Shown: piece after piece, positions 1 through 64,000 of the stretch
Position numbering within the stretch: the first letter of the stretch is position 1
Layout: every line of letters starts with the position of its first letter
Source: Ponticaulis koreensis DSM 19734
GTDB lineage: Bacteria; Pseudomonadota; Alphaproteobacteria; Caulobacterales; Hyphomonadaceae
Length of the DNA stretch: 64,000 nucleotides
Assembly (NCBI RefSeq): GCF_000420665.1
Contig: NZ_ATVJ01000001.1
Span: 1,364,001-1,428,000, forward strand
Direction of reading: 5' to 3'
Notes under the pieces: model-generated
What the model was told of the DNA's origin: nothing
The model's input: the letters and a program-made list of their open reading frames with translations, nothing else
Database searches by the model: none
Position numbers and translations under genes: made by a program

Positions 1-540
1 CCGAACCTCATGACATCGACAGAGCCGGGCGAGCTCTTCATTTGCCGCAATGCAGGCAACATTGTTCCGCCGCATACCCTGCACACAGGCGGAATGACTG
101 CGTCTATCGAATATGCGGTTGCCGCGCTGAAAGTGCCTCACATCATCGTTTGCGGTCACACAGAATGCGGCGCGATGAAGGGCGTTACTGATCTCGAAGC
201 GCTGAATGAGCTGCCACACGTAAAAGACTGGTTGAGCTATGCGCGCGCGGCCTGGCAGGTCGTGAAAGAGAAAGGCGAGGGCATGTCCGAGCAGGAGCGT
301 ATGCACCTTCTCATTCAGGAAAATGTTCTGCTTCAGCTGCAACACCTTAAAACGCACCCATACGTGGCGGCACGCCTCGCAACCAAGTCTGTGAAGCTTC
401 ATGGCTGGGTGTATGACATCAAAACCGGTGACGTCACGGCCTGGAATGAAGAGACACAACGTTTCGAGCCGGTAGCCGACTATTACGCTGACATGGTGCG
501 TGAGCACCTGCCTGAGCACGCTCACGTCGCAGCGGAATAG
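1..540 (+). CDS. beta-class carbonic anhydrase, 5' truncated by window edge
   Basis: Reversibly hydrates CO2 to bicarbonate in the cytoplasm with a catalytic zinc. The reading frame is already open at base 1 and reads PNL before the first Met, so the N-terminus, with the first zinc Cys and the Asp-Arg pair of the family, lies outside the window. Visible family signatures are the stretch GELFICRNAGNIVPP and the motif CGHTECGAM, which supplies the zinc-ligand His (157-159) and Cys (166-168). The stop lies 8 bases before a SulP transporter gene, so the two are probably co-transcribed and form a bicarbonate uptake and interconversion unit. Family assignment is secure; physiological role is inferred from the neighbour. 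Confidence 0.93.
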   Translation, partial: PNLMTSTEPGELFICRNAGNIVPPHTLHTGGMTASIEYAVAALKVPHIIVCGHTECGAMKGVTDLEALNELPHVKDWLSYARAAWQVVKEKGEGMSEQERMHLLIQENVLLQLQHLKTHPYVAARLATKSVKLHGWVYDIKTGDVTAWNEETQRFEPVADYYADMVREHLPEHAHVAAE

Positions 541-548
541 GATCTGGC

Positions 549-2234
549 ATGAAGAATTACTTCGATTTCTCTCACATAAAGGGCGACCTTTATGGCGGGA
601 TCACCGCTGGCGTGGTGGCTTTGCCGCTCGCTCTGGCCTTCGGTGAAGCCTCCGGCGCCGGTCCGATTGCAGGCCTTTGGGGCGCTATTTTTACCGGCTT
701 TTTCGCAGCGCTATTCGGCGGTACGCAGACACAGGTCACCGGGCCGACGGGCCCGATGGTCGTTGTGTTTGCCGGTCTGGCCGGTGAAGTGAGCCGTCAG
801 GCAGGCGCGCCATTTCCTGAAGTGGCGGGCATTATCTTCGCTGCCGTCATTCTTGCGGGCATCTTCCAGATCCTGCTCGGTGTGATGCGGTTTGGCGAGT
901 ATATCCGCCTGGTGCCATACCCTGTGATCTCCGGCTTCATGACCGGTATCGGCGTTATCATCATCCTGTTGCAAGCCAGCCGCCTGTTCGGGTCTGAACC
1001 TGATGGCGGCGGGACAATTGCGGCAATGGAAGCTATTCCGGCTGCGATTGCAGGCCCGAATTTCGGGGCGCTTGGACTTGGTGTTCTGACACTGGCAATC
1101 GTATTCCTTTGGCCAAAAGCCGTTGGTAAGTTCATTCCGGGAGCATTGGCAGCGCTGATCATTGGTACGCTCGTCGGCATGCTGCTGGAGGTTCCGATCA
1201 TCGGCGAAGACCTCGTGGTCGGCTTCCCGTCTCTTGTCATCCCGAATATTGACCGGTCTGCGGCCTTCCTGGTCGTTGAGGCAGCGATCATTCTGGCCCT
1301 GCTCGGTGCGATTGACAGTCTCCTGACAAGCCTTGTTGCAGACAATGCGACACGCACACGTCACGAGTCTAACCGTGAGCTGATCGGTCAGGGTATTGGT
1401 AACTCTATTGCGGGTCTGTTCGGTGCTATTCCGGGCGCGGGTGCAACCATGCGGACCATGGTGAACATCCGGACGGGTGGTAAGACGCGCATTTCTGGCA
1501 TGGTGCATTCCATTCTGCTTCTGGCGGTTGTTGTGGCACTTGCACCGCTTGCGCGGGCAATCCCGCACGCCGTTCTGGCGGGCATTCTGATCAAGGTTGG
1601 CTGGGATATCATCGACGTGGCTTACATCAAACGCGCGCATAAAGGCCCACGTTGGGACCTTGTACTCATGGCGCTTGTGCTGGTCGTCACTGTGTTCGTT
1701 GACCTCATTACAGCGGTTGGCCTTGGTGTTTTCCTTGCGGCGCTCGCCTTTGTTCGCTCGGTTGCTCAGCAACAGCTCGATGCGATCAATCGCAATGCAC
1801 CAGCCGCGTTGAACGAAGAAGAGCAGACACTGTTCGAACGTGCGGGCAGCCGCCTGCAAATGTTCGAATTCTCCGGTCCGCTCAGCTTTGGTGCGGCAGC
1901 TGACCTGTCTCACCGCGTTCGGGAGAACGTACACGGGCGTGAGGCGGTGATACTCGATTTCGGCGGTATTGATAGCGTGGACGTATCAGCCGCGCGGGCT
2001 GTCGAGGCGATTTCGGAAGACGCCCATGATGAAGAGCGCCTGCTCTTTGTGTGTAACGTCACCGAGACCGTGCACCAGCAGCTGGCTGGGCTGAATGCTG
2101 ACCGTTTCCTTCCGGAAGGCTATCAGTCCATGTCCCGTCTGGAGGCGATCCGCAAAGCTGTTGCCGGCATAGAGGCCAGCGAAACGCCTGCGGATACTTC
2201 GGACGAAACCGACACGTCGCTCAAACCTGCCTGA
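549..2234 (+). CDS. SulP family anion transporter with STAS domain (bicarbonate type likely)
   Basis: Inner-membrane anion permease of 561 residues. The first about 400 residues are a chain of hydrophobic segments with SulP features: the start YGGITAGVVALPLALAFGEASG and QVTGPTGPM in the early membrane region. Residues about 430-545 form a cytoplasmic STAS domain (ILDFGGIDSVDVSAARAVEAI). Co-location directly after a carbonic anhydrase, a pairing well known for SulP proteins, argues for bicarbonate rather than sulfate as substrate, but the sequence alone cannot prove this. The tail after the STAS domain is a short acidic/Thr-rich stretch. It is followed by strong inverted repeats and a terminator. 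Confidence 0.92.
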   Translation: MKNYFDFSHIKGDLYGGITAGVVALPLALAFGEASGAGPIAGLWGAIFTGFFAALFGGTQTQVTGPTGPMVVVFAGLAGEVSRQAGAPFPEVAGIIFAAVILAGIFQILLGVMRFGEYIRLVPYPVISGFMTGIGVIIILLQASRLFGSEPDGGGTIAAMEAIPAAIAGPNFGALGLGVLTLAIVFLWPKAVGKFIPGALAALIIGTLVGMLLEVPIIGEDLVVGFPSLVIPNIDRSAAFLVVEAAIILALLGAIDSLLTSLVADNATRTRHESNRELIGQGIGNSIAGLFGAIPGAGATMRTMVNIRTGGKTRISGMVHSILLLAVVVALAPLARAIPHAVLAGILIKVGWDIIDVAYIKRAHKGPRWDLVLMALVLVVTVFVDLITAVGLGVFLAALAFVRSVAQQQLDAINRNAPAALNEEEQTLFERAGSRLQMFEFSGPLSFGAAADLSHRVRENVHGREAVILDFGGIDSVDVSAARAVEAISEDAHDEERLLFVCNVTETVHQQLAGLNADRFLPEGYQSMSRLEAIRKAVAGIEASETPADTSDETDTSLKPA

Positions 2235-2327
2235 CCTTCCCCAATGCAATGGGCTGCGGACACCGCAGCCCTGAGCGACAGGTTTGAGTGATGCCCCGAC
2301 CGGAGCCCCCCACGTTTCCGGTCGGGG
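2221..2327. other. nested inverted repeats at the 3' end of the SulP gene
   Basis: Three inverted repeats occur in about 110 bases. TCAAACCTG (2221-2229, the last codons of the SulP gene) pairs with CAGGTTTGA (2279-2287). Inside it GGGCTGCGG pairs with CCGCAGCCC (2251-2271). Just after it CCCCGACCGGA (2293-2303) pairs with TCCGGTCGGGG (2317-2327). None is followed by a clear T-run, so they may stabilise the mRNA 3' end rather than terminate transcription. Confidence 0.4.
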
Positions 2328-2334
2328 ACAACAT

Positions 2335-2370
2335 AAAAAAACACCGCGCCGTTCTGGCGCGGTGTTTTTG
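2335..2370. terminator. bidirectional rho-independent terminator between SulP and gcrA
   Basis: Perfect 10-bp stem ACACCGCGCC / GGCGCGGTGT with a 5-base loop, flanked by an A-run on the left and a T-run on the right. It suits termination of the plus-strand SulP gene and of the convergent minus-strand gcrA. Confidence 0.88.
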
Positions 2371-2399
2371 GTTTGGGATCTGGTCTTCTCGATTTTTCG

Positions 2400-2921
2400 T
2401 TAGCCAGCGGCGCGTTGACCGTCTTCGCGTCGTGTGCGCGACTTCTTAGGCTGGAACGCGACTTTTGCGTGTTCTGCGCAGTAAGGGCCGCCGGAGGCTG
2501 CACGACCACAGAATGCAAAATCCTTGTCCATTGGGTCGCCGATTGGCCATTTGCACATGGACTCGCGAATGTTCAGAACGCTTGCGAAGTCGCCATTCGC
2601 CAGTTTTACCGGATCAAGCGGTTCTGTAGATTTTGCGACAGCTGGCAGCGTTGTTGGCTGCTGCTGTTGTGGTGCCGCGACCTCTGGTGTCGGTGCGACT
2701 GGACGCTCGACACGCTGCGGCGCTGGTTTTGGCCTTGCCAGACGTGGTGGGCGCTTCACCGGACGTGACGGCGTCGCGCGGCCTGAGAGGCCCAGCCGGT
2801 GGACTTTGCCGATGACGGCATTGCGTGTGACACCGCCAAGCTGGTTGGCAATCTGGCTGGCGCTATGGCCCTCGGTCCAGAGTTTCTTGAGCTGTTCCAC
2901 CCGCTCTTCTGTCCAACTCAT
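2400..2921 (-). CDS. gcrA: GcrA cell cycle regulator
   Basis: Sigma-70-associated transcription regulator that, in Caulobacter, activates cell-cycle genes at CcrM-methylated GANTC promoters. The N-terminus MSWTEERVEQLKKLWTEG followed by SASQIANQLGG and TRNAVIGKVHRLGL is the diagnostic GcrA DNA-binding region (residues 1-50). A Pro/Gln/Ala-rich linker (about 55-110) and a Cys-containing C-terminal domain (MCKWPIGDP, FCGRAASGGPYCAEH) follow, as in the family. Two adjacent ATG codons occur; the second (2919-2921) is chosen because it lies 6 bases after AGGAGG, while the first (2922-2924) is only 3 bases away. The upstream region has several DnaA-box-like sequences. Marks the organism as alphaproteobacterial. 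Confidence 0.95.
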   Translation of the reverse strand: MSWTEERVEQLKKLWTEGHSASQIANQLGGVTRNAVIGKVHRLGLSGRATPSRPVKRPPRLARPKPAPQRVERPVAPTPEVAAPQQQQPTTLPAVAKSTEPLDPVKLANGDFASVLNIRESMCKWPIGDPMDKDFAFCGRAASGGPYCAEHAKVAFQPKKSRTRREDGQRAAG

Positions 2922-2978
2922 CATCCGCCTCCTGAAAGTCAGTTTTGTTAATCAATATGTAGTAGCGTTGAGACTTTG

Positions 2979-3098
2979 TTAACCTTAGCCTTCCCCACAT
3001 ATCGTATAGGTTGAAGCGGCAGACACAATATCATGATCTGTGGAGAACATGATTAATCCACATCTAGTAGGCTAAATTAACTAATTGCATGTGGAAAA
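2979..3098. promoter_or_regulatory. candidate gcrA control region with DnaA-box-like cluster
   Basis: The 299-base gap between gcrA and the divergent ABC permease holds four sequences resembling DnaA boxes: TTCCCCACA (2991-2999), TGTGGAGAA (3039-3047, minus), TAATCCACA (3054-3062) and TGTGGAAAA (3090-3098, minus). Only the last fits the relaxed consensus TTWTNCACA exactly. TTAACC at 2979-2984 could be a CtrA half-site. In Caulobacter DnaA activates and CtrA represses gcrA, which makes the arrangement plausible. No definite -35/-10 was assigned. Confidence 0.4.
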
Positions 3099-3220
3099 CC
3101 GAGGAAACCTATCTGGTCAATTAACGCGAACTCATATGTGCAGGGTGTTCTGGCCATTCCATTCTCGTCCGAAACCCTTATGTGTTGGACCTGATTGACG
3201 GAAACCAAGGGGCTGACACC

Positions 3221-4030
3221 ATGAGCTACGCTGAACCTCGCCGATTTGCCGGTTGGAACTGGCTCGGAATGTTCACGCTGTACAAGCGCGAAGTCGGGCG
3301 TTTTATCAAAGTGGCGATGCAGACCCTGTTTGCACCTGCCGTCTCTACGCTTCTTCTGATGACAGTGTTCAAGCTTGCCTTTGGCAATCGCGGCGAACTA
3401 ACCGGAGATTTTGAAGGCATTGCCTATCAGAACTTCCTGGCGCCGGGCCTGATCATCATGTCCATCCTGCAGAACGCTTTCCAGAATACGGCGAGCTCTC
3501 TGACGATTTCAAAAGTGCAGGGCACATCTGTCGACTTTCTGATGCCGCCTCTGTCTGCGCTCGAGCTGACGCTCGGTTTCGTAGCCGGTGCGGCAACACG
3601 CGGGATTATGGTTGGCCTCGTTACAGGTATTGCGATCCAGATCCTTGGCCTTGCCTCTCTGTCCATCACCCATATCTGGGCGGTCATCTGGTTCTCTATG
3701 ATGGCGAGCATTATTCTCGGCGCGATTGGCGCTGCGGGCGGCATCTGGGCTGATAAATTCGACCACCTCGCGGCTGTCACCAACTTTGTGATCGTGCCAC
3801 TGACCTTCCTGTCAGGTACATTCTACGATGTGAAGGTTCTGGCAGAGCCATTCCAGACGCTGGCTCACTGGGACCCGTTCTTCTATCTGATTGACGGTTT
3901 CCGCTATGGCTTCCTCGGCGTGGCGAACTCCAACATCATGACGGGTGTCTTCGTGACCGGCGGTCTTGCCTTTGTCACCTGTGCATTTGTCTGGTGGCTG
4001 TTCAAGATCGGTTACAAACTCAAAGCCTGA
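3221..4030 (+). CDS. ABC-2 type transporter permease
   Basis: Integral inner-membrane subunit of an ABC-2 exporter, about 269 residues with six hydrophobic segments. The cytoplasmic start WLGMFTLYKREVGRFIKV, then AFGNRGELTGDFEGIAYQNFLAPGLIIMSILQNAF, and near the end PLTFLSGTFYDVKVLAEPFQTLAHWDPFFYLIDGFRYG (read in pieces) are typical of the YadH/NodJ-like permeases. A GTG at 3182 in the same frame would add 13 residues; the ATG at 3221 is preferred because the similarity begins there. The ATPase partner that such a permease needs is not adjacent in this window. Substrate unknown. Confidence 0.85.
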   Translation: MSYAEPRRFAGWNWLGMFTLYKREVGRFIKVAMQTLFAPAVSTLLLMTVFKLAFGNRGELTGDFEGIAYQNFLAPGLIIMSILQNAFQNTASSLTISKVQGTSVDFLMPPLSALELTLGFVAGAATRGIMVGLVTGIAIQILGLASLSITHIWAVIWFSMMASIILGAIGAAGGIWADKFDHLAAVTNFVIVPLTFLSGTFYDVKVLAEPFQTLAHWDPFFYLIDGFRYGFLGVANSNIMTGVFVTGGLAFVTCAFVWWLFKIGYKLKA

Positions 4031-4059
4031 TCCACGCCCAAAAAGCGAACAAAAAAAAG

Positions 4060-4089
4060 GGACCAGTCCTGCGAAGGGCTGGTCCTTTG
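4060..4089 (+). terminator. rho-independent terminator after ABC permease
   Basis: Eleven-base-pair stem GGACCAGTCCT / AGGGCTGGTCC (one G-T wobble) with a GCGA loop, preceded by eight A residues and followed by TTTGAGTCTT. Confidence 0.75.
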
Positions 4090-4212
4090 AGTCTTCCCAT
4101 GCACGAGCTCGGGAGGAAAGTGGTGGCTAAGCGCTAGTCATATCGTCATGCATTTCATTTGCCGATAGCTGACTATACTTATATAATTAAATAAACGCAA
4201 TTAATTGAAGAG

Positions 4213-4246
4213 TGCCGGCTCCGGGGAAGGCAGCCCGAAGCCGGCA
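4213..4246 (-). terminator. possible terminator hairpin after TonB-dependent receptor
   Basis: Inverted repeat TGCCGGCT / AGCCGGCA sits 18 bases past the receptor stop on the minus strand. The following T-run is poor, so this is a tentative call. The rest of the 4090-4212 gap is AT-rich and shows nothing else recognisable. Confidence 0.35.
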
Positions 4247-4263
4247 GGGGCGTCAGGCAAGCC

Positions 4264-6312
4264 TCAGAAATTATACCGCACTCTGAAACGGACCTGACGT
4301 GGCTCTACGGGTTTGAAGTGGATATCCTCGACCGGATTGGCTGCACCCTGAAACTGGCTTTCGTAGAAATAGCTGATGTCATTATCCTCCGCGTCGAGGG
4401 CATTAAGAACCTCAAGACCGAAGTCTACGTTTTCCCATGTGTAGCTGGCGCCCAGGTTCAGAACAGTGGTCGGGTCTGTTGTGACCGAGCCATCTTCGAT
4501 CAGCGGGGCTTTGCCCAGATAGCGTAGACGCGCGGTGAATACCCATGGATCGAAATCGAGGTGCATTCCGGCGCCGACAACGCTTTCAACGGCATTTGGA
4601 ATGGCGGTATCAGGGCCAGCCACATTGAACTCCGCATCCGTGAAGGCCGCACTCGCATCAAGTGTCAGCCAGTCATTCGGGCGCCAGAAGCTGGTCAGCT
4701 CAACGCCGGTGCGTGTGGTGGCGTCATTGATTTCAGTCGTGCCTGCATCGCCGACAAAGATCAGTTCAGAGTCGAGTTCCAGCGTGAACAGGGCGGCTGA
4801 CAGGTTGAAGTCGCCGCGTTCGAAACGTGCACCCAGCTCATAGCCTTCGCCTTCAGAGAAGAGCGGGGCCTGAGTGGCGGGCTGGCCGCTCGCCGGATCT
4901 GTCTGGATCACGGTGCCGCGAATGTCATTGGTGTGGAAGCCGCGGCCATAGCTCGCATAAAGCTCAACATGGTCGCTCGCGCGCCATGCCAGGGATGCGT
5001 TAGGCGTCACCAGCGTATCATCGATTGAGCCGGAGTTTTGGGGCACGATATCGGCGGTGACTTCACCATCATAATAGTCTGCGCGAAGGCCGAATGAGCC
5101 ACGCAGCGTTGGTGTGAAATGGTATTCGGCCTCACCCCATACGCCGAGGCTGAATTCCTCTACCGAGCCGCGATTGACCGTTTGCAACACAGTCGGGCCT
5201 GCCGTGAGTTCCAGGCCAACATCCGAGACATCGTCATAGCGCAGTTGTGCGCCCGTATGAATCTCTAGGCGGTCGCTCAATTCCCTTTCATGTCGGATGG
5301 AGCCGCCCATAATTGTGCGCTCGTCAAACTGGTGGAACTCATCACCATTTACCGGATCGGCAAGGAAATAGGTGAAGTTGGACGTGAGGCTGAAAGAGGA
5401 GTCGACATAGAAGGCCGAAATCTCGGTGGACGCGCCATCGCCGTGATCGAAGCCGAGCTGGCCGGACAGGCTATAGCGTGAGACATCTCCGCCCAGATCA
5501 TCATCGAGAGACCCGAACCGGCTAATCGTGCCGTTGCTTACGAGTCGTTGCGGGATCTGCTCGCTGGAGACCCAGTTATTGTCATATGCCGTTGCGGTGA
5601 GCGTGTAATTCCACGTGCCAAAGTCGCCGGAAAGGCGCGCAAGGCCACTGATCTTGTCGACCTCCTGAGCGTTTTCCCACGGGCCGTCATAGTTCTGGAA
5701 TTCACCGGCGATGAGGAGGGTGGTTGTTTCTGACAATGGCGTTGAATAGCCGCCTACCGTGCGCAGATACCCGTCTTCACCAATTTTCAGTTCGACGAAG
5801 TTCTCAGCGAGTTCGGAATAGAGCGTGTATGTGCCCGCGCCCGCTACGGAGAAGTCGCCTGTATCTGCGAAATAGGGCCCTTTCTGATAGTCGACCCGTT
5901 CCACGAGTTCCGGAATAATCGGGTTCAGGTCGAGATAGCCCTGACCATGCCCGTGCGAGCGCATGGAAAGCGGCACGCCATCCACAACGGCTGAGAAGTC
6001 CGAGCCATGATCAAGGTTGAAACCGCGCAGGAAAAATTGGTTCGCTTTGCCTTCTCCGGAGTGCTGGGTGGCGATGACGCCGGGAATGACTTCAACGAGC
6101 TCACCAGCGCGGGAAAGAGGGCGGTCCTCGAAATCAGCATAGCCGACAACGCCCTGTGAAGCGGCCTGCGCTTCGCCAATCAGCGCAAGGCCTCGGCCGT
6201 GAACCTCTACCGTGGAGAGGCGGTTTTCTTCGTCTGTGACATCTGCGGTTTGAGCATAGGCCGAAACAGAGGTGAGGCCAGCCAGCAGCGCTATGGCGCT
6301 TGTTCGTATCAT
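4264..6312 (-). CDS. TonB-dependent outer membrane receptor
   Basis: Outer-membrane beta-barrel importer energised by TonB, about 682 residues from the ATG at 6312. That start gives a clean signal peptide (MIRTSAIALLAGLTSVSAYA) and has GGAAG just upstream; a further in-frame ATG at 6381 would put 23 charged residues before it. After the signal come a probable TonB box (STVEVHGRG) and a plug domain (RAGELVEVIPGVIATQHSG, FFLRGFNLDHGSDF, ERVDYQKGPYF), then a long barrel ending RFRVRYNF with a terminal Phe. The plug has a His-containing loop (SMRSHGHGQG). Substrate is unknown; a metal or metal chelate would fit the His loop, but that is a guess. A perfect palindrome lies upstream. Confidence 0.9.
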   Translation of the reverse strand: MIRTSAIALLAGLTSVSAYAQTADVTDEENRLSTVEVHGRGLALIGEAQAASQGVVGYADFEDRPLSRAGELVEVIPGVIATQHSGEGKANQFFLRGFNLDHGSDFSAVVDGVPLSMRSHGHGQGYLDLNPIIPELVERVDYQKGPYFADTGDFSVAGAGTYTLYSELAENFVELKIGEDGYLRTVGGYSTPLSETTTLLIAGEFQNYDGPWENAQEVDKISGLARLSGDFGTWNYTLTATAYDNNWVSSEQIPQRLVSNGTISRFGSLDDDLGGDVSRYSLSGQLGFDHGDGASTEISAFYVDSSFSLTSNFTYFLADPVNGDEFHQFDERTIMGGSIRHERELSDRLEIHTGAQLRYDDVSDVGLELTAGPTVLQTVNRGSVEEFSLGVWGEAEYHFTPTLRGSFGLRADYYDGEVTADIVPQNSGSIDDTLVTPNASLAWRASDHVELYASYGRGFHTNDIRGTVIQTDPASGQPATQAPLFSEGEGYELGARFERGDFNLSAALFTLELDSELIFVGDAGTTEINDATTRTGVELTSFWRPNDWLTLDASAAFTDAEFNVAGPDTAIPNAVESVVGAGMHLDFDPWVFTARLRYLGKAPLIEDGSVTTDPTTVLNLGASYTWENVDFGLEVLNALDAEDNDISYFYESQFQGAANPVEDIHFKPVEPRQVRFRVRYNF

Positions 6313-6419
6313 TCTTCCATCCCTTGATCTGGCGGCCCGAAGCAGTGCTGCGGGCCGGAAGGGATTTGATACGGGGTCCACTACACCGAAGTGCAGTAAA
6401 TAACGGTAGCGTAACGCAG

Positions 6420-6431
6420 TGTAACGTTACA
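6420..6431. promoter_or_regulatory. 12-bp palindrome upstream of TonB-dependent receptor
   Basis: TGTAACGTTACA is a perfect palindrome about 108 bases upstream of the receptor ATG, and GTAACGCAGT just before it repeats half of it. It looks like an operator for a dimeric repressor. Which regulator binds is not deducible. Confidence 0.4.
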
Positions 6432-6463
6432 TATTTCCCGATATAGGTATAAAAATCAGTCGG

Positions 6464-7288
6464 TTAGTCGGACGTGTCAGAGAAGTTGCCAACGCGTTTT
6501 TCCATGCCTGCTTTCACCGCTTCGACCTGATTTGGCTTGCCGATGATTTCATCCTGCAGAACGGATTCTGTCAGAAGGGCTTCAGCGTCGGTCGCATCGA
6601 ACAGGGCGTTGAACATCTTCTTGGAGCGTTTCACAGAAGACGGAGAGCGTTCTGCGATCTCACGCGCCAGAACCATCGCATCATCGTATGGGCTTTCGGA
6701 CACGTGTGTTGCAAAGCCGTATTCCTTGGCCTGCTCGCCGGAGAAAATGCGCGCGGTGTAAGACAGCTCTCTCAGAATGTCTTCGGACGCGATAGCGCGC
6801 ATAACCGGCGTGCCGCCCATATCCGGAATGAGACCCCATTTGGCTTCCATGATAGAGAGCTTGGTTTCCGGGTGCATGAAGCGGATATCGGCGCCAAGGG
6901 TCAGCTGAAAGCCGCCGCCAAAGGCGATGCCATGAACGGCCGCAATGACCGGCGCGTGAAGATTGCGCCAGCCCCAGACAATCTGTTGAGCGCGGTTGGC
7001 AATGCCATGCGTGCGATCAGCAAGACCGCCGCCATGTTTTACAGTGGCCGAGCCGCCATTACCTTCTGCGGTACGTTTGAAATTGCTGGTGTCGAGGCCT
7101 GCACAAAACGCACGTCCTTCGCCGGACAGGACAACAACGCGGACCTCAGGATGGTTTTCTAATTCGGCTGCCGTATCGATCAGCGCGTCGATCATGGCAT
7201 TGTCGAGCGCGTTCATTTTGTCAGTGCGGACCATGCGTACATCCGCAATGCCGTTCTTGATTGTGTAGGTGATGCGCTGCTCGCTCAT
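6464..7288 (-). CDS. crotonase (enoyl-CoA hydratase/isomerase) family protein
   Basis: Acyl-CoA-binding enzyme of 274 residues, cytoplasmic. The oxyanion-hole segments are AFCAGLD and HGIAFGGGFQLTLGAD. By alignment in the head with classical enoyl-CoA hydratase, the first catalytic Glu (GGGCE) is Gln here (GGGFQ), the second Glu is retained (SIMEAKWG), and an Asp occupies the GLIPD position, as in dienoyl-CoA isomerases. It may therefore be an isomerase or another crotonase activity rather than a hydratase. GGGGA precedes the ATG. It stands as a single gene upstream of the TonB receptor on the same strand. Confidence 0.88.
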   Translation of the reverse strand: MSEQRITYTIKNGIADVRMVRTDKMNALDNAMIDALIDTAAELENHPEVRVVVLSGEGRAFCAGLDTSNFKRTAEGNGGSATVKHGGGLADRTHGIANRAQQIVWGWRNLHAPVIAAVHGIAFGGGFQLTLGADIRFMHPETKLSIMEAKWGLIPDMGGTPVMRAIASEDILRELSYTARIFSGEQAKEYGFATHVSESPYDDAMVLAREIAERSPSSVKRSKKMFNALFDATDAEALLTESVLQDEIIGKPNQVEAVKAGMEKRVGNFSDTSD

Positions 7289-7369
7289 GGCGTTTCCCCG
7301 AGGCTGATCTTCGTTTTGGCGGAGACTAGACCCGGGGCGCCGTTTGGCAAGCCATACCGTTGGGTGAGG

Positions 7370-7825
7370 TCAGTTAAACACTTCCGCGATTTCCGGATTC
7401 GTGCGGGCTTTGGGGGCGCGGCCATATTTATTGTCAAACCGGTCACCTTCTTCAGCGCAGAAAAAGAGAAGCGGGAACATGCCAAGGGCGGTGATTGGCG
7501 GAATGAGAAGGAAAGCCCAGCGCGCGGTTCGATTGGTGTCGTGCAGCCGTCTTGCGGTGGCGGCCAGCATTGGAAGGAAGCTCAGGAAGGTGAATATCAA
7601 TTGTGACCCGATCGCTATCATAGCTATCGTTCCCGCAATTGTTTTGTCCGGTGTGGTCTGAGATTCAGCTATCAGAATAAAAGATACCGCGGAGGCCAGC
7701 CACAGAATCGTATGGACGCCAACCCATGCGAGTACGATTAGCCAGAAGTTTTTCCGGGACAGCCGACCGTTGAACTCAAACAGATTGAGGCGGAGCACCC
7801 AGAGGAATTTGGAAATGCCAGACAT
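7370..7825 (-). CDS. DUF805 family membrane protein
   Basis: Small inner-membrane protein of 151 residues. The signature is FEFNGRLSRKNFWLIVLAW near the start, followed by three to four hydrophobic segments and the conserved ARRLHDTNRTARWAFLLIPP. The tail FDNKYGRAPKA is typical. Function of the family is unknown. It follows a second DUF805 gene by 23 bases on the same strand, so the two are likely co-transcribed. Confidence 0.85.
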   Translation of the reverse strand: MSGISKFLWVLRLNLFEFNGRLSRKNFWLIVLAWVGVHTILWLASAVSFILIAESQTTPDKTIAGTIAMIAIGSQLIFTFLSFLPMLAATARRLHDTNRTARWAFLLIPPITALGMFPLLFFCAEEGDRFDNKYGRAPKARTNPEIAEVFN

Positions 7826-7848
7826 ATTTGAATTTCAGTTGAGCCGGA

Positions 7849-8253
7849 TCAGAAGACGTCGTGCGTTGGCCTTTTCGGGTCAGGGCCGTATTTGTTCGGG
7901 CCAGGTGTGCCTTCCGTGACGAAGTGGAAAAGGAGGAAGAGAAAGCCGATTAGCGGAACTAACCAAATTAGTACCCAGAAGCCGCTCATATCCTTGTCGT
8001 GAAGGCGTCGCACCGCCATAGCGAGATTGGGGATGATACAAGCAAGGCCGAACAGCCAGTACAAAACCATCGGGATCCAGATCAGTATCATGCCGATATC
8101 GCCAAGCATGCCGAAAATTCCGCTGACGAAGATCATGGCCACGTAAGCGATGAACTGCATCAGCACCGGCCACCAGTATTCGGCGCGGCGTGCGCGATCC
8201 TGAAAATTGAAATAGTTTGAGAAGTAAAGGCGAATTGCTGTGCCAAAATCCAT
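7849..8253 (-). CDS. DUF805 family membrane protein
   Basis: A 134-residue inner-membrane protein with the family pattern: FNFQDRARRAEYWWPVLM at the start, several hydrophobic segments, VRRLHDKDMSGFWVLIWLVPLIG in the middle and GPNKYGPDPKRP at the end. A run AGGGGGAAA precedes the ATG. It is the first gene of a two-gene DUF805 unit with 7370-7825; the two are paralogous but clearly diverged. Function unknown. Confidence 0.88.
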   Translation of the reverse strand: MDFGTAIRLYFSNYFNFQDRARRAEYWWPVLMQFIAYVAMIFVSGIFGMLGDIGMILIWIPMVLYWLFGLACIIPNLAMAVRRLHDKDMSGFWVLIWLVPLIGFLFLLFHFVTEGTPGPNKYGPDPKRPTHDVF

Positions 8254-8363
8254 GAGATTTCCCCCTGTGGAAGGCAGCCCCCTGCTGCCTTACCGGTCAG
8301 GGTGAATTCTGAACATGGAGTTGGCGTGTCTGGCAAGCACGAATTGTCTCGAATGCAGGCAGT

Positions 8364-8396
8364 AAAAAACCGGCCCACCTGAGTCAGCCGGTTTTT
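8364..8396. terminator. bidirectional rho-independent terminator
   Basis: AAAAACCGGC pairs with GCCGGTTTTT around a 12-base loop. It lies just past the stop of the minus-strand secreted protein at 8417 and upstream of the DUF805 pair, isolating the two transcripts. Confidence 0.8.
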
Positions 8397-8416
8397 CATT
8401 TTAAAGGGCTATCAGC

Positions 8417-9310
8417 CTAGTTGCTGTAAAGCTCGGAGATAGCGAGCGTCGCTGGCTGATTGTCGCCAAAGAAGCTGCCAACCCAGATGTCATACTGGCC
8501 GCTCATAGGAGACGCGATATTGACTGATGCGTTGAAGTTTTCACCGGAGTCATCGTCGCAGATCCAGCTGCCATCCGGCTGGTTGATCACCAGTGTGGTG
8601 TCGTCGGAAGACATTGTGGAGATGATGAGCGGGAAGATGTCTCCAGCTGCATAGTTCAGGCGGAAGTCAGGCGCCGTTGCGATCATGCCTGCACAGCCAA
8701 CAACTTCGGCGTCAACGGTGCCGCCGGATGTGACCTGCACATTGTACGGGTCAGGGTCAAAGCCGGATTGGAGGTCAACCGATCCGTATGTTGGTGCGAG
8801 CGAGAAGTCTGGCATTCCGCCGCTCATTGAGCCGCCGTCGTCGTATGACGAGCCTGCCATAATTTCAGAGATATAAAGCGTGGCTTCTTCGTTTCCGCCA
8901 CCGAATGCGCCAACCCAGATATCATACTGGCCGGACATTGGCTGGTTAAACTCAAGCATCGGGTTCAGGTTACCCGCGCTGTCATCGTCACACGCCCAGC
9001 TGCCATCCGGCATATTCACAACGAGCGTCGTGTCGGAATTGGATTCTACGGACAGGATGAGCGGAAAAAAGTCGCCAGCCAGATAATCGACGCGGAAGTC
9101 AGGTGCGTTTGCAATCATGCCAGCGCAACCGATTGTAGACGCGTCGACCGAACCACCAGAAATAAGATCAACTTCATACGGATCAGGTGTGAAACCGTTT
9201 TCGAGGCTTACAGAGCCGTAGCCTGGCTGCAGAGTGAAATCCTGCGCACTGGCAACGCCAGCAGAACAGATAAGAGCGGTAGACGCGATAAGCGCGATAG
9301 TCGTTTTCAT
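8417..9310 (-). CDS. secreted protein with two tandem copies of a PPC-like domain
   Basis: Exported protein of about 297 residues starting at the ATG at 9310, which follows AAGGGGG and gives the signal peptide MKTTIALIASTALICSAGVA. An in-frame ATG at 9334 would add 8 residues before it. The mature part is an internal duplication of about 125 residues. Both halves contain YGSV, then DPDPY or TPDPY, then IGCAGMIA or VGCAGMIA, APDFR, AGD-FPLI, DTTLV, PDGSW-CDDDS and PMSGQYDIWVG. The DTTL...PDG...DDDS...G-Y-IWVG pattern resembles bacterial pre-peptidase C-terminal beta-sandwich domains. No catalytic domain is present. Each half keeps two Cys, which could form a disulfide. Role unknown. Confidence 0.8.
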   Translation of the reverse strand: MKTTIALIASTALICSAGVASAQDFTLQPGYGSVSLENGFTPDPYEVDLISGGSVDASTIGCAGMIANAPDFRVDYLAGDFFPLILSVESNSDTTLVVNMPDGSWACDDDSAGNLNPMLEFNQPMSGQYDIWVGAFGGGNEEATLYISEIMAGSSYDDGGSMSGGMPDFSLAPTYGSVDLQSGFDPDPYNVQVTSGGTVDAEVVGCAGMIATAPDFRLNYAAGDIFPLIISTMSSDDTTLVINQPDGSWICDDDSGENFNASVNIASPMSGQYDIWVGSFFGDNQPATLAISELYSN

Positions 9311-9606
9311 AATGTCCCCCTTCGGACCCTTCATCAGTGATTACACCTTAGTGCACCATGCCAAATGTCTGGAAGATGAACAGATTTCAGATTCCGGAAA
9401 TTTCTGGCTTTGACGAAGTATTCTCAAGCGAAAATCATAAGTTTCAAGCAATTTCAGCAGGGATGTTGTATTTGCCGCGCTCTGGCGCGTGATCGTTTCG
9501 TGACAATCCGGGCGTTCCATTGACCAGAATAGCGCAATTAAGGTAATGACGCGGCTTGTTTTTCAACAGGGCAGGAGAGCCCTTTCAGCATTCAGGAGTA
9601 CATGTC

Positions 9607-10791
9607 ATGCGCGAAGCCATGCTTCCCGTTTACGCCCCGCCAGAAGAAGTCTTCGTGCGAGGTGAAGGCATGCGACTGTATACTGAAGACGGCACGGCCT
9701 ATCTCGACTTCATCGCGGGCATTGCGGTGAACGCGCTTGGTCATGCGCATCCTAAAATGGTTGCCGCTCTGAAAGATCAGGCTGACAAGCTCTGGCATAC
9801 GTCAAACATGTTCCGCGTACCGGCTGGCGAACAGCTGGCGGAGAAGTATTGCGCGAACACATTCGCCGATCAGGTCTTCTTTACCAACTCTGGTACAGAA
9901 GCGATCGAGTGCGCGCTGAAAACAGCCCGTAAATATCACTGGGCGAATGGCGAGCCGCACCGTCAGGAAATCCTGACATTCTCCGGCGCCTTCCATGGCC
10001 GCTCTTTCGCAGCGATCAATGCAGGCGGCAATCCGGCTTATCTGGAAGGCTTTGGCGAGCCTATGGCGGGCTTCACCCAACTGCCATTCGGTGACCATGA
10101 CGCGCTGAAAGCGGCGATCACCAAAGACACATGTGCGGTTCTGGTAGAGCCGGTACAGGGCGAAGGCGGCGTGCGCAGCATTCCTGAGCATTGCCTCGTC
10201 TCCCTGCGCGAGCTTTGCAACGAGACCGGCACGCTTCTCATTTATGATGAAGTCCAGTGCGGCGCGGGCCGTACAGGTAAGCTGTTTGCGCACCAATGGG
10301 CAGATGGCAAAGCCGATCCGGACATTATGGCTGTGGCTAAAGGCGTTGGCGGCGGCTTCCCGTTCGGTGCGTGCCTCGTCACGGAAGAAGCAGGCAAGGG
10401 CATGCGTCCTGGCTCCCACGGCTCGACCTATGGCGGCAACCCGCTGGCTATGGCTGTCGGCAATGTCGTGTTCGACGAGATGATGTCCGAAGGCTTCCTT
10501 GAGGGCGTTCGCCGCACGGCCAGCAATCTGCAGCAGGGCCTTGCAAGCCTGAAAGACCGTCACCCTGATATGGTTGAGGATGTGCGCGGCAAAGGTCTCT
10601 TGGTGGGCCTGAAGCTGAAATCCGCACCTAAGCCGGTTCAACAGCTGGCGCGCGCCAAAAAGCTCCTTTGCGGCGTTGCGGGCGACAACGTTCTGCGCCT
10701 TGCGCCGCCTCTCATTGCTACGGATGCTGATATCCGTGAAGCTATCGACATTCTTGATGCTTGCCTGACAGAGGCCGCTTCGGCTGGCTGA
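9607..10791 (+). CDS. argD: acetylornithine aminotransferase
   Basis: PLP-dependent class-III aminotransferase of arginine synthesis, converting N-acetylglutamate semialdehyde to N-acetylornithine; about 394 residues. Recognised by [51 protein letters not shown] and the PLP lysine in [12 protein letters not shown] (about K245). The ATG at 9607 has AGGAG 8 bases upstream; an in-frame TTG at 9556 is less likely. It heads a tight cluster with the S41-like gene, argF and hslO. The gap 9311-9606 shows no recognisable site beyond being AT-richer than the genes around it. Confidence 0.95.
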
Positions 10792-10792
10792 C

Positions 10793-12031
10793 ATGACGGT
10801 CAAGCGGCTGCATCTCGCACACAGCGCCCTGAAGGTGGCTATCTGCGCCGTTTCCATTTTCTGGAGCGGGGGCGCGTCTGCGAGTCCGGCCCAGAATCGG
10901 ATACAGGCCAATGTTCAGGCGGCTTGCGAACTGGTTGCCACGCGGTATGCCTATATTGACGAACTCACGATGGATCTCGGCACCTTTTGCGAGGATCTTA
11001 CGGCTGACGCAGCGGGAAGATCTGATCTGTTGCCGGTTCTGGAAGAGCTCGTCGCGGCGCTGCGGGACAATCACGTCAGCCTCAACACCAATTCCTCTAC
11101 ATCTCCTCGTCTGGCGCCTTCGGGAGCGGACTACGCGGTGCGTCCTTCAGGCGAAGGTCTGGCGGTTGTCACCGGCGTACGTCCTGCATCATCGGCGGCG
11201 CTGGCAGGACTCATGCCCGGAGACCAGATTGTAGCGATTGATGGTCGTCCGGTAGACGACATTATCTCAGCCTGGGAAGCCTATGAGTCAGAGGACCAGC
11301 AGGTCAGCCGCGATATGTCTGCGCTCAATCAGGCTGCAGCCGGACAACGTGGTGCGCCGCGTTCTGTAACTCTGAAAACGAGTGAGGACGTTAGCGAACT
11401 GCAGCTGGATGATCCTGTGCAGCGGCCTTACCATGGCCCGGTTACAGCGCTGATACTACCTGGCGAGGTGCTTTATGTCAGGTTCAACAACTCACTGGGT
11501 GAGACGGACACAGTCGCCGCTTTTGAGGCAGCTATCGAGGATCATGCGGATACGCATCGCTGGATCATTGATCTGCGCGATACGCCATCTGGTGGAGGTA
11601 CTGACGTTGCCGAGCCCATTCTTGGCCGGTTTGTCGACGAGCGCGCCAATTATCAGCGCTTCAGCATCGCAGACGGCAGCTATGTCGACCGATATGTCGA
11701 TCCCCGCGGTCCTTGGACCATCAGCGGAGATGTCATTGTTCTGGTTGGTAACTGGACGGGGTCGATGGGCGAGGGTATGGCCGTCGGGTTTGATGCGCTT
11801 GGCATTGGAGACGTTGTGGGCTCGCAAATGGCGGCGCTGCGCGGCGGAATAGAAGGACTCAATCTGCCATCGGGTCTGGTTCTGCGATTGCCAACCTATG
11901 ACCTGACGCACGTGGACGGTACACCTCGGCATCACTGGATGCCGCCATATGAGCAGATCGCAGATAATGGGAATGGCCCCGATATCGCGTTGGCTCAGGC
12001 AATCTGGATGCTGACGTTAGAAGAGGACTGA
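10793..12031 (+). CDS. secreted S41-family protease-like protein with PDZ domain
   Basis: Exported protein of 412 residues beginning 1 base after the argD stop. An N-terminal signal ([20 protein letters not shown]...GGASAS) is followed by a helical N-domain, a PDZ domain at about 110-155 ([19 protein letters not shown]) and an S41 catalytic-like core. The core includes [13 protein letters not shown] and [23 protein letters not shown], where Ser of TGSMGEG is in the nucleophile position of tail-specific proteases. A matching catalytic lysine is not obvious, so activity could be lost or of tricorn type. Its place between argD and argF is odd because a periplasmic protein has no known part in arginine synthesis. 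Confidence 0.8.
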
Positions 12032-12035
12032 GGGG

Positions 12036-12956
12036 ATGAGACATTTTTTAGACATGTGCGATATCGCAGCGTCCGAGCTGAGAGCCATTCTGGATGACGC
12101 GAAGGCGACAAAAGCCGCGCGTCAGGGCTGGCCGAAGGGCAAGGTCGATGCGGGCGCGCCGCTCGCCGACCATATCCTTGCGATGATTTTCGAGAAAAGC
12201 TCTACGCGGACCCGCACGAGCTTTGATGTCGGCATGCGCCAGCTTGGCGGCCAGACCATGTTCATGACCTCGTCTGACATGCAGCTCGGCCGCGGCGAGA
12301 CGATTGAAGACACAGCTAAGGTTCTGTCCCGCTTTGTCGATATCGTCATGATCCGTGCGAACAACCATCAGGATGTTGTCGATTTTGCTGAGACGGGCTC
12401 TGTGCCGGTCATTAACGGCCTGACGAATAAGTCTCACCCGTGCCAGATCATGGCGGACCTGCAGACGCTGGAAGAAAAAGGCCTCGACCTGAAAGGCGCG
12501 CGTATCGCCTGGGTAGGCGATGGCAATAATGTCTGCGCGAGCTTTATCGACGCTGCGCCGAAATTCGGCTTCTCGCTCGCGGTTGGCACAGCTATTGGCT
12601 ATGAAGCGCCAGCAGACCGTATTGAGGCGGCCCGCGCAGAGCAGGGCCGAATTGACGTATTCACCTCTGCGGCTGACGCCGTTGCCGGCGCGGATGTCGT
12701 CGTGGCGGATACTTTCGTCTCCATGGGCGATAAAGATGCAGATAAACGTCTTTCAGACCTTGCACCCTTCATGGTGGATGACCAGCTAATGGGCGCGGCC
12801 AATGGAGGGGCTATCTTCCTCCACTGTCTCCCGGCGCACCGCGGTGAAGAAGTTTCAGCCAGTGTGATTGACGGGCCGCAATCTGCGGTTTTTGACGAAG
12901 CTGAGAACCGGCTTCATGCACAGAAGGCAATTTTGAAATGGTGTCTGGAAACCTGA
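12036..12956 (+). CDS. argF: ornithine carbamoyltransferase
   Basis: Joins ornithine and carbamoyl phosphate to citrulline in arginine synthesis; 306 residues, cytoplasmic trimer in the family. The carbamoyl-phosphate site [15 protein letters not shown], the segment [12 protein letters not shown] and the ornithine-site [11 protein letters not shown] are all intact. AGGGG lies directly before the ATG, 4 bases after the previous stop. Its last 19 bases overlap the start of hslO, indicating translational coupling. Confidence 0.96.
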
Positions 12957-13906
12957 CCCATCTGGCCGACGAGCTCGGCACAGGCGCAAACAGCGTTGCA
13001 ACATTCCAGCTGGACCAGCAGGCCGTGCGCGGACGTATCACGCGCATGGACGGTCAGGTGATTGGCGCAATTCTGAACCGTCATGACTATCCGCACGAAC
13101 TTGCCCGTTTTCTGGGGGAGGCGCTCACCCTTGCTGTGCTGATCGGTGCCAGCCTGAAAGAAGATGCACGCGTGGCCGTGCAGGCGCAGGGCAGTGGCCC
13201 TGTCAGCCTGATGGTTGCCGAGTATCACACGCGCGGCAGCCTGCGCGGCATGCTACGCTATGACGAAGAAAAATGGGCTCTGGTGGAGCGCGTGAACAAA
13301 GACGAGCTGATCCGTCCGCACCCGCGTCAGGTGTTCGGCAATGGCGCGCTCGCTATCACCGTGATTTCAGACAATGAATTCGTACAGCCTTATCAGGGTG
13401 TTGTGCCGCTCGACGGAACGTCTTTGGCCGAATGCGCAGAGCATTATTTTGATCGCTCAGAGCAGGTGCCAACCAAGGTGCGCCTCGCTGTAGGTGAAAT
13501 CCAGAAGGCAGGCGAAGGCGCCAGCTGGCAGGCTGGCGGCGCGCTGATCCAGAAGGTTGCAGGCGACGAAAACCGCGGCGACACGGAAGACCAGTGGAAC
13601 ACAGCCAGCGTGCTCTTCCAGAGCGTTGAGGATGCAGAACTGCTCGACCCTGATCTGTCACTTGGCCGTGTGCTTTACCGTCTCTTCCACGAAGATGGCG
13701 TGCGCATGGAAGCACCAAGCCTGATCCGTGACGAATGCACCTGTTCTGAAGAACGCCTCGTTGAGACGATGAAGAACCTGCCGGATAACGAGCTTCTGGA
13801 ACTGGCCGAAGAGACGGGCAAAGACGTCTTTGAAGCCGATTGCCAGTTCTGTAATCGTCAGTTCGAAATCCCGCTTCAGGATGTGATTACGTCGAAGCCG
13901 AATTAG
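12938..13906 (+). CDS. hslO: Hsp33 redox-regulated chaperone
   Basis: Cytoplasmic holdase activated by oxidation, 322 residues. The C-terminal zinc centre is complete: CTC (Cys about 267 and 269) in [10 protein letters not shown] and CQFC (Cys about 302 and 305) in [12 protein letters not shown]. The N-terminal substrate-binding domain begins about residue 14 ([22 protein letters not shown]). It overlaps argF by 19 bases; a link of argF with hslO is common in alphaproteobacteria. The start within the argF coding frame has no separate strong ribosome site, so coupling is probable. Confidence 0.95.
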
Positions 13907-13965
13907 GGTTCCGGTGGTCTTTTAAATTTGCTCGGCAGTGTCGCCTCGCCTCCGGCTCGACCCGC

Positions 13966-13987
13966 CTGCGCCTTCGCATTGCTCGTG
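13966..13987. repeat. partial copy of the dispersed repeat
   Basis: CTGCGCCTTCGCATTGCTCG matches the first 20 bases of the two full repeats at 14072 and 16360 with one change. It lies in the 466-base noncoding stretch after hslO (13907-14372), which otherwise contains GC-rich inverted sequence and no credible gene. Confidence 0.6.
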
Positions 13988-14071
13988 GGCTCACAGACCG
14001 CGACCGCGGTCCGGGCGATAGCCCGCCCCGCCTTAGACGCCGCGCGTCGTGAGGCATAAAGAAATTGCTGC

Positions 14072-14290
14072 CTGCGCCTTCGCGTTGCTCGTAATGTTCC
14101 GCTCATTCCCGCGAAGGCGGGAAACTGGACCGGCCATGTCGCACCAGATCCCTGCCTGCGCAGGGATAAACGAAAATCCCTCAACACCGCAGATGCCCGC
14201 GAAGGCGGGTATTCAGACTGAGATCGACCACTTCAAAATGCCGCGAGATTTAAGCATGGGTTCCCGTCTTCACGGGAACCGGCGGGCTGC
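14072..14290. repeat. hairpin-rich dispersed repeat, copy 1
   Basis: A 219-base element matching 16360-16578 without any length change (constant offset of 2288). The first 141 bases differ at about 6 positions. The next 36 bases (14213-14248) are unrelated. The last about 42 bases match again. It contains successive short hairpins: TTCCCGCGAAGGCGGGAA, ATCCCTGCCTGCGCAGGGAT, a CCCGCGAAGGCGGG unit and GGTTCCCG...CGGGAACC. This is the style of alphaproteobacterial REP-like intergenic repeats. Open reading frames crossing it are not considered genes. Confidence 0.85.
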
Positions 14291-14372
14291 GGACGGTTAC
14301 CATACTGGTAAATTCGCTGCGCTTAATGCACCCTGTCGCGCAGCGGAGTTTCGCCGATCACGGATATTGACG

Positions 14373-14705
14373 ATGAAAATAAAATTCCAACCTAGAGACT
14401 TCGGAGCATGGCTCGACATGATTGATGTGAATTGCTTGACTGCAACTGATGCTAACTATCTCGCAGAGTTTGATATTGAGGATGATGGCGCTCTCAAAGC
14501 GATGATCGGCGGATGGATGAAGGCTCGTTTTGAGGAATACGATGCTCAGAATCGTGCAGAAATGCGCGCACTTCTGGAACAGTCGAAACAATGGACTACC
14601 GAGCAATTAACGCCGGTATTCGCGGAAGTGGGCATTCCATCTGGACAAACGGTAAAAGATATCGACCGCTTCATGGCCGAGTTAAGGTATCAGATTCTAA
14701 CATAG
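14373..14705 (+). CDS. hypothetical small protein
   Basis: A 110-residue protein, MKIKFQPRDFGAWLDMID at the start, acidic and helical in appearance, without signal peptide or membrane segment. The frame stays open upstream to 14049, but that part runs through the repeat, so the ATG at 14373 is chosen. No good ribosome site precedes it. Base composition is visibly AT-richer than hslO. It lies in the same patch as a SUKH gene, so it may be part of a small toxin/immunity-type cargo, but no family is recognised. The segment CLTATDANYLAEFDIEDDG could hold a compact domain. Confidence 0.55.
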   Translation: MKIKFQPRDFGAWLDMIDVNCLTATDANYLAEFDIEDDGALKAMIGGWMKARFEEYDAQNRAEMRALLEQSKQWTTEQLTPVFAEVGIPSGQTVKDIDRFMAELRYQILT

Positions 14706-14707
14706 CC

Positions 14708-14785
14708 ATCCGGTGCTTTGCATCGAGCAGGGTGCATCAAGGGTGCTGCCCGGATGTGCTAGAAAGACTCAGCTGCATGGCATCC
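14708..14785. repeat. diverged inner repeat, left of SUKH gene
   Basis: Contains ATCCGGTGCTTTGCATC, then GGGTGCATC and GTGCTAGAAAGA. A related stretch with the same order of words lies at 15489-15556. Identity is partial and indels are needed, so the boundaries are approximate. Confidence 0.4.
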
Positions 14786-14921
14786 ATGTTCTTCGATGGC
14801 CTGCGAAGCATCACCCCACTTCGTTTTTCTGGTGCGTTTGCTGCGGTTTTTACATCCCACACGTACAGCGAAGTGACGCATACTGCACCCAAACAAAATC
14901 AACCAAGGCGTAGATGATTTT

Positions 14922-15011
14922 ATGAGAAGTCAAGACAGACAATTATATTGGTGGTATCGCGCGCAGGAAGAAAGGGCTTGGGAAGTTTATCCTGAGCATA
15001 TTTATGATTAG
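14922..15011 (+). CDS. tiny ORF, possible gene remnant
   Basis: Thirty codons including the stop: an ATG at 14922 and a TAG at 15009-15011, encoding a Trp/Tyr-rich peptide (YWWYRAQEERAWEVYPEHIY). The aromatic composition looks protein-like rather than random and could be the tail of a lost toxin paired with the SUKH gene that starts 17 bases on. There is no convincing ribosome site and no family match; treat as tentative. The remaining part of 14786-14921 shows no gene. Confidence 0.25.
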   Translation: MRSQDRQLYWWYRAQEERAWEVYPEHIYD

Positions 15012-15027
15012 AAATATGGTTCTCTGA

Positions 15028-15459
15028 ATGCTGGCTGATCAGTTTGATAAGAGAGTTCGCGATGTCATTGAGCTTAAGCCAAATTGGTTCGTCGGAATGG
15101 AGGAACCTGCGAAGGAAAAAGACATCTTACACGTAGAAGATACGCTCAAATGTAAGTTGCCGGAACAATTGAAACATTTTGCACGAACGTTTGGTGCTGG
15201 ATATTTCGGAAGCTGTAACATTTCATCATTGGTCGAGACGAGTGAGTGGTATATCCTCTCGCGTCCAAAAATTTTCTCCAATGGCGGCCCGCTTCTCGTG
15301 GTTTCAGATGATGAGGCGGGAGGCTTTTATGGTTATCAAATCGACACGGCGATCTACGGAGACAGCATCGTCTACGTACACCCAGGTGACGGCAATTACA
15401 CAGAAGAAATTGCATCTTCGCTTTTTGAGTTTCTGGATCAGCGAGCTCTGAATATTTGA
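15028..15459 (+). CDS. SMI1/KNR4 (SUKH) domain protein, possible immunity protein
   Basis: A 143-residue cytoplasmic protein of the SUKH type. Supporting segments are the early helix with EEPAKEKDILHVEDTLKCKLPEQLKHFARTFGAGYFG (a region resembling the LP..L..F....NGG pattern) and LLVVSDDEAGGFYGYQID, the conserved strand preceding the acidic pocket. SUKH proteins commonly act as immunity partners of polymorphic nuclease toxins. No toxin gene is intact next to it, so it appears as an orphan. The gene is AT-richer than its surroundings and is bracketed by diverged repeats, which suggests acquisition by transfer. Confidence 0.7.
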   Translation: MLADQFDKRVRDVIELKPNWFVGMEEPAKEKDILHVEDTLKCKLPEQLKHFARTFGAGYFGSCNISSLVETSEWYILSRPKIFSNGGPLLVVSDDEAGGFYGYQIDTAIYGDSIVYVHPGDGNYTEEIASSLFEFLDQRALNI

Positions 15460-15488
15460 TTTGAAATCCCGATGCGTTGCATGAGGTA

Positions 15489-15556
15489 GCAATCCGATGC
15501 TTTGCATCAGGTAAGGTGCATTCCGCGTAGCAATGCACCAGAAAGAACCGGTGCGC
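15489..15556. repeat. diverged inner repeat, right of SUKH gene
   Basis: Contains ATCCGATGCTTTGCATCAGG, an internal hairpin GGTGCATT...AATGCACC, and CAGAAAGA. The word order matches 14708-14785, giving an imperfect direct repeat on each side of the SUKH gene. Confidence 0.4.
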
Positions 15557-15670
15557 ATGGGTTCAGGTTTCTGGGGCTATCTCATTGTCATGCTGCACAG
15601 CATCCGGGATGACAGTGTAAAAAAACAAAAACTAATCCAACCCCGCCACACCCCGCTCTAAACTTGGGGC

Positions 15671-16252
15671 ATGAACCCCGCGTCATCATCTGCCCCTGAT
15701 TATACGTCTCTGACCATTGGTCAGCTGATCGGGCTGAACCTTGCGCGGCTTTACGCCTGGTGCCTGCGGCTTCAGGCGTCCGGCGAAACATGCGTGTCGC
15801 GTGATCTCGCTCGAATGGTGATCTCGACCGACGCTATGGTGCATGCCTATGTGCGCATGCTGGCCTCGAACCAGCTAAAGCAGGCCGGTTTCACCTTCGC
15901 CGCCAACGCCATGCGTACGCCCGTCTGGCAACGGACTGACAGTTTTGTTTGCTCTCATGAAGAAGAGGTTCACATAGAGCCCGCTCAGGGTTGTGATTTC
16001 ATCTCAATGGCCGAGCTGTCTGACCGACTTCAGACCGCAATAGAAAACTTTGAACGCGCAGAAATACTGGCGAGCCATCTGGCTCGTGTGATTGTCTGCG
16101 CGCTGGTGTATCTTGAACCTGCAGAACGCACATCCCTTGAGTTTGATCGGATTGTAGAACCGGCATTCCGGGGTTCCCGTCACATTGCTTCAACTCAAGA
16201 ACCGTGGCCGCCACCAGACCGTGCGGCGTCTATCGTTTCACTCGCAATCTGA
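15671..16252 (+). CDS. hypothetical protein
   Basis: A 193-residue protein of unknown function. It is mostly helical, with LTIGQLIGLNLARLYAWCLRLQAS near the start and AELSDRLQTAIENFERAEILASHLARVIVCALVYLEP in the middle; there is no signal peptide. The C-terminus is Pro/Arg-rich. Codon use resembles the chromosome more than the SUKH patch does. The gap before it (15557-15670) has no feature. The segment with TDSFVCSHEEEVHIEP suggests a structured core, but no family is recognised. Confidence 0.6.
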   Translation: MNPASSSAPDYTSLTIGQLIGLNLARLYAWCLRLQASGETCVSRDLARMVISTDAMVHAYVRMLASNQLKQAGFTFAANAMRTPVWQRTDSFVCSHEEEVHIEPAQGCDFISMAELSDRLQTAIENFERAEILASHLARVIVCALVYLEPAERTSLEFDRIVEPAFRGSRHIASTQEPWPPPDRAASIVSLAI

Positions 16253-16359
16253 CTTCATCTTCAAATCAAAACTTATGCGCTGCAGGGAATCCCTTGCGGC
16301 GATATAGGTGTATGTTTTTTGTTTGCTCGCCTTCGTGGTTCGCCATGGGCTCACCCCGG

Positions 16360-16578
16360 CTGCGCCTTCGCGTTGCTCGTAGTGTTCCGCTCATTCCCGC
16401 GAAGGCGGGAAACTGGCCCAGCCATGTCGCACCAGATCCCTGCCTGCGCAGGGATGAGCGAAAATCCCTCAACACCGCAGATACCCGCGAAGGCGGGTAT
16501 CCCTGCTTAGATTGTCCGGTACTGCACGCCGTCAAATTTAAGCATAGGTTCCCGCCTTCGCGGGAACCTTCGGGCTGC
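16360..16578. repeat. hairpin-rich dispersed repeat, copy 2
   Basis: Second copy of the element at 14072-14290, same orientation and exactly the same length, with a divergent 36-base internal segment (16501-16536). Hairpin units TTCCCGCGAAGGCGGGAA, ATCCCTGCCTGCGCAGGGAT, ATACCCGCGAAGGCGGGTAT and GGTTCCCGCCTTCGCGGGAACC are near-perfect palindromes. It fills most of the noncoding stretch 16253-16692; nothing else is recognised there. Confidence 0.85.
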
Positions 16579-16692
16579 ATGACCGAGTTTCCAATTGAGG
16601 GAGGCAGCATGTAGATCGGTCCAGCCCTCAGCGGAGCCGGACAACGCCTTGATCGCAAAGTCGGGTCCACTTTGCTTGGCACGCCTGCGAAG

Positions 16693-17553
16693 TTAATTCG
16701 TCCTGAGAGAAAGCTCGTTTGCGAGAAAATACTCAAAGCTTCCTTCGTCAAAAAAGACCAAGCTCTCGGCTTCGCACACCGGATCACCCGTGTCGCGATG
16801 AAAGACATTCGTAAACTCGCTGAGTACTAAGTCTTCGCTGGTATCAATGACCCTGAACCGGGAAACGAGATAATCATCGTCTATGGCGATGTCTCTTTCG
16901 AAGTAATAAGGCAGAAAGTCTTGCGTTTCCTCGATTGAGCGAAGCTCTACCAAAGAGAGGTCAAAAGCGATCCCTGCCTTTTCGAAAACTGCTTCAAGCG
17001 CCTGATCGACCTGATTTAAGGTTCGCGTCCGATAGCCCGCTTCGTATCCGCCCGTGGCGCTGTCGTCCCTGTAATCGGAATCCTCGAATAGCGATGCGTC
17101 TGCGAGCGACACCTCTGCTGACGAGGATGGCGTTAGCTCCAACAAGTATTTTGTGACGTGGGCGTAACAGGGATCAAATTGGGTGAAGTTGTGGGCCATG
17201 CCAGCGCGTTCACTTCGCGCATCACACGGATTTGGCAATTCCAGATAAAACGGAATCTCGCCGGATCTGGACGACAAATCGTAAACCGCCAAAATGTTAC
17301 GTTCAGAGACTTCGGGGAAATCGAATATGTCGCCGCCGCCCAATCGTACTGGGCCTACAAACTCAGCCAACCGAACTGAATCGTCGGCGATTGATGAAAT
17401 GAAACGGGTCACCTCGTTATTCATCTGCACAGCAAGGGCACGGCAGTGGATGGTTTCGATAGCATCGCGTGGCCGTGCGTCCGCTATGCCCGTAGCACAG
17501 TATCCGGTAATGACGGCGCCCAGTAGAAGTTGTCGTGCTTTCTTTAAGCTCAT
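16693..17553 (-). CDS. exported hypothetical protein
   Basis: A 286-residue protein with an N-terminal signal (MSLKKARQLLLGAVITGYCATGIADA) and a good ribosome site (AGGAG 6 bases before the ATG). The mature protein is acidic with four or five Cys (CRALAVQ, NPCDARSE, DPCYAHV, DPVCEAE). The sequence FTQFDPCYAHVTKYLLEL and the C-terminal FEYFLANELSLR give no family match. It is probably periplasmic or anchored. It follows the DadA-like gene on the same strand by 28 bases and could be co-transcribed with it. Confidence 0.65.
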   Translation of the reverse strand: MSLKKARQLLLGAVITGYCATGIADARPRDAIETIHCRALAVQMNNEVTRFISSIADDSVRLAEFVGPVRLGGGDIFDFPEVSERNILAVYDLSSRSGEIPFYLELPNPCDARSERAGMAHNFTQFDPCYAHVTKYLLELTPSSSAEVSLADASLFEDSDYRDDSATGGYEAGYRTRTLNQVDQALEAVFEKAGIAFDLSLVELRSIEETQDFLPYYFERDIAIDDDYLVSRFRVIDTSEDLVLSEFTNVFHRDTGDPVCEAESLVFFDEGSFEYFLANELSLRTN

Positions 17554-17581
17554 TGTTCTCTCCTACTTAGGGTGACATTCT

Positions 17582-18817
17582 CTATATCTCAGCCAGCTCC
17601 GGCAATCCAATCAGCTTTGCGAGGCGTTCGGCGGTGCCCATGCCCATTGTCCAGCCGAGCATACCATGGCCGAGATTATAGGCGAGCGCGGCATGCGGGC
17701 GACCTATGCGCGGGTTTGAATCCGGGGTCATCGGACGAAGGCCTGCCCAGACGGACTGAACATTCCGGAAATCTGCCGCTTTCGGTAGCGAGGCCTCAGC
17801 CTCCCGAAGGAGCGTTGCGATGCGTTTCTGGTCCGGATCGGGATTGGTCCAGCCAAGGTCGGCCATGCCCGCAATGCGGATGCGATCTCCCAGACGGGAG
17901 ACAACGAGGCGGCGCTTGGAATCGGTGATGGAAATACGAGGCGCGTTTTCGCCATGCGGGGCCGTCATGGAATAGCCCTTCATCGGCATGACGGGGGCAT
18001 CGATCTTCAGCTCTTTCAACAGGCGGCGGTCTGCCCCTGTGCAGAGCACGCAGAGGTCCGCCTCGCGCACATCGCCGTCCGCAAGCGTGAGCGTTGCACG
18101 GTCTGATGAGAGCGAGACATGTTGGACGCGATGCCCAAACAGCGTTGTGACGCCGAAATCACGCTTCAGCAGGGCCAGCAGATTGACCGAGAATTTATGC
18201 GCATCGCCCAGCGCCTCTCGCGCGGCATACATCACCGCTTCAGGGCGTGTGCCGAGGTCTGTCAGCGCCGGTTCCAGCTTGCAGGCTTCTTCGTAGGTGA
18301 GGAGGCGCTGTTCATCCTCGTCGAGCCCTTTGACGGCCATACCGGTTTCGACATTGCGGCGGGCTTCCGGTGTGTAAATGAGCTGCATTTTGCCCGGCAC
18401 CTGATAGTCGAAATCAAGGTCGTATCGCTGGACGAGTTTTTGCATTTCAAGGCGGGATTCCAGCCCGATGGCGAGCGCGCTGCGGGTGTTTTCAGCATGA
18501 CGGCTGGCCGTGCAGTTTCGCAGAAAGGCCAGTAGCCAGTTCACATAATCAGGGTCGAGCGAGACCTTGATGCGGAAGGCCGGGTTCAGCCCCATTGCGA
18601 GGCCGGGCATATCCTTGATGATCGTGTCGCTGGCGAGCGCCTCTGTGTGCAGATAGCTGAGCTGGCCGCCATTGGCGAACGATGTGCCATCGCCTGCGCC
18701 GTGGCGAAAGTCGATCAGGGTCACATCCACACCGCGTCGCGCCAGCGCATAGGCTGTGGTCACGCCGACAACGCCAGCGCCGATAATCATAGCCGTTTTC
18801 GGTGTGCGCGCGCTCAT
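17582..18817 (-). CDS. FAD-dependent D-amino acid dehydrogenase (DadA-like)
   Basis: A 411-residue DAO-family flavoprotein that would oxidise D-amino acids to 2-oxo acids, passing electrons to the respiratory chain. The FAD-binding GxGxxG is IIGAGVVGVTTAYALARRG at residues 10-28. The region DGTSFANGGQLSY and the C-terminal WAGLRPMTPDSNPRIG and NLGHGMLGWTMGMGTAERLA are characteristic of the DadA small-subunit group. The partner racemase (DadX) is not next to it. Start codon at 18817 gives the flavin site at the usual distance, though the ribosome site is weak. Confidence 0.88.
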   Translation of the reverse strand: MSARTPKTAMIIGAGVVGVTTAYALARRGVDVTLIDFRHGAGDGTSFANGGQLSYLHTEALASDTIIKDMPGLAMGLNPAFRIKVSLDPDYVNWLLAFLRNCTASRHAENTRSALAIGLESRLEMQKLVQRYDLDFDYQVPGKMQLIYTPEARRNVETGMAVKGLDEDEQRLLTYEEACKLEPALTDLGTRPEAVMYAAREALGDAHKFSVNLLALLKRDFGVTTLFGHRVQHVSLSSDRATLTLADGDVREADLCVLCTGADRRLLKELKIDAPVMPMKGYSMTAPHGENAPRISITDSKRRLVVSRLGDRIRIAGMADLGWTNPDPDQKRIATLLREAEASLPKAADFRNVQSVWAGLRPMTPDSNPRIGRPHAALAYNLGHGMLGWTMGMGTAERLAKLIGLPELAEI

Positions 18818-18932
18818 ATCGTGGAGAGATCATCCCTGTCTGGGTGTGGAGCCCTGCTTCTAACCTGATGCATTGAGAGAGCGCAATGCGAGCAATATGT
18901 CGCTGTCAGAAACAGTCTTGAAATGACAATTT

Positions 18933-18947
18933 GTTCCTGTATTGTTC
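18933..18947 (+). promoter_or_regulatory. LexA (SOS) box of alphaproteobacterial type
   Basis: GTTCCTGTATTGTTC is an exact GTTC-N7-GTTC, the LexA-binding motif established for alphaproteobacteria. It ends 5 bases before the ATG of the radical-SAM gene. Binding there would block transcription or initiation of the DNA-repair pair downstream. Confidence 0.75.
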
Positions 18948-18952
18948 TCTGC

Positions 18953-20215
18953 ATGTCGAAGGCAGTTTCCCGATCAAAAACGACGTTTCAGAAGCTCGCC
19001 ATATTGGCGGACGCTGCCAAGTATGATGCCTCCTGCGCGTCGTCTGGCAGCACAAAACGCAATTCAATGTCCGGTAAGGGTGTCGGATCAAGCGAGGGCA
19101 TGGGGATTTGCCATGCCTACACGCCTGATGGGCGCTGTATTTCGCTTCTCAAGGTGCTTCTGACCAACTTCTGCACATTTGACTGTCGGTATTGTGTGAA
19201 CCGTGTCTCTTCGAATGTGGAGCGTGCGCGGTTTGAAACGCATGAGCTGGCGAAGCTGACGCTGGATTTCTACAAGCGCAATTACATTGAAGGCCTCTTC
19301 CTCTCTTCGGGGATTATCCGCTCACCGGATTACACGATGGAGCAGATCGTAGAGGTGGCCCGCGTGCTGCGTGAGGAGCATGACTTTCGCGGCTATATCC
19401 ATCTGAAAACCATCCCTGAAGCCGATCCGGAGCTGATCAGGCTGGCGGGGGCGTATGCTGACCGGCTGTCCATCAATATCGAGCTGCCGACAGAGCCGGG
19501 GCTGAAAACGCTGGCGCCTGAAAAGTCGGGGCAGGTGATCCGCTCGGCCATGGCGCATGTCAAATACGGCATTGATGATAGGGCGGATGCGATGAAGTCC
19601 CGCATCATCAAGAAGGCAAAACCAAAAGCGTTTGCGCCGGCCGGCCAGTCCACCCAGATGATTGTCGGCGCCGATGATGCGCGCGACAGCGATATCATCG
19701 TCACCTCGCGCAAGCTCTATGCGGGTTATGGTCTGCGGCGGGTCTATTACTCAGCGTTCAGCCCGATCCCGGATGCCTCGTCCAGCCTACCGCCGCTTGC
19801 CCCGCCTTTGCTGCGTGAGCACCGGCTTTATCAGGCTGACTGGATGATGCGGTTTTACGGCTATGACACCGAAGATGTGATCTCGGCGACTGATGGCGGC
19901 ATGCTGGATCTGGATGTCGACCCGAAGCTTTCATGGGCGCTCAAACATCGCGCCTGGTTTCCGGTGGATGTGAACCGTGCGCCGAAAGAGCATTTGTTGC
20001 GTGTGCCGGGTCTCGGCCCGAAATCGGTCATGAAGATTTTGTCGTCGCGGCGGCATGGCTCCATCGGGATGGCTGATCTGGCGCGTATGCGGGTCTCGCT
20101 ATCCAAGGTGCGGCCCTTCATAACCGCACGGGACTGGTCTCCGGGCGGTCTGACCGACACGGATAATCTCAAAGCGCGCTTTGTGAAGCCGCCAGAACAG
20201 CTGTCTTTGTTCTGA
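18953..20215 (+). CDS. putative DNA modification/repair radical SAM protein
   Basis: A 420-residue radical-SAM enzyme whose gene is regularly linked to UdgX-type genes. The [4Fe-4S] motif CxxxCxxC is CTFDCRYC (Cys 74, 78, 81). The family start KLAILADAAKYDASCASSG and the segment GMGICHAYTPDGRCISLLKVLLTN are present. A C-terminal helix-hairpin-helix (HLLRVPGLGPKSVMKILSSRR) suggests DNA contact. The ATG at 18953 is chosen over one at 18923 because the family similarity begins at once after it and the LexA box would otherwise be coding. Its TGA shares one base with the ATG of the next gene, so the two are translationally coupled. The chemical reaction is unknown. Confidence 0.88.
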   Translation: MSKAVSRSKTTFQKLAILADAAKYDASCASSGSTKRNSMSGKGVGSSEGMGICHAYTPDGRCISLLKVLLTNFCTFDCRYCVNRVSSNVERARFETHELAKLTLDFYKRNYIEGLFLSSGIIRSPDYTMEQIVEVARVLREEHDFRGYIHLKTIPEADPELIRLAGAYADRLSINIELPTEPGLKTLAPEKSGQVIRSAMAHVKYGIDDRADAMKSRIIKKAKPKAFAPAGQSTQMIVGADDARDSDIIVTSRKLYAGYGLRRVYYSAFSPIPDASSSLPPLAPPLLREHRLYQADWMMRFYGYDTEDVISATDGGMLDLDVDPKLSWALKHRAWFPVDVNRAPKEHLLRVPGLGPKSVMKILSSRRHGSIGMADLARMRVSLSKVRPFITARDWSPGGLTDTDNLKARFVKPPEQLSLF

Positions 20216-21705
20216 TGCAGACGGTTATTCTCGCGCACGAAACAGATTTCGACGGCTGGCGCGCCGAGGCGAGGCGGCTCTGCGGGCAGGGTGTGGCTCC
20301 TGAGATGATCTCATGGCAAGTGGAAGGCAAGGGCGGTGATCTCTTTGCTGGCGTCAGCGAGGCAGGCCCGGCGCGAGGGCCGGTGCGCGAGATTTCAGTG
20401 CCGAAATCATTTCCGGGCATTGCGCGCGCTGTGATCTGCCATCGCGATGAAGAGCGCTTTGACCGGCTCTACCGGATTTTATGGCGGCTGCAGACCGAGA
20501 AAAATCTTATCGAACGCAAGGCAGACCCTGATATTGTGTGGCTGCGATCACGCGAGAAGGCCATCCGCCGCGACGTTCATAAAATGCATGCCTTTGTGCG
20601 GTTTCGCAAAGCCGGTGACGCGCCGGATGGGCGCGAGAATTTCGTCTCATGGTTTGAGCCGACACACCGGATCGAGGAGATTGGAACGCCATTCTTCAAA
20701 CGTCGCTTTGCGAATATGAACTGGGCAATCGTCACGCCGGAGAAGACGGCGCGCTGGGATGGTAAAACCTTGAGCTTCGGGCCAGGCGGGTCAAAACGCG
20801 ATGTGCCGTCTGAAGACGTGATGGAAGAAGGCTGGAAGACGTATTTCGCGTCTATCTTTAATCCAGCGCGGGTGAAAATCTCTGCCATGACATCGGAGAT
20901 GCCGAAGAAATACTGGAAGAATTTGCCAGAGGCAGAACTGATACCCGAACTCCTCGAACAGGCCGAGACACGTGCGCGCCAGATGGTTGAGGAGAGCATT
21001 ACTGAGGCAAATCGGCTCGCCGATGTGGTGGCAAACCGCCGCGAGGCTCTGCCGCAAAACATCGAGATCAAATCGCTTGAAGAATTGAAGTCAGCCGCTT
21101 CGACCTGTGAACGGTGCCCGCTTTATTGCGATGCCAGCCAAGTGGTGATGGGCGAGGGGCCATCAGGTGCGCGGCTGATGATTGTCGGCGAACAGCCGGG
21201 CGATCAGGAAGATATTGCGGGCAGGCCGTTTGTCGGCCCGGCGGGGCAGCTCCTGAATGAGGCGCTTCTTAAATCAGGGATAGACCGGCGCCGCGCTTAT
21301 GTGACTAATGCTGTTAAGCATTTTAAATTCAAGACACGCGGTAAGCGCCGCATCCACCAGTCGCCAACCGTGCGCGAGATTGATGTATGCGGGCAATGGC
21401 TGAGCGAAGAGCGCCGCCTTGTACAGCCAGATGTAATCATCGCGCTTGGGGCAAGCGCAGCGCGCGGTATTCTGGGCCACAGCGTAACGTTGAAAGACTG
21501 GCGCGGTGAAATCCACAAACTCACAGACGGCACAAAGCTCGTCGTGACGGTGCATCCATCCTATCTATTACGATTGCCGGATGCGCAGCGTGCAGAGGCT
21601 GAACGGCGATTGTTTGTTTCCGAACTGGCGCTGGCTGCAACTGCTCTACAGCCTGCGAAACCGGTTGAAAAACTCACCCATCAGGCGGAATTAACTTTTG
21701 ACTAA
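20215..21705 (+). CDS. UdgX family uracil-DNA glycosylase fused to DUF4130-type partner domain
   Basis: A 496-residue fusion. Residues 1 to about 260 match the radical-SAM-linked DNA metabolism domain (DUF4130 type; LYRILWRLQTEKNLIERKADP, HKMHAFVRFRK, FAKRR-like region). Residues about 285-490 are a uracil-DNA glycosylase: GEQPGDQED at 325-333, RPFVGPAGQLLNEAL, and HPSYLLR from about H447. The UdgX-specific insert KRRIH is present at 377-381; in mycobacterial UdgX the His of this motif becomes covalently linked to the abasic sugar after uracil release, trapping the protein on DNA. A Cys cluster (CERCPLYC plus a later Cys) should bind the Fe-S cluster. It is the second gene of an SOS-box-preceded operon. 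Confidence 0.92.
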   Translation: MQTVILAHETDFDGWRAEARRLCGQGVAPEMISWQVEGKGGDLFAGVSEAGPARGPVREISVPKSFPGIARAVICHRDEERFDRLYRILWRLQTEKNLIERKADPDIVWLRSREKAIRRDVHKMHAFVRFRKAGDAPDGRENFVSWFEPTHRIEEIGTPFFKRRFANMNWAIVTPEKTARWDGKTLSFGPGGSKRDVPSEDVMEEGWKTYFASIFNPARVKISAMTSEMPKKYWKNLPEAELIPELLEQAETRARQMVEESITEANRLADVVANRREALPQNIEIKSLEELKSAASTCERCPLYCDASQVVMGEGPSGARLMIVGEQPGDQEDIAGRPFVGPAGQLLNEALLKSGIDRRRAYVTNAVKHFKFKTRGKRRIHQSPTVREIDVCGQWLSEERRLVQPDVIIALGASAARGILGHSVTLKDWRGEIHKLTDGTKLVVTVHPSYLLRLPDAQRAEAERRLFVSELALAATALQPAKPVEKLTHQAELTFD

Positions 21706-21772
21706 CCCTTTATACACGAAGGCGTGTTAGATAGAGCCTGATGGTGTCGTACTAAGCGTTAGAACTTATTCA

Positions 21773-22450
21773 ATGCGTAAGCTTTTCCACTGGCCTCTTG
21801 ATCCTGCAAGCCGCCTTGTCCGGTTGGTTCTGGCCGAAAAACAACTGGAATTTACTCCTGTTGTCTCTCCGCCGTGGAAGCCGGCAGAAGAGGTTACACG
21901 CCTGTATGCCAATCCGATTGGCCCGGTGTTGATCGATCAGGGCCAGCATGGCCGCGTGGTCGCGAACCACACCCATGCCATCGTCGAGTTTCTGGAAGAG
22001 CAGTACCGCGATGTAAAAGTGCTGCCCATGCTTGCGCCGGATCGCGCCGAAGCCCGTCGCCTCTGGCGCTGGATTGAGAGCCGGTTCGAGAGCGAGATTA
22101 ACGGCTCTATTCTTGCCGAGCGCATTGCCCAGTCTGTGCAGCGGACCAGTGCGCCGGATAGTGCGCTTCTCCGACGCGGCGCGCACGCGCTTCGCGGTGT
22201 GATGACCTACCTGAACGCGCTGTGCGAGCAGACCTCCTATCTGGCGGGCCGTCAGTTGACGATTGCCGACCTTTCTGCGGCCGCGCATCTCTCTGCGCTC
22301 GATTATTTCGGGGACGTGCCATGGGATAACGCGCCAGACCTTCGAGAATGGTATCAGCGGGTGAAATCCCGCCCATGCTTCCGCGATGTTTTGAAAGACT
22401 ATCTGACGGGCACAAAACCGGTTCCGCATTATGCCGATCTGGACTTCTGA
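21773..22450 (+). CDS. glutathione S-transferase family protein
   Basis: A 225-residue GST-fold protein. Residues 1-80 form the thioredoxin-like domain: RKLFHWPLDPASRLVRLVLAEKQLEF, then NPIGPVLIDQG and HAIVEFLEEQY as the glutathione-site region. Residues 90-215 are the helical domain, with QLTIADLSAAAHLSALDYFG as the N-capping box. There is no obvious ribosome site before the ATG. It overlaps queG by 20 bases, so it is in the same transcript. Substrate unknown. Confidence 0.88.
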   Translation: MRKLFHWPLDPASRLVRLVLAEKQLEFTPVVSPPWKPAEEVTRLYANPIGPVLIDQGQHGRVVANHTHAIVEFLEEQYRDVKVLPMLAPDRAEARRLWRWIESRFESEINGSILAERIAQSVQRTSAPDSALLRRGAHALRGVMTYLNALCEQTSYLAGRQLTIADLSAAAHLSALDYFGDVPWDNAPDLREWYQRVKSRPCFRDVLKDYLTGTKPVPHYADLDF

Positions 22451-23546
22451 GGACGTAAAAGCGCACGCCCTGTCTATAGGGTTTGACGTCTGTCGTATTG
22501 CCTCGGTTGAAGAGGGCTGGGCGGCTGGTGCACGGCTGAAAGCCTTTGTCGACGCGGGCTATCACGGTGAAATGGGCTGGATGGAGGAGACGCTGGACCG
22601 GCGCTCTCATCCTCAGGCCATGTGGCCGAATGCGCGCTCGGCTATTGTCGTTGGCGTCAATTATGGGCCAGATCATGATCCTCTTGCGGTGCTGGATGAG
22701 ACAAACCGTGCCGCGGTCTCGGTTTATGCCAAGGGCAAGGATTATCATGACGTTCTGAAAAAGCGTCTTAAGCAGCTCGCGCGAGAATTTGTGGCCGCGA
22801 ATGAGTGCGAAGTGAAAGTCTTTGTTGATACCGCGCCGCTGATGGAAAAGCCGCTGGCGCAGCAGGCAGGGCTCGGCTGGCAGGGAAAGCATACAAATCT
22901 GGTGAGCCGTGAATTTGGGTCATGGCTCTTCCTCGGTGTGATGCTGACCGAAGCCGAACTTGCGCCGGATGAAGCCGCAAGTGATCATTGCGGGCAGTGC
23001 AGGGCGTGCCTTGATATCTGTCCGACGAATGCGTTTGTCGGCCCGTATCAGATCGATGCCCGCAAGTGCATTTCCTATCTGACGATTGAGCACGGCGCGC
23101 CTATTCCGCACGAGCTGCGAAAGCCAATGGGAAACCGGATTTATGGCTGCGATGATTGTCTTGCGGTTTGCCCATGGAACAAGTTTGCTTCTGAAACCAA
23201 AGAGACAAAGTTCCAGCTGACAGAAGCAACAGATGCGCCGTCATTGTCGACACTTTTAGCGCTGGATGATGACGCGTTTCGGGCAATGTTCTCAGGCTCG
23301 CCGGTAAAGCGTATCAAGCGCCGCCGTTTTCTGCGGAACGTGTTGATTGCGACAGGCAATTCCGGCGATGCGGCGCTGGTGCCGGCCGTGAAGGAGCTAC
23401 TCGGCGATGAAGAGCCGCTTATTCGCGGCGCTGCAATCTGGGCGCTCTATCAGCTGGCGCCTGACAATGCGCGGGCAGAAAAGCTCAGCCGCGCACCGGA
23501 CGAAACATCCGAGGATGTTCTATCAGAATGGCATCTCGTCGAGTGA
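22431..23546 (+). CDS. queG: epoxyqueuosine reductase
   Basis: Cobalamin- and Fe-S-dependent enzyme that reduces epoxyqueuosine to queuosine in tRNA, the last step of the pathway; 371 residues. Two [4Fe-4S] ligand sets are visible, CGQCRACLDICPTNAF and CDDCLAVCPWNKF. The N-terminal part carries YHGEMGWMEETLDRR and the segment VDTAPLMEKPLAQQAGLGWQGK, which are standard for QueG. A C-terminal HEAT-like repeat region (VKELLGDEEPLIRGAAIWALYQL) is also typical. Overlaps the upstream GST gene, and its final 24 bases overlap the convergent TPR gene. Confidence 0.95.
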   Translation: MPIWTSEDVKAHALSIGFDVCRIASVEEGWAAGARLKAFVDAGYHGEMGWMEETLDRRSHPQAMWPNARSAIVVGVNYGPDHDPLAVLDETNRAAVSVYAKGKDYHDVLKKRLKQLAREFVAANECEVKVFVDTAPLMEKPLAQQAGLGWQGKHTNLVSREFGSWLFLGVMLTEAELAPDEAASDHCGQCRACLDICPTNAFVGPYQIDARKCISYLTIEHGAPIPHELRKPMGNRIYGCDDCLAVCPWNKFASETKETKFQLTEATDAPSLSTLLALDDDAFRAMFSGSPVKRIKRRRFLRNVLIATGNSGDAALVPAVKELLGDEEPLIRGAAIWALYQLAPDNARAEKLSRAPDETSEDVLSEWHLVE

Positions 23547-24230
23547 ACGACCTTCAGCGAGTAGTCGCTGGGCCTCACGGATATGGCCGCGCCAGAGAAG
23601 CGCCTGCGTGTTAGCTGGATCGAGCGTACGAGCCTGAGCAATATCCTGCATGGCTTCGTCCATGCGCAGCTGCCAGAAGCGGACCTGCGCGCGATAGAGC
23701 CAGGCGTAAAAGTCTCCCGGCTGACGACGGATCGCCTCGTCCAGGTCGGTTTCGGCCTGTTCGTATTCTTCAAGCTGAAGATGGGCGAGACCGCGATACG
23801 CAAGGATATCGTCAGCATACTGGTTCAGGCGAAGGGCGTTGCTGAAAGCGACAATGGCTTCTTCCGGATAGCCGACTTCCAGCCATGCGCCACCGGCGCG
23901 CGCTAGATAGCCGACGCGGTCATCGAGAGAGCCACCATCAGGTGCGTTGGCAAGAGCTTCAAATTCCAGTGCGCCGTCTTCGTAATGGCCGAGCGCGATC
24001 ATGGATGCTGCGCGGCACTCACGGGCGATGCGGCGATTGCCTTCCATATAGGTCCATGTCGCGGCCAGTTCGTGTGCGGCTTCCGGATCCGTTTCTACGA
24101 GCTCCAGACATTCACGCAGACGCTGCGTCTCTGACATGTCGGTGGTGGCGGCGACGTTCACATCTGGCACGACCTGCGCGGACAGAAAAAGTGGCGCGAT
24201 GATATAGACGAGAGGAAGGCTGAGGCCCAT
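23523..24230 (-). CDS. exported TPR protein
   Basis: A 235-residue protein with an N-terminal hydrophobic signal (MGLSLPLVYIIAPLFLSAQ) and AGGAG 6 bases upstream of the ATG. At least three tetratricopeptide-like units are visible at about 95-220 (GYPEEAIVAFSNALRLN, EEYEQAETDLDEAIRRQPGD, RMDEAMQDIAQARTLDPAN). TPR units mediate protein contacts; the partner is unknown. Its 3' end overlaps the 3' end of queG by 24 bases. It is divergent from the SDR-like gene with only 55 bases between. Confidence 0.8.
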   Translation of the reverse strand: MGLSLPLVYIIAPLFLSAQVVPDVNVAATTDMSETQRLRECLELVETDPEAAHELAATWTYMEGNRRIARECRAASMIALGHYEDGALEFEALANAPDGGSLDDRVGYLARAGGAWLEVGYPEEAIVAFSNALRLNQYADDILAYRGLAHLQLEEYEQAETDLDEAIRRQPGDFYAWLYRAQVRFWQLRMDEAMQDIAQARTLDPANTQALLWRGHIREAQRLLAEGRSLDEMPF

Positions 24231-24285
24231 GTCATACTCCTGATACTCTGACTATTGACCTGCAGGCTCGGCGGACAAAAAGCAA

Positions 24286-25131
24286 ATGAAGAAACAGCAA
24301 CGGACCTTGTTTTGTGCAGGTTTTGGCGACAGTGCGAAGGCTTTGGCGCGTATTCTGGCAGCTGAAGGCTGGCTGATTGTGCCCACAACGCGCTCTGAAG
24401 ATACCCGCGCCAAGCTTCAGGCCAAAGGCTATGACGCTCTGTTGTTCGAAGATGGCATTGATAAGAAAGTGCCGGACAATGCGGTCTGGCTGATCTCTAC
24501 GCCGCCTGATGACGAGGGCTGCCCGAGCTATAAACTGCTGCAAAATGCTGCGCAGCATGCCTGCAGCATTTTCTATCTGTCGACCACGGGCGTCTATGGT
24601 GATCTGGAGGGTGGCTGGGCGTTTGAATGGACACCTGTGAACCCACAAAGCCCGCAAGGTGAACGACGTGTTCTGGCTGAAAGCCAGTGGCGCGGTGCGA
24701 GGCCTGATACCAGTTTTGTGCGTCTACCGGGTATTTATGGCCCGGGCCGGTCTGCCTTCGACCGGCTGGAAGACGGCAAAGCGCGCCGGATTATTAAAGA
24801 CGGACAGGTCTTTTCACGCGTTCATGTTGATGACATTGCTGCCTGTGTGAAAGGCGCAATCGAGCATGATGTCAAAGGCGCTGTGCTTCATGCCTGCGAT
24901 GACGAGCCCGCCCCGCCTCAGGATGTGATCGAGCATGCGGCAAAGGTTATGGGCGTTGAGGTGCCACCTGATGTTCCGTTCGAGGAGGCCGGCCTTTCTG
25001 AGATGGCCAAGCGCTTTTATGCCGAGTGCAAGCGCGTTTCGAACGCCCGGACAAAGTCACTGACAGGCTGGCGGCCCATTTATGCGGACTATCGCGAAGG
25101 TCTTCAGGCGATCTGGTCAGCGCGCGATTGA
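24286..25131 (+). CDS. NAD(P)-dependent epimerase/SDR-family protein (YeeZ-like)
   Basis: A 281-residue cytoplasmic protein with a Rossmann start (TLFCAGFGDSAKALARILAAEGW, G-x-G-D-x-A) and the extended-SDR features VWLISTPPDD, FYLSTTGVYGDLEGGW and the region VRLPGIYGPGRSAFDRLEDG, with FSRVHVDDIAACV near the centre. This order matches the YeeZ group of atypical sugar-epimerase-like proteins. The catalytic Tyr-x3-Lys is replaced by YGDLEGG, so classical SDR chemistry is doubtful. Substrate unknown. Confidence 0.82.
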   Translation: MKKQQRTLFCAGFGDSAKALARILAAEGWLIVPTTRSEDTRAKLQAKGYDALLFEDGIDKKVPDNAVWLISTPPDDEGCPSYKLLQNAAQHACSIFYLSTTGVYGDLEGGWAFEWTPVNPQSPQGERRVLAESQWRGARPDTSFVRLPGIYGPGRSAFDRLEDGKARRIIKDGQVFSRVHVDDIAACVKGAIEHDVKGAVLHACDDEPAPPQDVIEHAAKVMGVEVPPDVPFEEAGLSEMAKRFYAECKRVSNARTKSLTGWRPIYADYREGLQAIWSARD

Positions 25132-25307
25132 GGTGGATACATAAAAGACATCAGGAGATTTGATGTCTTTTAGCGTAGAGACCCGGTAAAGCCCCGCGAC
25201 TGACACCGATCAGGCGGGGCCAGAACAGACGGAGCCGCATGCCCTTATGAGGCGTGTATCTGACTGTGCGCGGATTTTGTCCGCGAATACCGGAATTACT
25301 CAAGACA

Positions 25308-25562
25308 ATGGATATTTCACGCGCCGAACAGCGCATACTCCACCTGCTCGCGCAGGGCGGACGGATCGATAAATTTCGTGATGAATACAATGATTTATAG
25401 GTGAGCTGCGTTACCCGGGACGGGTGGCAGTTTCCGCATCTGGATCTCATTCTGTTTCGCAAGCTGAAAAGGAAACGTAGCATCGCATCACGAAATGGGG
25501 GGCCTTATCAGATCACCAGACGCGGCCTCGAACTTGTGAGGTCGCAGTATGACAACCGATAA
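25308..25562 (+). pseudogene. yjhX-like (UPF0386) gene broken by an in-frame amber codon
   Basis: Read through, the 84 codons give a protein closely resembling the 85-residue YjhX family: MDISRAEQRILHLLAQGG at the start, TRDGW, then LFRKLKRKR and PYQITRRGLELV, ending in QYDNR. Codon 31 (25398-25400) is TAG, immediately followed by GTG. The frame on both sides of the stop is intact and family-like, so this is a single nonsense mutation, a sequencing error, or a recoded or restarted gene. YjhX is proposed to be a topoisomerase-inhibiting toxin in E. coli; whether that holds here is unknown. The rest of 25132-25307 has no feature. Confidence 0.75.
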
Positions 25563-25574
25563 CTGGAAACAAAA

Positions 25575-25600
25575 AAAGAGGGCCTTTACGGGCCCTCTTT
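25575..25600. terminator. bidirectional rho-independent terminator
   Basis: AAAGAGGGCC pairs with GGCCCTCTTT around a 6-base loop, preceded by further A residues. It ends the minus-strand efflux/peptidase operon and also suits the plus-strand yjhX remnant. Confidence 0.85.
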
Positions 25601-25624
25601 CTCGTTTGGATATGTCCGTCGGAC

Positions 25625-27784
25625 TTACCAGATTGTGATACGCTCTTCCGGTGGAAGGTAAAGCTCGTCGTCTTCTGTGACGCCGAAGGCTTCATACCAC
25701 TGGTTCATGTTACGCACGACGCCGTTGATACGGTACATTGGTGGAGAGTGCGGGTCTGTTGCGAGCTGTGTACGCTGAGCTTCCTCACGGTACATTGCCT
25801 GCCAGACCTGAGCCCATGACATGAAGAAGCGCTGGTCGCCGGTGTAACCGTCGATGACAGGAGCTTCTTCACCGTTCAGCGAGAGCTGGTACGCTGTGTA
25901 AGCCATAGACAGGCCACCAAGGTCACCAATGTTCTCACCGAGTGTGAGGCGGCCGTTTACACAGACCGTGTCTTCTTCTGAATTCTGGATCGGGCAGAAC
26001 TCGTTGTACTGAGCAACCAGAGCGTCTGTACGCTCACGGAAGGCTTCGAGGTCTTCGTCTGTCCACCAGTTACGGAGCATGCCGTCACCGTCAGAGCGTG
26101 AGCCCTGGTCGTCGAAGCCGTGGCCCATCTCGTGACCGATAACCGCACCGATAGCGCCGTAGTTTACAGCCGGGTCAGCGTTCAGGTCGAAGAATGGTGG
26201 CTGCAGGATAGCGGCCGGGAAGACGATCTCGTTACGGTTTGGCGAGTAGTATGCGTTCACCGTCTGAGGGTACATGCCCCACTCTGTACGGTCGATTGGC
26301 TGACCGAGTTGAGAGATCATGTCGTTATACTGCCATTCAGAGACAGCCATAACGTTCTCGAACGCCATGCCTTCGGTGATTTCGAGACCTTCATATTCCT
26401 CGAAGACTTCCGGATAACCGATTTTCGGACGGAACTTAGCAAGCTTGTCCTGAGCTTCAACGCGTGTTTCGGCACCCATCCACTCGAGGTTTTCAAGGTT
26501 TGCGGACATTGCTGCGCGAAGGTTTTCGACCAGCTCTTCCATTGCGTCTTTAGCTTCTTCCTGGAAGTGACGCTCTACGTAGATCGCGCCGACAGCCTCA
26601 CCCAGTGCGCCTTCGGTTGCGCCAACAGCGCGTTTCCAGCGTGGACGTTGCTCAGGCTGACCGCGGAGGGTCTGGCCATAGAATGCAAAGTTAGCTTCGT
26701 CGATTTCAGATGGCAGAACAGATGACATGCCGGAGATGAAACGTGCTGTGAGGTATGCACGCCATGCTTCCAGATCAGCTGTCTGAGCGACATTGAAGAG
26801 GCCCTGTACGCCGTTGCCGAGCATTGAAACCTGCTCTTCCGTCAGGCCGTACTCTTCGATCTCTTCAGCTGTTGGTGCCAGCTGACGAACAACGAAGTGA
26901 TCATGAGCGCCAACGCCCATGTCATTCAGCATGACTTCGACAGGGAAGTCGCCAGCCAGCTCTTCGAGTTCAGAACGTGTCAGTGCGTTGTATGTGAGGT
27001 TACGGTTACGACCGATTGCGCGGTCCCAATGCTCTTCAGCCATCGCGTATTCGAGGTCGTAGACCATTTGCGCGCCAGCTGCAGGATCTTCGTAACCGGC
27101 GAAGGTCAGCATCTGCTCGAGATATTCCATGTAAGCTGCACGCAGCTCTACATTGTTTGGTGTGTCGCGCAGATAGTAGTCGCGGTCAGGCAGACCGAGG
27201 CCGGACTGGTTGATATAAACCGTATATGTATCCGGAGCGCGGGCGTCGACATCGACCCAGCCGCCAATCGGAGAGGCAAAGCCTGTTGCCGCGAAGATTG
27301 CAGCGAGGTCTTCACGTGTCTGGATGGACGCGATGCGGTCGAGGTAAGGCTGAGCTGGCTCGAGGCCGCGTGCGTTGATCGCTTCTTCGTCCATGTAAGC
27401 GCTGTAGTATGCGCCGACTTTGCCCTGCAGAGTGTCGAGGCCTTCACCGGAAGCGGCTGCTTCTTCGATGATCTCGCGAACGTGGATTTCAGCTTCGTCG
27501 CGCAGCATGTTGAACACGCCATAGCGGGACTGGTCAGACGGGATTTCAAAGCTGTCGAGCCAGACGCCGTTTACGTAACGGTTGAAGTCGTCACCCGGAT
27601 CAACGCTCTCGTCGATATTGGCAAGCTCGATGCCGAATGTACCGAATACCGGTGATGCATCATTTGCCGGTGCAGCTGTTTCGGTAGCGGCTGGCGTAGC
27701 GGCTTCCTGTTCCGGTTCAGTCTGTCCACAGCCTGCGACTGCGAGCAGCGCCAGAGATGACGTAGCGATAAGTAGCTTTTTCAT
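25625..27784 (-). CDS. M13 family metallopeptidase lipoprotein
   Basis: Zinc endopeptidase of the neprilysin/PepO family, about 719 residues from the ATG at 27784, which has AGAGGA upstream and gives a lipoprotein signal (LLIATSSLALLAVAGC; lipid Cys about 19). An in-frame ATG at 27838 is rejected because it would place 18 charged residues ahead of the signal. The zinc motif HExxH lies in VIGHEMGHGFDDQG (about residue 548) and the third-ligand region is ENIGDLGGLSMAYTAY. NAYYSP and NEIVFPAAILQPPFF are the substrate-binding segments of the family. It lies 56 bases after the RND pump gene and is likely the last gene of that operon. Confidence 0.93.
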   Translation of the reverse strand: MKKLLIATSSLALLAVAGCGQTEPEQEAATPAATETAAPANDASPVFGTFGIELANIDESVDPGDDFNRYVNGVWLDSFEIPSDQSRYGVFNMLRDEAEIHVREIIEEAAASGEGLDTLQGKVGAYYSAYMDEEAINARGLEPAQPYLDRIASIQTREDLAAIFAATGFASPIGGWVDVDARAPDTYTVYINQSGLGLPDRDYYLRDTPNNVELRAAYMEYLEQMLTFAGYEDPAAGAQMVYDLEYAMAEEHWDRAIGRNRNLTYNALTRSELEELAGDFPVEVMLNDMGVGAHDHFVVRQLAPTAEEIEEYGLTEEQVSMLGNGVQGLFNVAQTADLEAWRAYLTARFISGMSSVLPSEIDEANFAFYGQTLRGQPEQRPRWKRAVGATEGALGEAVGAIYVERHFQEEAKDAMEELVENLRAAMSANLENLEWMGAETRVEAQDKLAKFRPKIGYPEVFEEYEGLEITEGMAFENVMAVSEWQYNDMISQLGQPIDRTEWGMYPQTVNAYYSPNRNEIVFPAAILQPPFFDLNADPAVNYGAIGAVIGHEMGHGFDDQGSRSDGDGMLRNWWTDEDLEAFRERTDALVAQYNEFCPIQNSEEDTVCVNGRLTLGENIGDLGGLSMAYTAYQLSLNGEEAPVIDGYTGDQRFFMSWAQVWQAMYREEAQRTQLATDPHSPPMYRINGVVRNMNQWYEAFGVTEDDELYLPPEERITIW

Positions 27785-27840
27785 ATGGTCCTCTTTGAAG
27801 TTGCGCAATCTAACCCTCAGGGAGAGCAGATTGCGCAAAA

Positions 27841-30800
27841 TTATTCTGCGGGTTGGTGATGAACATGATCGTCTCTTTCAGTCACGCCTGCAACCTTTGA
27901 AGAGTCATATGTATCACCAATGCCCTGATATGGACGGCCCGACCACAACCAACGGAAGAGGCGGGCAATCTCTGCGCCCACAGCGTAGAGTGCCGGGACA
28001 AAGAGAAGGCTGACGAACAGGGCAAATGCCACCGCTGAACCAAGTGCAACCACCATCGGCTTCAGCATTTGCGCCTGGACTGATTTTTCTGCGATCATCG
28101 GCAGGACGCCCACAAAGGTTGTCACAGATGTCAGAAGGATCGGACGGAAGCGTGAGACCGCTGATTCGACCAGTGCCTGAACAGCGCCCATGCCATGCTC
28201 GTTTCTGCGTCGGTTGACGTTATCGATCAGGACGAGGTTGTCGTTGATCACAACGCCTGCCGCCGCAGCAATACCGAAGACGGAGAACATCGCCATCGGA
28301 ATGCCGAACATGAGGTGTCCGAACACGGCGCCGGCAAAGGCGAACGGAACGGCGCTCATCAGAAGCAGAGGCTGGAAGTAGGACTTAAAGGCAACAGCCA
28401 GAAGAATATACATGCAGAACAGTGCGCCGAGATTGAGCATGAAGAGGCTGTTTACTAACTCCATTTCAGCTTCAGCATCGCCCAGGCTTCCGCGCTGAAC
28501 AGTCGGAAAGCGTTGTTCAAAGCGTGGCCAGAAATTTTCTTCCATGTCTGCGGAGATCACGCCGCGTTCTTCCGGTGAGGTGAGTTCTGCGAAGACGGCA
28601 GCCGAACGAATTCGGTCGCGTCGATAGATGCGATTGATACCTGGCGCAAACTCGTACTCTGCGACCTGGTCGAGCGGGATTCCGCGGCCATCAGGTGTAC
28701 GGATGCGGAAATCATCAAGGCTGTCGAGCGAGCGACGTGCCTCTGGCGGGTAACGAACCATCACGCGGACGTCTTCGCCATCACGTGGCAGACGTTGCAC
28801 TTCAAGACCATAATAGGCCTGACCAACCTGTTGAGACACCATCTGGAGTGTGACACCGAGAGCTTCTGCGCCCGGCTTCAGTGTGAAACGAAGCTCGTCA
28901 GCAGCCGACGAAAGATTGTCACCAATGTCATAGGTCGTGCTGTAGGTCTGGAGCTGTGTCTGGACCATGTCTACAGCTGCCTGAAGAGTTTCCAGATCAG
29001 GATGGCTGAGCGCAACACGGTATCCGCCACCGCCACCATTCATGGAGAAGTCGAAACGGATTTCCTCGGCATCCGGAACAGGGCCGGTCGCTTCACGGAG
29101 AGCAAGTGCAATGTCTTCTGTCGACAGGCCTTCCGGACGGTTTTCAGGAAGCAGGGTGCCAATGAAGGATTGGATACGGCGTTCCTCGGTGATGATGGAC
29201 GCATCGGTGATGATGTCTTCTTCAATTTCCGGGAATCGTTCTGCGAGAACCTCACGTGCCCGATCTACACCGCGTTGAAGTTGATCGGAAACACGCTGCG
29301 TACGCTCAAACGGAGTACCATCAGGCATGGTGATGTTTGCCATGACGAGATTGCTCTCGACTTTTGGCATCATCGCAGCTGGGACGATGTTATTTAGAAG
29401 CATCGACACTGCGATCACGAACAGGCTGATAAAGAAAGTCACTGTCGCATAGCGGAAGCGGATTGCCATTTCGAGGACCGGCTTGAACAGATTGTCGGCA
29501 AACCAGATCAGGCTGTCTGCAATTGAACGCTGAACACGCAGCAGTACACCACTCGCCCCGTCAAAAGATTGAGGCTTCATATGGCTGAGGTGGGCTGGGA
29601 GGATGAGCAGTGACTCGATCAGGGAGAAAGACAGAGCCGCAATAACAACGTAAGTCACTTGTGCCGTAAATTGGCGCTCTGGTCCTGGCAGGAGCATCCA
29701 TGGTGAGAACATGATCATGGTTGTGAGGACGCCGAAAATGATCGGTTTCACCACAAGCTGCGTACCTATAACGGCGGCATCAATACCTTTATTGCGGCCG
29801 GATTCTACCTCTTTGTGAATGTTCTCGCCGACGACGATCGCGTCATCCACGATAACGCCGATCACCAACAGGATCGCAAAGAAGGACAGGAAGTTCAGAG
29901 ACACCCCGAACATTGGCAGGACTGCAAATCCGCCCGCGAATGCGGTTATGATACCGATTGTTACCCAGAAAGCTACGATAGGGCGCAGGAACAGGATCAG
30001 GACGATCAGAACGAGTATAAGGCCAAGAATCGCGGAGCTGGAGATAATATCCATATTGCCGCGGTACATATCCGCTTCGTCGAACAGAAGGTCGGCGCTG
30101 ATCGCTTCCGGAAGAAGTTCTTCATTCGCGCGTTCGATGAACGCCATCAGATTCTCAGAGTATGTATCAATATACATAGTCTCTGGTGGCATGATCATGA
30201 TGAAGGCCGTCGGGTCGCCATCAAATGTTGTGTTGAGGGATTCATCGACGAAACCGTCAATGACGTTCGCCACATCACCTACGCGGATGGTTTCACCGGT
30301 CGGAAGCTGACGGATGACGATATCTGAGAATTCATCCGCATTGTCGGCGAGGTTCCGTGTCTGAAGGCGCATACTACCGACATCCGTACGGATCTGCCCG
30401 CCGGACGAGTTTACAGACGTGCCGCGGATCGCGTTGGCAACGTCGGAGAATGTCAGATTGTAGCGGCGGAGCTGTTCTTCGGAGACTTCAATAGAGACTT
30501 CTTCAGGCAGTACGCCCCATACTTCAGCCAGTTCGCCGCCCTGAACGGTCGCCGCGATCTGGTCGCGAAGCTCATCAGCTACGCGTTTGAGAGTGAGGCG
30601 GTCAGTGTCGCCATGGACTGCAATACCGAAATACATCTGGCTCTGGCGCCAGCGCTGGATTTGCGGCGGAAAGCTTGCCTGTGGCAGGTTGTTGATCTGG
30701 TCAACGCGCATGCGGACTTCATCGAGGAATTTGTCGATGTCGTAGTCCTGGAAAGACTCAAGGTTTACATAGCCGACGCCTTCGCGTGCTACGCCTTCCA

Positions 30801-31065
30801 TGCGGCGCAGGCCATCCAGGTCGGCAAGTACTTCTTCAAGGCGCGTAACGATCTGGTCCTCTATGTCCTGAGGGGATGCACCCGGCCATGAGATTGAAAC
30901 GCTTGCGCCATTGAAGTCTGCGGAAGGGAAGACTTCACGTTCAAGAGACGAGAACCCGATTGCGCCGAAAATAAAGGCGCATAGCATCAAAAGATTGGCT
31001 GCGACGGAGTTCTGTGCCCACCAGGCAACAATACCTTTATGCTCTTTGGTTGTCTCGGTGCTCAT
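27841..31065 (-). CDS. RND family efflux transporter permease
   Basis: Inner-membrane proton-driven exporter of 1074 residues, the pump of a tripartite system. It starts with NSVAANLLMLCAFIFGAIGFSSLEREVFPSAD, has two large periplasmic regions, and twelve predicted membrane segments. TM4 carries the proton-relay Asp pair (GVIVDDAIVVGENIHKEVE). Further family marks are GASPQDIEDQIVTRLEE and AGVVINDNLVLIDNVNRRR. It belongs to the broad AcrB/hydrophobe or lipid exporter class; the cargo cannot be told. The genes for its adaptor and outer membrane partner lie directly upstream, and the M13 peptidase lies downstream. Confidence 0.93.
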   Translation of the reverse strand: MSTETTKEHKGIVAWWAQNSVAANLLMLCAFIFGAIGFSSLEREVFPSADFNGASVSISWPGASPQDIEDQIVTRLEEVLADLDGLRRMEGVAREGVGYVNLESFQDYDIDKFLDEVRMRVDQINNLPQASFPPQIQRWRQSQMYFGIAVHGDTDRLTLKRVADELRDQIAATVQGGELAEVWGVLPEEVSIEVSEEQLRRYNLTFSDVANAIRGTSVNSSGGQIRTDVGSMRLQTRNLADNADEFSDIVIRQLPTGETIRVGDVANVIDGFVDESLNTTFDGDPTAFIMIMPPETMYIDTYSENLMAFIERANEELLPEAISADLLFDEADMYRGNMDIISSSAILGLILVLIVLILFLRPIVAFWVTIGIITAFAGGFAVLPMFGVSLNFLSFFAILLVIGVIVDDAIVVGENIHKEVESGRNKGIDAAVIGTQLVVKPIIFGVLTTMIMFSPWMLLPGPERQFTAQVTYVVIAALSFSLIESLLILPAHLSHMKPQSFDGASGVLLRVQRSIADSLIWFADNLFKPVLEMAIRFRYATVTFFISLFVIAVSMLLNNIVPAAMMPKVESNLVMANITMPDGTPFERTQRVSDQLQRGVDRAREVLAERFPEIEEDIITDASIITEERRIQSFIGTLLPENRPEGLSTEDIALALREATGPVPDAEEIRFDFSMNGGGGGYRVALSHPDLETLQAAVDMVQTQLQTYSTTYDIGDNLSSAADELRFTLKPGAEALGVTLQMVSQQVGQAYYGLEVQRLPRDGEDVRVMVRYPPEARRSLDSLDDFRIRTPDGRGIPLDQVAEYEFAPGINRIYRRDRIRSAAVFAELTSPEERGVISADMEENFWPRFEQRFPTVQRGSLGDAEAEMELVNSLFMLNLGALFCMYILLAVAFKSYFQPLLLMSAVPFAFAGAVFGHLMFGIPMAMFSVFGIAAAAGVVINDNLVLIDNVNRRRNEHGMGAVQALVESAVSRFRPILLTSVTTFVGVLPMIAEKSVQAQMLKPMVVALGSAVAFALFVSLLFVPALYAVGAEIARLFRWLWSGRPYQGIGDTYDSSKVAGVTERDDHVHHQPAE

Positions 31066-31127
31066 AGCTTACCTGTGCTTTTCCGAAATTTCGGCTGCGA
31101 GACATATCGCAGCCGGTAACAAACTGC

Positions 31128-32303
31128 TTATTCTTCTGCGAGCGTGATGCTCATGCCGTCGAACGGCGCCTGAAGCGGTGATAGAATGGCCAGATCACCT
31201 GGCTCCACACCTGCGTCGGAATATACGTGGTCACGGTCAGTGTAGACCACATTGACCTCGTGGATATGCATCACAAGTTCGTCAGCATCGGCGACGAAAA
31301 TCTGGTTGCGGCCACGAAGGGCTGCGCGCGGTGCTTCGAGAAGACCTTCAATAGTTTCGCCCGAAACTTCCGCTGAAACAAACAGGCCCGGCGCGAGCGG
31401 AATGCCGTTAGAGGCACCTTCGCCAAACGGATCTTCGACTACCGCGATTGCAGAGATCAGACGAGTTTGTGGATCAACGGCGGCAGCTGTACGTGTGACA
31501 CGACCATACCATTCTCGGCGCTCGCCCGCCACAGTCGCGCTGAACACGACGGCAGGACCAGGTTGTTCGGCTGTCTCTTCAAACGCGAAGGAGAGACCAA
31601 GGCGGCCTAGCTCTGTGTCTGTCAGCGGAAGCGCAACTTCAGCGAAGTCTGTGCCGAACATACGACCGAGTGATGAGCCGGTTGAAACGAACTGACCGAC
31701 GTCAACGTCTTTAGAGCGGATGCGACCTTCAAACGGCGCGCGGACGACTGTGCGCTCGAGCGCGAGTTCAGCATCGCGAAGCTGGGAGCGTGCCGCTTCC
31801 AGAGAGGCCTGAGCTTGTGCCAGCTGCGGTTCACGAAGGGCCAGAGGTGATGCTGTGCCCGTGCCAAGTTCTTCCCAGTCCTGACGGGCAAGTTCTGCCT
31901 CTGCCTGCTCACGGATGAGAGCCTGCTGGGCGCTGGCGACCTGAGACTCGGCGCGAACACGAGCGAGGCGATAATCCGCGTCGTCAATTCGGATCAGAAC
32001 TTCATCGCGGCGGACGAAGCCACCATCAATGAAGGCCGGCGACACATAAGAGATACGACCGGAAATCTGCGGTGAGATGGCAATTTCACGGCGCGGGCGA
32101 ACCTCACCCTGACTTGTGACCGTCAGGTGGAGGTCCGTGCGTACGATTTCCTCAGTGAAGACCGCAATGCCGCGTGGTGCTTCTTCAGCCGGTGCCGGCG
32201 TTGGCTTCATTAAAGCCAGAACATTGGTGCCACCGATTACCATGACTACGAAAATCAGGATTGGCAAACCAACTGAAAGAGCGATCTTGGCGCCTCTGCT
32301 CAT
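31128..32303 (-). CDS. RND efflux membrane fusion protein (HlyD/AcrA type)
   Basis: Periplasmic adaptor of 391 residues linking the RND pump to the outer membrane channel. A single N-terminal membrane anchor (ALSVGLPILIFVVMVIGGTNVLAL) is followed by a lipoyl-type half (VTSQGEVRPRREIAISPQISGRI), a helical hairpin (about 110-185, rich in Ala/Gln/Glu), the returning lipoyl half (RTVVRAPFEGRIRSKDVDVGQFV), and barrel plus membrane-proximal domains. Its ATG overlaps the stop of the outer membrane gene by one base (TAATG), with GAAGGGA upstream. It is the second gene of the operon. Confidence 0.92.
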   Translation of the reverse strand: MSRGAKIALSVGLPILIFVVMVIGGTNVLALMKPTPAPAEEAPRGIAVFTEEIVRTDLHLTVTSQGEVRPRREIAISPQISGRISYVSPAFIDGGFVRRDEVLIRIDDADYRLARVRAESQVASAQQALIREQAEAELARQDWEELGTGTASPLALREPQLAQAQASLEAARSQLRDAELALERTVVRAPFEGRIRSKDVDVGQFVSTGSSLGRMFGTDFAEVALPLTDTELGRLGLSFAFEETAEQPGPAVVFSATVAGERREWYGRVTRTAAAVDPQTRLISAIAVVEDPFGEGASNGIPLAPGLFVSAEVSGETIEGLLEAPRAALRGRNQIFVADADELVMHIHEVNVVYTDRDHVYSDAGVEPGDLAILSPLQAPFDGMSITLAEE

Positions 32304-33730
32304 TATTCTGTCCCTTCAGACGTGTCCTCAGCCGGGAGCGCGTCATTGGTAAGCTCCCCACCCAGTGCTAAGTGAAACTGTACGCGATTGATGGCACGTG
32401 AGGTCTGCGCGGAAATGAGGCTGGCCTCTGCGTTGATCCTACGTGTCTGTGTATCAATCAGATTGAAAATTGTGGTCAGGCCATTCTGATACTGGCGTTC
32501 AGCAAGGCCTTCAGCGGCGAGAGCCTGTTCGTAAGCCACCGTCTGCGCCTCAACCTGCGCAGCAAGGAAGCCATCAGCGGCACGCGCGTCTTCAACTTCT
32601 TTCCATGCGGTCAGAACGGCTGACACATAATTGAAGCTGGCTGTGCGCCCCTGTGCTTCAGCGGCTGCGATATTGGCTTCCAGAGACCCGCCATTGAAAA
32701 TCGGTGCTGTGAGTGAGCTGATCACTTGCGCCGCCAGATATTCCGGGTTCAGGACGTCGCCGATATTGTCGGCTGAATTTGTGAGGCTGGCGGTGAGCGA
32801 CAGGCTCGGGCGAAGCGCCAGACGGGCCTGATCGACGCGGAAACCTGCTGCCGCGATACGTGCTTCAGCAGCGGCAATATCCGGGCGACGTGCCAGAAGG
32901 CTGGTCGGGTCGCCGGCGCCAGTGATTGGCGGCAATTCCTTGCTGTCCAGATTGGCTTCAAGTTCGTTTGCCGGATAGCGACCGAGCAGGATTTCAATGC
33001 TGCGACGGGCGACACCGCTATTTTGCTGACGAGAGAGCAGCGCGGCTTCTGAAGAAGCAACTGCGCTGCGTGCGGTACGCACATCAAGCGCGCCTGTCAG
33101 ACCGAAGTTATAACGACGCTCTGTTAGAGAGAGAACCCGTTCACGAGCTGCAAGGGTTGCTTCGGCCAGTGCTTCCTGACGGACGGCGTCGGAGAGGCGG
33201 ATCCAGGCAATCGCCGTGTTGGCAGCGAGCGACAGACGCGAGGCAGCAAAGTCGGCTTCGCTTGCGACAAGATCAGCATCAGCTGCGGAAAGGCCTGCGC
33301 CAATACGGCCCCAGAGGTCTGCTTCCCAGCTGGCGTTGAGACCGATGCGGTAACCAAGTGAATCAGTGCGCGTAATACCGCCGGAATTGTTGTCGAAGGC
33401 AGAAGACGTTCCGGTTGCACTGCCGGATGCGCTGAGTGATGGCAGGCTACGGCCGTAAGTCGCTGCCGCTGTCGCGCGGGCTGCGTCGACACGGGCATAA
33501 GCGGCCTGAATGCCCGGATTGTTTTTCAGGGCTTCGGCAATCAGCTCTTCCATGACCGGATCGTTGAAACCGGCTACCCAGTTTCCGACAGGTGGCACTT
33601 CGGCCAGCTGACCTTCGGCCCACTCTGCAGGTGTGGCAGGTAGCTCTACGCTGATTGTTTCTGGTTCATGTCGAAGACTTGCACACCCTGACAGCGCGGC
33701 GACTCCGGCAAGCAAAAGATGTGCTCGCAT
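32303..33730 (-). CDS. RND efflux outer membrane lipoprotein, NodT family
   Basis: Outer-membrane channel of 475 residues, first gene of the efflux operon. Lipoprotein signal MRAHLLLAGVAALSGC with lipid Cys at 16; two OEP domains follow with the typical NNPGIQAAYARVDAARA, AWIRLSDAVRQEALAEATLAARERVLSLTERRYNFGLTGALDVR and the second copy ending LAERQYQNGLTTIFNLIDTQTR. GGAGTTAGGA precedes the ATG. It is divergent from phoR with a 247-base AT-rich gap that has candidate Pho-like repeats. Confidence 0.92.
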   Translation of the reverse strand: MRAHLLLAGVAALSGCASLRHEPETISVELPATPAEWAEGQLAEVPPVGNWVAGFNDPVMEELIAEALKNNPGIQAAYARVDAARATAAATYGRSLPSLSASGSATGTSSAFDNNSGGITRTDSLGYRIGLNASWEADLWGRIGAGLSAADADLVASEADFAASRLSLAANTAIAWIRLSDAVRQEALAEATLAARERVLSLTERRYNFGLTGALDVRTARSAVASSEAALLSRQQNSGVARRSIEILLGRYPANELEANLDSKELPPITGAGDPTSLLARRPDIAAAEARIAAAGFRVDQARLALRPSLSLTASLTNSADNIGDVLNPEYLAAQVISSLTAPIFNGGSLEANIAAAEAQGRTASFNYVSAVLTAWKEVEDARAADGFLAAQVEAQTVAYEQALAAEGLAERQYQNGLTTIFNLIDTQTRRINAEASLISAQTSRAINRVQFHLALGGELTNDALPAEDTSEGTE

Positions 33731-33891
33731 TCCTAACTCCGATTTAAGTCAGCGATTTAGACCCGACATTTCTGACTGTCAACAAAAAATTATCGCAAAA
33801 CAATATAACTATACGATGTATATTTCTGTTTTGGTATGAGAGTTAGGTCAATCGCCCGTTGTTTTCTATACGAGAGATAAATTATTTCAGG

Positions 33892-33953
33892 TTGTCATCA
33901 TGCTGATACGTTGTTCTGAGAAATAAACGGGCACTGTGCCATTTGAATGACAT
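33892..33953. promoter_or_regulatory. candidate Pho-box-like repeats upstream of phoR
   Basis: On the minus strand ATGTCAT-N4-ATGGCAC (33936-33953) resembles the PhoB box CTGTCAT-N4-CTGTCAC at 11 of 14 positions. TTGTCAT at 33892-33898 adds a half-site on the plus strand. Position just upstream of the phoR-pst-phoB operon supports the idea, but the match is imperfect. The rest of the 33731-33977 gap is AT-rich with no other recognised site. Confidence 0.35.
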
Positions 33954-33977
33954 AGGCAGATATAAAACGAGCCGGAT

Positions 33978-35447
33978 TTGAGTCTGAACGAAAACATCGA
34001 CGCCCCGCCTGAACCGGCGAAAGCACCAGCGCCTCCTCCAGAGGGCCGTCATCGCGTGCGTGACTTTGGCGTTATGTCTCTGATTTGCCTGCTGATTCTT
34101 CTGATTATGTTTATGTCAGGCTCGCTGGTTCTGTCTGAAGTTCTGGTGTCGCTTCTCATCTTCTGTTTCGCAGGCATTGCATACTTTCTTTCGACCGAGC
34201 CGGATGCACGTGGGCGCGGCAATGCCGAATCACCCGACATCGCGCGACCTCAGAGCTTGCGTGAAAGCGCATCCTCCTACTCGGTATCGAAGGTTCGTGA
34301 AGACCTGATCTCCATTCTAACTGCCTACCCTGAGCCTGCTCTGATTTGCGGCTTTGATGGTCGAATTATTGCCAGCAACCAGATGGCTGGCGAGGTCTTC
34401 CGTTTGCCTAAGCATGGTCTCGGTTCGCCGATTATCCGCCGGCCGGATGTGCTTGAGCGTCTCGAGCAGATTGCGCGTGGCGCACAGCCTGATCCATTAG
34501 AGATCGAAATTGCGGGCACACCGGATCAATTCTTCCGTGTGGAAATCAAAAAGCTCACCCTGCTAGGTGAGGACCTTGTTCTGATCGCGCTGGACGAGCT
34601 GACCGAGCTTCGCCGCGCAGAAAAGGCTCGCGCAGACTTCCTTGCCAATGCGAGTCATGAACTTCGCACACCGCTGACTTCGCTTGCAGGCTTCATCGAA
34701 ACAATGCGCGGTCCGGCCAAAGATGACCCGGCATCCTGGGACCGCTTCCTTGAGATCATGTATGGTCAGACCGAGCGTATGCGTCGCCTGATTCACGACC
34801 TTTTGTCTCTGTCCCGTATCGAACTTAACGAGCATCTTCGCCCTAACCAGCGTGTTGATCTGGCGCATATCGTAACCGAAGGTGTCGAAGCGCTCGCACC
34901 TGTCGCGCAAGAGAAGGGCACTGAGCTGGAGCTGATTCGCTCTGCTGACGAAGCACCTGTCTATGCGATCCGTGATGAACTCGTGCAGGTCATCCAGAAC
35001 CTGATCGACAATGCGATGAAATACTCGCCAGCCGGTAGCACTGTGCGTGTAGAAATTTCAGCAGGGCTGACGATCGAGCAGGCCCGTACCTTTACAGGGC
35101 GTCGCTGGCCGAATGCTGCGCGTATCTCCATCGTTCAGAACCGGACCGAGCCAGATGCGCAGTTTGCCGTCTTCCGTGTTAGTGACGAGGGCGACGGTAT
35201 TCCGCGTGAACACCTTCCGCGACTTGGTGAGCGGTTCTACCGGGTTGATGAAGGGCGTGACCGAAGCGTCGGCGGAACCGGGCTCGGCCTTGCGATTGTG
35301 AAGCACATCGTATCCCGTCACCGCGGCGGACTTATGGTGGAAAGTGAAGAAGGGCGAGGTTCTGCCTTCGGAATCTGGCTGCCTATGATCGCTCAAGCTA
35401 CTGATTCGAAAAGCGAAAATATCACTTCAGATCTAAGTGAAAACTAA
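33978..35447 (+). CDS. phoR: phosphate regulon sensor histidine kinase PhoR
   Basis: Membrane histidine kinase of 489 residues that phosphorylates PhoB under phosphate limitation. Two hydrophobic segments (about 32-75), a PAS domain (about 110-205, LTAYPEPALICGFDGRIIASN), the HisKA box ANASHELRTPLTSLAGF with His about 227, and an HATPase domain (LIDNAMKYSP, DEGDGIPREHLPRLGERFYR, GGTGLGLAIVKHIVSRHRGG). The start is a TTG at 33978, chosen since the next ATG would fall inside the first membrane segment. It heads the phoR-pstCAB-phoU-phoB cluster. Confidence 0.92.
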   Translation: MSLNENIDAPPEPAKAPAPPPEGRHRVRDFGVMSLICLLILLIMFMSGSLVLSEVLVSLLIFCFAGIAYFLSTEPDARGRGNAESPDIARPQSLRESASSYSVSKVREDLISILTAYPEPALICGFDGRIIASNQMAGEVFRLPKHGLGSPIIRRPDVLERLEQIARGAQPDPLEIEIAGTPDQFFRVEIKKLTLLGEDLVLIALDELTELRRAEKARADFLANASHELRTPLTSLAGFIETMRGPAKDDPASWDRFLEIMYGQTERMRRLIHDLLSLSRIELNEHLRPNQRVDLAHIVTEGVEALAPVAQEKGTELELIRSADEAPVYAIRDELVQVIQNLIDNAMKYSPAGSTVRVEISAGLTIEQARTFTGRRWPNAARISIVQNRTEPDAQFAVFRVSDEGDGIPREHLPRLGERFYRVDEGRDRSVGGTGLGLAIVKHIVSRHRGGLMVESEEGRGSAFGIWLPMIAQATDSKSENITSDLSEN

Positions 35448-35521
35448 TCGGCATACTGAAATAAAAACGTCGTGAAGCGATGTTAGGTTCCGGCGCTTTC
35501 GGACCCTGATTTAGTGTGTGC

Positions 35522-36748
35522 ATGCCAATAGCGCAGAACATATTTGCGGCGGTCGTATTGATCGTCTTCACTGCATTTCTAGCCGGACGCCTTCAGGCGG
35601 CCCGGTTGTCGCGCGTGCACTCTCGTCAGCTGTCATCCCTGTCGGTCTATTATGGCTGGTATTGTGCGTTGGGGGCATTAGCGCCGACAATGCTGGCTGG
35701 TCTGATCGCCTGGTTCTTCCCAATTCGACCGGATGTGGTGGCGGTAGGTCTGCCCCTGATTGCTGTCGCAGGCGCGATTTACACCTGCATGCAGATCAGA
35801 CCGGAAGTCTCCATGCAGTTACGCGTAGAGCGGTTGATAAAGTGGATGCTGATGGCCAGCGGAGGCGTTGCCGTGCTGACGACGTTTGGGATTGTGCTGT
35901 CGCTCATTTTTGAGACCGCCCGGTTCTTCGCCAGCGATGGCGTAAGTGCGAGCGAGTTCTTCTTCGGCCTTGAATGGAGCGCGCAAACCTCTGCAGCCTT
36001 TGGCGCGGTGCCGCTCTTTTTCGGTACCTTCTTTATTGCCTTCATCGCGCTTTTGATCGCCGCGCCAGTTGGCTTGTTCTGTGCAATTTACCTGTCGGAG
36101 TATGCCAGCCCGAGACAGCGCCGCGTTCTGAAACCGGTTCTTGAAATTCTCGCCGGTATTCCGACAGTCGTATACGGCTTCTTCGCAATCCTTGTCGTTG
36201 CGCCGCTTGTGCGCCAGCTCGGGCTTGCGGTGAATGATGTTCTGCGTCCGCTGAATGGCGGCATGGATGTGTTGACGGCCCAGCCGAAAAGCGCGCTCGC
36301 GGCAGGGCTGGTGATGGGCATTATGATCATCCCGTTCGTCTCGTCTCTATCTGACGATGTACTGAGGACGGTGCCGAAAAAGCTGAAAAATGGCGCGCTC
36401 GGCGTTGGGGCAACCCGCGCTGAAATGATGAAGCACATTGTCTTGCCAGTCGCCTTTCCCGGCTTGATGGCCGCCATGCTGCTGGCAACCAGCCGCGCCA
36501 TTGGCGAGACGATGATCGTTGTGATGGCTGCGGGGGAGCGGGCGAATCTGACGGCCAACCCGTTCGAAGACATCACCACCGTTACGGTTCAGATCGTTGC
36601 GCTGATGACAGGCGACCCTGAATTCGACAATCCGCGTACGCTCTCTGCTTTTGCGCTTGGCGCGGCCTTATTTGTCGTGACACTCTTCTTCAATTTTGTG
36701 TCCCAGTGGATCGTAGACAGACAGAGGAAGCGTTATGCAGGCCTCTGA
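35522..36748 (+). CDS. pstC: phosphate ABC transporter permease PstC
   Basis: Inner-membrane permease of the Pst high-affinity phosphate importer, about 408 residues. The C-terminal 240 residues are a binding-protein-dependent transport domain: GTFFIAFIALLIAAPVGLFCAIYLSEYA, EILAGIPTVVYGFFA and the EAA-type loop ALGVGATRAEMMKHIVLPVAFPGLMAAM (read in parts). The first about 140 residues carry extra membrane segments not found in E. coli PstC. A GTG at 35516 in frame would add two residues. It overlaps pstA by 14 bases. No pstS gene for the binding protein is nearby. Confidence 0.92.
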   Translation: MPIAQNIFAAVVLIVFTAFLAGRLQAARLSRVHSRQLSSLSVYYGWYCALGALAPTMLAGLIAWFFPIRPDVVAVGLPLIAVAGAIYTCMQIRPEVSMQLRVERLIKWMLMASGGVAVLTTFGIVLSLIFETARFFASDGVSASEFFFGLEWSAQTSAAFGAVPLFFGTFFIAFIALLIAAPVGLFCAIYLSEYASPRQRRVLKPVLEILAGIPTVVYGFFAILVVAPLVRQLGLAVNDVLRPLNGGMDVLTAQPKSALAAGLVMGIMIIPFVSSLSDDVLRTVPKKLKNGALGVGATRAEMMKHIVLPVAFPGLMAAMLLATSRAIGETMIVVMAAGERANLTANPFEDITTVTVQIVALMTGDPEFDNPRTLSAFALGAALFVVTLFFNFVSQWIVDRQRKRYAGL

Positions 36749-38471
36749 TCTCAACACACCGATTTCGCAAAATCCGGCATTCCTGAAACGGATGAAGCAA
36801 CGCAGCCGCGCTGACCAGCGTTTCCGTTATTATGGACTGCTGGCCATTTTCATCGCGCTAGCGCTTCTGGTGACATTGCTCGTCTCGATTACCTTTGAAG
36901 CACGCACCGCCTTCAGCCGCCACGAGGTGTCGCTCGATTTGCAGCTGACAGATACGGACTCGCGTTCGGTGTATCGCAGCATTCGCAGCGCTGTTCAGAA
37001 CATGGCGGGCGATCCGGCCGACCGTGATGTGCGAATTGAAATGTCCCAACTGGTCAGCCGTCTGGCTGCCGGAGACATTACAGAGACGCTGCAAACCTCC
37101 GGTGTGGATTTGTCCGCAACTTACCCAGTTCGTGTGCCTGTGTCCGATGAGGCAGACCGGTATCTTAAAGGCCTCGCAACACCCGTGCATCGGTTTGACG
37201 GGCTTGGTTTTGATCAGGAAGGTTCGCGCATCGATAGCGACTTTTCTGGCGCGATACAGGTGATCCAGCGCTGGCACCGCGAACAGGTATCCACCATTCG
37301 TCACCGTGAGTACCAGCCTGCATTGCGCATGCGTGATGGGCTCGCGCGTCAGGCGGAAGCGGCGCCGGGTGATCGCCAGCTTGCTATGCGTTTGGCCGGG
37401 GCTGAACACAGAGTCGAGCTGATTGAAGCGCGCCTGTCAGACTTTGAAGCGCGTATCAACGCTGAGAGCCTTGTGCTGGACGAGTTTACGCCGAGCGTCC
37501 TGTTCCGATCCGGTGAGGGCTGGATGAAAGCAGTCTCTATTTCAGGCAGGATGATAGAAGTAGAGCCGGTGATTTCCGGTCTGGACCCTGACCGTCAGCG
37601 CGGCGAAATTCTGGTCATCGAGCAGCCAGAATCCCAGCGCTCCATTCCGGATGCGCAGATTGTCGTCCTCGAGCGTTTCCAGACGGCGGGCCGTATCAGC
37701 ACGCACTTTAATGGCGCCCTTTTCAGCAATGCCGATTCTTCGGATGCCGAGTTTGCAGGCGTCTTGTCCGGTCTTGTTGGCTCGATCATGATCATTCTGG
37801 TGACGATGGGGTTGGCCGTACCCGTGGGCATTGCGGCTGCGATTTATCTGGAAGAGTTCGCGCCGCGTAACCGTTGGACGAGTTTTGTTCAGGTGAACAT
37901 CAATAATCTGGCCGCGATCCCGTCTATTGTCTTTGGTCTTCTGGGCGCAGCGATCTTTGTGAATGGCGTGATCATTCCGATCCCGTTTGTGGACGGGGTA
38001 TTCCGTCTGGGTGGCGGGCTTGGCCGCGGCTGGCCGCTCGTGGGTGGTATTGTGCTGGCGCTAATGACACTTCCGACGATCATCATTGCATCGCGCGCCG
38101 CGCTGGGTGCTGTGCCAGGTAGCGTAAGACAGGCTGCTCTTGCTATGGGCGCAACACGTCTTCAAACCGTCAATCACCATGTTCTGCCGATGGCTGCGCC
38201 GGGCATTCTGACTGGCTCGATCATCGGTCTGGCCCAGGCGATTGGCGAAACCGCGCCGCTGCTTCTAATCGGCATGGTGGCCTTCGTCGCAGAGATGCCG
38301 CAGGGCGCGACAGACCGCGCGACAGCGCTGCCGGTTCTGATTTTCCAATGGTCCACACGCGCTGAACGGGCATGGGAACCGATGACGTCTGCTGCGATCA
38401 TTATCCTGCTGCTCGTCATGTTGGTGCTGAACGGTTTGGCGGTGTTGATGCGGTTGAGGTATGAGAAATGA
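36735..38471 (+). CDS. pstA: phosphate ABC transporter permease PstA, elongated
   Basis: Second Pst permease, 578 residues, against about 300 in E. coli. A first membrane segment ([23 protein letters not shown]) is followed by a periplasmic insert of roughly 270 residues (about 60-335) with [25 protein letters not shown] and a helical middle, then the transport domain: [49 protein letters not shown] and [27 protein letters not shown]. Such an insert occurs in alphaproteobacterial PstA but is long here. It overlaps pstC by 14 bases and pstB by 4 bases. Confidence 0.92.
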
Positions 38472-39289
38472 TGAGCGATCCGATCCTGCCATCTGCAGCT
38501 CCAGCCCACGCCGGAGCCGCCCCGCAAGAGCAAGCCGTAAAGGTGCGTGTTCGTGATGTGACTGTCAGCTATGACGGCGCGATGGCGATTGATAGCGTCA
38601 ATATAGACATTCCGGACAAGTCCGTAATGTCGATTATCGGTCCGTCCGGCTGCGGGAAGTCCACCTTCCTGCGCTGTCTCAACCGCATGAATGATACGAT
38701 TTCCGGATGCTCGGTGACGGGTGACATCCGGATTGATGAGGAAGATGTCACAGCGCGCAACGTGAACCCTGTTATGCTCCGGGCGCGCGTCGGAATGGTC
38801 TTCCAGGAACCGAACCCGTTCCCGAAAACCGTGTTCGAGAATGTCGCTTACGGACCGAAGATCCACGGGCTTGCTGCAACGCGCGCCGAACTGGAAGACA
38901 TTGTCGAGACGAGCCTTCGCCGCGCCGGTCTCTGGGATGAGGTCAAAGACGGGCTGCATAAGCCCGGCACATCGCTTTCCGGTGGTCAGCAGCAACGTCT
39001 CGTGATCGCGCGGGCCATCGCGATCAATCCGGAAATCATTCTCATGGACGAGCCGTGCTCGGCGCTCGATCCGATCGCGACAGCGCGCATTGAGGAGCTG
39101 ATCGACGAGCTGCGCCAGAATTATTGTATCGTAATTGTGACCCACTCTATGTCTCAGGCGGCCCGGATTTCGCAGAATACGGCCTTCTTTGATCGTGGTA
39201 AGCTGATAGAAACGGGCACGACCGAACAGATTTTCACCAATCCGCGTGACCGTCGCACGCATGACTATATCACCGGCCGTTACGGCTAG
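38468..39289 (+). CDS. pstB: phosphate ABC transporter ATP-binding protein PstB
   Basis: ATPase of the Pst importer, 273 residues. Walker [10 protein letters not shown], the Q-loop [12 protein letters not shown], the signature LSGGQQQRL, Walker [14 protein letters not shown] and the switch His in [10 protein letters not shown] are all present. The N-terminus has an Ala/Pro-rich lead-in of about 20 residues. ATGATG at the start overlaps the pstA stop, so it is translationally coupled. Confidence 0.96.
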
Positions 39290-39306
39290 ATTTCAGGAGA
39301 CGAAAA

Positions 39307-39993
39307 GTGCCATCGCACACACTCAAAGCCTTCACCAGTGAACTCAACGCTCTGACCAGTGACGTCCTGCGTATGGGCGGTATGGCCGAGGCGATGATCA
39401 CGGATATGGCGACGGCGTTTGCGCGCGGCGACAGCGAACTGGCGCGAAGCGTGATCCAGCGTGACGCTGACGTGAATGCGCTGGAAACCCGTCTCGAACG
39501 CGAGATTACGCGTCTTTTGGCACTTCGCCAGCCGGTCGCACAGGACCTTCGCGGAATTATCGCGGCGCTGAAAGTTTCCAACGATCTGGAACGCATTGGC
39601 GATCTTGCAAAGAATGTCTGCAAACGCCTTATCGCAATGGGTGTAGAACACGGCGCAACCGGACAAAAAAGCGTTGAGCGTATGTCGCGCGCTGTTCGCA
39701 TGCAGCTGAATACGGTTCTTGATGCTTATGCCACCCAGAGTGCGCAGGAAGCGATAAATGTCTGGCAGCATGATGAAGAGATCGACGAGCACTATAACAG
39801 CATGTTCCGTGAGGTGCTCACCTATATGATGGAAGACCCGCGCAAAATATCGCAGGGCGCGCATCTTCTATTCATCGCTAAAAATCTCGAGCGGATTGGT
39901 GATCACTGCACCAACATCGCTGAAGTGGTTCATTTCTTTGTGACCGGCGAGGACATGCCTATGGCGCGTCCGAAATTGCCGGACCTCGAATAG
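39307..39993 (+). CDS. phoU: phosphate signalling protein PhoU
   Basis: Negative regulator linking Pst transport to PhoR, 228 residues, two repeated three-helix PhoU units with the metal-site motifs DLERIGDLAKNVCKR and NLERIGDHCTNIAEVV. The start is GTG at 39307 with AGGAGA about 7 bases upstream. It lies between pstB and phoB. Confidence 0.95.
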   Translation: MPSHTLKAFTSELNALTSDVLRMGGMAEAMITDMATAFARGDSELARSVIQRDADVNALETRLEREITRLLALRQPVAQDLRGIIAALKVSNDLERIGDLAKNVCKRLIAMGVEHGATGQKSVERMSRAVRMQLNTVLDAYATQSAQEAINVWQHDEEIDEHYNSMFREVLTYMMEDPRKISQGAHLLFIAKNLERIGDHCTNIAEVVHFFVTGEDMPMARPKLPDLE

Positions 39994-40022
39994 ACGGAAA
40001 TTGTGTGAGTATGGGGAATACG

Positions 40023-40718
40023 ATGACACCTTACATTCTGGTCGCTGAAGACGAAGATCCGGTGATTGAGCTTCTGCGCTACAATCTGGAACGTGAAGGC
40101 TATGAAGTCGGCGTTGCAAAGGACGGGGAAGAAGCGCTGGTCATGATGAAAGAGCGTGCGCCGGACCTGCTTTTGCTGGACTGGATGCTCCCGAAAGTGA
40201 CGGGCATTGAAGTGTGCCGCCAGACCCGGTCACGCTCTGAGACGCGCAATCTGCCAATCATTATGGTGACAGCACGTACCGAAGAATCTGACCGTATTCG
40301 CGGCCTTGATACCGGCGCGGACGACTATATCGCCAAGCCATTCTCCACCACCGAGCTGATGGCGCGTATTCGCGCGGTCATGCGTCGTATCCGTCCGGGC
40401 CTTGCTGAAGACGTGCTGAGCTGCGCTGGCGTTGAGATTAACCGCTCGTCGCATACAGTCATGCGTGATGGACAGGAGCTGCATCTCGGCCCGACGGAGT
40501 TCCGCCTTCTGGACTATCTGATTCAGCGTCCGGGACGAGTTTTCTCGCGTGAGCAGCTTCTTGATTCTGTCTGGGGTGCAGACGTGTATGTTGAGGCGCG
40601 CACGGTAGATGTTCACATTGGCCGCCTGCGTAAAGCGCTGAACAAACATTCTGACGTGGACCTGATCCGCACCGTACGCTCTGCCGGATATTCTTTCGTT
40701 CCGCCGAAAGACCTTTAG
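40023..40718 (+). CDS. phoB: phosphate regulon response regulator PhoB
   Basis: DNA-binding response regulator, about 231 residues. Receiver at 1-120 with acidic pocket AEDEDP, phospho-acceptor in LLLDWMLPKVTG, the T in MVTART and K in YIAKPFST. The C-terminal winged helix has LGPTEFRLLDYLIQRPGRVFSREQLLDSVWG and VDVHIGRLRKAL. The ATG at 40023 follows GGGGA and gives the standard PhoB start MTPYILVAEDED; a GTG at 40005 would add 6 residues. Confidence 0.95.
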   Translation: MTPYILVAEDEDPVIELLRYNLEREGYEVGVAKDGEEALVMMKERAPDLLLLDWMLPKVTGIEVCRQTRSRSETRNLPIIMVTARTEESDRIRGLDTGADDYIAKPFSTTELMARIRAVMRRIRPGLAEDVLSCAGVEINRSSHTVMRDGQELHLGPTEFRLLDYLIQRPGRVFSREQLLDSVWGADVYVEARTVDVHIGRLRKALNKHSDVDLIRTVRSAGYSFVPPKDL

Positions 40719-40780
40719 ACGCTTACATTTGCCTTTCAGGTGAAATGATCACAGATAACGGTCTGGGAGGAACGGGCCGT

Positions 40781-41755
40781 ATGAGAGCTTTCGTCTGCAA
40801 CACAATAAGTGAAGACTTGTCTGGCGCATCGCTGACTGAAATAGCAGAGCCCGTTGCAAAAGCGGGAGAAGTGAAAATTGCGGTACGCGCGGCGAGCCTC
40901 AATTTTCCTGACATTCTGATGTGTCAGGGCAAATACCAGTTTAAGCCGGAGTTACCTTTCACCGTGGGCATGGAGTTTGCCGGCGATGTGGTCGAAACGG
41001 GCGAGGGCGTGACCCGATGGAAGATTGGTGACCGTGTCTGCGGCGGGGCCAAGACAGGGGCGTTTGCCGAATTTGTGATCGCATCGGAAGATGGGCTGAG
41101 GCCGGTTCCAGCGGCCTATAGTTATGCAGAAGGTGCAGCCTTCGGCGCTGCTTATCTTACAGCTTATGTGTCTCTCGTTCGTCGGGCACGCATTGAAGCG
41201 GGCGAAACCCTTCTGGTGCATGGCGCAAGTGGCGGCGTCGGTATGGCGACGATTGAGGTCGGCAAACTGCTCGGCGCGACTGTCATCGCCACGACAGGGC
41301 GCGACTCCAAGATGGATGCCATCCGGCAAGCTGGCGCAGATTATGTGCTCAATCTGCGCGATGGCTTCCGTGAGAAGGTGAAAGAGCTGACCGATGGACG
41401 CGGCGCAGATGTCATTTTCGACCCGATTGGCGGCGATGTGTTTGACGAATCCACGCGGTGTATCGCGTTTGATGGTCGCCTTCTCGTCATCGGCTTCATG
41501 TCGGGCCGTATCGCCGAAATCAAAACCAATATCCCTTTGATCAAAGGGTTTTCCGTCGTTGGCGTTCGCGCGGGTGAATATGGCCGCAGATTTCCTGAGA
41601 AGGGGCGCGAAAACATGGCGCAGGTTCAGGCCTGGGCCGAAGACGGGCTTATCCGTCCACGCATTCACGCAGAGCTTCCGCTGGATGAAGCGGCTAGGGG
41701 CCTTGGTATGCTGACGGGTCGTGATGTGATCGGCAAGATCGTTCTGACGACCTGA
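40781..41755 (+). CDS. NADPH:quinone oxidoreductase family protein (zinc-less MDR)
   Basis: A 324-residue medium-chain dehydrogenase/reductase of the quinone oxidoreductase type. The N-terminal GroES-like domain has VAAKAGEVKIAVRAASLNFPDILMCQGKYQ, GMEFAGDVVETGEGVTRWKIGDRVCG; the coenzyme domain has the LLVHGASGGVGMATIEVGKLLGA nucleotide motif. Catalytic-zinc Cys/His of alcohol dehydrogenases are missing. The ATG at 40781 with GGGAGG upstream is preferred to one at 40745. Located 62 bases after phoB, possibly a separate transcript. Confidence 0.88.
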   Translation: MRAFVCNTISEDLSGASLTEIAEPVAKAGEVKIAVRAASLNFPDILMCQGKYQFKPELPFTVGMEFAGDVVETGEGVTRWKIGDRVCGGAKTGAFAEFVIASEDGLRPVPAAYSYAEGAAFGAAYLTAYVSLVRRARIEAGETLLVHGASGGVGMATIEVGKLLGATVIATTGRDSKMDAIRQAGADYVLNLRDGFREKVKELTDGRGADVIFDPIGGDVFDESTRCIAFDGRLLVIGFMSGRIAEIKTNIPLIKGFSVVGVRAGEYGRRFPEKGRENMAQVQAWAEDGLIRPRIHAELPLDEAARGLGMLTGRDVIGKIVLTT

Positions 41756-41762
41756 CGAGGTC

Positions 41763-42725
41763 CTAGCCGGATTGGCGTTTTTGAGTGATTGCTGGCGTGC
41801 GAGACACCTGGCGACGTCGTTTCTGGTAGGCGGCCAGTTTCTTCTGAACGGCTACTGTCATCAGTGTGCCAACGGATTTGCGAGCTTCAACATCAGTATC
41901 AGGCAGGACGGAGAGCTGGGTGAGCGCGTGGATGCTGATCTCAAGTACGTGGGCTTCAGGATCTTCCTTGCCCTCAATGCCATCGAGATAAAAACGCACC
42001 GCCGTCGCCGTCTGATGAAGCGCGGTGTCACCTTGTTCGATAGACTGTTGCATGGTGCGGGTGGCAATGGCCCGAACACGGTCGGTCATGCTCTGGCGCA
42101 TCGGGGCTGGCGCGAAGTCCGAATTGAGAAGCTCGTTGACCGCGAATTTCAGCTCTTCGGCGCCGGCAGCTTCCGGTCGGCCTTCTTCTTTATTTTTTCG
42201 ACCGTCTTCTGTTCGACGCCGAGGCGGCTCCAGATCTTCCTGTCGACGACGGCACGGACCGATATATTTATTAGTCGATACAAAGACTTGTGGGGCTTCG
42301 ATCACGGCGCGAAACTTTTTCTGCAACTGGCTGGAGGAGACAGGACGCATGACGAATTCATCTGCACCTGCATCACGTGCGCCGCGAATATTGGTCATCG
42401 TTGCGATCGCAGACAGATAAATAAACGGGCGCTCCGATAGCATTGGGTTCGGCAGGCGCCTCAGCTTCTGTATCAGGCTCAGATCAACCGGATTCTCCTG
42501 CGAATGAATGATCAGCACAATGTCAGCTGGAAAGCTGTAATTTTCTTCCTGAAGAAATTCGAGCGCATTCCGGCTCATTACGTGGTCATTCTGGATGCCG
42601 ATGCCGCGCAACACCTCCATCATTACAGATCGGGAGTGAATGCTGTCTTCAAGCATGAGGATGCGTACTTCTTCTGGTACGAACTCACGCGGAATCCGGG
42701 CGGGGGACAATACTGAACCGGTCAT
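41763..42725 (-). CDS. degenerate response-regulator receiver protein
   Basis: A 320-residue protein with an N-terminal CheY-like domain (about 18-140: VRILMLEDSIHSRSVMMEVLRG). The position of the phospho-accepting Asp is not Asp (ADIVLIIHSQENPVDL), and the conserved Lys is Arg in EFVMRPVSS, so phosphorylation is unlikely. After the receiver comes the motif KYIGPCRRRQEDLEPPRRR, an Arg/Glu-rich linker and a helical C-terminal domain of about 120 residues without a DNA-binding fold that I recognise. Its ATG overlaps the stop of the paralogous upstream gene by 4 bases. Probably acts by protein contact. Confidence 0.75.
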   Translation of the reverse strand: MTGSVLSPARIPREFVPEEVRILMLEDSIHSRSVMMEVLRGIGIQNDHVMSRNALEFLQEENYSFPADIVLIIHSQENPVDLSLIQKLRRLPNPMLSERPFIYLSAIATMTNIRGARDAGADEFVMRPVSSSQLQKKFRAVIEAPQVFVSTNKYIGPCRRRQEDLEPPRRRTEDGRKNKEEGRPEAAGAEELKFAVNELLNSDFAPAPMRQSMTDRVRAIATRTMQQSIEQGDTALHQTATAVRFYLDGIEGKEDPEAHVLEISIHALTQLSVLPDTDVEARKSVGTLMTVAVQKKLAAYQKRRRQVSRTPAITQKRQSG

Positions 42726-43618
42726 GCTGCTTCGCGAAGTTTACGTTTAACGATTTTTTCGAGGCCCTGAGCGATTTCGAGCCGGGCGTGCGATTTTCCG
42801 CCTTTCGCAGATAGAAGCAGGCGGATTGCATCCATGTGGGCGGAGATCACCTGCGCCTGAAGTGCGCCGCTTGCACCGACGCCTTCAATGTAGCGGGCGA
42901 CACAAACGGTCGCGAGTTCGAGGGCTTCATCCTCGATTTTTTTCGCAATATCGTTGGCTTCATTGGCGGTATTGTAGAGCGTACGCACACCGCCACGGTC
43001 ACGTGGGTCGATAGATTTTGCGAGTGATGTCAGGCGTTCAGCACACTGTACCAGCATGTTTTGATGGAATTCGCGGTCAGCTTGTTGATCGGTTGCGTCC
43101 AGCGGGTCAGACAGGCGTTTCAGCGGGCCGCGATATTCCAGCTTCCGCTTACGGCGGCGGCATGGGCCGATATAGTTTTTGCCTTCAATGAACGGGCGAG
43201 GGCGCAGGATCACCTCATCAAGACGTTCCTTGATGGTCGCGTGAGAGATCGGTTTGGCTGCAAACTCGTCAACGCCAGCGATGCGTGCTTCTTTGACGGT
43301 TTCTACACGCGGGTCGCTGGTGATCATGATCACAGGCACGCTGCGGTCAGACACAACATCATTGTGGCGCATACGGCGAACCATCTCGGTGCCGTTCATG
43401 TCAGGCAGCAGGTTTTCGGTGATCACGACACGGGGATGCCAGACATTGATAGCCTCAATGACTTCCGAGGCAGATGCTGCGGGATAAACTTTGATGAAGC
43501 CCATATTACGCAGCACTTCATTGATCATAGCGCGCGCATAGTTGTTGGACTCACCCAGTACAATCCCGATTTCGGAGGGATTGTAGTGCTTCTTCATTTT
43601 ACCAGTGTCTTTGGTCAT
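42722..43618 (-). CDS. pseudo-receiver response regulator with Glu at the acceptor site
   Basis: About 298 residues from the ATG at 43618 (AGGAC upstream). The frame extends to an upstream ATG at 43753, but that would add 45 residues ahead of the receiver. The receiver (about 15-135) has GESNNY at the acidic pocket and Glu (E68) in RVVITENLLPDMNG in place of the acceptor Asp. Thr (ITSDP) and Lys (FAAKPIS) remain. The same NYIGPCRRR motif as its neighbour follows, then a helical C-terminal region. A Glu in that position can mimic a permanently phosphorylated state. Tandem with, and paralogous to, 41763-42725. Confidence 0.75.
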   Translation of the reverse strand: MTKDTGKMKKHYNPSEIGIVLGESNNYARAMINEVLRNMGFIKVYPAASASEVIEAINVWHPRVVITENLLPDMNGTEMVRRMRHNDVVSDRSVPVIMITSDPRVETVKEARIAGVDEFAAKPISHATIKERLDEVILRPRPFIEGKNYIGPCRRRKRKLEYRGPLKRLSDPLDATDQQADREFHQNMLVQCAERLTSLAKSIDPRDRGGVRTLYNTANEANDIAKKIEDEALELATVCVARYIEGVGASGALQAQVISAHMDAIRLLLSAKGGKSHARLEIAQGLEKIVKRKLREAA

Positions 43619-43814
43619 ACCGTCCTGCCCGGATGTTCGATCATCCCTTACTGCCAGAGCGGGGTGAATATTCATCAACGCCAGACGATCAAATTTTAAA
43701 GAAATCAACGCGGCCGTTAGAAGCGGGCAATTACAGGGCAAGCCACCTTGCAAAATGAATGAAGGTGTGTAAGTTGATCAAAGTGTATTTTAGTTAGTTT
43801 CAAGAGATTTAGTC

Positions 43815-44321
43815 GTGTCTGATAGTGAAAAACTGGACCAGCGTATTCAGCTGGTCGCTTCAAAAGAGTTCGGACAGAAGGTTGATGCCTGGCGTCGTGG
43901 TCAGGATGATCTGCCGTCTCGTTCAGAGGCGATCCGTCGTCTTGTCTATCTTGGGCTTGTTCATGAAGAGGAATTTCCGATGCGCCTGATCACAGCCATC
44001 ATCCGGCCGCACAAATATGAAGCGGTTCGCGAGGCACTCGCAGAACTCGGCGTTACGGGGATTACGGCAAGTCAGGTGACAGGCTTTGGTCGTCAGCGCG
44101 GTCAGACAGAGATGTATCGCGGCGCGGAATACGAAGTAAAAGAAATTCCGAAGGTGAAGATCGAAGTGGCGGTCCCATCTACAATGCTGGAAACCGCGCT
44201 TCAGGCGATCACACAGACGGCTGAAACCGGCAAAATCGGTGACGGCAAAATCTTCGTCACCTCACTTTCTGGCGCCGTACGAATTCGTACTGGCGAACGT
44301 GACGAGAAGGCGCTGATCTAA
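43815..44321 (+). CDS. ribbon-helix-helix domain fused to P-II nitrogen regulatory protein
   Basis: A 168-residue protein starting at GTG 43815. Residues about 7-50 are a ribbon-helix-helix DNA-binding type segment (RIQLVASKEFGQKVDAW, PSRSEAIRRLVYLGL). Residues 56-168 are a complete P-II protein: MRLITAIIRPHKYEAV, the T-loop TEMYRGAEYEV with the uridylylation Tyr (residue 106; Tyr51 in P-II numbering), and TGKIGDGKIFV plus RIRTGERDEKAL. A second start is plausible: the ATG at 43980 (P-II Met1) has GAGG 8 bases upstream, so a free P-II of 113 residues could also be made. No ammonium transporter or glnA gene is adjacent. P-II proteins sense ATP/ADP and 2-oxoglutarate; the RHH part suggests a DNA-binding output. 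Confidence 0.85.
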   Translation: MSDSEKLDQRIQLVASKEFGQKVDAWRRGQDDLPSRSEAIRRLVYLGLVHEEEFPMRLITAIIRPHKYEAVREALAELGVTGITASQVTGFGRQRGQTEMYRGAEYEVKEIPKVKIEVAVPSTMLETALQAITQTAETGKIGDGKIFVTSLSGAVRIRTGERDEKALI

Positions 44322-44708
44322 TCAGCGCCTGAAGGGCAGGCTCAACAGCCGCCACAACACCCAGATTGGAAGTACGACGAGCGCACCAAGCAGGGCGGGC
44401 TTCCAACCATGGCTGATCACCCAGAATAGCCCTGCGAGCATGCTCTGCCAGACATCCTGCAGGAAGCTTACGAACGAGAATTGGCCGGGATCCTGTGCGA
44501 AATCGCCAACCTGCATGATCAGACCGACGAGCACGCAGAGCGCTAGAAGTCGGATAGCTCCCCAGAACTTAATTGCAAAGATGCGCGCAAGTAGTGGACG
44601 CTTCGGCTTCGGTGCGGGTGTCTGGGTGCTTACAGGTGGCGGCGCCTGAGCTTCCTCCGGAAATGGAGGGAAGTCCGGTGGGGGCTGGGTGTTTGTGGTC
44701 TCTGACAT
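44322..44708 (-). CDS. hypothetical proline-rich membrane protein
   Basis: A 128-residue protein with a Pro-rich cytoplasmic N-terminus (residues 1-40, PPPDFPPFPEEAQAPPPV) and two hydrophobic segments (WGAIRLLALCVLVGLIMQV and KPALLGALVVLPIWVLW). The tail is basic (RRLLSLPFRR). Its stop abuts the stop of the P-II fusion, convergent with no gap. No family is recognised; role unknown. Confidence 0.65.
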   Translation of the reverse strand: MSETTNTQPPPDFPPFPEEAQAPPPVSTQTPAPKPKRPLLARIFAIKFWGAIRLLALCVLVGLIMQVGDFAQDPGQFSFVSFLQDVWQSMLAGLFWVISHGWKPALLGALVVLPIWVLWRLLSLPFRR

Positions 44709-44757
44709 ACCTTACTCTCCGCGATGACTTATAGGTAAGGGCGGAGCGCGGCAGAAA

Positions 44758-44782
44758 AAAGGCCGCCAGAGCGGCGGCCTTT
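44758..44782. terminator. rho-independent terminator after mscS-like gene
   Basis: AAAGGCCGCC / GGCGGCCTTT with a 5-base loop, with a run of A on the left side, 23 bases past the stop of the minus-strand channel gene. Confidence 0.85.
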
Positions 44783-44804
44783 ATGGAAATTGATTTTGCA
44801 GGGC

Positions 44805-45632
44805 TTACGCCGCAGCGTCTTTCTTGACGATAGTTGTGTGCGGGTAAGGAATGGAAACGCCCTGCGTATCGAAGGACTTCTTCACTTTTTCCAGCATGTC
44901 GAATTTGATCGGCCAGTAGTCGCCAGACTGACACCAGAGGCGGCAGGTAATGTCGACAGAGCTGTCACCGAGATTGGTCACACGCACAAACGGTTCCGGA
45001 TCTTTCAGAATGCGCTCGTCAGCGGCAATGATCTCTTTGAGGATGGCGATCGCATTGTCGAAATCATCGTCATAATCAATGCCGAATACGATATCGCAGC
45101 GGCGTGTTGTGTAGCCGGAATAGTTGGTGATGACACCATCAATCGCCTGACCGTTCGGGATCATGATCTTCTTGTTGTCCGGCGTCGCGATAACCGTCTG
45201 GAACAGGTTGATGTCTTTTACAGAACCGGACACGCCTGATACTTCGATAAAGTCACCGAGCTTGTATGGACGGAACAGCATGATCATCACGCCAGAAGCG
45301 ATATTGCCAAGCGCGCCCTGCATGGACAGACCGATTGCAAGGGTCAGAGCACCGAGCACGGCAGCAAAAGAAGCGACAGGAATTCCGAAAACGCCGAAGA
45401 CGGCGATAACAACTGCGGCTGTGACACCCCAGCGAACGATTGAGGCGAAGAAGTTAGCGAGCGTATTATCTACATTTTCGCGTTTCTCTGCCTGAGTGCG
45501 AACTACGCTCGCCAGCCAGCCGGCAATGCGCAGACCGATGATCAAGAGGATGATCGCACCGATTACGTTCAGTGCGCCATTTACGATCAGCACACCGTAC
45601 TGGTCCCAAATTGCCTGAGGGTCGAATTCCAT
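44805..45632 (-). CDS. MscS-type small-conductance mechanosensitive channel
   Basis: A 275-residue inner-membrane channel released by membrane tension. Three membrane segments lie in the first 125 residues; TM3 has the Gly/Ala pore helix (AVLGALTLAIGLSMQGALGNIASGVMIMLF). The beta domain follows (FRPYKLGDFIEVSGVSGSVKDINLFQTVI, and PNGQAIDGVITNYSG) and the alpha/beta C-terminal domain (IKFDMLEKVKKSFDTQGVSIPYPHT). AGGAG lies 6 bases before the ATG. Length is that of the short MscS subgroup. Confidence 0.93.
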   Translation of the reverse strand: MEFDPQAIWDQYGVLIVNGALNVIGAIILLIIGLRIAGWLASVVRTQAEKRENVDNTLANFFASIVRWGVTAAVVIAVFGVFGIPVASFAAVLGALTLAIGLSMQGALGNIASGVMIMLFRPYKLGDFIEVSGVSGSVKDINLFQTVIATPDNKKIMIPNGQAIDGVITNYSGYTTRRCDIVFGIDYDDDFDNAIAILKEIIAADERILKDPEPFVRVTNLGDSSVDITCRLWCQSGDYWPIKFDMLEKVKKSFDTQGVSIPYPHTTIVKKDAAA

Positions 45633-45781
45633 TCTGAACTCCTATGATTGGTTTACCTGCTCTGGTTAACGCGAGTTTGTGTCGTTTTGCAAAAGGCAGG
45701 CTCAAATTTTTGCGCTGTGTTTGCTGGTCTGTTTCTTAACTGATCTCTGCTAGGCTTAAGTGCTGGCATGGAGGTCGTATT

Positions 45782-46279
45782 GTGCGTTTGGTGTTGAGTT
45801 TGATTGCCACGGCGCTGGTTTTGAATTTTGGCCAGCCATCATCTGCCCAGCAGGCGGCGGTTATTCCCGCTACGCAGAGCGCTGAAGGCATCTATACGCT
45901 TGGCGCGACGTCGCTGAACGAAGCGCCATCTTTTGCGAGCTATTCGGGAAACATCACGCTTGTCGTGCTCTTCCAGCCGGGCTGTCCGTGGTGCGCTATC
46001 CAGTTTCGCGACATTGAAGAGTTGCAACGCGACCGCGCGCCATGGCTTCAGGTTGCTGCAGTCTCACGCAATGGCAGTGTGCCTGCGCTGCTGCGTGAAC
46101 TGGAAGAGTACAGCACGAGCATTCCAGCCTATCAGTCGAGCCGCGAGCTTCTATCAGCGCTTCAATATACGCCGGGCACGCCATGCGTGTATCTGATCAG
46201 TCCCGACGGACGTCTGGGGCAGGTGGCGTGTGGCCGCATGACCGCAGACCAGCTCGTCGGATTTCTGACCGGGCGCTAA
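45782..46279 (+). CDS. exported thioredoxin-like protein
   Basis: A 165-residue periplasmic protein from a GTG start with GGAGG 7 bases upstream. Signal peptide MRLVLSLIATALVLNFGQPSSA; thioredoxin fold with the redox motif CPWC in VVLFQPGCPWCAIQFRDIEEL and the cis-Pro region TPGTPCVYLISPDG, where an extra Cys follows the Pro. It likely reduces or exchanges disulfides. Its 3' end overlaps the convergent cupin gene by 4 bases. Confidence 0.78.
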   Translation: MRLVLSLIATALVLNFGQPSSAQQAAVIPATQSAEGIYTLGATSLNEAPSFASYSGNITLVVLFQPGCPWCAIQFRDIEELQRDRAPWLQVAAVSRNGSVPALLRELEEYSTSIPAYQSSRELLSALQYTPGTPCVYLISPDGRLGQVACGRMTADQLVGFLTGR

Positions 46280-46764
46280 TCCTCCAGCGGTTCGCCAGTC
46301 TCTGCATCAATGAGGATGCGCTCCGGCTGACCTTCAACATGAACACGGAAGACAATGGCGCGTGCGCCAGCCGGCCCGCCAATCGGTGAGTGCGCGGCAT
46401 AGGGTGTGATGACGAACGCGTCACCGGCAGATAGCCACATATCGTCCATGCCTTCCTGACGGTGAAGCGCAGACCCTTCAATCACATAGAGGAATTCCTC
46501 GCCCGGATGTTCATGCAGCGGAACGCTGGCATTTGGCGGGATGATCACGTCGGAGATGATGACTTCCAGCCCGTCCGCGGCTTCAATCGCGGCCTGCAGC
46601 ATCATATGTGAACCTGGCGCTGTCGGGCGCCCGTCGGTCAGTTCCGGTTCTGTCACCGTGTCGAATTCAGCGTCATGTGCATGATCGGACTGCGCACTGT
46701 GCGCAAAGGCAGATGCGGACATAAACAGCGCTGCAGCCGGAATAAGAAGCTTGGTTGTTATCAT
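46276..46764 (-). CDS. exported cupin-domain protein
   Basis: A 162-residue protein with a signal peptide (MITTKLLIPAAALFMSASAFA) and a His-rich stretch after cleavage (HSAQSDHAHDAE). The cupin double-stranded beta-helix is seen in the metal-binding motif PPNASVPLHEHPGEEFLYVIEGSA and the second motif GDAFVITPYAAHSPIGGPAGA. Three His and a Glu are in the usual positions, so it should bind a divalent metal. GGGAGGGG precedes the ATG. Function unknown. Confidence 0.82.
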   Translation of the reverse strand: MITTKLLIPAAALFMSASAFAHSAQSDHAHDAEFDTVTEPELTDGRPTAPGSHMMLQAAIEAADGLEVIISDVIIPPNASVPLHEHPGEEFLYVIEGSALHRQEGMDDMWLSAGDAFVITPYAAHSPIGGPAGARAIVFRVHVEGQPERILIDAETGEPLED

Positions 46765-46781
46765 TTTGGCCCCTCCCGAAG

Positions 46782-48413
46782 TCAGGCCTCACTATAGCTC
46801 AGAAATTCTTTCAGGCCATCAAGTGTCTCGGCCTCTGCGGCGGGCTTATCCCAGCGTATCCGGTTGAAGCGCGGAAAGCGCATGGCGACGCCGGATTTAT
46901 GCCGCGGTGAGGCATTCAGGCCTTCAAATGCGACCTCTACGACAAGGCCTTCTTCGCGGGTGGCCTTGACCATGCGAACGGGGCCAAACCTGTCGATTGT
47001 GTTGTTCCGAACGAACTTGTCGAGCTCTTTGAGTTCCTTATCGGTAAAGCCAAAATAGGCTTTGCCGACAGGGGTGATCTCATGTCCGTCATCGGTTTCA
47101 GCCCAGACACCAAAAGTAAAATCCGAGAAGTAACCGGATCGTCTGCCATGGCCGCGCTGTGCGTACATGATCACGGCATCAATCAGGAAGGGATCGCGCT
47201 TCCATTTGAACCATGGGCCTTTCGGACGGCCGGCTTCGTAGATCGACTCCCAGCGTTTCAGCATCAGGCCTTCAATTTCGGGCTGGGGCGGGGCGTTGCG
47301 TAGTGCGTTGAGGCTTGCTGCATCCGTGACCTCTACCAGAGGCGATACATCAAACCGGTCGGTCGGAGGCGCTTCGAGCAGCGCTTCCAGTTTTGCGCGG
47401 CGTTCGCGGAAGGTGAGGGCGCGCAAATCCTCTTCGCCATGATGGAGAATGTCATAAGCGCGTATGAAGGCAGGCCGCTCAGTCAGCATCTTTTTCGAGA
47501 CGGTTTTCCGGTTCAGGCGCTGCTGAAGATCGTTGAACGGGGCGACATGGCCATCCGGTTTTCTGACCAGAAGTTCGCCATCCAGAACGGCATCAAATTC
47601 CATCGCGGCAACGACGTCCGGAAAGGTGTGAGAGATATCATCGCCCGTGCGCGTATAGAGGCGGCGCACACCATTCTCGCTAACGGCCTGTACGCGAATG
47701 CCATCCCATTTCCATTCGGCGGCAAACGCTTCAGGTGTGATCATGTCAGGGTTGATAGCGTCCGGATCATCCCGGTCTTTCTTGGCGATCAGCGGATGGG
47801 CGAGCATAACGGGCCTGAACGCGCCGCTCATATCAGGTGCGGGTTTCTCGCCGTCACCTGAAAGCCATGCGAATAGATCTTCATAGGGCGCATCAAGTCC
47901 GTGCCAGAGCTCTTCAATCTCTCCAGCTTTTACGCCTCCAAACTTCGCCAATGCTTGCTTGGCAAGGCGCGCAGATACACCGATGCGCAGTCCGCCGGTG
48001 ACGAGCTTTAGCAATGCCCAGCGCTCAGACGCGCCAAGCCTGTCCAGCCAGTGCGCGATAAGCTCTGGCGCTTTGGCTTTCGGCGTGTCCTGAACCGTTT
48101 CGACGATCTCATCCAGTGTGGGCGAATAGTTGGTGCCATGCGTTTCTGGCCAGACCAGACTCACCGTTTCGGCAAGGTCACCGACATACTCATAAGAGAG
48201 ACGAAACAGCTCTTCATCCATGCGTTCGGAGACCAGTACGCGGATCATGGCGGGCTTGATGGTTTTCAGGTCCAGCTCGCCTGTAATGGCCGCGAGTGCC
48301 CAGCCTCGCGCCGGATCAGGCGTTCGTGCGAAATAGTCACAAAGGAGCGTAATCTTTGCGTTCCGCCCCGGTGTGAGGATCAGACTATCAAGAAGCTGGG
48401 AAAAGGCCTGCAT
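46782..48413 (-). CDS. ATP-dependent DNA ligase
   Basis: A 543-residue ligase that seals nicks using ATP. The adenylation lysine lies in AEWKWDGIRVQ, with later motifs ARTGDD-like YTRTGDDISHTFPD, LDGELLV, EGLMLKR and WFKWKRD. An N-terminal DNA-binding domain (about 1-200) precedes the catalytic core, as in archaeal-like LigB-type ligases; the length suits the bacterial family found beside an Lhr-like helicase, a metallophosphoesterase and a ligase-associated exonuclease. That exonuclease is at 49896-50918, but the helicase and phosphoesterase are absent here. Likely a DNA repair role. Confidence 0.9.
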   Translation of the reverse strand: MQAFSQLLDSLILTPGRNAKITLLCDYFARTPDPARGWALAAITGELDLKTIKPAMIRVLVSERMDEELFRLSYEYVGDLAETVSLVWPETHGTNYSPTLDEIVETVQDTPKAKAPELIAHWLDRLGASERWALLKLVTGGLRIGVSARLAKQALAKFGGVKAGEIEELWHGLDAPYEDLFAWLSGDGEKPAPDMSGAFRPVMLAHPLIAKKDRDDPDAINPDMITPEAFAAEWKWDGIRVQAVSENGVRRLYTRTGDDISHTFPDVVAAMEFDAVLDGELLVRKPDGHVAPFNDLQQRLNRKTVSKKMLTERPAFIRAYDILHHGEEDLRALTFRERRAKLEALLEAPPTDRFDVSPLVEVTDAASLNALRNAPPQPEIEGLMLKRWESIYEAGRPKGPWFKWKRDPFLIDAVIMYAQRGHGRRSGYFSDFTFGVWAETDDGHEITPVGKAYFGFTDKELKELDKFVRNNTIDRFGPVRMVKATREEGLVVEVAFEGLNASPRHKSGVAMRFPRFNRIRWDKPAAEAETLDGLKEFLSYSEA

Positions 48414-48442
48414 GCCTTCTAAGATAAGTTCAGGGAGACAGA

Positions 48443-48874
48443 ATGACAGAACAAATTCCGCCGGAAGGCTTCGAGCCTCACTTTCGTAAATCGGCGCTTA
48501 CCGATCCATGGGAGCCGTTATTTTCTAAACGGGAGTCTGACCGCGTGCGGATCGGATTGTATTTGCGTGAGCCGCACTGCAATTCGCGGGGCTTGGTGCA
48601 TGGCGGTCTCATCGCAACCCTCGCCGACAACGCGATGGTATTATCCTGTGTTGCGGTGATTAAGGGTGCAGGGCGAGAAACGTCTGGCCTCGTCACGGTA
48701 AGCCTGACAACCGATTTCATCGGCTCTGCGCGATTGGGGCAGTGGCTTGAGGTGAATACCCACTTTGTCAAAGCCGGTGGAAGCCTCGCATTCGCCGATA
48801 GTTTTGTGACGGCGGATGGCGCGGTGGTGGCGCGCGCCAGCGCGAGTTTCAAAATTTTATCAGTAAGAAAGTGA
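48443..48874 (+). CDS. PaaI-type thioesterase (hotdog fold)
   Basis: A 143-residue acyl-CoA thioesterase-like protein. The hotdog helix region is EPHCNSRGLVHGGLIATLADNAMV, where the HGG..ATLAD sequence is the PaaI-family active-site signature. A ribosome site AGGGAGA precedes the ATG. It is divergent from the ligase gene with 29 bases between and overlaps the convergent protease gene by 15 bases. Substrate unknown. Confidence 0.85.
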   Translation: MTEQIPPEGFEPHFRKSALTDPWEPLFSKRESDRVRIGLYLREPHCNSRGLVHGGLIATLADNAMVLSCVAVIKGAGRETSGLVTVSLTTDFIGSARLGQWLEVNTHFVKAGGSLAFADSFVTADGAVVARASASFKILSVRK

Positions 48875-49831
48875 CCGGCGGCAGAGCGCGTCATCGAGCT
48901 CGCAGGTTTCCATGACGGCGTTGATCCAGTCGCGCTGCGTTTCAAGGTTTACATAATTCACCGCATACACGCCGGCACACATCTCGCCGCTGACCGATGG
49001 CATGAGCGTGGAGAGGACGCCCATCATAACCGGATGGCCGCTTTCATCATCCACCATAAGCGGGCCGCCTGAATCGCCAACGCACGGGCCGCCGGAGACC
49101 TGCGTCGCACCGCGAATACGGTCGGGTAGCACGTCTATGATGTGGATTTCCTCGCGCTGGAGCATGTCGGCCAGTTCTCCATAATAGGAGAGCGCCCCCC
49201 AGCCACCGACGCGGGCGGTTTCATAGAATTTCTCAGAGAATGGCCGTGTAGTCTGGCCCCAGGCAACAGGCGGTACGTTGACCAGCCTATCTATATCATC
49301 GTCTGCGACATGTACGAGCGCGATGTCGTTCCGGTAATTGTCGGTCTGGCCTGAAAAACTGCCATGGCAGACAGCAAAATCGACTTCGACGCGCTGGATT
49401 TCGTTGGAGGAGAGTTGCTGTGAATTAGCGCGCAGGACGATGCGGTCAAAGCTGCCCGTCAGGCAGTGTGCTGCGGTGAGAAACCAGTTCTCTGAAATAC
49501 GCGTGGCAGAGCAATGGCTGGAGGCGACATCGAAGTCTTCGGTGTCAGTCTCGCGCTCCATTTTAACAATGCCGGGCAGGTCGCGCGCTGAAGGTGGGCG
49601 AAAGCGGTTGCGCAGCTCCGGCAGAGGTGCGGCGTCCATTTTGCCTTCATATTTCAGGTAGTCAGGGCTTGCGAGTTCCTCTGCGGTCGCCGTTGGTCCG
49701 CATGGATGGAAATTGCCTTCAAGCCGGAGGTAGTGTTCCGGTATGTCCGTCTCAATACGCGCATCATCAGCCGTGGCCGAGCCGAGTATGACTGTGCCAG
49801 TGAGAAGCAGAACGAAGCCGAGGCGTTTCAA
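48860..49831 (-). CDS. secreted trypsin-like serine protease (S1)
   Basis: A 323-residue exported protease. The catalytic triad is visible: His in WFLTAAHCLTG, Asp in NDIALVHV, Ser in CVGDSGGPLM. A signal peptide (LGFVLLLTGTVILGSATA) is followed by a propeptide-like stretch. Start: an ATG at 49864 in frame lacks a ribosome site, while a TTG at 49831 has AAGGAGAT about 6 bases upstream and begins exactly at the signal peptide, so TTG is chosen. It is convergent with the thioesterase gene. Confidence 0.88.
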   Translation of the reverse strand: MKRLGFVLLLTGTVILGSATADDARIETDIPEHYLRLEGNFHPCGPTATAEELASPDYLKYEGKMDAAPLPELRNRFRPPSARDLPGIVKMERETDTEDFDVASSHCSATRISENWFLTAAHCLTGSFDRIVLRANSQQLSSNEIQRVEVDFAVCHGSFSGQTDNYRNDIALVHVADDDIDRLVNVPPVAWGQTTRPFSEKFYETARVGGWGALSYYGELADMLQREEIHIIDVLPDRIRGATQVSGGPCVGDSGGPLMVDDESGHPVMMGVLSTLMPSVSGEMCAGVYAVNYVNLETQRDWINAVMETCELDDALCRRSLSY

Positions 49832-49895
49832 CGGGCAATCTCCTTTCAGGAGAGTTTTTGCCAAACTCGCGCCGTCGTCAATTCACTAATGTGGT

Positions 49896-50918
49896 TCAGC
49901 TGTCCTCATCATAGCCGACGAGACGCAATGGACGCGCTTTATAGCCATCAAGTTCCGCCCAACGACATAAGGCATCCTCGCGGCCATGCGTGACCCAAAC
50001 TTCCTGCGGGTTCACATCGCGCACGGTCTGGGTGAGTTCATCCCAGTCAGCATGGTCGGACAGGATAATCGGCAGTTCGACGCCGCTCTGTTTTGCGCGC
50101 TGGCGGATACGCATCCAGCCTGAGCAGAAGACGGTGATCGGGTCAGGAAAACGTCGCGCCCATTTGTCGCGGAAAGCGGATGGCGGGCCCATCACGATCT
50201 TACCTGAGAATTTGGCCTGCTCTTCTTTGGCGACGCCTTTTTCGAGCGTTGCGGGTTCAAGGTTGCCAAGCGAAATGCCGTGATCCTCATAAAGGTCGCA
50301 AAGTGATTTCAGTGCGCCATGAATGTAGATGGTGTCGTGATAACCGGCCTCGCGGATAAGCGAGATAACGCGCTGCGCTTTACCGAGCGCGTAGACGCCG
50401 ACCAGATGGGCGCGGTCGGGAAATGTGGTCAGGCTGTGCAGGAGTTTTCTGATTTCGTCGCGGTCATCCGGATGGCGGAAGACGGGAAGGGCAAAGGTCG
50501 CCTCGGATATAAAGACATGGCACGGCACAGGTTCGAACGGTGTACAGGTCGGGTCCTGACGCCGTTTATAATCACCCGTGCAGACCATTCGAAGGCCTTT
50601 ATGCTCAACAACAGCCTGCGCAGAGCCGAGCACATGTCCTGCCGGTGCGAGCGACACATCCACGCCGTTTATGCTGACCACTTCGCCAAGTTCGGTTGGT
50701 TGACGCCTGGCCGTGAAGTTTTCGCCATAGCGCGCCGCCATGATGTTGATGGTCTCTGGAGTTGCGAGCACGGTGCCGTGCCCTGCGCGGGCATGGTCTG
50801 CGTGGCCATGTGTGATCACGGCGCGATCAACGGCGCGAACCGGATCAATGTAAAAATCACCGACCGGGCAATAGAGGCCCGCAGGTGTGGGATGCAGAAG
50901 CTGGTCGGGTGAGCGCAT
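49896..50918 (-). CDS. ligase-associated DNA exonuclease (MBL/beta-CASP fold)
   Basis: A 340-residue metallo-beta-lactamase-fold nuclease of the ligase-associated exonuclease group. Zinc motif THGHADHARAGH at about residues 38-49 (HxHxDH), then AGHVLGSAQ (second His motif) and CTGDYKRRQDPTC; the C-terminal DHADWDEL and VWVTHGREDALCRWAE complete the beta-CASP-like core. The ATG at 50918 begins the family start MRSPDQLLHPTPAGLYCP; an ATG at 51005 adds 29 residues and is not used. Its partner ligase is 1.5 kb away with two unrelated genes between. Function in DNA repair is inferred. Confidence 0.88.
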   Translation of the reverse strand: MRSPDQLLHPTPAGLYCPVGDFYIDPVRAVDRAVITHGHADHARAGHGTVLATPETINIMAARYGENFTARRQPTELGEVVSINGVDVSLAPAGHVLGSAQAVVEHKGLRMVCTGDYKRRQDPTCTPFEPVPCHVFISEATFALPVFRHPDDRDEIRKLLHSLTTFPDRAHLVGVYALGKAQRVISLIREAGYHDTIYIHGALKSLCDLYEDHGISLGNLEPATLEKGVAKEEQAKFSGKIVMGPPSAFRDKWARRFPDPITVFCSGWMRIRQRAKQSGVELPIILSDHADWDELTQTVRDVNPQEVWVTHGREDALCRWAELDGYKARPLRLVGYDEDS

Positions 50919-51049
50919 AAACAAGATATAGTGCGCCGCAGCGCCTGTGTCCTGCCTGCATGTGACGTAAAGTGTCACTGCTAACACCTTGAGTAACATG
51001 CGCACTATTTATATAGTCTACTCTCATAAATATTACGGGAGGAAGGCGA

Positions 51050-51775
51050 ATGTCTTTTACGAAGCGATATAAGCTCTTATTCGTGACTGCGGTTTCCGCG
51101 CTGGCGCTGGCGGCATGTTCTGATCAGGGTGCAGACGAGCATGCCGACATGAACCATGATGGAATGGACCATGCGTCCATGGATCACGGCTCTATGGACC
51201 ATTCCGGTCACGAAGGCATGGAAATGGCGAATGCGAATACGCCGTCTTATGGCGCCGCGGAGTATGTTGCTGACTTTACGCTGATGGGCAGTGACGGCCA
51301 GATGCATACGCTGAGTGATCATTCCGATGCACCAGCAGTCGTTCTGATGACGCACGGTGTGGGGTGCCCGATCGTGCGTAATGCCGTGACTGATTACAAA
51401 GAACTCGCTGCGCAGTTCGAGGATCAGGGTATCCCGTTCTACATGATCAATTCCAATATTCAGGACGACATTGACGAACTGGCCGCGGATGCTGAGCTTT
51501 ATTCCATCACCATGCCAATTCTGGATGACGAAGATCAGTCGGTTGGCCGTCAGATGGGGTATGACCGTACCGCCCAGATTTACGTGCTAGACCCGTCAGA
51601 TGATTTTCGCGTCATGTATTACGGCTCGCTCAATGATCGCCAGACTTATGAGCGCCAAAGGAATGAAGCCCAGAATCATTTCGCAGCAGAGGTTCTGAAC
51701 CAGATGCTGGCAGGCGAAGAGGTTACCGTAACGGCACCTGCGATCAGAGCGGGATGTATGATTAACTTTCTCTGA
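51050..51775 (+). CDS. His/Met-rich redoxin lipoprotein (short form)
   Basis: A 241-residue lipoprotein (signal AVSALALAACSDQ, lipid Cys 23) with a Met/His-rich segment at about 31-62 (MDHASMDHGSMDHSGHEGMEM) of the kind that binds copper. A redoxin/AhpC-like domain follows (about 72-225) with VVLMTHGVGCPIVRNAV (Cys 106), FYMINSNIQDD and DRTAQIYVLDP. It ends at the conserved IRAGCMINF (Cys 236). The next gene contains the same module almost word for word, then continues into cytochrome and monooxygenase domains, so this gene is a one-module paralogue. GGGAGGAAGG lies just upstream of the ATG. Confidence 0.82.
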   Translation: MSFTKRYKLLFVTAVSALALAACSDQGADEHADMNHDGMDHASMDHGSMDHSGHEGMEMANANTPSYGAAEYVADFTLMGSDGQMHTLSDHSDAPAVVLMTHGVGCPIVRNAVTDYKELAAQFEDQGIPFYMINSNIQDDIDELAADAELYSITMPILDDEDQSVGRQMGYDRTAQIYVLDPSDDFRVMYYGSLNDRQTYERQRNEAQNHFAAEVLNQMLAGEEVTVTAPAIRAGCMINFL

Positions 51776-51877
51776 TCACTTGTCCTTTCTTTAGTGTTTT
51801 ACTCGGGTTTCTCTTGAGTGTTGGGCACTACATTTGATATAGCTACCTCCAGATAATAATACACGGGAGGTAGCCTT

Positions 51878-53947
51878 ATGGCTGTTTTTAAACGAGGCAA
51901 TTTGCTTGTCGCGACTGCGTTCACTGCGCTTTTGCTGGGCGCATGTTCGCAAGAAGGCGGAGAAGACCATGCGGCTATGGATCATTCCGCCATGGATCAC
52001 TCCGGTCATGATGGCATGGTTATAGCGACGGCTGCGACGCCTGTCAGCGGCCCGCCGGAATATATCGATAACTTCCGCCTGATCGATCATAACGGCGACA
52101 GCCATGAGCTGTTCTACCACGCAGACGCTCCTGCGGTGGTGCTAATGACGCACGGTGTCGGCTGCCCGATCGTGCGCAATGCCGTTACCGATTATAAAGC
52201 GCTGCGCGACCAGTTCGCGGATCAGGGCGTTCAGTTCTACATGATCAACTCCAACATTCAGGATGATCGTGACGAGATCGCTGCTGACGCCGAGCTTTAC
52301 GGCATTGATATGCCAATCCTTGATGACGTGACCCAGCTGATCGGCGAGTCCATGGGCTATGACCGTACAGCGCAGGTTTACGTGCTGGATCCGGCGCAGG
52401 GCTTCAAAGTCGTCTATTATGGCGCGCTGAATGATCGTCAGACTTATGAGCGTCAGCGCAATGAAGCCAACAACCACTTTGCGGCAGATGCTATTTCGCA
52501 GGTGCTGGCGGGCGAAGACGTCACGGTTGAGGCACCCGCTATTCGCGCTGGTTGCATGATCAACTTCCCGGAGCAGCGCAATCAGGCAGAGCATATGCAA
52601 ATTTCTTATGCTGAAGAGATTGCGCCTATCCTGCGCGAGAACTGCGCTGAGTGTCACCAGGAGGGCGGTATCGGCCCTTGGGCGATGACCGATTACGAGA
52701 CTATTCAGGGCTGGGCGCCGATGATCCGCGAAGTGGTTCGCACGGATCGTATGCCGCCCTGGCATGCTGACCCGTCTATCGGCACATTCCATAATGCGCG
52801 TGACCTGACTGTCGAAGAAACGCAGACGCTGGTTCACTGGGTTGAAGCTGGCGCACCGCGTGGTGAGGGCGAAGACCCACTGGCCGGTCTTGATCTGCAT
52901 GCGCCGGACTGGCCGCTTGGTGAGCCGGATCTGATCCTGACGCTTCCTGCCTACACCGTGCCAGCAACAGGTGTTGTCGATTATGCTTATCCGGTCGTGG
53001 AAAATCCGCTGACTGAAGATACATGGCTGCGTGCTACGACAGTTCGAGCCGGCAACCGCGAAGTCGTCCACCACGTGCTGTCTGGCTATATGTCTGAAGT
53101 CCCTGCAGATGGGCGCGGTTCGACATCGCTCTGGGAATTCTCAACCGGCGGCTATGCTGTGGGTGCTGAATCTACCGTGGCGCAGGAAAACTCCGGCGTG
53201 CCATTCCCTGCAGGCGGCGCAATTGGCTTCCAGATGCACTACACGCCTGTGGGCCGTGAGATCGTGGATCAGACACAGATCGGTTTCTACTTCCAGGAAC
53301 AGCCGGAGCTTCTCAACCGGACTGTCGTAATTCTGGATGCAAGCCTCGACATTCCAGCGAATGAGCCGCGTCACGTCGAGACGGCTTATCTGGAATTTCC
53401 GTATGACGCAGAGCTGATTTCGGCATTCCCGCACGCACACTATCGTGGCTATGCGTCCGATCTGCGTATCCAGTATCCGGATGGAACTGAAGAAACGCTT
53501 CTTTCTCTGCCGCGCTATGACTTTAACTGGCAGCGTGGATACGAGTTTGAAGAGCCGGTCTCCATTCCTGCGGGATCGCGCCTGATCTCGGATTATGTCT
53601 ATGACAACTCCAGCGCCAATGCGGCGAACCCTGATCCGAACATTCAGGTGACATGGGGCGAGCAGAGCTTTGAAGAAATGCTCTATACGTCACTGTCTTT
53701 CCGCTGGGTGGGTGAGACGACGGACAACCGTCTCGATCACCAGTCAGCTGAAATGAACGAGACGCGCATGTTCACCGCTATGGATGATAATATGGATGGA
53801 CAGCTCACTGAAGACGAGCTGACGGGCATGTTGGGTAGCCGTATGCGCGCCGGCTTTGGCCGTATGGATCTTGACGGAAACGGCTCTGTAGACATGGAAG
53901 AATATGTCACGGTGAACCGGATGATGCGTGCACGCGGTCAACAATAG
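51878..53947 (+). CDS. redoxin / cytochrome c / copper monooxygenase-like / EF-hand fusion lipoprotein
   Basis: A 689-residue envelope lipoprotein (lipid Cys 23). Domain order: Met/His-rich segment (about 30-50, MDHSAMDHSGHDGM); redoxin (about 60-215, Cys 96 in THGVGCPIVRN, Cys 226 in IRAGCMINF); cytochrome c-like module (about 238-330) with the haem motif CAECH (Cys 256, 259, His 260) and Met-containing TDRMPPWHADP; a dopamine-beta-monooxygenase-like C-terminal domain (about 350-620, VVHHVLSGYM, PFPAGGAIGFQMHYTPVG, FPHAHYRG with possible copper His); then two EF-hand loops (DDNMDGQLTEDE and DLDGNGSVDMEE) near the end. Likely periplasmic copper- and electron-transfer function; substrate unknown. 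Confidence 0.85.
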   Translation: MAVFKRGNLLVATAFTALLLGACSQEGGEDHAAMDHSAMDHSGHDGMVIATAATPVSGPPEYIDNFRLIDHNGDSHELFYHADAPAVVLMTHGVGCPIVRNAVTDYKALRDQFADQGVQFYMINSNIQDDRDEIAADAELYGIDMPILDDVTQLIGESMGYDRTAQVYVLDPAQGFKVVYYGALNDRQTYERQRNEANNHFAADAISQVLAGEDVTVEAPAIRAGCMINFPEQRNQAEHMQISYAEEIAPILRENCAECHQEGGIGPWAMTDYETIQGWAPMIREVVRTDRMPPWHADPSIGTFHNARDLTVEETQTLVHWVEAGAPRGEGEDPLAGLDLHAPDWPLGEPDLILTLPAYTVPATGVVDYAYPVVENPLTEDTWLRATTVRAGNREVVHHVLSGYMSEVPADGRGSTSLWEFSTGGYAVGAESTVAQENSGVPFPAGGAIGFQMHYTPVGREIVDQTQIGFYFQEQPELLNRTVVILDASLDIPANEPRHVETAYLEFPYDAELISAFPHAHYRGYASDLRIQYPDGTEETLLSLPRYDFNWQRGYEFEEPVSIPAGSRLISDYVYDNSSANAANPDPNIQVTWGEQSFEEMLYTSLSFRWVGETTDNRLDHQSAEMNETRMFTAMDDNMDGQLTEDELTGMLGSRMRAGFGRMDLDGNGSVDMEEYVTVNRMMRARGQQ

Positions 53948-53975
53948 GCCTTATTGCACAATTTCTGATCAGTGG

Positions 53976-54006
53976 AGGGCGGCGCATTATTGCGTCGCCC
54001 TTTTCT
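53976..54006 (+). terminator. rho-independent terminator after the redoxin fusion gene
   Basis: GGGCGGCGCA / TGCGTCGCCC (one G-T wobble) with a TTAT loop, followed by TTTTCTT, 30 bases past the stop. Confidence 0.85.
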
Positions 54007-54099
54007 TATTCCTCAAGGTAATATCAGGTCGAAGATCATATTCTATTTCTGATGGCGTTATTCTTCGAAGCATAGGCGCCTATAGTGCAAGAAAAAAAC

Positions 54100-54410
54100 G
54101 ATTTTATGCTTTCGATTTTACGCGGGTTAATCTATTTTAAGTAATTCGTTAACGATTTTCGAAGTTCTGTTAACCTTTTAGTCTTCTTGTTTATTAACCT
54201 TTTCGACAAATTTCCTCGAGAATAGACCGTTTGCCTGTTAGCTTTTCTTAGTTATCCACATTTTTACGTTAATTTTCTTGCCCTGCATGGTTAACGAAAG
54301 GTTTACCTTTTCAATTTTTCGCTGCATTATGGAGGGTAGAGTAAACTGTAAGCCCAGGTTCAGAAGATCCGGACCCCTTGGCGCGTGGGGCTGCGCCGCG
54401 GAGCACCGTA
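54100..54410. promoter_or_regulatory. AT-rich leader with a perfect DnaA box upstream of the autotransporter
   Basis: The 404-base gap after the terminator is AT-rich. It contains one exact DnaA box TTATCCACA (54252-54260) and several TTAAC-type words, including two copies of TTAACCTTTT (at about 54171 and 54195) and GTTAACG (54149, 54290). TTAA words are CtrA-like half-sites, but no exact TTAA-N7-TTAA pair was found. A long leader, or cell-cycle control, would explain it. Confidence 0.35.
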
Positions 54411-57400
54411 ATGAAAACTGTATTGTATTCATCCGTCGCACTTGTGTCTCTTGCCGCCGCAGGCAGCCTTTCTGTCGCGCATGCGCAAGACAGCTATGAC
54501 GTCGCTACTGCTGAAGAGTCTCCGTATGCATCACGCGCAACAGCGCAGTGGGGCAATCTGGATACATTTTGGGGTAATCTCGACACCTTCGAGGGCGACG
54601 TATCCGGGCAGTGGGGTAATCTGGACACGTTCTGGGGTAATCTCGATACATTCTGGGGTAACCTCGATACCTTCTGGGGTAATCTCGATACCTTCTGGGG
54701 TAATCTCGACACCTTTAATGGCGACGCTGCGGCCCAGTGGGGTAATCTCGATACGTTCTGGGGAAATCTGGATACGTTTTGGGGCAACCTCGATACATTC
54801 GGCGGTGATGCGTCCGCGGAATGGGGCAATCTCGACACCTTCTGGGGTAATCTCGACACCTTCGATGGCGTGATCGTCACGCAATGGGGCAATCTGGATA
54901 CATTCGGCGATTCAACTGCCCAATGGGGCAATCTGGATACGTTTTGGGGCAATCTCGACACGTTCTGGGGTAACCTTGATACATTCTGGGGCAACCTCGA
55001 TACCTTTGATGGCAATCCTGCAGAAGCGCTTTGGGGTAACCTTGATACATTCTGGGGTAATCTCGATACTTTCTGGGGTAATCTCGATACTTTCTACGTC
55101 GCCTTTTCGGTTCCGGACGGATATGATCCGGAGACCTATTACGGCCTGTTAGACCCGCAGTGGGGCAATCTGGATACCTTCTGGGGTAATCTTGATACCT
55201 TTAACGGCAATCTCGATACGACATGGGGCAACCTCGACACGTTCTGGGGCAACCTCGATACGTTCTGGGGCAATCTCGACACGTTCTGGGGTAATCTCGA
55301 TACTTTCTGGGGCAATCTCGACACGTTCTGGGGTAACCTGGATACCTTCTGGGGCAATCTCGATACGTTCGAAGGCAATGAGGAGGCTTATGCGCAGCTT
55401 CTGTCAGATCTCGGCTCATTCTATAATCTGAGCCAGGATCAATATGCGCCGCTCGTTGCGTTCCATACCGGTCAGGATTTCTGGTCGGGTTTCGCTCAGG
55501 AAATCTTCGAGCGCTATGGTATCGATCCAACTGATCCGGCATCTCTGGCAGAGCTTTCAGCCGTCGAGCGTGCCCAGTTCTTCGTGGACTGGCATGATGG
55601 TCTGATGATGTTCAACGGCATCGACATTGTTGATGGCTGGATGCCGACAATCAACTGGTCTCCGGCGCTTACTCAGGACCATGATTACAATACGCAGGCT
55701 GTTATTGGCCTTCTCGATTTCGGCGTCACAGACGAAACCCTGCTGACGCACGATGTAATTTATTCCGGCGGATACGACACGGCGGATACGTCTACACACG
55801 GTTCAGCGGTTGTGAGCCTTCTGGTCGCGCCTCACGATGGTGTCGGCATTATGGGCATCGCGCCAAATGCAAGCGTCGCCGTTTATAACCCGTTTGATGA
55901 AACCCTGACCGCAGGTTGGGAAGACGTTGAGACGGGTGTGCATGCGCTCGTCGACAATGGTGCGCGCATTATCAACATGTCTCTTGGTGTTCCTGAAACA
56001 CTGATCTCCGAAGAGTGGGCAGACATCATTTCCGGCGTCGATAATGAAGGCGTTGTCTTCATCAAGGCGGCTGGCAATGAAGGTGTTACCGGCACAGACG
56101 TTGAGTGGGCGGATGATGGTAGCCTCGAGCAGCTAATCATCGTTGGTGCGCTCGGCTTTGATGGTGAGATCGCAGACTGGTCCAATACGCCAGGCGATGC
56201 CTGCTTCATCGTTGATGGCGATTGCAGTGCGGTGATGAATAATTTCATCGTCGCGCCAGGCGAATTCATCCTCGTATCTGATGGCAATGGTGGTGTTATG
56301 CGTCAGGCGGGTACGTCATTTGCTGCGCCTCTGGTCTCTGGTACAGCCGCGCTTATCCATGGTGCCTGGCCTTGGTGGAAAGACCATGCCGAGGAAACCG
56401 TTGATGTGATCCTTCGGTCTGCAACTGACCTTGGCGAAGAGGGCGTTGATGAAGTCTATGGCTGGGGCCTCCTGAATGTAGAAGGTGCACTGTCGCCGCT
56501 CAATTGGAGCCGCCTGCGCTTCTACGCAGACCATGACGGTGATGGCGACTTTATCGGTGGCTGGCGTGGTAAGTCCGCAAACTGGATCCGTCGCGCATAT
56601 CTCCGCTCAGATGTGTTGCAGCTTGAAAACGATGGTGCGTATGTCGTGGCGCTCGAGAGCGTTGGCGACACATTCCGCGACTTCCGTATCCCGCTATCTA
56701 CCCAGCTCTACGGAACAGAATCTGTTATTGATGGTGTAGAGCACGATCGCCGCTTCCAGCGTCACCTGCATCAGCGTTTCGTTGATTGGGCAAGCGAAGG
56801 GTCAAACTTCGGCGACGTTCAAAGTACTTCGGTCAATCTTGGTCTGAATGGTGACTGGGCTCTGTCTATGCAGGCCGCACCATACACGCCGGGTTCTGAT
56901 GTGCGTGAAGGTGAGCTTCCGTTCCAGACAGACATCATGTTGTCCGCGCCAGAAAGCCAGACTGCGTTCCGCTTTGGTCATGGCGACGGTGCTGCGCGCC
57001 TCAGCTCTAACCCTGTCTTTGGCTTCTACTCAGACTTTGACGTTGAAACTGGTGGTGTGAACCCGCTGCTGGGGCTCGCGTCTGGTGGCTCTTATGCCTC
57101 TACGCAATTCGCTGTGAGCGAGCGCCTGTCGATCTCTGCAAGCGTGACCGAAGCGTCTGACGATCATTCGTATATTGATCCGCTGACAGGCCAGCGCGTT
57201 TATAACGCGGATGATCTGGTCGACTTCAATGCGAGTGCGGCGAATATTTCTATGAATTATGCGCTGACCGGTCACCTGAACCTTTCTGTCGACTACACTC
57301 AGTTGACCGAGCGAGACAGCCTTTTGGGCGGTCAGGGCACCGGCTTCCTTTCGCTTGAGGGCGGGAGCGTTACCGATGCTGTGACACTTGGTTCTGATGT

Positions 57401-57851
57401 CGACCTTCCATTCGGCATGCAGCTCGGCCTGTCTGCAACGGTTGGCGAAACACGCGGTACCAGCTTTGCTGACGGTGCGCTGTCTCTGAGCGATGAGGGG
57501 CTGACATCGACTGCCTTTGCGATTGGTCTTCGCAAGGATGGTCTGATCGGTGATCACGACACATTCCGCCTGAGCGTTGCGCAGCCTCTGCATGTTGAGG
57601 CCGGGTCGTTTGAGTTTACGACGCTCGAAGTTGTGAACCGTGAAACCGGGGAACTCGGTCTCGTCTCCCAGACATGGGGCGTGGCTGACACAGGTCGCGA
57701 TTATAATCTCGAAGCGAGCTACGGCACTGCTCTGATGGCCGGTATGGCTGAAGTCTCTGCATTCTCTCGCGTCGAGTTTAATGAGACGCCGATCGCAAAT
57801 GAATCTGAAACAGATTACGCGGTCGGAGCGCGGTTTGCTATTCGCTACTAA
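54411..57851 (+). CDS. subtilase autotransporter with WGNLDTF heptad array
   Basis: A 1146-residue secreted protein from the ATG at 54411 (GGAG 7 bases upstream); an ATG at 54378 would add 11 residues before the signal. Domains: signal peptide (MKTVLYSSVALVSLAAAG...AHA); 29 perfect WGNLDTF heptads plus one altered (NGNLDTT) at about 47-320; a helical linker; an S8 peptidase with Asp 436 (GLLDFGV), His 463 (THGSAV) and Ser 636 (GTSFAAP); a passenger spacer with an Asp-rich calcium-type stretch (DHDGDGD); and a C-terminal autotransporter barrel (about 870-1146) ending VGARFAIRY. The protein should be exported across the outer membrane, with the repeat array on the outside or in the passenger. 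Function of the repeats is unknown. Confidence 0.9.
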   Translation: MKTVLYSSVALVSLAAAGSLSVAHAQDSYDVATAEESPYASRATAQWGNLDTFWGNLDTFEGDVSGQWGNLDTFWGNLDTFWGNLDTFWGNLDTFWGNLDTFNGDAAAQWGNLDTFWGNLDTFWGNLDTFGGDASAEWGNLDTFWGNLDTFDGVIVTQWGNLDTFGDSTAQWGNLDTFWGNLDTFWGNLDTFWGNLDTFDGNPAEALWGNLDTFWGNLDTFWGNLDTFYVAFSVPDGYDPETYYGLLDPQWGNLDTFWGNLDTFNGNLDTTWGNLDTFWGNLDTFWGNLDTFWGNLDTFWGNLDTFWGNLDTFWGNLDTFEGNEEAYAQLLSDLGSFYNLSQDQYAPLVAFHTGQDFWSGFAQEIFERYGIDPTDPASLAELSAVERAQFFVDWHDGLMMFNGIDIVDGWMPTINWSPALTQDHDYNTQAVIGLLDFGVTDETLLTHDVIYSGGYDTADTSTHGSAVVSLLVAPHDGVGIMGIAPNASVAVYNPFDETLTAGWEDVETGVHALVDNGARIINMSLGVPETLISEEWADIISGVDNEGVVFIKAAGNEGVTGTDVEWADDGSLEQLIIVGALGFDGEIADWSNTPGDACFIVDGDCSAVMNNFIVAPGEFILVSDGNGGVMRQAGTSFAAPLVSGTAALIHGAWPWWKDHAEETVDVILRSATDLGEEGVDEVYGWGLLNVEGALSPLNWSRLRFYADHDGDGDFIGGWRGKSANWIRRAYLRSDVLQLENDGAYVVALESVGDTFRDFRIPLSTQLYGTESVIDGVEHDRRFQRHLHQRFVDWASEGSNFGDVQSTSVNLGLNGDWALSMQAAPYTPGSDVREGELPFQTDIMLSAPESQTAFRFGHGDGAARLSSNPVFGFYSDFDVETGGVNPLLGLASGGSYASTQFAVSERLSISASVTEASDDHSYIDPLTGQRVYNADDLVDFNASAANISMNYALTGHLNLSVDYTQLTERDSLLGGQGTGFLSLEGGSVTDAVTLGSDVDLPFGMQLGLSATVGETRGTSFADGALSLSDEGLTSTAFAIGLRKDGLIGDHDTFRLSVAQPLHVEAGSFEFTTLEVVNRETGELGLVSQTWGVADTGRDYNLEASYGTALMAGMAEVSAFSRVEFNETPIANESETDYAVGARFAIRY
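54549..55370 (+). repeat. coding array of 29 WGNLDTF heptads
   Basis: Runs of identical heptads in nine blocks (2, 5, 3, 2, 1, 4, 3, 2, 7 copies), interrupted by short acidic spacers starting mostly with a Gly/Asp pair (EGDVSGQ, NGDAAAQ, GGDASAE). Synonymous codons vary between copies (GAT/GAC, CTC/CTG/CTT, TTC/TTT, AAT/AAC), so the residues, not the DNA, are preserved. Spacing is strictly 21 bases inside blocks. Confidence 0.95.
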
Positions 57852-57891
57852 ATCGCGGAACAGAAATAGCTAAACTATAGATAGAATAAGG

Positions 57892-57923
57892 GCCCGCCGA
57901 TACTTGAATTCGGCGGGCTCTTT
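57892..57923 (+). terminator. rho-independent terminator after autotransporter
   Basis: GCCCGCCGA / TCGGCGGGC with a 9-base loop followed by TCTTTT, 41 bases past the stop. Confidence 0.85.
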
Positions 57924-58035
57924 TGTGTCTTTCGTGTTGACCACCCCAACAAACCTGCCCACGCTTTTGGTGTGGGAAAACGATATTTTCATTTGTCGGG
58001 GGTAACCTGGCCTTTGATTATCGAAAGGTTTCAGG

Positions 58036-60507
58036 ATGAAGACCCGGATCAGGCAGCTCGCGATTGGGTTCGCGTTGTCGGTGTTGGCTGTCATGCCGGG
58101 CACTGCGCAGGGCGTTGTTGAACGCGTTGAAGGTGAGCTTTTCGTAGACTGGACGCGCTACGAAGAAGCGGTCAACGCATCACGCTCTGCTATGATGGGA
58201 GCACCTGCGGAAGCCTTGGAAATGGCGCAGGAAGCTGAGATTCATATTCCGATCAATGCGCCTGAAAGCGAACGTTCGACTGCACTTGCCACCGTGCTCT
58301 GGCTGCAAGCCGAGGCCCAGACGCGAAGTAATGATCCCCGTGCCGCAGAACCTCTGGTCGCGCGTGCGCTGGAGTTGATTGAGGGCCGCAACCAGACAAC
58401 GACGATCCGCGGAGATTTGCTACTCGCACAAGGGCGTATTCAGCAGGCTCTTGGCAATACCCAGATGGCTTTTGCCAGCTTTATCGACGCTTATGAAGAA
58501 TACCGACTGCAGGACTGGGCTAGAGGGCAGGGGGTTTCTCGCCAGAAAATCGGTGATCTCTACAATGATGCGCGCGATTTTGAACGCGCTATTGAGAACT
58601 ATGATTTGTCGATGGAGGTCTACGACCAGGAACCTCCGATGACGATGGTGACTGAGAATAATCGCGCCAATGCACTGCGCGGCCTGGAGCGATACCGGGA
58701 AGCAGAAGAACGTTATCGCCGCGCGCTTGATATTGCACGGACGCTTAATTCACCGCACCTCGTTGCGCGCATTCTCACGAATATCGCGCACACTCAGGTT
58801 CTGGGTGGCGATTATGCCTCGGCTGAGGCGACCGCTGATGAAGGTCTTGCGCTTATGCCGGAAGGGGAATCCTCTGGATGGGAGCCATTCTTGTGGGGGG
58901 TGAAAGCCGAGGTTGCCTTCGAGCGGCGTGATATCCCCAACGCCCGGCGCTATATCGCCCGCACATTTACAGGGATGGATCTGACGACGACCCCGATGCC
59001 ATTCCGTGAAATGCACGAAACGGCCTATCGGATTTATCAGGCCGCGCTTCAGCCCGAAACGGCGCTCGCCCACCTTGAAGCCTTCAAGCGACTGGAGGAT
59101 GAGGCACTTGGTCTGGCCGCGTCGGCCAACTCGGCCCTGATGGCCGCACAGTTCGATTTCGCTAATCAGGAGCTTGAGATCGAGCAGCTGGAAAGCGAAC
59201 GCCTGCAACAACAGATCCAGATCGCCGAAGCCGAAACCCGTCAGCGGACCATTCTCTTTGCATCCGTCGGTTTCGGTGCCGTGTTGATTTTCGGCTTCCT
59301 CCTGGCGGGCTATGTCTCGGTTCGCAAAAGTCGCGATGCGATTGGCCGCGTCAACGAGAAGCTCAACGCGACGAATGTCGAGCTCGAACGTGCAAACAAA
59401 GCCAAGTCCGAATTCCTCGCGACGACCAGCCATGAAATCCGAACGCCTTTGAACGGTATTCTGGGCATGTCTCAAGTGCTGCTGCAGGATGGATCGCTGA
59501 ATGACGAGATGCGCGACCGGCTTCGCGTTGTCCAGTCCGCGGGCAAGTCGATGAAGGCGATTGTTGATGATCTTCTGGATGTCGCCAAGATTGAAACCGG
59601 CAATGTCAGTGTTGAGATTGCTCCGTTTGAAACCCCACGCCTTTTTGAAGAGGCAACGCTTCTCTGGCGGGGGGAGGCGGAGTCTAAAAACCTCACCCTT
59701 GATGTCGAGCTGAGCGACATACCGGAGCTGGTTGAGTCCGATGAGCAGCGCCTGCGTCAGGTCATGTTCAACCTGCTTTCAAATGCCGTAAAGTTTACAG
59801 AAGAAGGCGGTGTCGTGCTGCGCGCCTATTGCGAAGCAGATGCGGACGGCAATGACATTCTACGCATCGCCGTGCACGATACCGGCATTGGTATTCCTGC
59901 CGATGAGGTTGAGAATATCTTTAAACCATTCCACCAGGTCGATGGTGCGATGACCCGCAAATATGCGGGCACAGGCCTCGGCCTCTCAATCTGCGAAAAC
60001 TTCGTCAAAGCTATGGGCGGAACGATCTCTGTAGAGAGCGAGCTCGGCGTTGGCTCCGAATTTACCATTATTGTACCGGTACAAGTGCCGGAACAGCCTG
60101 CTGAAACCGCGCCTAAATCAGCGGGCGCTGGTGCAGCGACGTCTGTCGATGAGGTCAATTTGCTCGTCTTCCAGGATGACTTCATGCAGAAAATGATCTT
60201 CGAGGCGTTTTTCTCTGATGAAGTTGCATCGGTGCTTGTCTCTGATTCAGAAGAAGAATTTGCGCAAGCCTTAGCGTCGGGTGTCTATCACATGGCGTTT
60301 ACGAACCGGCCGTCATCCCCAAAGTTGAAACCTGACGAATCAACTCGGCTATTCATATGGGATGAAGTCGGGAATTCTGATGTACACGCTGAAGGTGAAT
60401 ACGAGCCGGAGAATATTTTCAGGTTGGTGAAGGCTGAATTTCCTGAAGATGAAAATTCATCACAATTGAATTCTCCACAGGTTTCAGACCCTATTTCTGC
60501 CGGTTGA
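58036..60507 (+). CDS. TPR-sensor histidine kinase with C-terminal pseudo-receiver
   Basis: A membrane hybrid kinase of 823 residues. Signal peptide (MKTRIRQLAIGFALSVLAV...), a periplasmic TPR-like region (about 40-350, EEYRLQDWARGQGVSRQKIGDLYNDARDFERAIENYDLS), a coiled segment ending in a membrane helix (about 405-428), then HisKA (His 466 in ATTSHEIRTPLNGIL) and HATPase (NLLSNAVKF, DTGIGIP, GTGLGLS). From about 706 a receiver-like domain lacks the acceptor Asp (Asn 757 in HMAFTNRP) and ends in an Asp/Glu-rich tail. A canonical stand-alone receiver gene follows 75 bases later, probably as its real phosphate acceptor. Confidence 0.87.
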   Translation: MKTRIRQLAIGFALSVLAVMPGTAQGVVERVEGELFVDWTRYEEAVNASRSAMMGAPAEALEMAQEAEIHIPINAPESERSTALATVLWLQAEAQTRSNDPRAAEPLVARALELIEGRNQTTTIRGDLLLAQGRIQQALGNTQMAFASFIDAYEEYRLQDWARGQGVSRQKIGDLYNDARDFERAIENYDLSMEVYDQEPPMTMVTENNRANALRGLERYREAEERYRRALDIARTLNSPHLVARILTNIAHTQVLGGDYASAEATADEGLALMPEGESSGWEPFLWGVKAEVAFERRDIPNARRYIARTFTGMDLTTTPMPFREMHETAYRIYQAALQPETALAHLEAFKRLEDEALGLAASANSALMAAQFDFANQELEIEQLESERLQQQIQIAEAETRQRTILFASVGFGAVLIFGFLLAGYVSVRKSRDAIGRVNEKLNATNVELERANKAKSEFLATTSHEIRTPLNGILGMSQVLLQDGSLNDEMRDRLRVVQSAGKSMKAIVDDLLDVAKIETGNVSVEIAPFETPRLFEEATLLWRGEAESKNLTLDVELSDIPELVESDEQRLRQVMFNLLSNAVKFTEEGGVVLRAYCEADADGNDILRIAVHDTGIGIPADEVENIFKPFHQVDGAMTRKYAGTGLGLSICENFVKAMGGTISVESELGVGSEFTIIVPVQVPEQPAETAPKSAGAGAATSVDEVNLLVFQDDFMQKMIFEAFFSDEVASVLVSDSEEEFAQALASGVYHMAFTNRPSSPKLKPDESTRLFIWDEVGNSDVHAEGEYEPENIFRLVKAEFPEDENSSQLNSPQVSDPISAG

Positions 60508-60582
60508 TGTCGTGTTTAGTCTATTGGCAAGAATATGCTACAATAAACAGACTGCTAACAGATCGGACGGCAATCTTTACTA

Positions 60583-60960
60583 ATGAAAATCTTATTCGTC
60601 GAAGATGATGCTATGAACCGACGCGTGGTGAAAGAAATGCTCACCGCCGCACGGATCGAAATGCATGAGGCGGAAGATGCTCCTACCGGTCTGAAAATGA
60701 TTGATGAGGGAGACTTCGACCTCATCCTTATGGACTTACGCATGCCGGGTATGGACGGCATGGAGGCGATCAGTCGCATCCGTGCGCGAGACGATGAAAA
60801 AGGCAAGCTGCCGATCATTGTCGTGACTGCGGATACGGCGCTTAATCTGCGCGGACAGTGTCTGGAGCAGGGTGCTGACGAATTTTTGATCAAGCCTGTT
60901 GAAGTACGCGCTCTGTTTGAAACGATTGCGTATACTATAGCCAAGCGTAAAAAGGCGTAG
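60583..60960 (+). CDS. single-domain response regulator (CheY/DivK type)
   Basis: A 125-residue receiver with no output domain. Canonical residues: acidic pocket VEDDAMNRR, acceptor Asp 51 in LILMDLRMPGMDG, Thr in IVVTAD and Lys in FLIKPVEV. Located directly after the hybrid kinase, whose own receiver lacks the acceptor Asp; the pair reads as a split phosphorelay. The sequence resembles the small cell-cycle or adaptation receivers of alphaproteobacteria, but no specific orthologue is claimed. Confidence 0.9.
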   Translation: MKILFVEDDAMNRRVVKEMLTAARIEMHEAEDAPTGLKMIDEGDFDLILMDLRMPGMDGMEAISRIRARDDEKGKLPIIVVTADTALNLRGQCLEQGADEFLIKPVEVRALFETIAYTIAKRKKA

Positions 60961-61004
60961 GCAGGTTATTGCGGACTTGCAGCCGCTAATCTGGAGGCCC
61001 TGAA

Positions 61005-61526
61005 ATGATAATCCGAGTTCTAAGCTGCGTGTCGGCCCTGCTTTTGGCCACGCTGCCTGCTTCTGCAGATGTGGTTCGCGCGGCGGATGATGGCTTTCAG
61101 ATCCATCTGGAACGTACATCCGAGCTTCCGTCCAATCTTCAATATGCGCGGATGGCGACACTCTCTGACTGGTGGTCGCCGGCGCATACCTATTCTGGAG
61201 ATGCCGATAACCTGTCTCTGACAGAGGTCGCACCAGGCGGTATGTGGGTTGAGACTTGGGAGGGCGGCTCTGTGCTGCACGGTGAGGTCATTGCGGCAAT
61301 GCATCGTGACGGCAATCATATGGTGCGCTTTGATGCATCGCTGGGCCCGCTTCAAAGCATTGGTGTCGAGGCGGTCCTCACCATCTCGATCAATCAGGAT
61401 GGTGAGGGAAGCAAGGTGGTTATGGACTATTTCGTCACCGGTGCGTCATTTCAGGCTCTGAGCGATATTGCGCCGGTTGTTGATGCCGTCCTGACCGAAC
61501 AGATCAACAGGCTGGTTGATCCTTAA
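61005..61526 (+). CDS. exported SRPBCC-fold protein
   Basis: A 173-residue protein with signal peptide MIIRVLSCVSALLLATLPASA. The mature part has SRPBCC/polyketide-cyclase-like features (LSDWWSPAHTYSG, LSLTEVAPGGMWVETWEGGSVLHGEVIAA, then a C-terminal helix DIAPVVDAVLTEQINRLV). Such folds bind hydrophobic ligands; substrate unknown. GGAGG is 8 bases before the ATG. A hairpin follows the stop. Confidence 0.7.
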   Translation: MIIRVLSCVSALLLATLPASADVVRAADDGFQIHLERTSELPSNLQYARMATLSDWWSPAHTYSGDADNLSLTEVAPGGMWVETWEGGSVLHGEVIAAMHRDGNHMVRFDASLGPLQSIGVEAVLTISINQDGEGSKVVMDYFVTGASFQALSDIAPVVDAVLTEQINRLVDP

Positions 61527-61543
61527 ATAGATCCCACACGGCA

Positions 61544-61576
61544 ACACTCACCCGGCTCTGTGAAAGGGGTGAGTGT
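61544..61576. terminator. possible terminator hairpin
   Basis: ACACTCACCC / GGGTGAGTGT with a 13-base loop between convergent genes. No strong T-run follows, so it may be a weak bidirectional terminator. Confidence 0.5.
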
Positions 61577-61581
61577 CAGAT

Positions 61582-61800
61582 TTACTCTGCCGCTTCGACG
61601 GCCCCGGCTTCCGGGTCTTTGAAGATGTCTTCAATTGGACGTCCGAACAGCCGGGCCAGTGAAAAGGCAAGGGGCAGAGACGGATCGTATTTGCCGGTTT
61701 CTATCGCGTTGATGGATTGGCGGGACACGCCCAATTGCTCGGCGAGGTCAGCCTGGCTCCATTTTCGCTCGGCGCGGAGCACGCGCAGTATATTCTCCAT
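61582..61800 (-). CDS. XRE-family helix-turn-helix regulator
   Basis: A 72-residue DNA-binding protein. The HTH is WSQADLAEQLGVSRQSINAIETGKYDPSLPLAFSLARLF, closely like the short Cro/YozG-type regulators. Its ATG shares its A with the stop of the upstream membrane protein (TAATG), so the two are translationally coupled. It probably controls its own operon; target unknown. Confidence 0.88.
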   Translation of the reverse strand: MENILRVLRAERKWSQADLAEQLGVSRQSINAIETGKYDPSLPLAFSLARLFGRPIEDIFKDPEAGAVEAAE

Positions 61801-62207
61801 TACACGCAGGCGCCTTTACCGCGAACGAGCTTGGTCACGCCATAGCTGACAAAGAAGAATGGCAGGATCAGGAAGACCGGAAATGTCTCGATCAGCTCGA
61901 AAAGCTGCATGAAGCCGATAACGGTCGCTGCGCCGACCGTAATGAGCGCGCCGATGGACATGGCTTCAAGTTGCATCATGCGGGTAAATTCATCTGTCTC
62001 CTGTATATAACGCCACATGATGAACAGTACGCCGAAGATCGGCAGAACGGTCGCTGCGGTCAGCAGATAGAGAAACCAGAGCGGGTCTGTTTCGAATTGT
62101 TTTGAAATCAGCGTGCCGCCGAGAATCGCAGCGGTGTAAAGCGCCATAAGTGGCCAGAACCAGACCTGATAACGGCGTTTCGCCTGTTTGAATGTTACGT
62201 GAGCCAT
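61800..62207 (-). CDS. hypothetical four-helix membrane protein paired with XRE regulator
   Basis: A 135-residue inner-membrane protein with four hydrophobic segments (VWFWPLMALYTAAILGGTLI, DPLWFLYLLTAATVLPIFGVLFIMW, AMSIGALITVGAATVIGFMQL and PVFLILPFFFVSYGVT). The charged loop RYIQETDEFTRMMQLEA between the second and third segments is a hallmark of proteins found beside short XRE regulators. AGGAGG lies 6 bases before the ATG. Function unknown. Confidence 0.78.
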   Translation of the reverse strand: MAHVTFKQAKRRYQVWFWPLMALYTAAILGGTLISKQFETDPLWFLYLLTAATVLPIFGVLFIMWRYIQETDEFTRMMQLEAMSIGALITVGAATVIGFMQLFELIETFPVFLILPFFFVSYGVTKLVRGKGACV

Positions 62208-62384
62208 ATAAGCCTCCTTGCTAAGTGAGGATGACTTTATGTAAAGCGCCCTTGTCTGTCAAGCGTCATTGTCATTTTGTCGTCAAATGGCGACATCACT
62301 GCGTTCTGACCAGTTTGTAACGGAACAAAATGCACGCTGGGCCGTATGCTATCGGTACACGAATTCTGAATGGAGTAGATCGAT

Positions 62385-63020
62385 ATGAAACATCTGATCA
62401 TTGCATCATCCGCGACAGCCCTTCTGCTCGCAGGGTGTGCGACTGATGGTGGCCCAAGCCAGCGCGTACTGACAGGCGCAGGTATCGGCGCGGTAACAGG
62501 CGGCGCTCTTGGCACACTTGCAGGCGGCGATGACGGACGCAATGCTGCCATCGGTGCAGCCGTAGGCGCGATCGCTGGTGCTGCAGTCGGCGACTATATG
62601 GACCGTCAGGAAGAACGCCTTCGTCAGCAAACAGCAGGCACTGGCATTGAGGTAGATCGTCAGGGCGACCAGATTTATCTGACAGCCCCATCCAATGTGA
62701 CATTTGAGGTCAACAGCGCGTCTATCCAGCCTCAATTCTATGGCACGCTGAACGACATTGCGCGCACGCTCGTAGACTATCCGTCTACTGCGGTAGATGT
62801 TGTGGGCCACGCAAGTGCAGACGGCCCTGCCGATTATAACATGCAGTTGTCCCAGCGCCGTGCGGTGACGGTTGCGGACTACCTGAATGCACAAGGCATT
62901 GACGCAGTGCGTCTCTATGCAACCGGCATGGGTGAGACACAGCCGCTCCCCGGCATTTCGCCGGAAGATCCGGCCAACCGCCGTGTCGAAATTGTTCTGA
63001 CGCCAATTACACAAGGTTGA
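62385..63020 (+). CDS. OmpA-family lipoprotein with glycine-zipper domain (YiaD-like)
   Basis: A 211-residue outer-membrane-anchored lipoprotein. Lipid signal SSATALLLAGCATDGG (Cys about 18), a glycine-zipper region (about 30-65, GAGIGAVTGGALGTLAGG and AAIGAAVGAIAGAAVGDYM), and an OmpA C-terminal domain (about 100-208) with FEVNSASIQPQFYGTLNDIARTL, VDVVGHASADGPADYNMQLSQRRA and NRRVEIVL, which binds peptidoglycan. Monocistronic, followed by a strong terminator. Confidence 0.92.
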   Translation: MKHLIIASSATALLLAGCATDGGPSQRVLTGAGIGAVTGGALGTLAGGDDGRNAAIGAAVGAIAGAAVGDYMDRQEERLRQQTAGTGIEVDRQGDQIYLTAPSNVTFEVNSASIQPQFYGTLNDIARTLVDYPSTAVDVVGHASADGPADYNMQLSQRRAVTVADYLNAQGIDAVRLYATGMGETQPLPGISPEDPANRRVEIVLTPITQG

Positions 63021-63050
63021 TAAGCCGTAGAGACCAGAGTCTCTGGATAC

Positions 63051-63090
63051 AAAAAAGCCGGTGAGTTAACTCACCGGCTTCTCTTTTTTG
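63051..63090. terminator. bidirectional rho-independent terminator
   Basis: AAGCCGGTGAG / CTCACCGGCTT with TTAA loop, preceded by six A and followed by CTCTTTTTT, between the OmpA lipoprotein and the convergent MFS gene. Confidence 0.9.
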
Positions 63091-63110
63091 TCAGATGGTT
63101 GCGTATCTGA

Positions 63111-64000
63111 TTATTCTGGCATGTCGCGCTTCAGGCGCATTGCAGAGAAGAAGAAGAACACGCCTGCCACGGCATACAGCACTGTCAGAAACAGCATCGA
63201 AATACGCGTGCTTGATTGGTTGTGCTCTTCACAGAAGACGAACTGTTCTTCGGTGACTGGTCGCTCAAGATCTGCGAGAACAGCATTGCGCGCTTCAACT
63301 GAAATCGGGCTCATTCTGTTCGACGTGTCCTCTGAGAGGACTGTCCAGAACGATCTGGCTTCACCAGAGTCAATCCGAGCTTCACGTTCAGCAAAGATAA
63401 CTGCGCGTTCGGCAGCATCACACATGGAGCGATCCAGAATCTCGGAATAGCCTGCTTCTTCAAGAGCCGGAGAGAATGCGAGGTCTGACACGATACCTGC
63501 TGCGGGCGGGCCCAGACCATACCCCAGGAGGTTCACGACGAAAAGCATGATCGCTGTGGACGTCGCACGAACGCGGTTGGATACGACACCTGCAGCAATA
63601 GAATACTGAGCAGCAAGATAGCCGTATTTGATCCCGTTGCCGACGGCTAGGCCGATGACGCAGATCGCGCCGATTGCGGATGTAAATGCCAGGCCAAAGA
63701 ATGGAACACACAAGATGAGGCCACCTGCAGACAGCCACGCAACGGCCGAGGATGATTTCATCTTGCTGGCGATATATCCGAGGAGGAATGTGCCGATCGC
63801 GCCGCCTGCATAAGCAGGTACGTTAAACCATACGGATGCTTCACCAGCGGTCAGTCCGAATGCGCGTTGAAGGTACAGGGACTGGAATGCTGAGATGGCG
63901 TATCCGCAGAATGCCGCCATAGTTGCGCCGCCGACCATCCACCAGTAAGACGGTTTTGAGAAAAGTTCCTTGAATGCCTCACCGAAGGTCGCCCTGGCGA
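63111..64000 (-). CDS. MFS transporter, 5' end beyond window
   Basis: C-terminal part (about 296 residues) of a major-facilitator permease; the frame is open to the last base (ARATFGEAFKELFSKPSYWWMVGGATMAAF). An internal Met at 63938 is not the start. At least five or six membrane segments are visible, including GAIGTFLLGYIASKM, with the charged loop of MFS transporters, SIAAGVVSNRVRATSTAIMLFVVNLLGYGLGPPAAGIVSD, and a final segment LFLTVLYAVAGVFFFFSAMRLKRD. This end resembles the spinster-type or sugar-phosphate-like MFS group. Substrate unknown. Confidence 0.85.
   Translation of the reverse strand, partial: ARATFGEAFKELFSKPSYWWMVGGATMAAFCGYAISAFQSLYLQRAFGLTAGEASVWFNVPAYAGGAIGTFLLGYIASKMKSSSAVAWLSAGGLILCVPFFGLAFTSAIGAICVIGLAVGNGIKYGYLAAQYSIAAGVVSNRVRATSTAIMLFVVNLLGYGLGPPAAGIVSDLAFSPALEEAGYSEILDRSMCDAAERAVIFAEREARIDSGEARSFWTVLSEDTSNRMSPISVEARNAVLADLERPVTEEQFVFCEEHNQSSTRISMLFLTVLYAVAGVFFFFSAMRLKRDMPE

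What the first reader, a model, noticed from the sequence alone, without database searches (positions are those of the whole stretch)
18933..21705. SOS box in front of a radical-SAM/UdgX operon
An exact GTTC-N7-GTTC (18933-18947) ends 5 bases before the ATG of the radical-SAM gene, which is coupled by a one-base overlap to the UdgX gene. This predicts induction of both by DNA damage. The radical-SAM partner has no known reaction.
Basis: partly seen in the sequence, partly recalled or inferred. Interest (0 to 1): 0.72.

Follow-up and report, generated by a model that had tools for sequence, protein, structure and literature searches.

The report
SOS-controlled radical-SAM and UdgX repair operon
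The DNA-damage switch in front of this repair operon is real and widely conserved, but it was already known in related bacteria; what appears new is that the radical-SAM enzyme ends in a tag expected to dock it on the DNA replication clamp.

Summary
In detail: GTTCCTGTATTGTTC lies at 18933-18947, five bases before the ATG at 18953, and the two genes overlap by one base at 20215. By count alone the motif is at chance in this window (2 found, 1.8 expected). By conservation it is not. An exact box, on either strand, precedes 39 of 44 alphaproteobacterial copies in one survey and 76 of 76 in another. The DNA around it is random (27% identity). Betaproteobacterial and Firmicutes copies carry their own LexA box there instead. 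Three alphaproteobacteria without the box have no LexA over the family cut-off. The box contains the -10 element, so LexA should block RNA polymerase directly. In this genome the same box precedes lexA, dinB, uvrA/ssb, recN and comM. SOS control of this operon is already published for Alphaproteobacteria, Verrucomicrobia and Bacteroidetes, so the headline is confirmation. New as far as I could find: the radical-SAM protein ends in a beta-clamp-binding motif (115 of 123 copies; 2 of 1416 other ORFs), also in other phyla. A second SOS-boxed radical-SAM family (PA0069) has it too. The chemistry stays unknown; a clamp-docked, DNA-lesion-processing enzyme is my best reading.

The parts
18933..18947 (+). 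LexA (SOS) box GTTC-N7-GTTC, alphaproteobacterial type
   Evidence: conserved in relatives
18918..18945 (+). predicted sigma-70-type promoter TTGAAA-N16-TATTGT; the -10 element lies inside the box, predicted transcription start at or next to the ATG (leaderless)
   Evidence: family-wide pattern
18953..20215 (+). radical-SAM protein, TIGR03916 (rSAM_link_UDG, COG4277), 420 aa, with CxxxCxxC, helix-hairpin-helix region and three further invariant Cys
   Evidence: AlphaFold model
20198..20212 (+). C-terminal beta-clamp-binding pentapeptide QLSLF (residues 416-420)
20215..21705 (+). fusion protein: DUF4130/TIGR03915 (residues 8-240) plus UdgX-type uracil-DNA glycosylase (residues 242-473) with GEQPG, KRRIH and HPSYLLR motifs; start overlaps the upstream stop by one base

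Best explanation
This is a LexA-repressed, two-gene DNA-repair operon. At rest, LexA sits on the box, which contains the -10 element and reaches almost to the transcription start, so RNA polymerase is excluded. After DNA damage RecA filaments trigger LexA self-cleavage, and one mRNA, probably leaderless, is made; overlapping stop and start codons couple translation of the two proteins. The radical-SAM protein docks through its C-terminal QLSLF tail on the beta sliding clamp and touches DNA through its helix-hairpin-helix region. There, with the DUF4130 partner, it carries out radical chemistry on a damaged or unusual base at replication forks or gaps. The fused UdgX domain excises uracil and can stay covalently bound to the resulting abasic site. 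Shown by comparison: the box, its conservation, the promoter fit, the operon, the domains and the tail. Inferred: LexA binding and induction in this organism, clamp binding, the leaderless start, and covalent trapping by this UdgX. Not known: the substrate and the radical reaction.
For: Box exact in 39 of 44 copies and 77 of 82 loci; in 104 non-redundant promoters flanking DNA is 27% identical while the box is kept. Other LexA boxes at the same place: CTGTATATTCATACAG in Variovorax, CTGTATAAATATACAG in Caballeronia, GAACACATGTTC in Eubacterium eligens. Boxless genomes have no LexA over the cut-off and no box excess. Own regulon: box before lexA, dinB, uvrA/ssb, recN, comM/YifB and PA0069 rSAM. 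Promoter: -10 inside the box, TTG at 17-bp spacing in 32% of 90 promoters, start codon 2 nt after the box in 46 of 90. Clamp motif in 115 of 123 copies against 3.3 for shuffled tails and 2 of 1416 other ORFs, and in other phyla. UdgX domain Z 30.9 to M. smegmatis UdgX, nucleophile His381 invariant. Literature: SOS control of COG1573-COG4277 reported.
Against: No transcript, binding or interaction data for this organism. The clamp motif is short and its binding was not tested. The reaction of the radical-SAM protein is unknown, and its nearest folds (lipoyl synthase, HydE, biotin synthase) do not act on DNA. The operon is absent from most relatives (19 of 61 genomes have it), so it is dispensable. 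Some copies lack any recognised box (Xanthomonas, Polaromonas).
Confidence: 0.8

Rival explanations
1. The box is a chance match and the operon is controlled in another way.
For: Motif count in the window equals chance (2 against 1.78).
Against: Conserved at the same place in over 100 diverged promoters; swapped for other LexA boxes in other clades; overlaps the -10 element.
Confidence: 0.02
2. The radical-SAM protein exists to reverse or process the covalent UdgX-DNA adduct that its partner makes.
For: Strict operon linkage and translational coupling with UdgX in Proteobacteria.
Against: Spirosoma and Eubacterium eligens copies carry radical-SAM plus TIGR03915 with no UDG domain in the partner protein, so the radical-SAM/DUF4130 pair has a job without UdgX.
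Confidence: 0.12
3. The radical-SAM protein is a sulfur-inserting or methylthiolating enzyme of the lipoyl synthase/MiaB sort that modifies a nucleobase, using a second Fe-S cluster on Cys28, Cys53 and Cys62.
For: Six Cys invariant in 125 of 125 copies, three of them outside CxxxCxxC; best structural matches are lipoyl synthases, Z 16.7, rmsd 3.1 over 214 residues, tied with HydE.
Against: The extra Cys lie in a low-confidence part of the model (pLDDT 44-67 per block); this barrel fold is common to many radical-SAM families.
Confidence: 0.2
4. The radical-SAM protein repairs a thymine photoproduct, like spore photoproduct lyase.
For: Literature groups DUF4130 with SplB-like photolyases and suggests thymine modification.
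Against: A PA0069-family radical-SAM gene, also SOS-boxed, is present in the same genome and may fill that role; no spore photoproduct lyase among the listed matches, which is inconclusive.
Confidence: 0.2

Closest known systems
SOS-controlled COG1573-COG4277 operon (Sanchez-Osuna et al. 2021, PMC8565304; cites Caulobacter and Verrucomicrobia reports)
   Same: Same gene pair, same idea of LexA control; Alphaproteobacteria named explicitly.
   Different: The passages read do not treat the radical-SAM nature of COG4277, the promoter geometry, or a clamp tail; the window's organism was not examined there. The identity COG4277 = TIGR03916 is from my own knowledge.
DUF4130/SplB-like/UDG node of the SOS network (Aravind et al. 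2013, PMC3765255)
   Same: Same domains linked to SOS mutagenesis genes.
   Different: A network node only; no box survey and no clamp motif in the passages read.
Mycobacterium smegmatis UdgX
   Same: Fold, GEQPG, KRRIH with nucleophilic His.
   Different: There a short protein of about 210 residues; here the domain is fused to DUF4130 and coupled to a radical-SAM gene.
PA0069-family (SplB-like) radical-SAM protein
   Same: SOS-boxed in 25 of 30 alphaproteobacteria and ends in a clamp motif in 23 of 30.
   Different: Different radical-SAM family, not linked to UdgX.
Clamp-bound SOS proteins such as DinB and ImuB (own knowledge)
   Same: SOS-induced and docked on the beta clamp by a short Q-L-x-L-F/L peptide.
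   Different: They are polymerases or polymerase-like; this is a radical-SAM enzyme, and its binding is predicted only.

Membership tests
LexA (SOS) regulon | clade-typical LexA box overlapping the promoter | tested here: met
LexA (SOS) regulon | box conserved upstream of orthologues and absent where LexA is absent | tested here: met
   boxless genomes
LexA (SOS) regulon | the organism has LexA that uses this motif | tested here: met
   lexA over cut-off with a box 32 bases before its start; box before dinB, uvrA/ssb, recN
LexA (SOS) regulon | damage induction dependent on recA and lexA | not testable with these tools
   needs a bench test
TIGR03916 rSAM_link_UDG | score over curated cut-off | tested here: met
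   562.8 bits against 343.5
Radical-SAM superfamily | CxxxCxxC in a TIM-barrel-like core | tested here: met
   Cys74, 78, 81 invariant; PF04055; fold
UdgX | score over curated cut-off of TIGR03914 | tested here: met
   311.6 bits against 189.95
UdgX | KRRIH loop with nucleophilic His and GEQPG motif A | tested here: met
   both present, His381 invariant in 32 of 32
UdgX | covalent bond to abasic DNA after uracil excision | not testable with these tools
   needs an assay
Beta-clamp client | Q-[LM]-x-L-[FLI] or hexapeptide form, conserved, in an exposed tail | tested here: met
   115 of 123; tail pLDDT under 50 at 417-420; other phyla
Beta-clamp client | physical binding to DnaN | not testable with these tools
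   needs pull-down or crystallography
Lipoyl synthase/MiaB-like sulfur inserters | second [4Fe-4S] cluster on N-terminal Cys | tested here: inconclusive
   three extra invariant Cys, but model unreliable there

The most novel reading that the evidence does not exclude
Two separate SOS-induced radical-SAM families (TIGR03916 and PA0069) are clients of the beta sliding clamp, forming a class of clamp-tethered radical enzymes that change or repair bases directly at stalled replication forks, with UdgX as an added uracil trap in Proteobacteria.
Probability: 0.55. Interest if true: 0.75.

Novelty: new member of a known kind. Interest (0 to 1): 0.5.

Why it matters
SOS control itself is confirmation, but it is unusually firm: the operon keeps a LexA site although the LexA motif itself changed between clades. 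The clamp tail gives a concrete handle on an orphan radical-SAM enzyme: it says where the enzyme probably works (at the replication clamp) and when (after damage). That makes an open question, what TIGR03916 does, testable by simple tail deletions and clamp pull-downs.

Tried and rejected
Motif count in the window as evidence: rejected, at chance. Upstream in-frame ATG at 18923 as the true start: rejected, it lies before the box and relatives start at the position of 18953. Box at 5800: rejected as chance, inside a gene. Literature searches for UdgX with LexA or radical SAM found nothing, because the published operon is named by COG numbers; found through. Source papers for Caulobacter (PMC2238201) and Verrucomicrobia were not held, so I rely on the citing paper; a 2025 Caulobacter paper confirms the GTTC-N7-GTTC motif but its main text does not name these genes under the terms tried. 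Radical-SAM as remover of UdgX adducts: downgraded, since the pair occurs without UDG. No solved close relative of the radical-SAM protein found by sequence. No spore photoproduct lyase among listed fold matches: inconclusive. A Foldseek search with the second protein was switched off. Viral collection: one full copy and one fragment, no sign of a phage role.

Full report
Observation. The box GTTCCTGTATTGTTC is at 18933-18947 and ends five bases before the ATG at 18953; the radical-SAM gene (18953-20215) and its partner (20215-21705) overlap by one base. By count alone the motif is not remarkable: the window has 2 exact matches and 1.78 are expected. The whole genome has 94 matches against 50 for the reversed control, so there is a real excess in this genome.

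Proteins. The first protein scores 562.8 bits on TIGR03916, 'putative DNA modification/repair radical SAM protein' (cut-off 343.5). The second is a fusion of TIGR03915 (DUF4130) and UdgX (TIGR03914), both over cut-off. The UdgX part has GEQPG and KRRIH, and its His381 is invariant in 32 of 32 copies. Its model matches M. smegmatis UdgX at Z 30.9, rmsd 1.2 over 188 residues. The published work on UdgX gives the KRRIH loop and the GEQPG motif as its marks (abstract of PMC10359453).

Conservation of the box. I scanned the stretch before the gene on both strands. In 44 alphaproteobacterial copies (the window's own copy included) 39 have an exact box, 2 have one mismatch and 3 have none. The same gene bodies hold none in 52.7 kb, and the reversed control pattern is found once. 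In a second set of 82 loci from named genomes and viral contigs, 77 are exact. The five exceptions are Xanthomonas, Polaromonas, Acidovorax, Variovorax and a viral fragment; all 76 genome loci not labelled beta- or gammaproteobacterial have the box. After removing near-identical promoters 104 remain: the box stands in flanks that are only 27% identical, so it is kept by selection and not by mere common descent of the region.

Box swapping. Where the LexA motif of the clade differs, the site differs too. Variovorax has CTGTATATTCATACAG and Acidovorax a one-mismatch version at the same position. Caballeronia has CTGTATAAATATACAG and Eubacterium eligens has GAACACATGTTC, the Betaproteobacteria and Gram-positive types (motif types from own knowledge). 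The three boxless alphaproteobacteria have no LexA over the family cut-off, only peptidase-domain matches or nothing, and no genome-wide excess of boxes.

The box in this genome. The same box precedes lexA itself, dinB, a uvrA/ssb divergent pair, recN, YifB/ComM, a PA0069 radical-SAM gene and mraZ. I picked AT-spacer boxes for this, so it is a check that the motif is the SOS motif here and not an unbiased survey.

Promoter geometry. In the window a TTGAAA-16-TATTGT promoter has its -10 element inside the box. In 90 non-redundant promoters with the box on the other strand, the spacer holds a -10-like TA in 79% of cases. TTG at 17-bp spacing is found in 32%, against 0-9% at other spacings, and the start codon is two bases after the box in 46 of 90. 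LexA on this site should exclude RNA polymerase, and the mRNA probably starts at the ATG. The box occurs in both orientations, mostly GAAC-N7-GAAC outside the window's own family.

The tail. The last residues of the radical-SAM protein are QLSLF, the consensus of bacterial beta-clamp-binding peptides (consensus from own knowledge). Gln416 is invariant in alignments whose linker varies freely. Of 123 distinct proteins 115 carry a strict form within the last 15 residues, against 3.3 on average in shuffled tails and 2 of 1416 other ORFs. Most of the rest are near-forms such as QASLF, QQDLF and QFELF. Spirosoma, Eubacterium eligens, Acinetobacter, Caballeronia and Gemmatirosa copies also carry it. 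The unrelated PA0069 radical-SAM family has a box in 25 of 30 and a strict tail in 23 of 30. I found no paper that joins radical SAM and clamp binding in the held library; that is no proof of novelty.

The enzyme. Six Cys (28, 53, 62, 74, 78, 81) are invariant in 125 of 125 copies. The last three are the radical-SAM motif; the first three could hold a second cluster, but the model is unreliable there. The core resembles lipoyl synthase and HydE (Z about 16), which says radical-SAM barrel and little more. Weak matches to ComEA and RuvA in the C-terminal part fit a helix-hairpin-helix DNA-binding region. In Spirosoma and E. eligens the partner is TIGR03915 without a UDG domain, so the radical-SAM/DUF4130 pair is the core and UdgX an addition.

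What is known. Sanchez-Osuna et al. [quoted passage not shown] Aravind et al. 2013 place DUF4130 with radical-SAM and UDG genes in the SOS network. NCBI already names both products. The additions here are the depth of the conservation, the promoter geometry, the box swap in Betaproteobacteria and Firmicutes, and the clamp tail.

Verdict. SOS control: about 0.97 likely. Clamp docking: about 0.8. Action on DNA lesions at forks: about 0.6. The exact reaction is open.

Noticed in passing
L035 (G000:C1:2003157-2006157): A second SOS-boxed radical-SAM gene (PA0069 family) in the same genome ends in QMSFGF, a clamp-type tail; its relatives share box and tail.
   Followed up: yes
window 18953-20215, residues 28, 53, 62: Three invariant Cys outside the radical-SAM motif may bind a second Fe-S cluster.
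   Followed up: partly
L042 (G000:C3:237382-240382): A GTTC-N7-GTTC box lies 96 bases before mraZ, usually the first gene of the division/cell-wall cluster.
   Followed up: no
L030, L034, L041: AT-spacer boxes lie near small genes not identified here (125, 290 and 192 aa); possible further SOS genes.
   Followed up: no
L165, L166: Spirosoma and Eubacterium eligens carry the radical-SAM gene with TIGR03915 but without a UDG domain in that protein.
   Followed up: partly
window 21680-21705: The UdgX protein of this genome ends in HQAELTFD, a possible second clamp-type peptide (QAELTF), absent from the other aligned relatives.
   Followed up: no
H51, H52 (Acinetobacter phage MD-2021a records): Two 240-kb records labelled as phage carry the radical-SAM gene; real phage cargo or mislabelled host DNA was not settled.
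   Followed up: no
window 14049-14705 and 16204-16808: Spurious ORFs translate to PAKAGIQ/FPAFAGM-like peptides, typical of dispersed intergenic repeats.
   Followed up: no

Follow-up and report, generated by a model that had tools for sequence, protein, structure and literature searches.

A PHM/DBH-type dicopper monooxygenase domain fused to c-type haem and redoxin modules in a bacterial lipoprotein, with a tandem duplicate of the redoxin module

The longer of two adjacent genes in the window (the whole 64,000-nucleotide stretch of Ponticaulis koreensis DNA analysed here) encodes a lipoprotein that joins four modules in one chain; as judged from the sequence and the predicted fold, its c-haem motif is intact, and so are its two copper sites of the PHM/DBH type. 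We read the long protein as a self-contained, periplasm-facing, envelope-anchored type II copper monooxygenase, whose own haem would replace ascorbate and whose redoxin would be accessory, and we put the probability of this reading at about 0.6. Animals make noradrenaline and peptide hormones with this kind of two-copper oxygenase. PHM and DBH are best known from animals, where they depend on ascorbate, and the delivery of electrons to their coppers, and the crossing of electrons between them, have long been debated. The PHM/DBH superfamily enzyme is known, while the built-in haem and thiol modules are the new part. No paper on a redoxin-haem-PHM bacterial family was found in the openly accessible literature, and one may exist elsewhere. 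A natural dicopper-haem(-thiol) fusion could allow electron delivery to be tracked spectroscopically within a single chain and, if active, the family would add to marine carbon turnover a class of envelope C-H hydroxylases that has so far been overlooked.

The two genes are plus-strand open reading frames with exactly the ends given in the preliminary description (Table 1). Both proteins begin with a signal peptide and a lipobox Cys23, followed by a Met/His-rich stretch (DHSAMDHSGHDGM and similar) and a redoxin domain (Pfam AhpC-TSA, 6.7e-13 and 1.1e-7 for the two proteins). After the redoxin, the long protein runs on through a CXXCH segment and a beta-rich region to two canonical EF-hand loops (Pfam EF-hand, 7.5e-8). 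Its AlphaFold model had a pLDDT of 89.6 and a pTM of 0.85; the leader was modelled at low confidence and is likely disordered. The order of domains first described, redoxin-cytochrome-copper monooxygenase-EF-hand, was borne out by Pfam, by the Pfam matches of relatives and by the predicted fold. The 'four functions' of that description likewise stand as domains (Pfam and fold); the Met/His-rich leader is real in both proteins, but is restricted to close relatives.

Table 1. Positions of the two genes and their features in the window.
Feature	Position	Strand	Remarks
Short gene	51050..51775	+	redoxin lipoprotein of 241 aa; partial tandem copy, covering the 5' part of the long gene
Short gene, leader	51116..51247	+	lipobox Cys23 and Met/His-rich leader, residues 23-66
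Short gene, Cys106	51365..51367	+	GVGCPIVRN; counterpart of Cys96 of the long protein
Short gene, Cys236	51755..51757	+	IRAGCMINF; second redoxin Cys, 5 residues from the end
Leader/RBS stretch before long gene	51825..51877	+	ATTTGATATAG...ACGGGAGG; counterpart before short gene at ~51003-51049
Long gene	51878..53947	+	689 aa lipoprotein: redoxin, cytochrome c, PHM-type copper monooxygenase, EF-hand pair
Long gene, leader	51944..52045	+	lipobox Cys23 and Met/His-rich leader, residues 23-56
Redoxin domain	52055..52570	+	residues 60-231; Cys96 at 52163-52165, Cys226 at 52553-52555
c-type cytochrome domain	52595..52882	+	residues 240-335
Haem motif	52643-52657	+	CAECH
Met292	52751-52753	+	invariant; candidate axial Met
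PHM/DBH-type dicopper monooxygenase domain	52919..53713	+	residues 348-612
CuH ligands His398-His399	53069..53074	+	
CuH ligand His454	53237..53239	+	MHY
CuM ligands His519, His521	53432..53440	+	HAH
CuM ligand Met601	53678..53680	+	EEM
EF-hand loop 1	53783..53818	+	DDNMDGQLTEDE
EF-hand loop 2	53867..53902	+	DLDGNGSVDMEE

The beta-rich region of the long protein gave no Pfam match at E < 1. When family members were scanned singly, 33 of 69 matched Cu2_monoox_C (PF03712) at E < 0.01; matches to this family model above the curated cut-off were found in 13 of 61 related genomes, among them the match of a sister paralogue in the same genome as the long gene (30.3 bits against a cut-off of 23). Over residues 348-642 the AlphaFold model matched human DBH and rat PHM, whose fold consists of two jelly-roll subdomains, with Z-scores of 18-21. 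Foldseek gave an E of 3e-13 for DBH, and the Z-scores were 21.4 for VIA (269 residues, 2.8 A) and 18-21 for PHM. A profile of the domain aligned His454, His519 and His521 with the HYH and HTH motifs of DBH at a weak E of 0.047. Because the direct profile match to PDB sequences is weak, the PHM assignment rests on the fold, the ligands, the Pfam matches of relatives and the bridging protein L123, described below.

In PHM, the CuM ligand set includes His242, His244 and Met314. The CuH ligands of PHM are His107, His108 and His172 (PMC6123673, from which the CuM set is also taken in part). The domain of the long protein shares the fold and all six copper ligands with PHM/DBH (PF01082/PF03712). Its CuH ligands were present in 97 of 97 relatives and in L123, and its CuM ligands in all 96 rows with letters at those positions. 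Unlike PHM and DBH as known, the protein is bacterial, its copper domain is fused to c-haem and redoxin, and ascorbate dependence would not be expected. It also differs from PHM in substrate-site residues. Rat PHM binds the peptide carboxylate with Arg240, Asn316 and Tyr318. At the equivalent positions, set by spacing from the ligands and not by residue-level superposition, the relatives carry Leu/Phe/Val (517), Tyr/Phe (603) and Ala/Ser (605), and the peptide-binding residues of PHM are thus not conserved there. Peptide amidation (PHM proper, EC 1.14.17.3) is therefore unlikely.

The cytochrome domain matched the cytochrome CBB3 family of Pfam weakly (1.6e-4, below the family cut-off), and its best structural match, the monohaem cytochrome PccH, was modest (Z 6.5). 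PccH and the haem domain of hydrazine synthase alpha (Z 4.7, profile E 0.0046) resemble it in the CXXCH motif and helix layout, but the similarity is low and their partners are unrelated. The redoxin fold was found with a structural match of Z 22.7, and both Cys96 and Cys226 are present. Thioredoxin-like proteins of known structure, 2cvb and 2ywo (Thermus), 3u5r (SMc02350) and 2ywi, are alike in fold (24-28% identity, Z 22-23), and 2cvb and 3u5r share the C-terminal GC-x-I motif; unlike the long protein, all of these stand alone, with neither haem nor copper domains fused to them.

Which of these parts are conserved was judged from 97 relatives, gathered down to about 40% identity. Ten residues, Cys256, Cys259, His260 and Met292 of the haem domain and the six copper ligands, were present in 96-97 of the 97, with the invariance of Met292 slightly favoured because one of the six search seeds starts there. 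A separate 69-row alignment gave the same conservation of the ten, and we infer that Met292 is the haem axial ligand. The preliminary description had staked its case in advance on conserved ligands and a conserved haem motif, and in this it was upheld. The haem and PHM domains were joined in essentially every relative. In contrast to the haem and copper ligands, the remaining features come and go. Both redoxin cysteines were found in 73 rows, neither in 17 and Cys96 alone in four; among the paralogues in the same genome, L107 lacks both and L106 retains only the first. The EF-hand loops are canonical 12-residue loops with Asp at position 1 and Glu at position 12, and in the 70-71 rows that extend this far these residues (D636/E647 and D664/E675) do not vary; the EF-hand region is present in about 70 of the 97 relatives and absent from the remainder. 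At least six His and Met residues after the signal peptide were seen in nine of 94 rows; the L088 row probably counts among them only because its open reading frame was drawn too long. The alignments thus identify haem plus dicopper as the constant core, whereas the chemistry of the redoxin, the calcium sites and the copper-type leader are optional layers.

A phylum-wide search recovered L123 (414 aa; genome G154, 1387-2631), a two-domain cytochrome c-PHM lipoprotein that matches both PHM Pfam domains (3.8e-14 and 2e-7) and retains all ten haem and copper residues. It resembles the long protein in these ligands and in its lipoprotein-like start, but it has neither redoxin nor EF-hand and does contain Cys in its PHM domain. 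This redoxin-free protein is possibly the ancestral form.

In the proposed mechanism, the haem would take single electrons from a periplasmic or respiratory pool and, as the fusion itself suggests, pass them to CuH. CuH would relay them to CuM, where O2 would be activated and a small organic substrate then hydroxylated at a C-H bond. The fused haem would in this way stand in for ascorbate, the donor in animal PHM and DBH. The presence of the haem-copper fusion in essentially every member, the redoxin-free L123 included, argues for the haem as a built-in donor, and the joint occurrence of haem and PHM domains with no conserved partner gene is as expected for a self-contained enzyme. Loss of the redoxin Cys pair in some branches places the redoxin outside the core reaction; it may be an accessory thiol unit that protects or reduces the copper and haem sites, or that loads copper. 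The EF-hands may provide calcium-stabilised packing or act as a sensor, and would be dispensable.

The preliminary description had suggested copper-linked electron transfer to an oxygenation or peroxide reaction. Oxygenation with copper-linked electron transfer stands as the likeliest reading on the predicted fold and the ligands. A peroxide function shared by the family is not supported, since the redoxin cysteines are absent in 17 relatives, including one paralogue in the same genome, while the haem and copper ligands are not lost. This same pattern weighs against the protein being an envelope copper-stress or peroxide-defence lipoprotein, in which the leader and copper sites would bind surplus copper and the redoxin and haem would remove peroxide or repair thiols. 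Such a role would suit the Met/His-rich leaders of both proteins and their redoxin Cys pairs, which are intact in the short and the long gene alike, and the leader does weakly match the copper-resistance protein CopI (2.6e-4). That match is of low complexity and confined to the leader, however, and at 20.8 bits against a cut-off of 200 is not a full-length family match. The leader is found in only about one in ten relatives, no copper-homeostasis gene was seen beside the pair when the neighbours were read by eye, and we consider this role unlikely.

The copper pair might instead serve another chemistry, such as N-dealkylation, sulfoxidation, peroxygenation or the modification of envelope proteins or peptides. 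The divergence at positions 517, 603 and 605 is consistent with this, as is the lack of Cys in the PHM domain of all 97 members, unlike animal PHM, which contains disulfides. Yet every ligand that bears the chemistry of the hydroxylating family is present, and we give such an alternative a low probability. That the haem and coppers only pass electrons between partners, as a scaffold with no oxygenation, seems highly improbable. Three redox modules do lie in one chain and the redoxin resembles ResA/TlpA-type thiol proteins, but CuM, the site at which PHM activates O2, is invariant, its Met ligand included.

The duplication of the redoxin module, also claimed in the preliminary description, was confirmed by protein and DNA alignments and by a tree. 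The short and long proteins align from Met1 through the last Phe of IRAGCMINF, and their genes are 71% similar over 608 columns of DNA, ending at 51768 and 52566; the RBS stretch shared upstream of both genes gives the 5' extent of the duplication. The short gene had been said to stop exactly where the long one runs on. The alignment supports this end point, but not as a chance cut: the similarity ends at the natural C-terminus of the redoxin fold, just after the second redox Cys, and therefore at a domain boundary. A tree built from 104 redoxin domains joined the short genes of the genus and the long genes of the same genomes in one clade (support 100/93) and placed the duplication inside the genus, later than the divergence of the TMED5 relative. 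On this tree, an old and independent origin of the short gene is rejected. The short branch was about 10-fold longer (0.32 versus 0.03), and between-species dN/dS was about 0.024-0.035 for the short gene and 0.016-0.019 for the redoxin part of the long gene, which rejects a decaying fragment. The tree placement, the longer branch and the low dN/dS together indicate, on sequence grounds, that the short gene is a recent, genus-confined partial tandem duplicate, fast-evolving under strong purifying selection and so altered yet retained. It would be a lineage-specific additional lipoprotein-redoxin unit under selection, probably acting either in trans on the long enzyme or as a copper-handling thiol lipoprotein. 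Stand-alone redoxins of the same type elsewhere (L114-L117 and L120, in other genomes) are older and unlinked. In one Ponticaulis genome (L027, 5264-7374, and L012), a redoxin frame overlaps a separate cytochrome-PHM-EF-hand frame; the split frames of L027 reflect either gene fission or an assembly frameshift.

The fusion architecture was found at at least 564 loci in a GTDB scan, and the best 80 of these were mostly from marine Gammaproteobacteria and Hyphomonadaceae. No match was found in plasmid records. An even sample of the phylum contained a match in 3 of 398 genomes, indicating a patchy family. Relatives that carry the fusion often have it several times over. The richest genomes had about ten to thirteen matches, some of them fragments or stand-alone redoxins, and one fusion copy is retained in a SAR86 genome streamlined to about 1.3 Mb (G451, contig C9, 83821-85611). 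Clustering of the neighbours at 80 loci and inspection of 22 further loci gave no general partner gene, and an obligate two-gene system was rejected on this basis.

Neighbours at the gammaproteobacterial loci were often of a catabolic type, which in some lineages included hydrolases, CoA transferases, LLM monooxygenases, molybdenum hydroxylases, MFS transporters and a TonB receptor. The paralogue L106 has a TonB receptor, a TetR regulator, a hydrolase and an MFS transporter as neighbours. Many Hyphomonadaceae copies, in contrast, lie amid housekeeping genes (pyruvate kinase, ATP synthase, sucCD) and are otherwise scattered; the paralogue L107 is between sucC and sucD (named by eye; region 4762-12684, contig C1). 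Catabolic context is thus not a general rule, as it holds for many gammaproteobacterial loci and L106 but fails for most Hyphomonadaceae copies. The multiple paralogues per genome, together with catabolic neighbours in some lineages, fit substrate diversification. Tentatively, at a little under even odds, the family could be a large bacterial clade of 'self-sufficient' PHM/DBH-type oxygenases, with c-haem in place of ascorbate and a thiol module that guards or metallates the copper, whose paralogues have diversified in substrate among marine Alpha- and Gammaproteobacteria, down to SAR86.

Several further features of these neighbourhoods were noted. Two small secreted proteins, similar to one another, flank L107. 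At eight gammaproteobacterial loci (L056, L064, L077, L078, L089, L091, L096 and L101), an oxidoreductase/SelD-related fusion (TIGR04369) lies 3' of the fusion gene, often with a glutamate-cysteine-ligase-like gene nearby (named by eye only). A subtilase is encoded at 54378-57851 of the window (PF00082, 1.7e-31), with an N-terminal third made up of a 21-base unit for WGNLDTF, repeated imperfectly about 36 times. In the TMED5 and Ponticaulis loci, too, a homologue lies 3' of this fusion gene.

Follow-up and report, generated by a model that had tools for sequence, protein, structure and literature searches.

What could 29 copies of a single heptapeptide do in front of a subtilisin-like protease? 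This question is raised by one gene in the window, the whole stretch of 64,000 nucleotides of DNA from the marine bacterium Ponticaulis koreensis DSM 19734 that was analysed. The gene and its product comprise the following features:

54411-57851, forward strand: open reading frame of 1146 amino acids, in the order signal peptide, heptad array, helical linker, S8 subtilase, C-terminal beta domain
54411-54485, forward strand: probable signal peptide MKTVLYSSVALVSLAAAGSLSVAHA, read from sequence
54549-55370, forward strand: 29 WGNLDTF heptads in nine blocks, separated mostly by 7-residue degenerate heptads, with one 22-residue insert
55377-55619, forward strand: helical linker (residues 323-403) joining the array to the protease, conserved across the family in the alignment and helical in the model
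55620-56498, forward strand: S8 subtilase domain (residues 404-696), from Pfam, conserved residues and structure match
55716-55718, forward strand: catalytic Asp436
55797-55799, forward strand: catalytic His463
56316-56318, forward strand: catalytic Ser636
56640-57848, forward strand: C-terminal domain with predicted beta strands from residue 744 (model), ending ARFAIRY

By eye, the N-terminus consists of a Lys, a hydrophobic stretch and AHA/Q, a putative signal peptide. The S8 domain gave the only Pfam match of the protein (PF00082, E 1.6e-31, 110 bits versus a gathering cut-off of 21.8). D436, H463 and S636 as well as the oxyanion Asn556 were invariant across 53 family members, and the modelled domain matched subtilisins over ~256 residues within 404-696 (VIA-align Z ~33, rmsd 2.2). 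Judged by Pfam score, catalytic triad with oxyanion Asn, and subtilisin fold, the subtilase is predicted to be intact. The AlphaFold model of the full chain gave the array a pLDDT below 50, placed helices at residues 302-424 and predicted strands from residue 744 to the end, with a confidence mostly above 80 over residues 744-1144. The last residue is F or Y in nearly all relatives with a complete C-terminus, and the C-terminal domain is a probable outer-membrane barrel. A first-pass annotation of this DNA had given the order signal peptide, array, complete S8 domain and autotransporter barrel. The order held, whereas we infer both barrel and autotransport, because none of the scanned members matched the Pfam Autotransporter model: PF03797 did not match the window protein even at E values up to 1, and the list of 25 families for 45 C-terminal domains of members does not include it. 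A sequence-profile comparison of the C-terminal domain with the PDB gave no match, and one lineage of the family lacks this domain.

In the translation, WGNLDTF occurs exactly 29 times, accompanied by one degenerate copy, NGNLDTT, and the nine blocks hold 2, 5, 3, 2, 1, 4, 3, 2 and 7 units. Tandem Repeats Finder independently marked the array at 54549-55370. The numbers of copies and blocks agree with those first reported. The claim that the heptad is held at the protein level was borne out as well: 23 different DNA sequences encode the 29 units with zero amino-acid differences, and codons vary for G, N, L, D, T and F of the heptad, the residues never. What had been described as short acidic spacers turned out to be something else. 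Most of them are 7 residues long with Gly in second position (EGDVSGQ, NGDAAAQ, GGDASAE, DGVIVTQ) and are therefore degenerate heptads in register; the whole region is, as far as its sequence tells, a heptad lattice with some degenerate units, the 22-residue insert being the main exception. No Pfam or NCBIfam repeat model matched the array (only S8 models match the protein), and our literature search found no paper naming these heptads, in line with the first-pass annotation, which gave no named repeat family for them.

We used a profile of the linker and S8 domain (profile A1) to search genomes for the family. Within the same order it matched 56 of 398 genomes, and in a class sample outside the order 2 of 385; a phylum sample yielded no new members, and a plasmid search returned only general S8 similarity with less than 32% identity in the best rows. 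In the 74 non-redundant copies, an intact N-terminus almost always came with a heptad array directly after the signal peptide, and the array always preceded this S8 family in the genome searches, a point that the first-pass annotation had raised as a question. The family consensus is [WY]G[DN][IL]x[PA]F, with [DNS] at position 5. Divergent arrays are built from WGEIYAF, AWRDIEAF (with a nine-residue period), WGSIDPI, YGNVSPL, DLHIDPL, EMHLDPL or SLHIDPL, and many members mix several heptads within one array. Matches of a consensus-array search were confined to open reading frames of this S8 family, except for contig-end fragments, one broken copy, opposite-strand readings and one weak match. 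Four apparently free-standing heptad proteins (G117, G231, G240 and G166) were rejected, as they appear to be contig-end gene fragments; G117 was checked, and for the other three this verdict rests on coordinates and short open frames. Other short heptad reading frames were opposite-strand readings of the same DNA and were likewise rejected.

Subtilisins prefer a hydrophobic residue at P4 and a large hydrophobic residue at P1, and their standard substrate ends in Ala-Ala-Pro-Phe. The last four residues of the heptad follow [ILV]-x-[PAST]-[FL], which is L-D-T-F in the window unit. The pattern [ILV]-x-[P/A/S/T]-[F/L/W/I] dominated all 67 of the 67 arrays scored. P4 and P1 were built into this search pattern, and P2 alone is an unbiased count: P in 51 arrays, A in 10, S in 3 and T in 3. 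The motif was kept in divergent arrays (WGEIYAF, AWRDIEAF, DLHIDPL, YGNVSPL), and 1bh6, a subtilisin with an Ala-Pro-Phe inhibitor, was among the best structural matches to the S8 model. The end of the heptad is thus suggestive of the P4-P1 preference of subtilisins, including in arrays that do not start with WG.

A conserved TPR sensor gene lies next door, at 58036-60507, and was absent from the first-pass annotation. The region downstream of the S8 gene holds:

57888-57922, forward strand: terminator-like hairpin (-25.3 kcal/mol, z -5.2) with a T-rich stretch after it, located between the S8 and sensor genes
58036-60507, forward strand: partner gene, encoding an N-terminal signal sequence, TPR (~residues 37-400), a membrane segment, HisKA and HATPase_c
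60583-60960, forward strand: stand-alone receiver-domain protein; many other genomes have similar receivers close to the S8/TPR pair

The TPR half of the sensor gave TPR_12 matches in Pfam. In 34 of 40 neighbourhoods, a relative of this half lay beside the S8 gene, on the same strand in all pairs tested, usually at most 200 bases downstream and in two loci (L173 and L176) upstream. The six neighbourhoods without an adjacent TPR gene were two contig ends, two second copies with the partner beside the genome's other copy, one second copy in G721, and a frameshifted S8 gene in G015, a genome that holds the TPR gene elsewhere. Among 249 genomes of the order, 37 contained both genes, one the TPR gene alone (G198), none the S8 gene alone and 211 neither (P ~2e-43; G117 entered this count as S8-positive on account of its contig-end array). 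The three array types are each paired with a distinct TPR type (11/11 nearest neighbours agreed), and in genomes with two S8 types each has a TPR type of its own. The only further neighbours recurring in the 40 neighbourhoods were response regulators and, in some loci, GGDEF-EAL genes; the AhpC/TSA, MBL and SRPBCC-like neighbours found in the window had no match there.

The output half of the sensor is exchangeable. Seven loci from another family of the order have the TPR half fused to GGDEF-EAL rather than to a kinase, and six loci have a separate GGDEF-EAL gene close to the S8 gene. A constant TPR input with changing output is what would be expected of a dedicated sensor for the S8-array protein. 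When TPR distance was controlled for, heptad composition covaried with the S8 core (r 0.30, P 0.002), a value to which nearness within the gene could contribute, and it did not track the barrel. Covariation of heptad and TPR half, controlled for the S8 core, was only marginal (r 0.11, P 0.12). The S8-array gene and its neighbour at 58036-60507 form a conserved two-gene module, and the array appears to be a conserved, undescribed domain bound to one protease and one sensor family across this order of alphaproteobacteria.

We tentatively favour the possibility that the protease cuts the array into heptapeptides which are read by the TPR sensor. The subtilase, acting in cis or on sister molecules, would cut after each Phe and free many copies of one heptapeptide (WGNLDTF in the window). 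The periplasmic TPR domain of the sensor would bind this heptapeptide, or the uncut array, and the bound sensor would drive the histidine kinase or, in another lineage, GGDEF-EAL c-di-GMP enzymes. Cleavage, release, TPR binding and the target of the output are all inferred here. With still more reserve, we consider a Gram-negative module conceivable in which one outer-membrane polypeptide would be both the 29-copy precursor and its maturing protease, served by a periplasmic TPR sensor with interchangeable outputs. Several observations argue for the precursor-sensor reading: the confinement of the array to the S8 family, the subtilisin-like motif, the invariant catalytic residues, the covariation of the heptad with the S8 core and not with the barrel, the adjacency, co-occurrence and type matching of the TPR gene, the swap of output domains, and the precedent of the Rap receptors. 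Against it stands the weak heptad-TPR covariation once the S8 core is controlled for. Since many arrays mix heptads, one pure peptide per species would be produced only by some. If the passenger is located outside the cell, the peptide must re-enter to meet the periplasmic TPR domain, and we know of no route for this. Furthermore, a terminator-like hairpin separates the two window genes, the low-confidence, 7-residue-spaced strands of the array model leave a folded array possible, and [IL] and F could be kept as a hydrophobic core.

It is somewhat unlikely that the array is instead a sacrificial prodomain or timer, that is, a pseudo-substrate string that fills the active site of the protease itself and inhibits the enzyme until all of the string is degraded. 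Peptides would then be a by-product, and the TPR sensor would report on the envelope or the protease. The array does occupy the usual place of a subtilase prodomain, the model shows a helical linker ahead of the S8 domain, a subtilisin-like P4-P1 motif is present in every array, and the heptad covaries with the S8 core. Of the three functions proposed in the first-pass annotation, a self-cleavage or prodomain scaffold came closest, by virtue of the P4-P1 match and this covariation. However, a prodomain does not require 29 identical copies, leaves the lock-step residue switch between species (described below) unaccounted for, and does not by itself account for the near-perfect co-occurrence with the TPR gene.

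The adjacency and co-occurrence of the sensor are conserved, and they would fit an intact array acting as the signal. Here, the TPR superhelix would bind the uncut array or sense its export or folding and thereby monitor assembly of the protease. Among the sequence relatives of the TPR domain in the PDB is LGN/GPSM2, which binds extended peptides. We regard this explanation as improbable: the heptad-TPR covariation is weak once the S8 core is controlled for, and the subtilisin-like motif would be a coincidence.

Quite unlikely, too, is a structural or adhesive surface repeat (a beta-solenoid, a stacked aromatic ladder or a sticky fibre), in which uniform units would stack best and the neighbouring sensor would regulate attachment via c-di-GMP. 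When the array was folded alone by AlphaFold, short strands with a 7-residue periodicity were indeed modelled, and the GGDEF-EAL outputs near some copies fit a control of attachment. But the confidence of this model was low (pLDDT 52 and pTM 0.51 alone, pLDDT below 50 in the full chain), Pro occupies position 6 in two thirds of the units and disfavours strands, some copies hold only 5 units, and some proteins have no barrel. The other two functions first proposed, a ligand- or metal-binding fibre and an adhesive, gained no positive evidence; AlphaFold gives the array no confident fold.

Within the genus, the units differ between species and are nearly uniform within each array: WGNLDTF in the window, WGNLDSF in L039, L041 and L040, WGSLDTF in L013 and L014, and WGDLESF in L015, with odd units being rare. 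Orthologous arrays of 22-30 units are present in L039, L040 and L041, which were assembled independently, and in further genomes of the genus; the array is therefore no assembly artefact, a possibility that the first-pass annotation had raised. The degenerate copy NGNLDxx retains GNLD even where every other unit changed. Between the window and L039/L041, the core following the array is ~98% identical (dS ~0.31), but at synonymous sites matching array units resemble each other no more than random pairs do. L039 and L041 compared with each other reached an agreement of 0.73 (P < 0.001), and some turnover within the array was seen between the two. Spacers of the window and L039/L041 showed a codon identity of 0.40-0.49 versus 0.81-0.82 in the core (P < 1e-6), units and spacers taken together one of 0.40-0.54, and the diverged segment is bounded near residues 45 and 345. 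A parallel S-to-T change in 29 copies since the window lineage split from L039/L041 was dismissed as the most economical account, given that synonymous divergence is equally large in the spacers and units of the window array. The simplest reading of these sequences would be that the window array was replaced or imported as a block from a diverged allele; a search for the donor found none. Recent homogenisation of the units was rejected as well, since adjacent window units show no greater similarity at synonymous sites than random pairs do. Block replacement accounts for one switch, but not for the uniform array with diverse synonymous sites in each species. Uniform residues on diverse synonymous sites therefore point to selection for sameness of the peptide. 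That DNA-level concerted evolution of a neutral low-complexity linker (slippage, gene conversion) acts alone is very improbable: unit number varies from 22 to 30 among close species and L039-L041 show some within-array turnover, but this account is already contradicted because synonymous sites vary freely and residues do not (units are synonymously as different as random pairs, adjacent ones no less, with residues identical in 29), and it is at odds with the likewise diverged spacers of the window's mosaic and with the conservation of the array across an order.

Which known systems resemble the precursor-sensor pair? Like Ssp of Serratia marcescens (PMC9977779), the window protein has a putative signal peptide, an S8 domain with full triad, a predicted C-terminal beta domain and a terminal aromatic residue. 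In Ssp a beta-helix follows the protease and the portion of the article available mentions no N-terminal heptad array (PMC9977779), whereas in the window protein the array comes first and the linker is helical. The best general S8 matches in NCBIfam, TIGR03921 (mycosin) and TIGR03895 (PatA-type), were far below their curated cut-offs, and these proteases have no array or partner in common with the window protein. On the sensor side, two-component and GGDEF-EAL sensors with periplasmic input share the membrane location and the HisKA/HATPase or GGDEF-EAL output; unlike in those, linkage and phylogenetic profile connect the TPR input half with the heptad-S8 gene.

The Rap-Phr family provides the closest precedent. 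As in these RRNPP systems, a TPR receptor is linked to a peptide gene and a short peptide is repeated in a putative secreted precursor. RRNPP propeptides are processed by extracellular proteases, and the short peptides that Rap TPR receptors recognise are excised from propeptides carrying up to 8 identical copies (PMC11343458). RRNPP receptors are cytoplasmic, however, with a Rap 3-helix bundle or an HTH joined to the TPR, whereas the sensors of the S8-array module combine a signal sequence and a periplasmic TPR half with a membrane segment, and their output is a histidine kinase (as in the window) or GGDEF-EAL; and RRNPP propeptides are small separate proteins, whereas the window array is fused to a protease in one polypeptide. 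The S8-array system is not a member of the Rap-Phr family because its receptor is membrane-bound and its precursor is fused to its protease.

The protease-sensor pair may constitute an as yet undescribed system of peptide signalling. Should the array be a self-processed precursor, TPR-read peptide communication would extend to Gram-negatives, with precursor and protease being one molecule. Species would then differ in pheromone type, their units switching together or being exchanged as a block. The arrays also make an evolutionary question testable, namely by what process 22-30 motif copies switch a residue in concert although their synonymous sites remain diverse.

Upstream of the S8-heptad gene, and elsewhere in the window, we noted the following features:

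43815-44321, ORF in which a ribbon-helix-helix-like N-terminal segment shares the reading frame of a PII (GlnK-like) protein
51050-51775, AhpC/TSA-type protein
51878-53947, tandem paralogue of the preceding protein, with a haem-like and EF-hand region joined to it
53974-54003, strong hairpin (folding z -4.7) with T-rich sequence after it, just upstream of the S8 gene

The N-termini of both AhpC/TSA-type proteins are rich in Met, His and Asp, a composition that makes metal binding possible. No match to this pair was found in the 40 S8 neighbourhoods compared. The hairpin is probably the terminator of the gene preceding the S8 gene. The PII-like frame may represent either a fusion or an upstream start.

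Several relatives depart from the gene pair of the window. Genome G721, outside the Caulobacterales, encodes two proteins of 632-634 aa (L117 and L118) that comprise array and S8 domain without the C-terminal beta domain; at one of these loci the S8 gene has the TPR-kinase gene on its upstream side. At L171 (G340), three tandem S8-heptad genes have one downstream TPR-kinase gene in common. In G015, whose genome is a single contig, apparent frameshifts break the S8-heptad gene (L042, array unit WGEIYAF) into three ORFs, and the TPR gene, adjoining a GGDEF-EAL gene (L195), is located ~600 kb away. G198 was the only sampled genome with a TPR sensor (L194, adjoined by an epoxide-hydrolase-like gene) and no detectable S8-heptad gene.

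At L155, L165, L166, L167, L171 and L179, a GGDEF-EAL gene without TPR was found close to the S8 gene. The TPR sensor of these loci is of the kinase type, and the proximity suggests c-di-GMP as a shared output.
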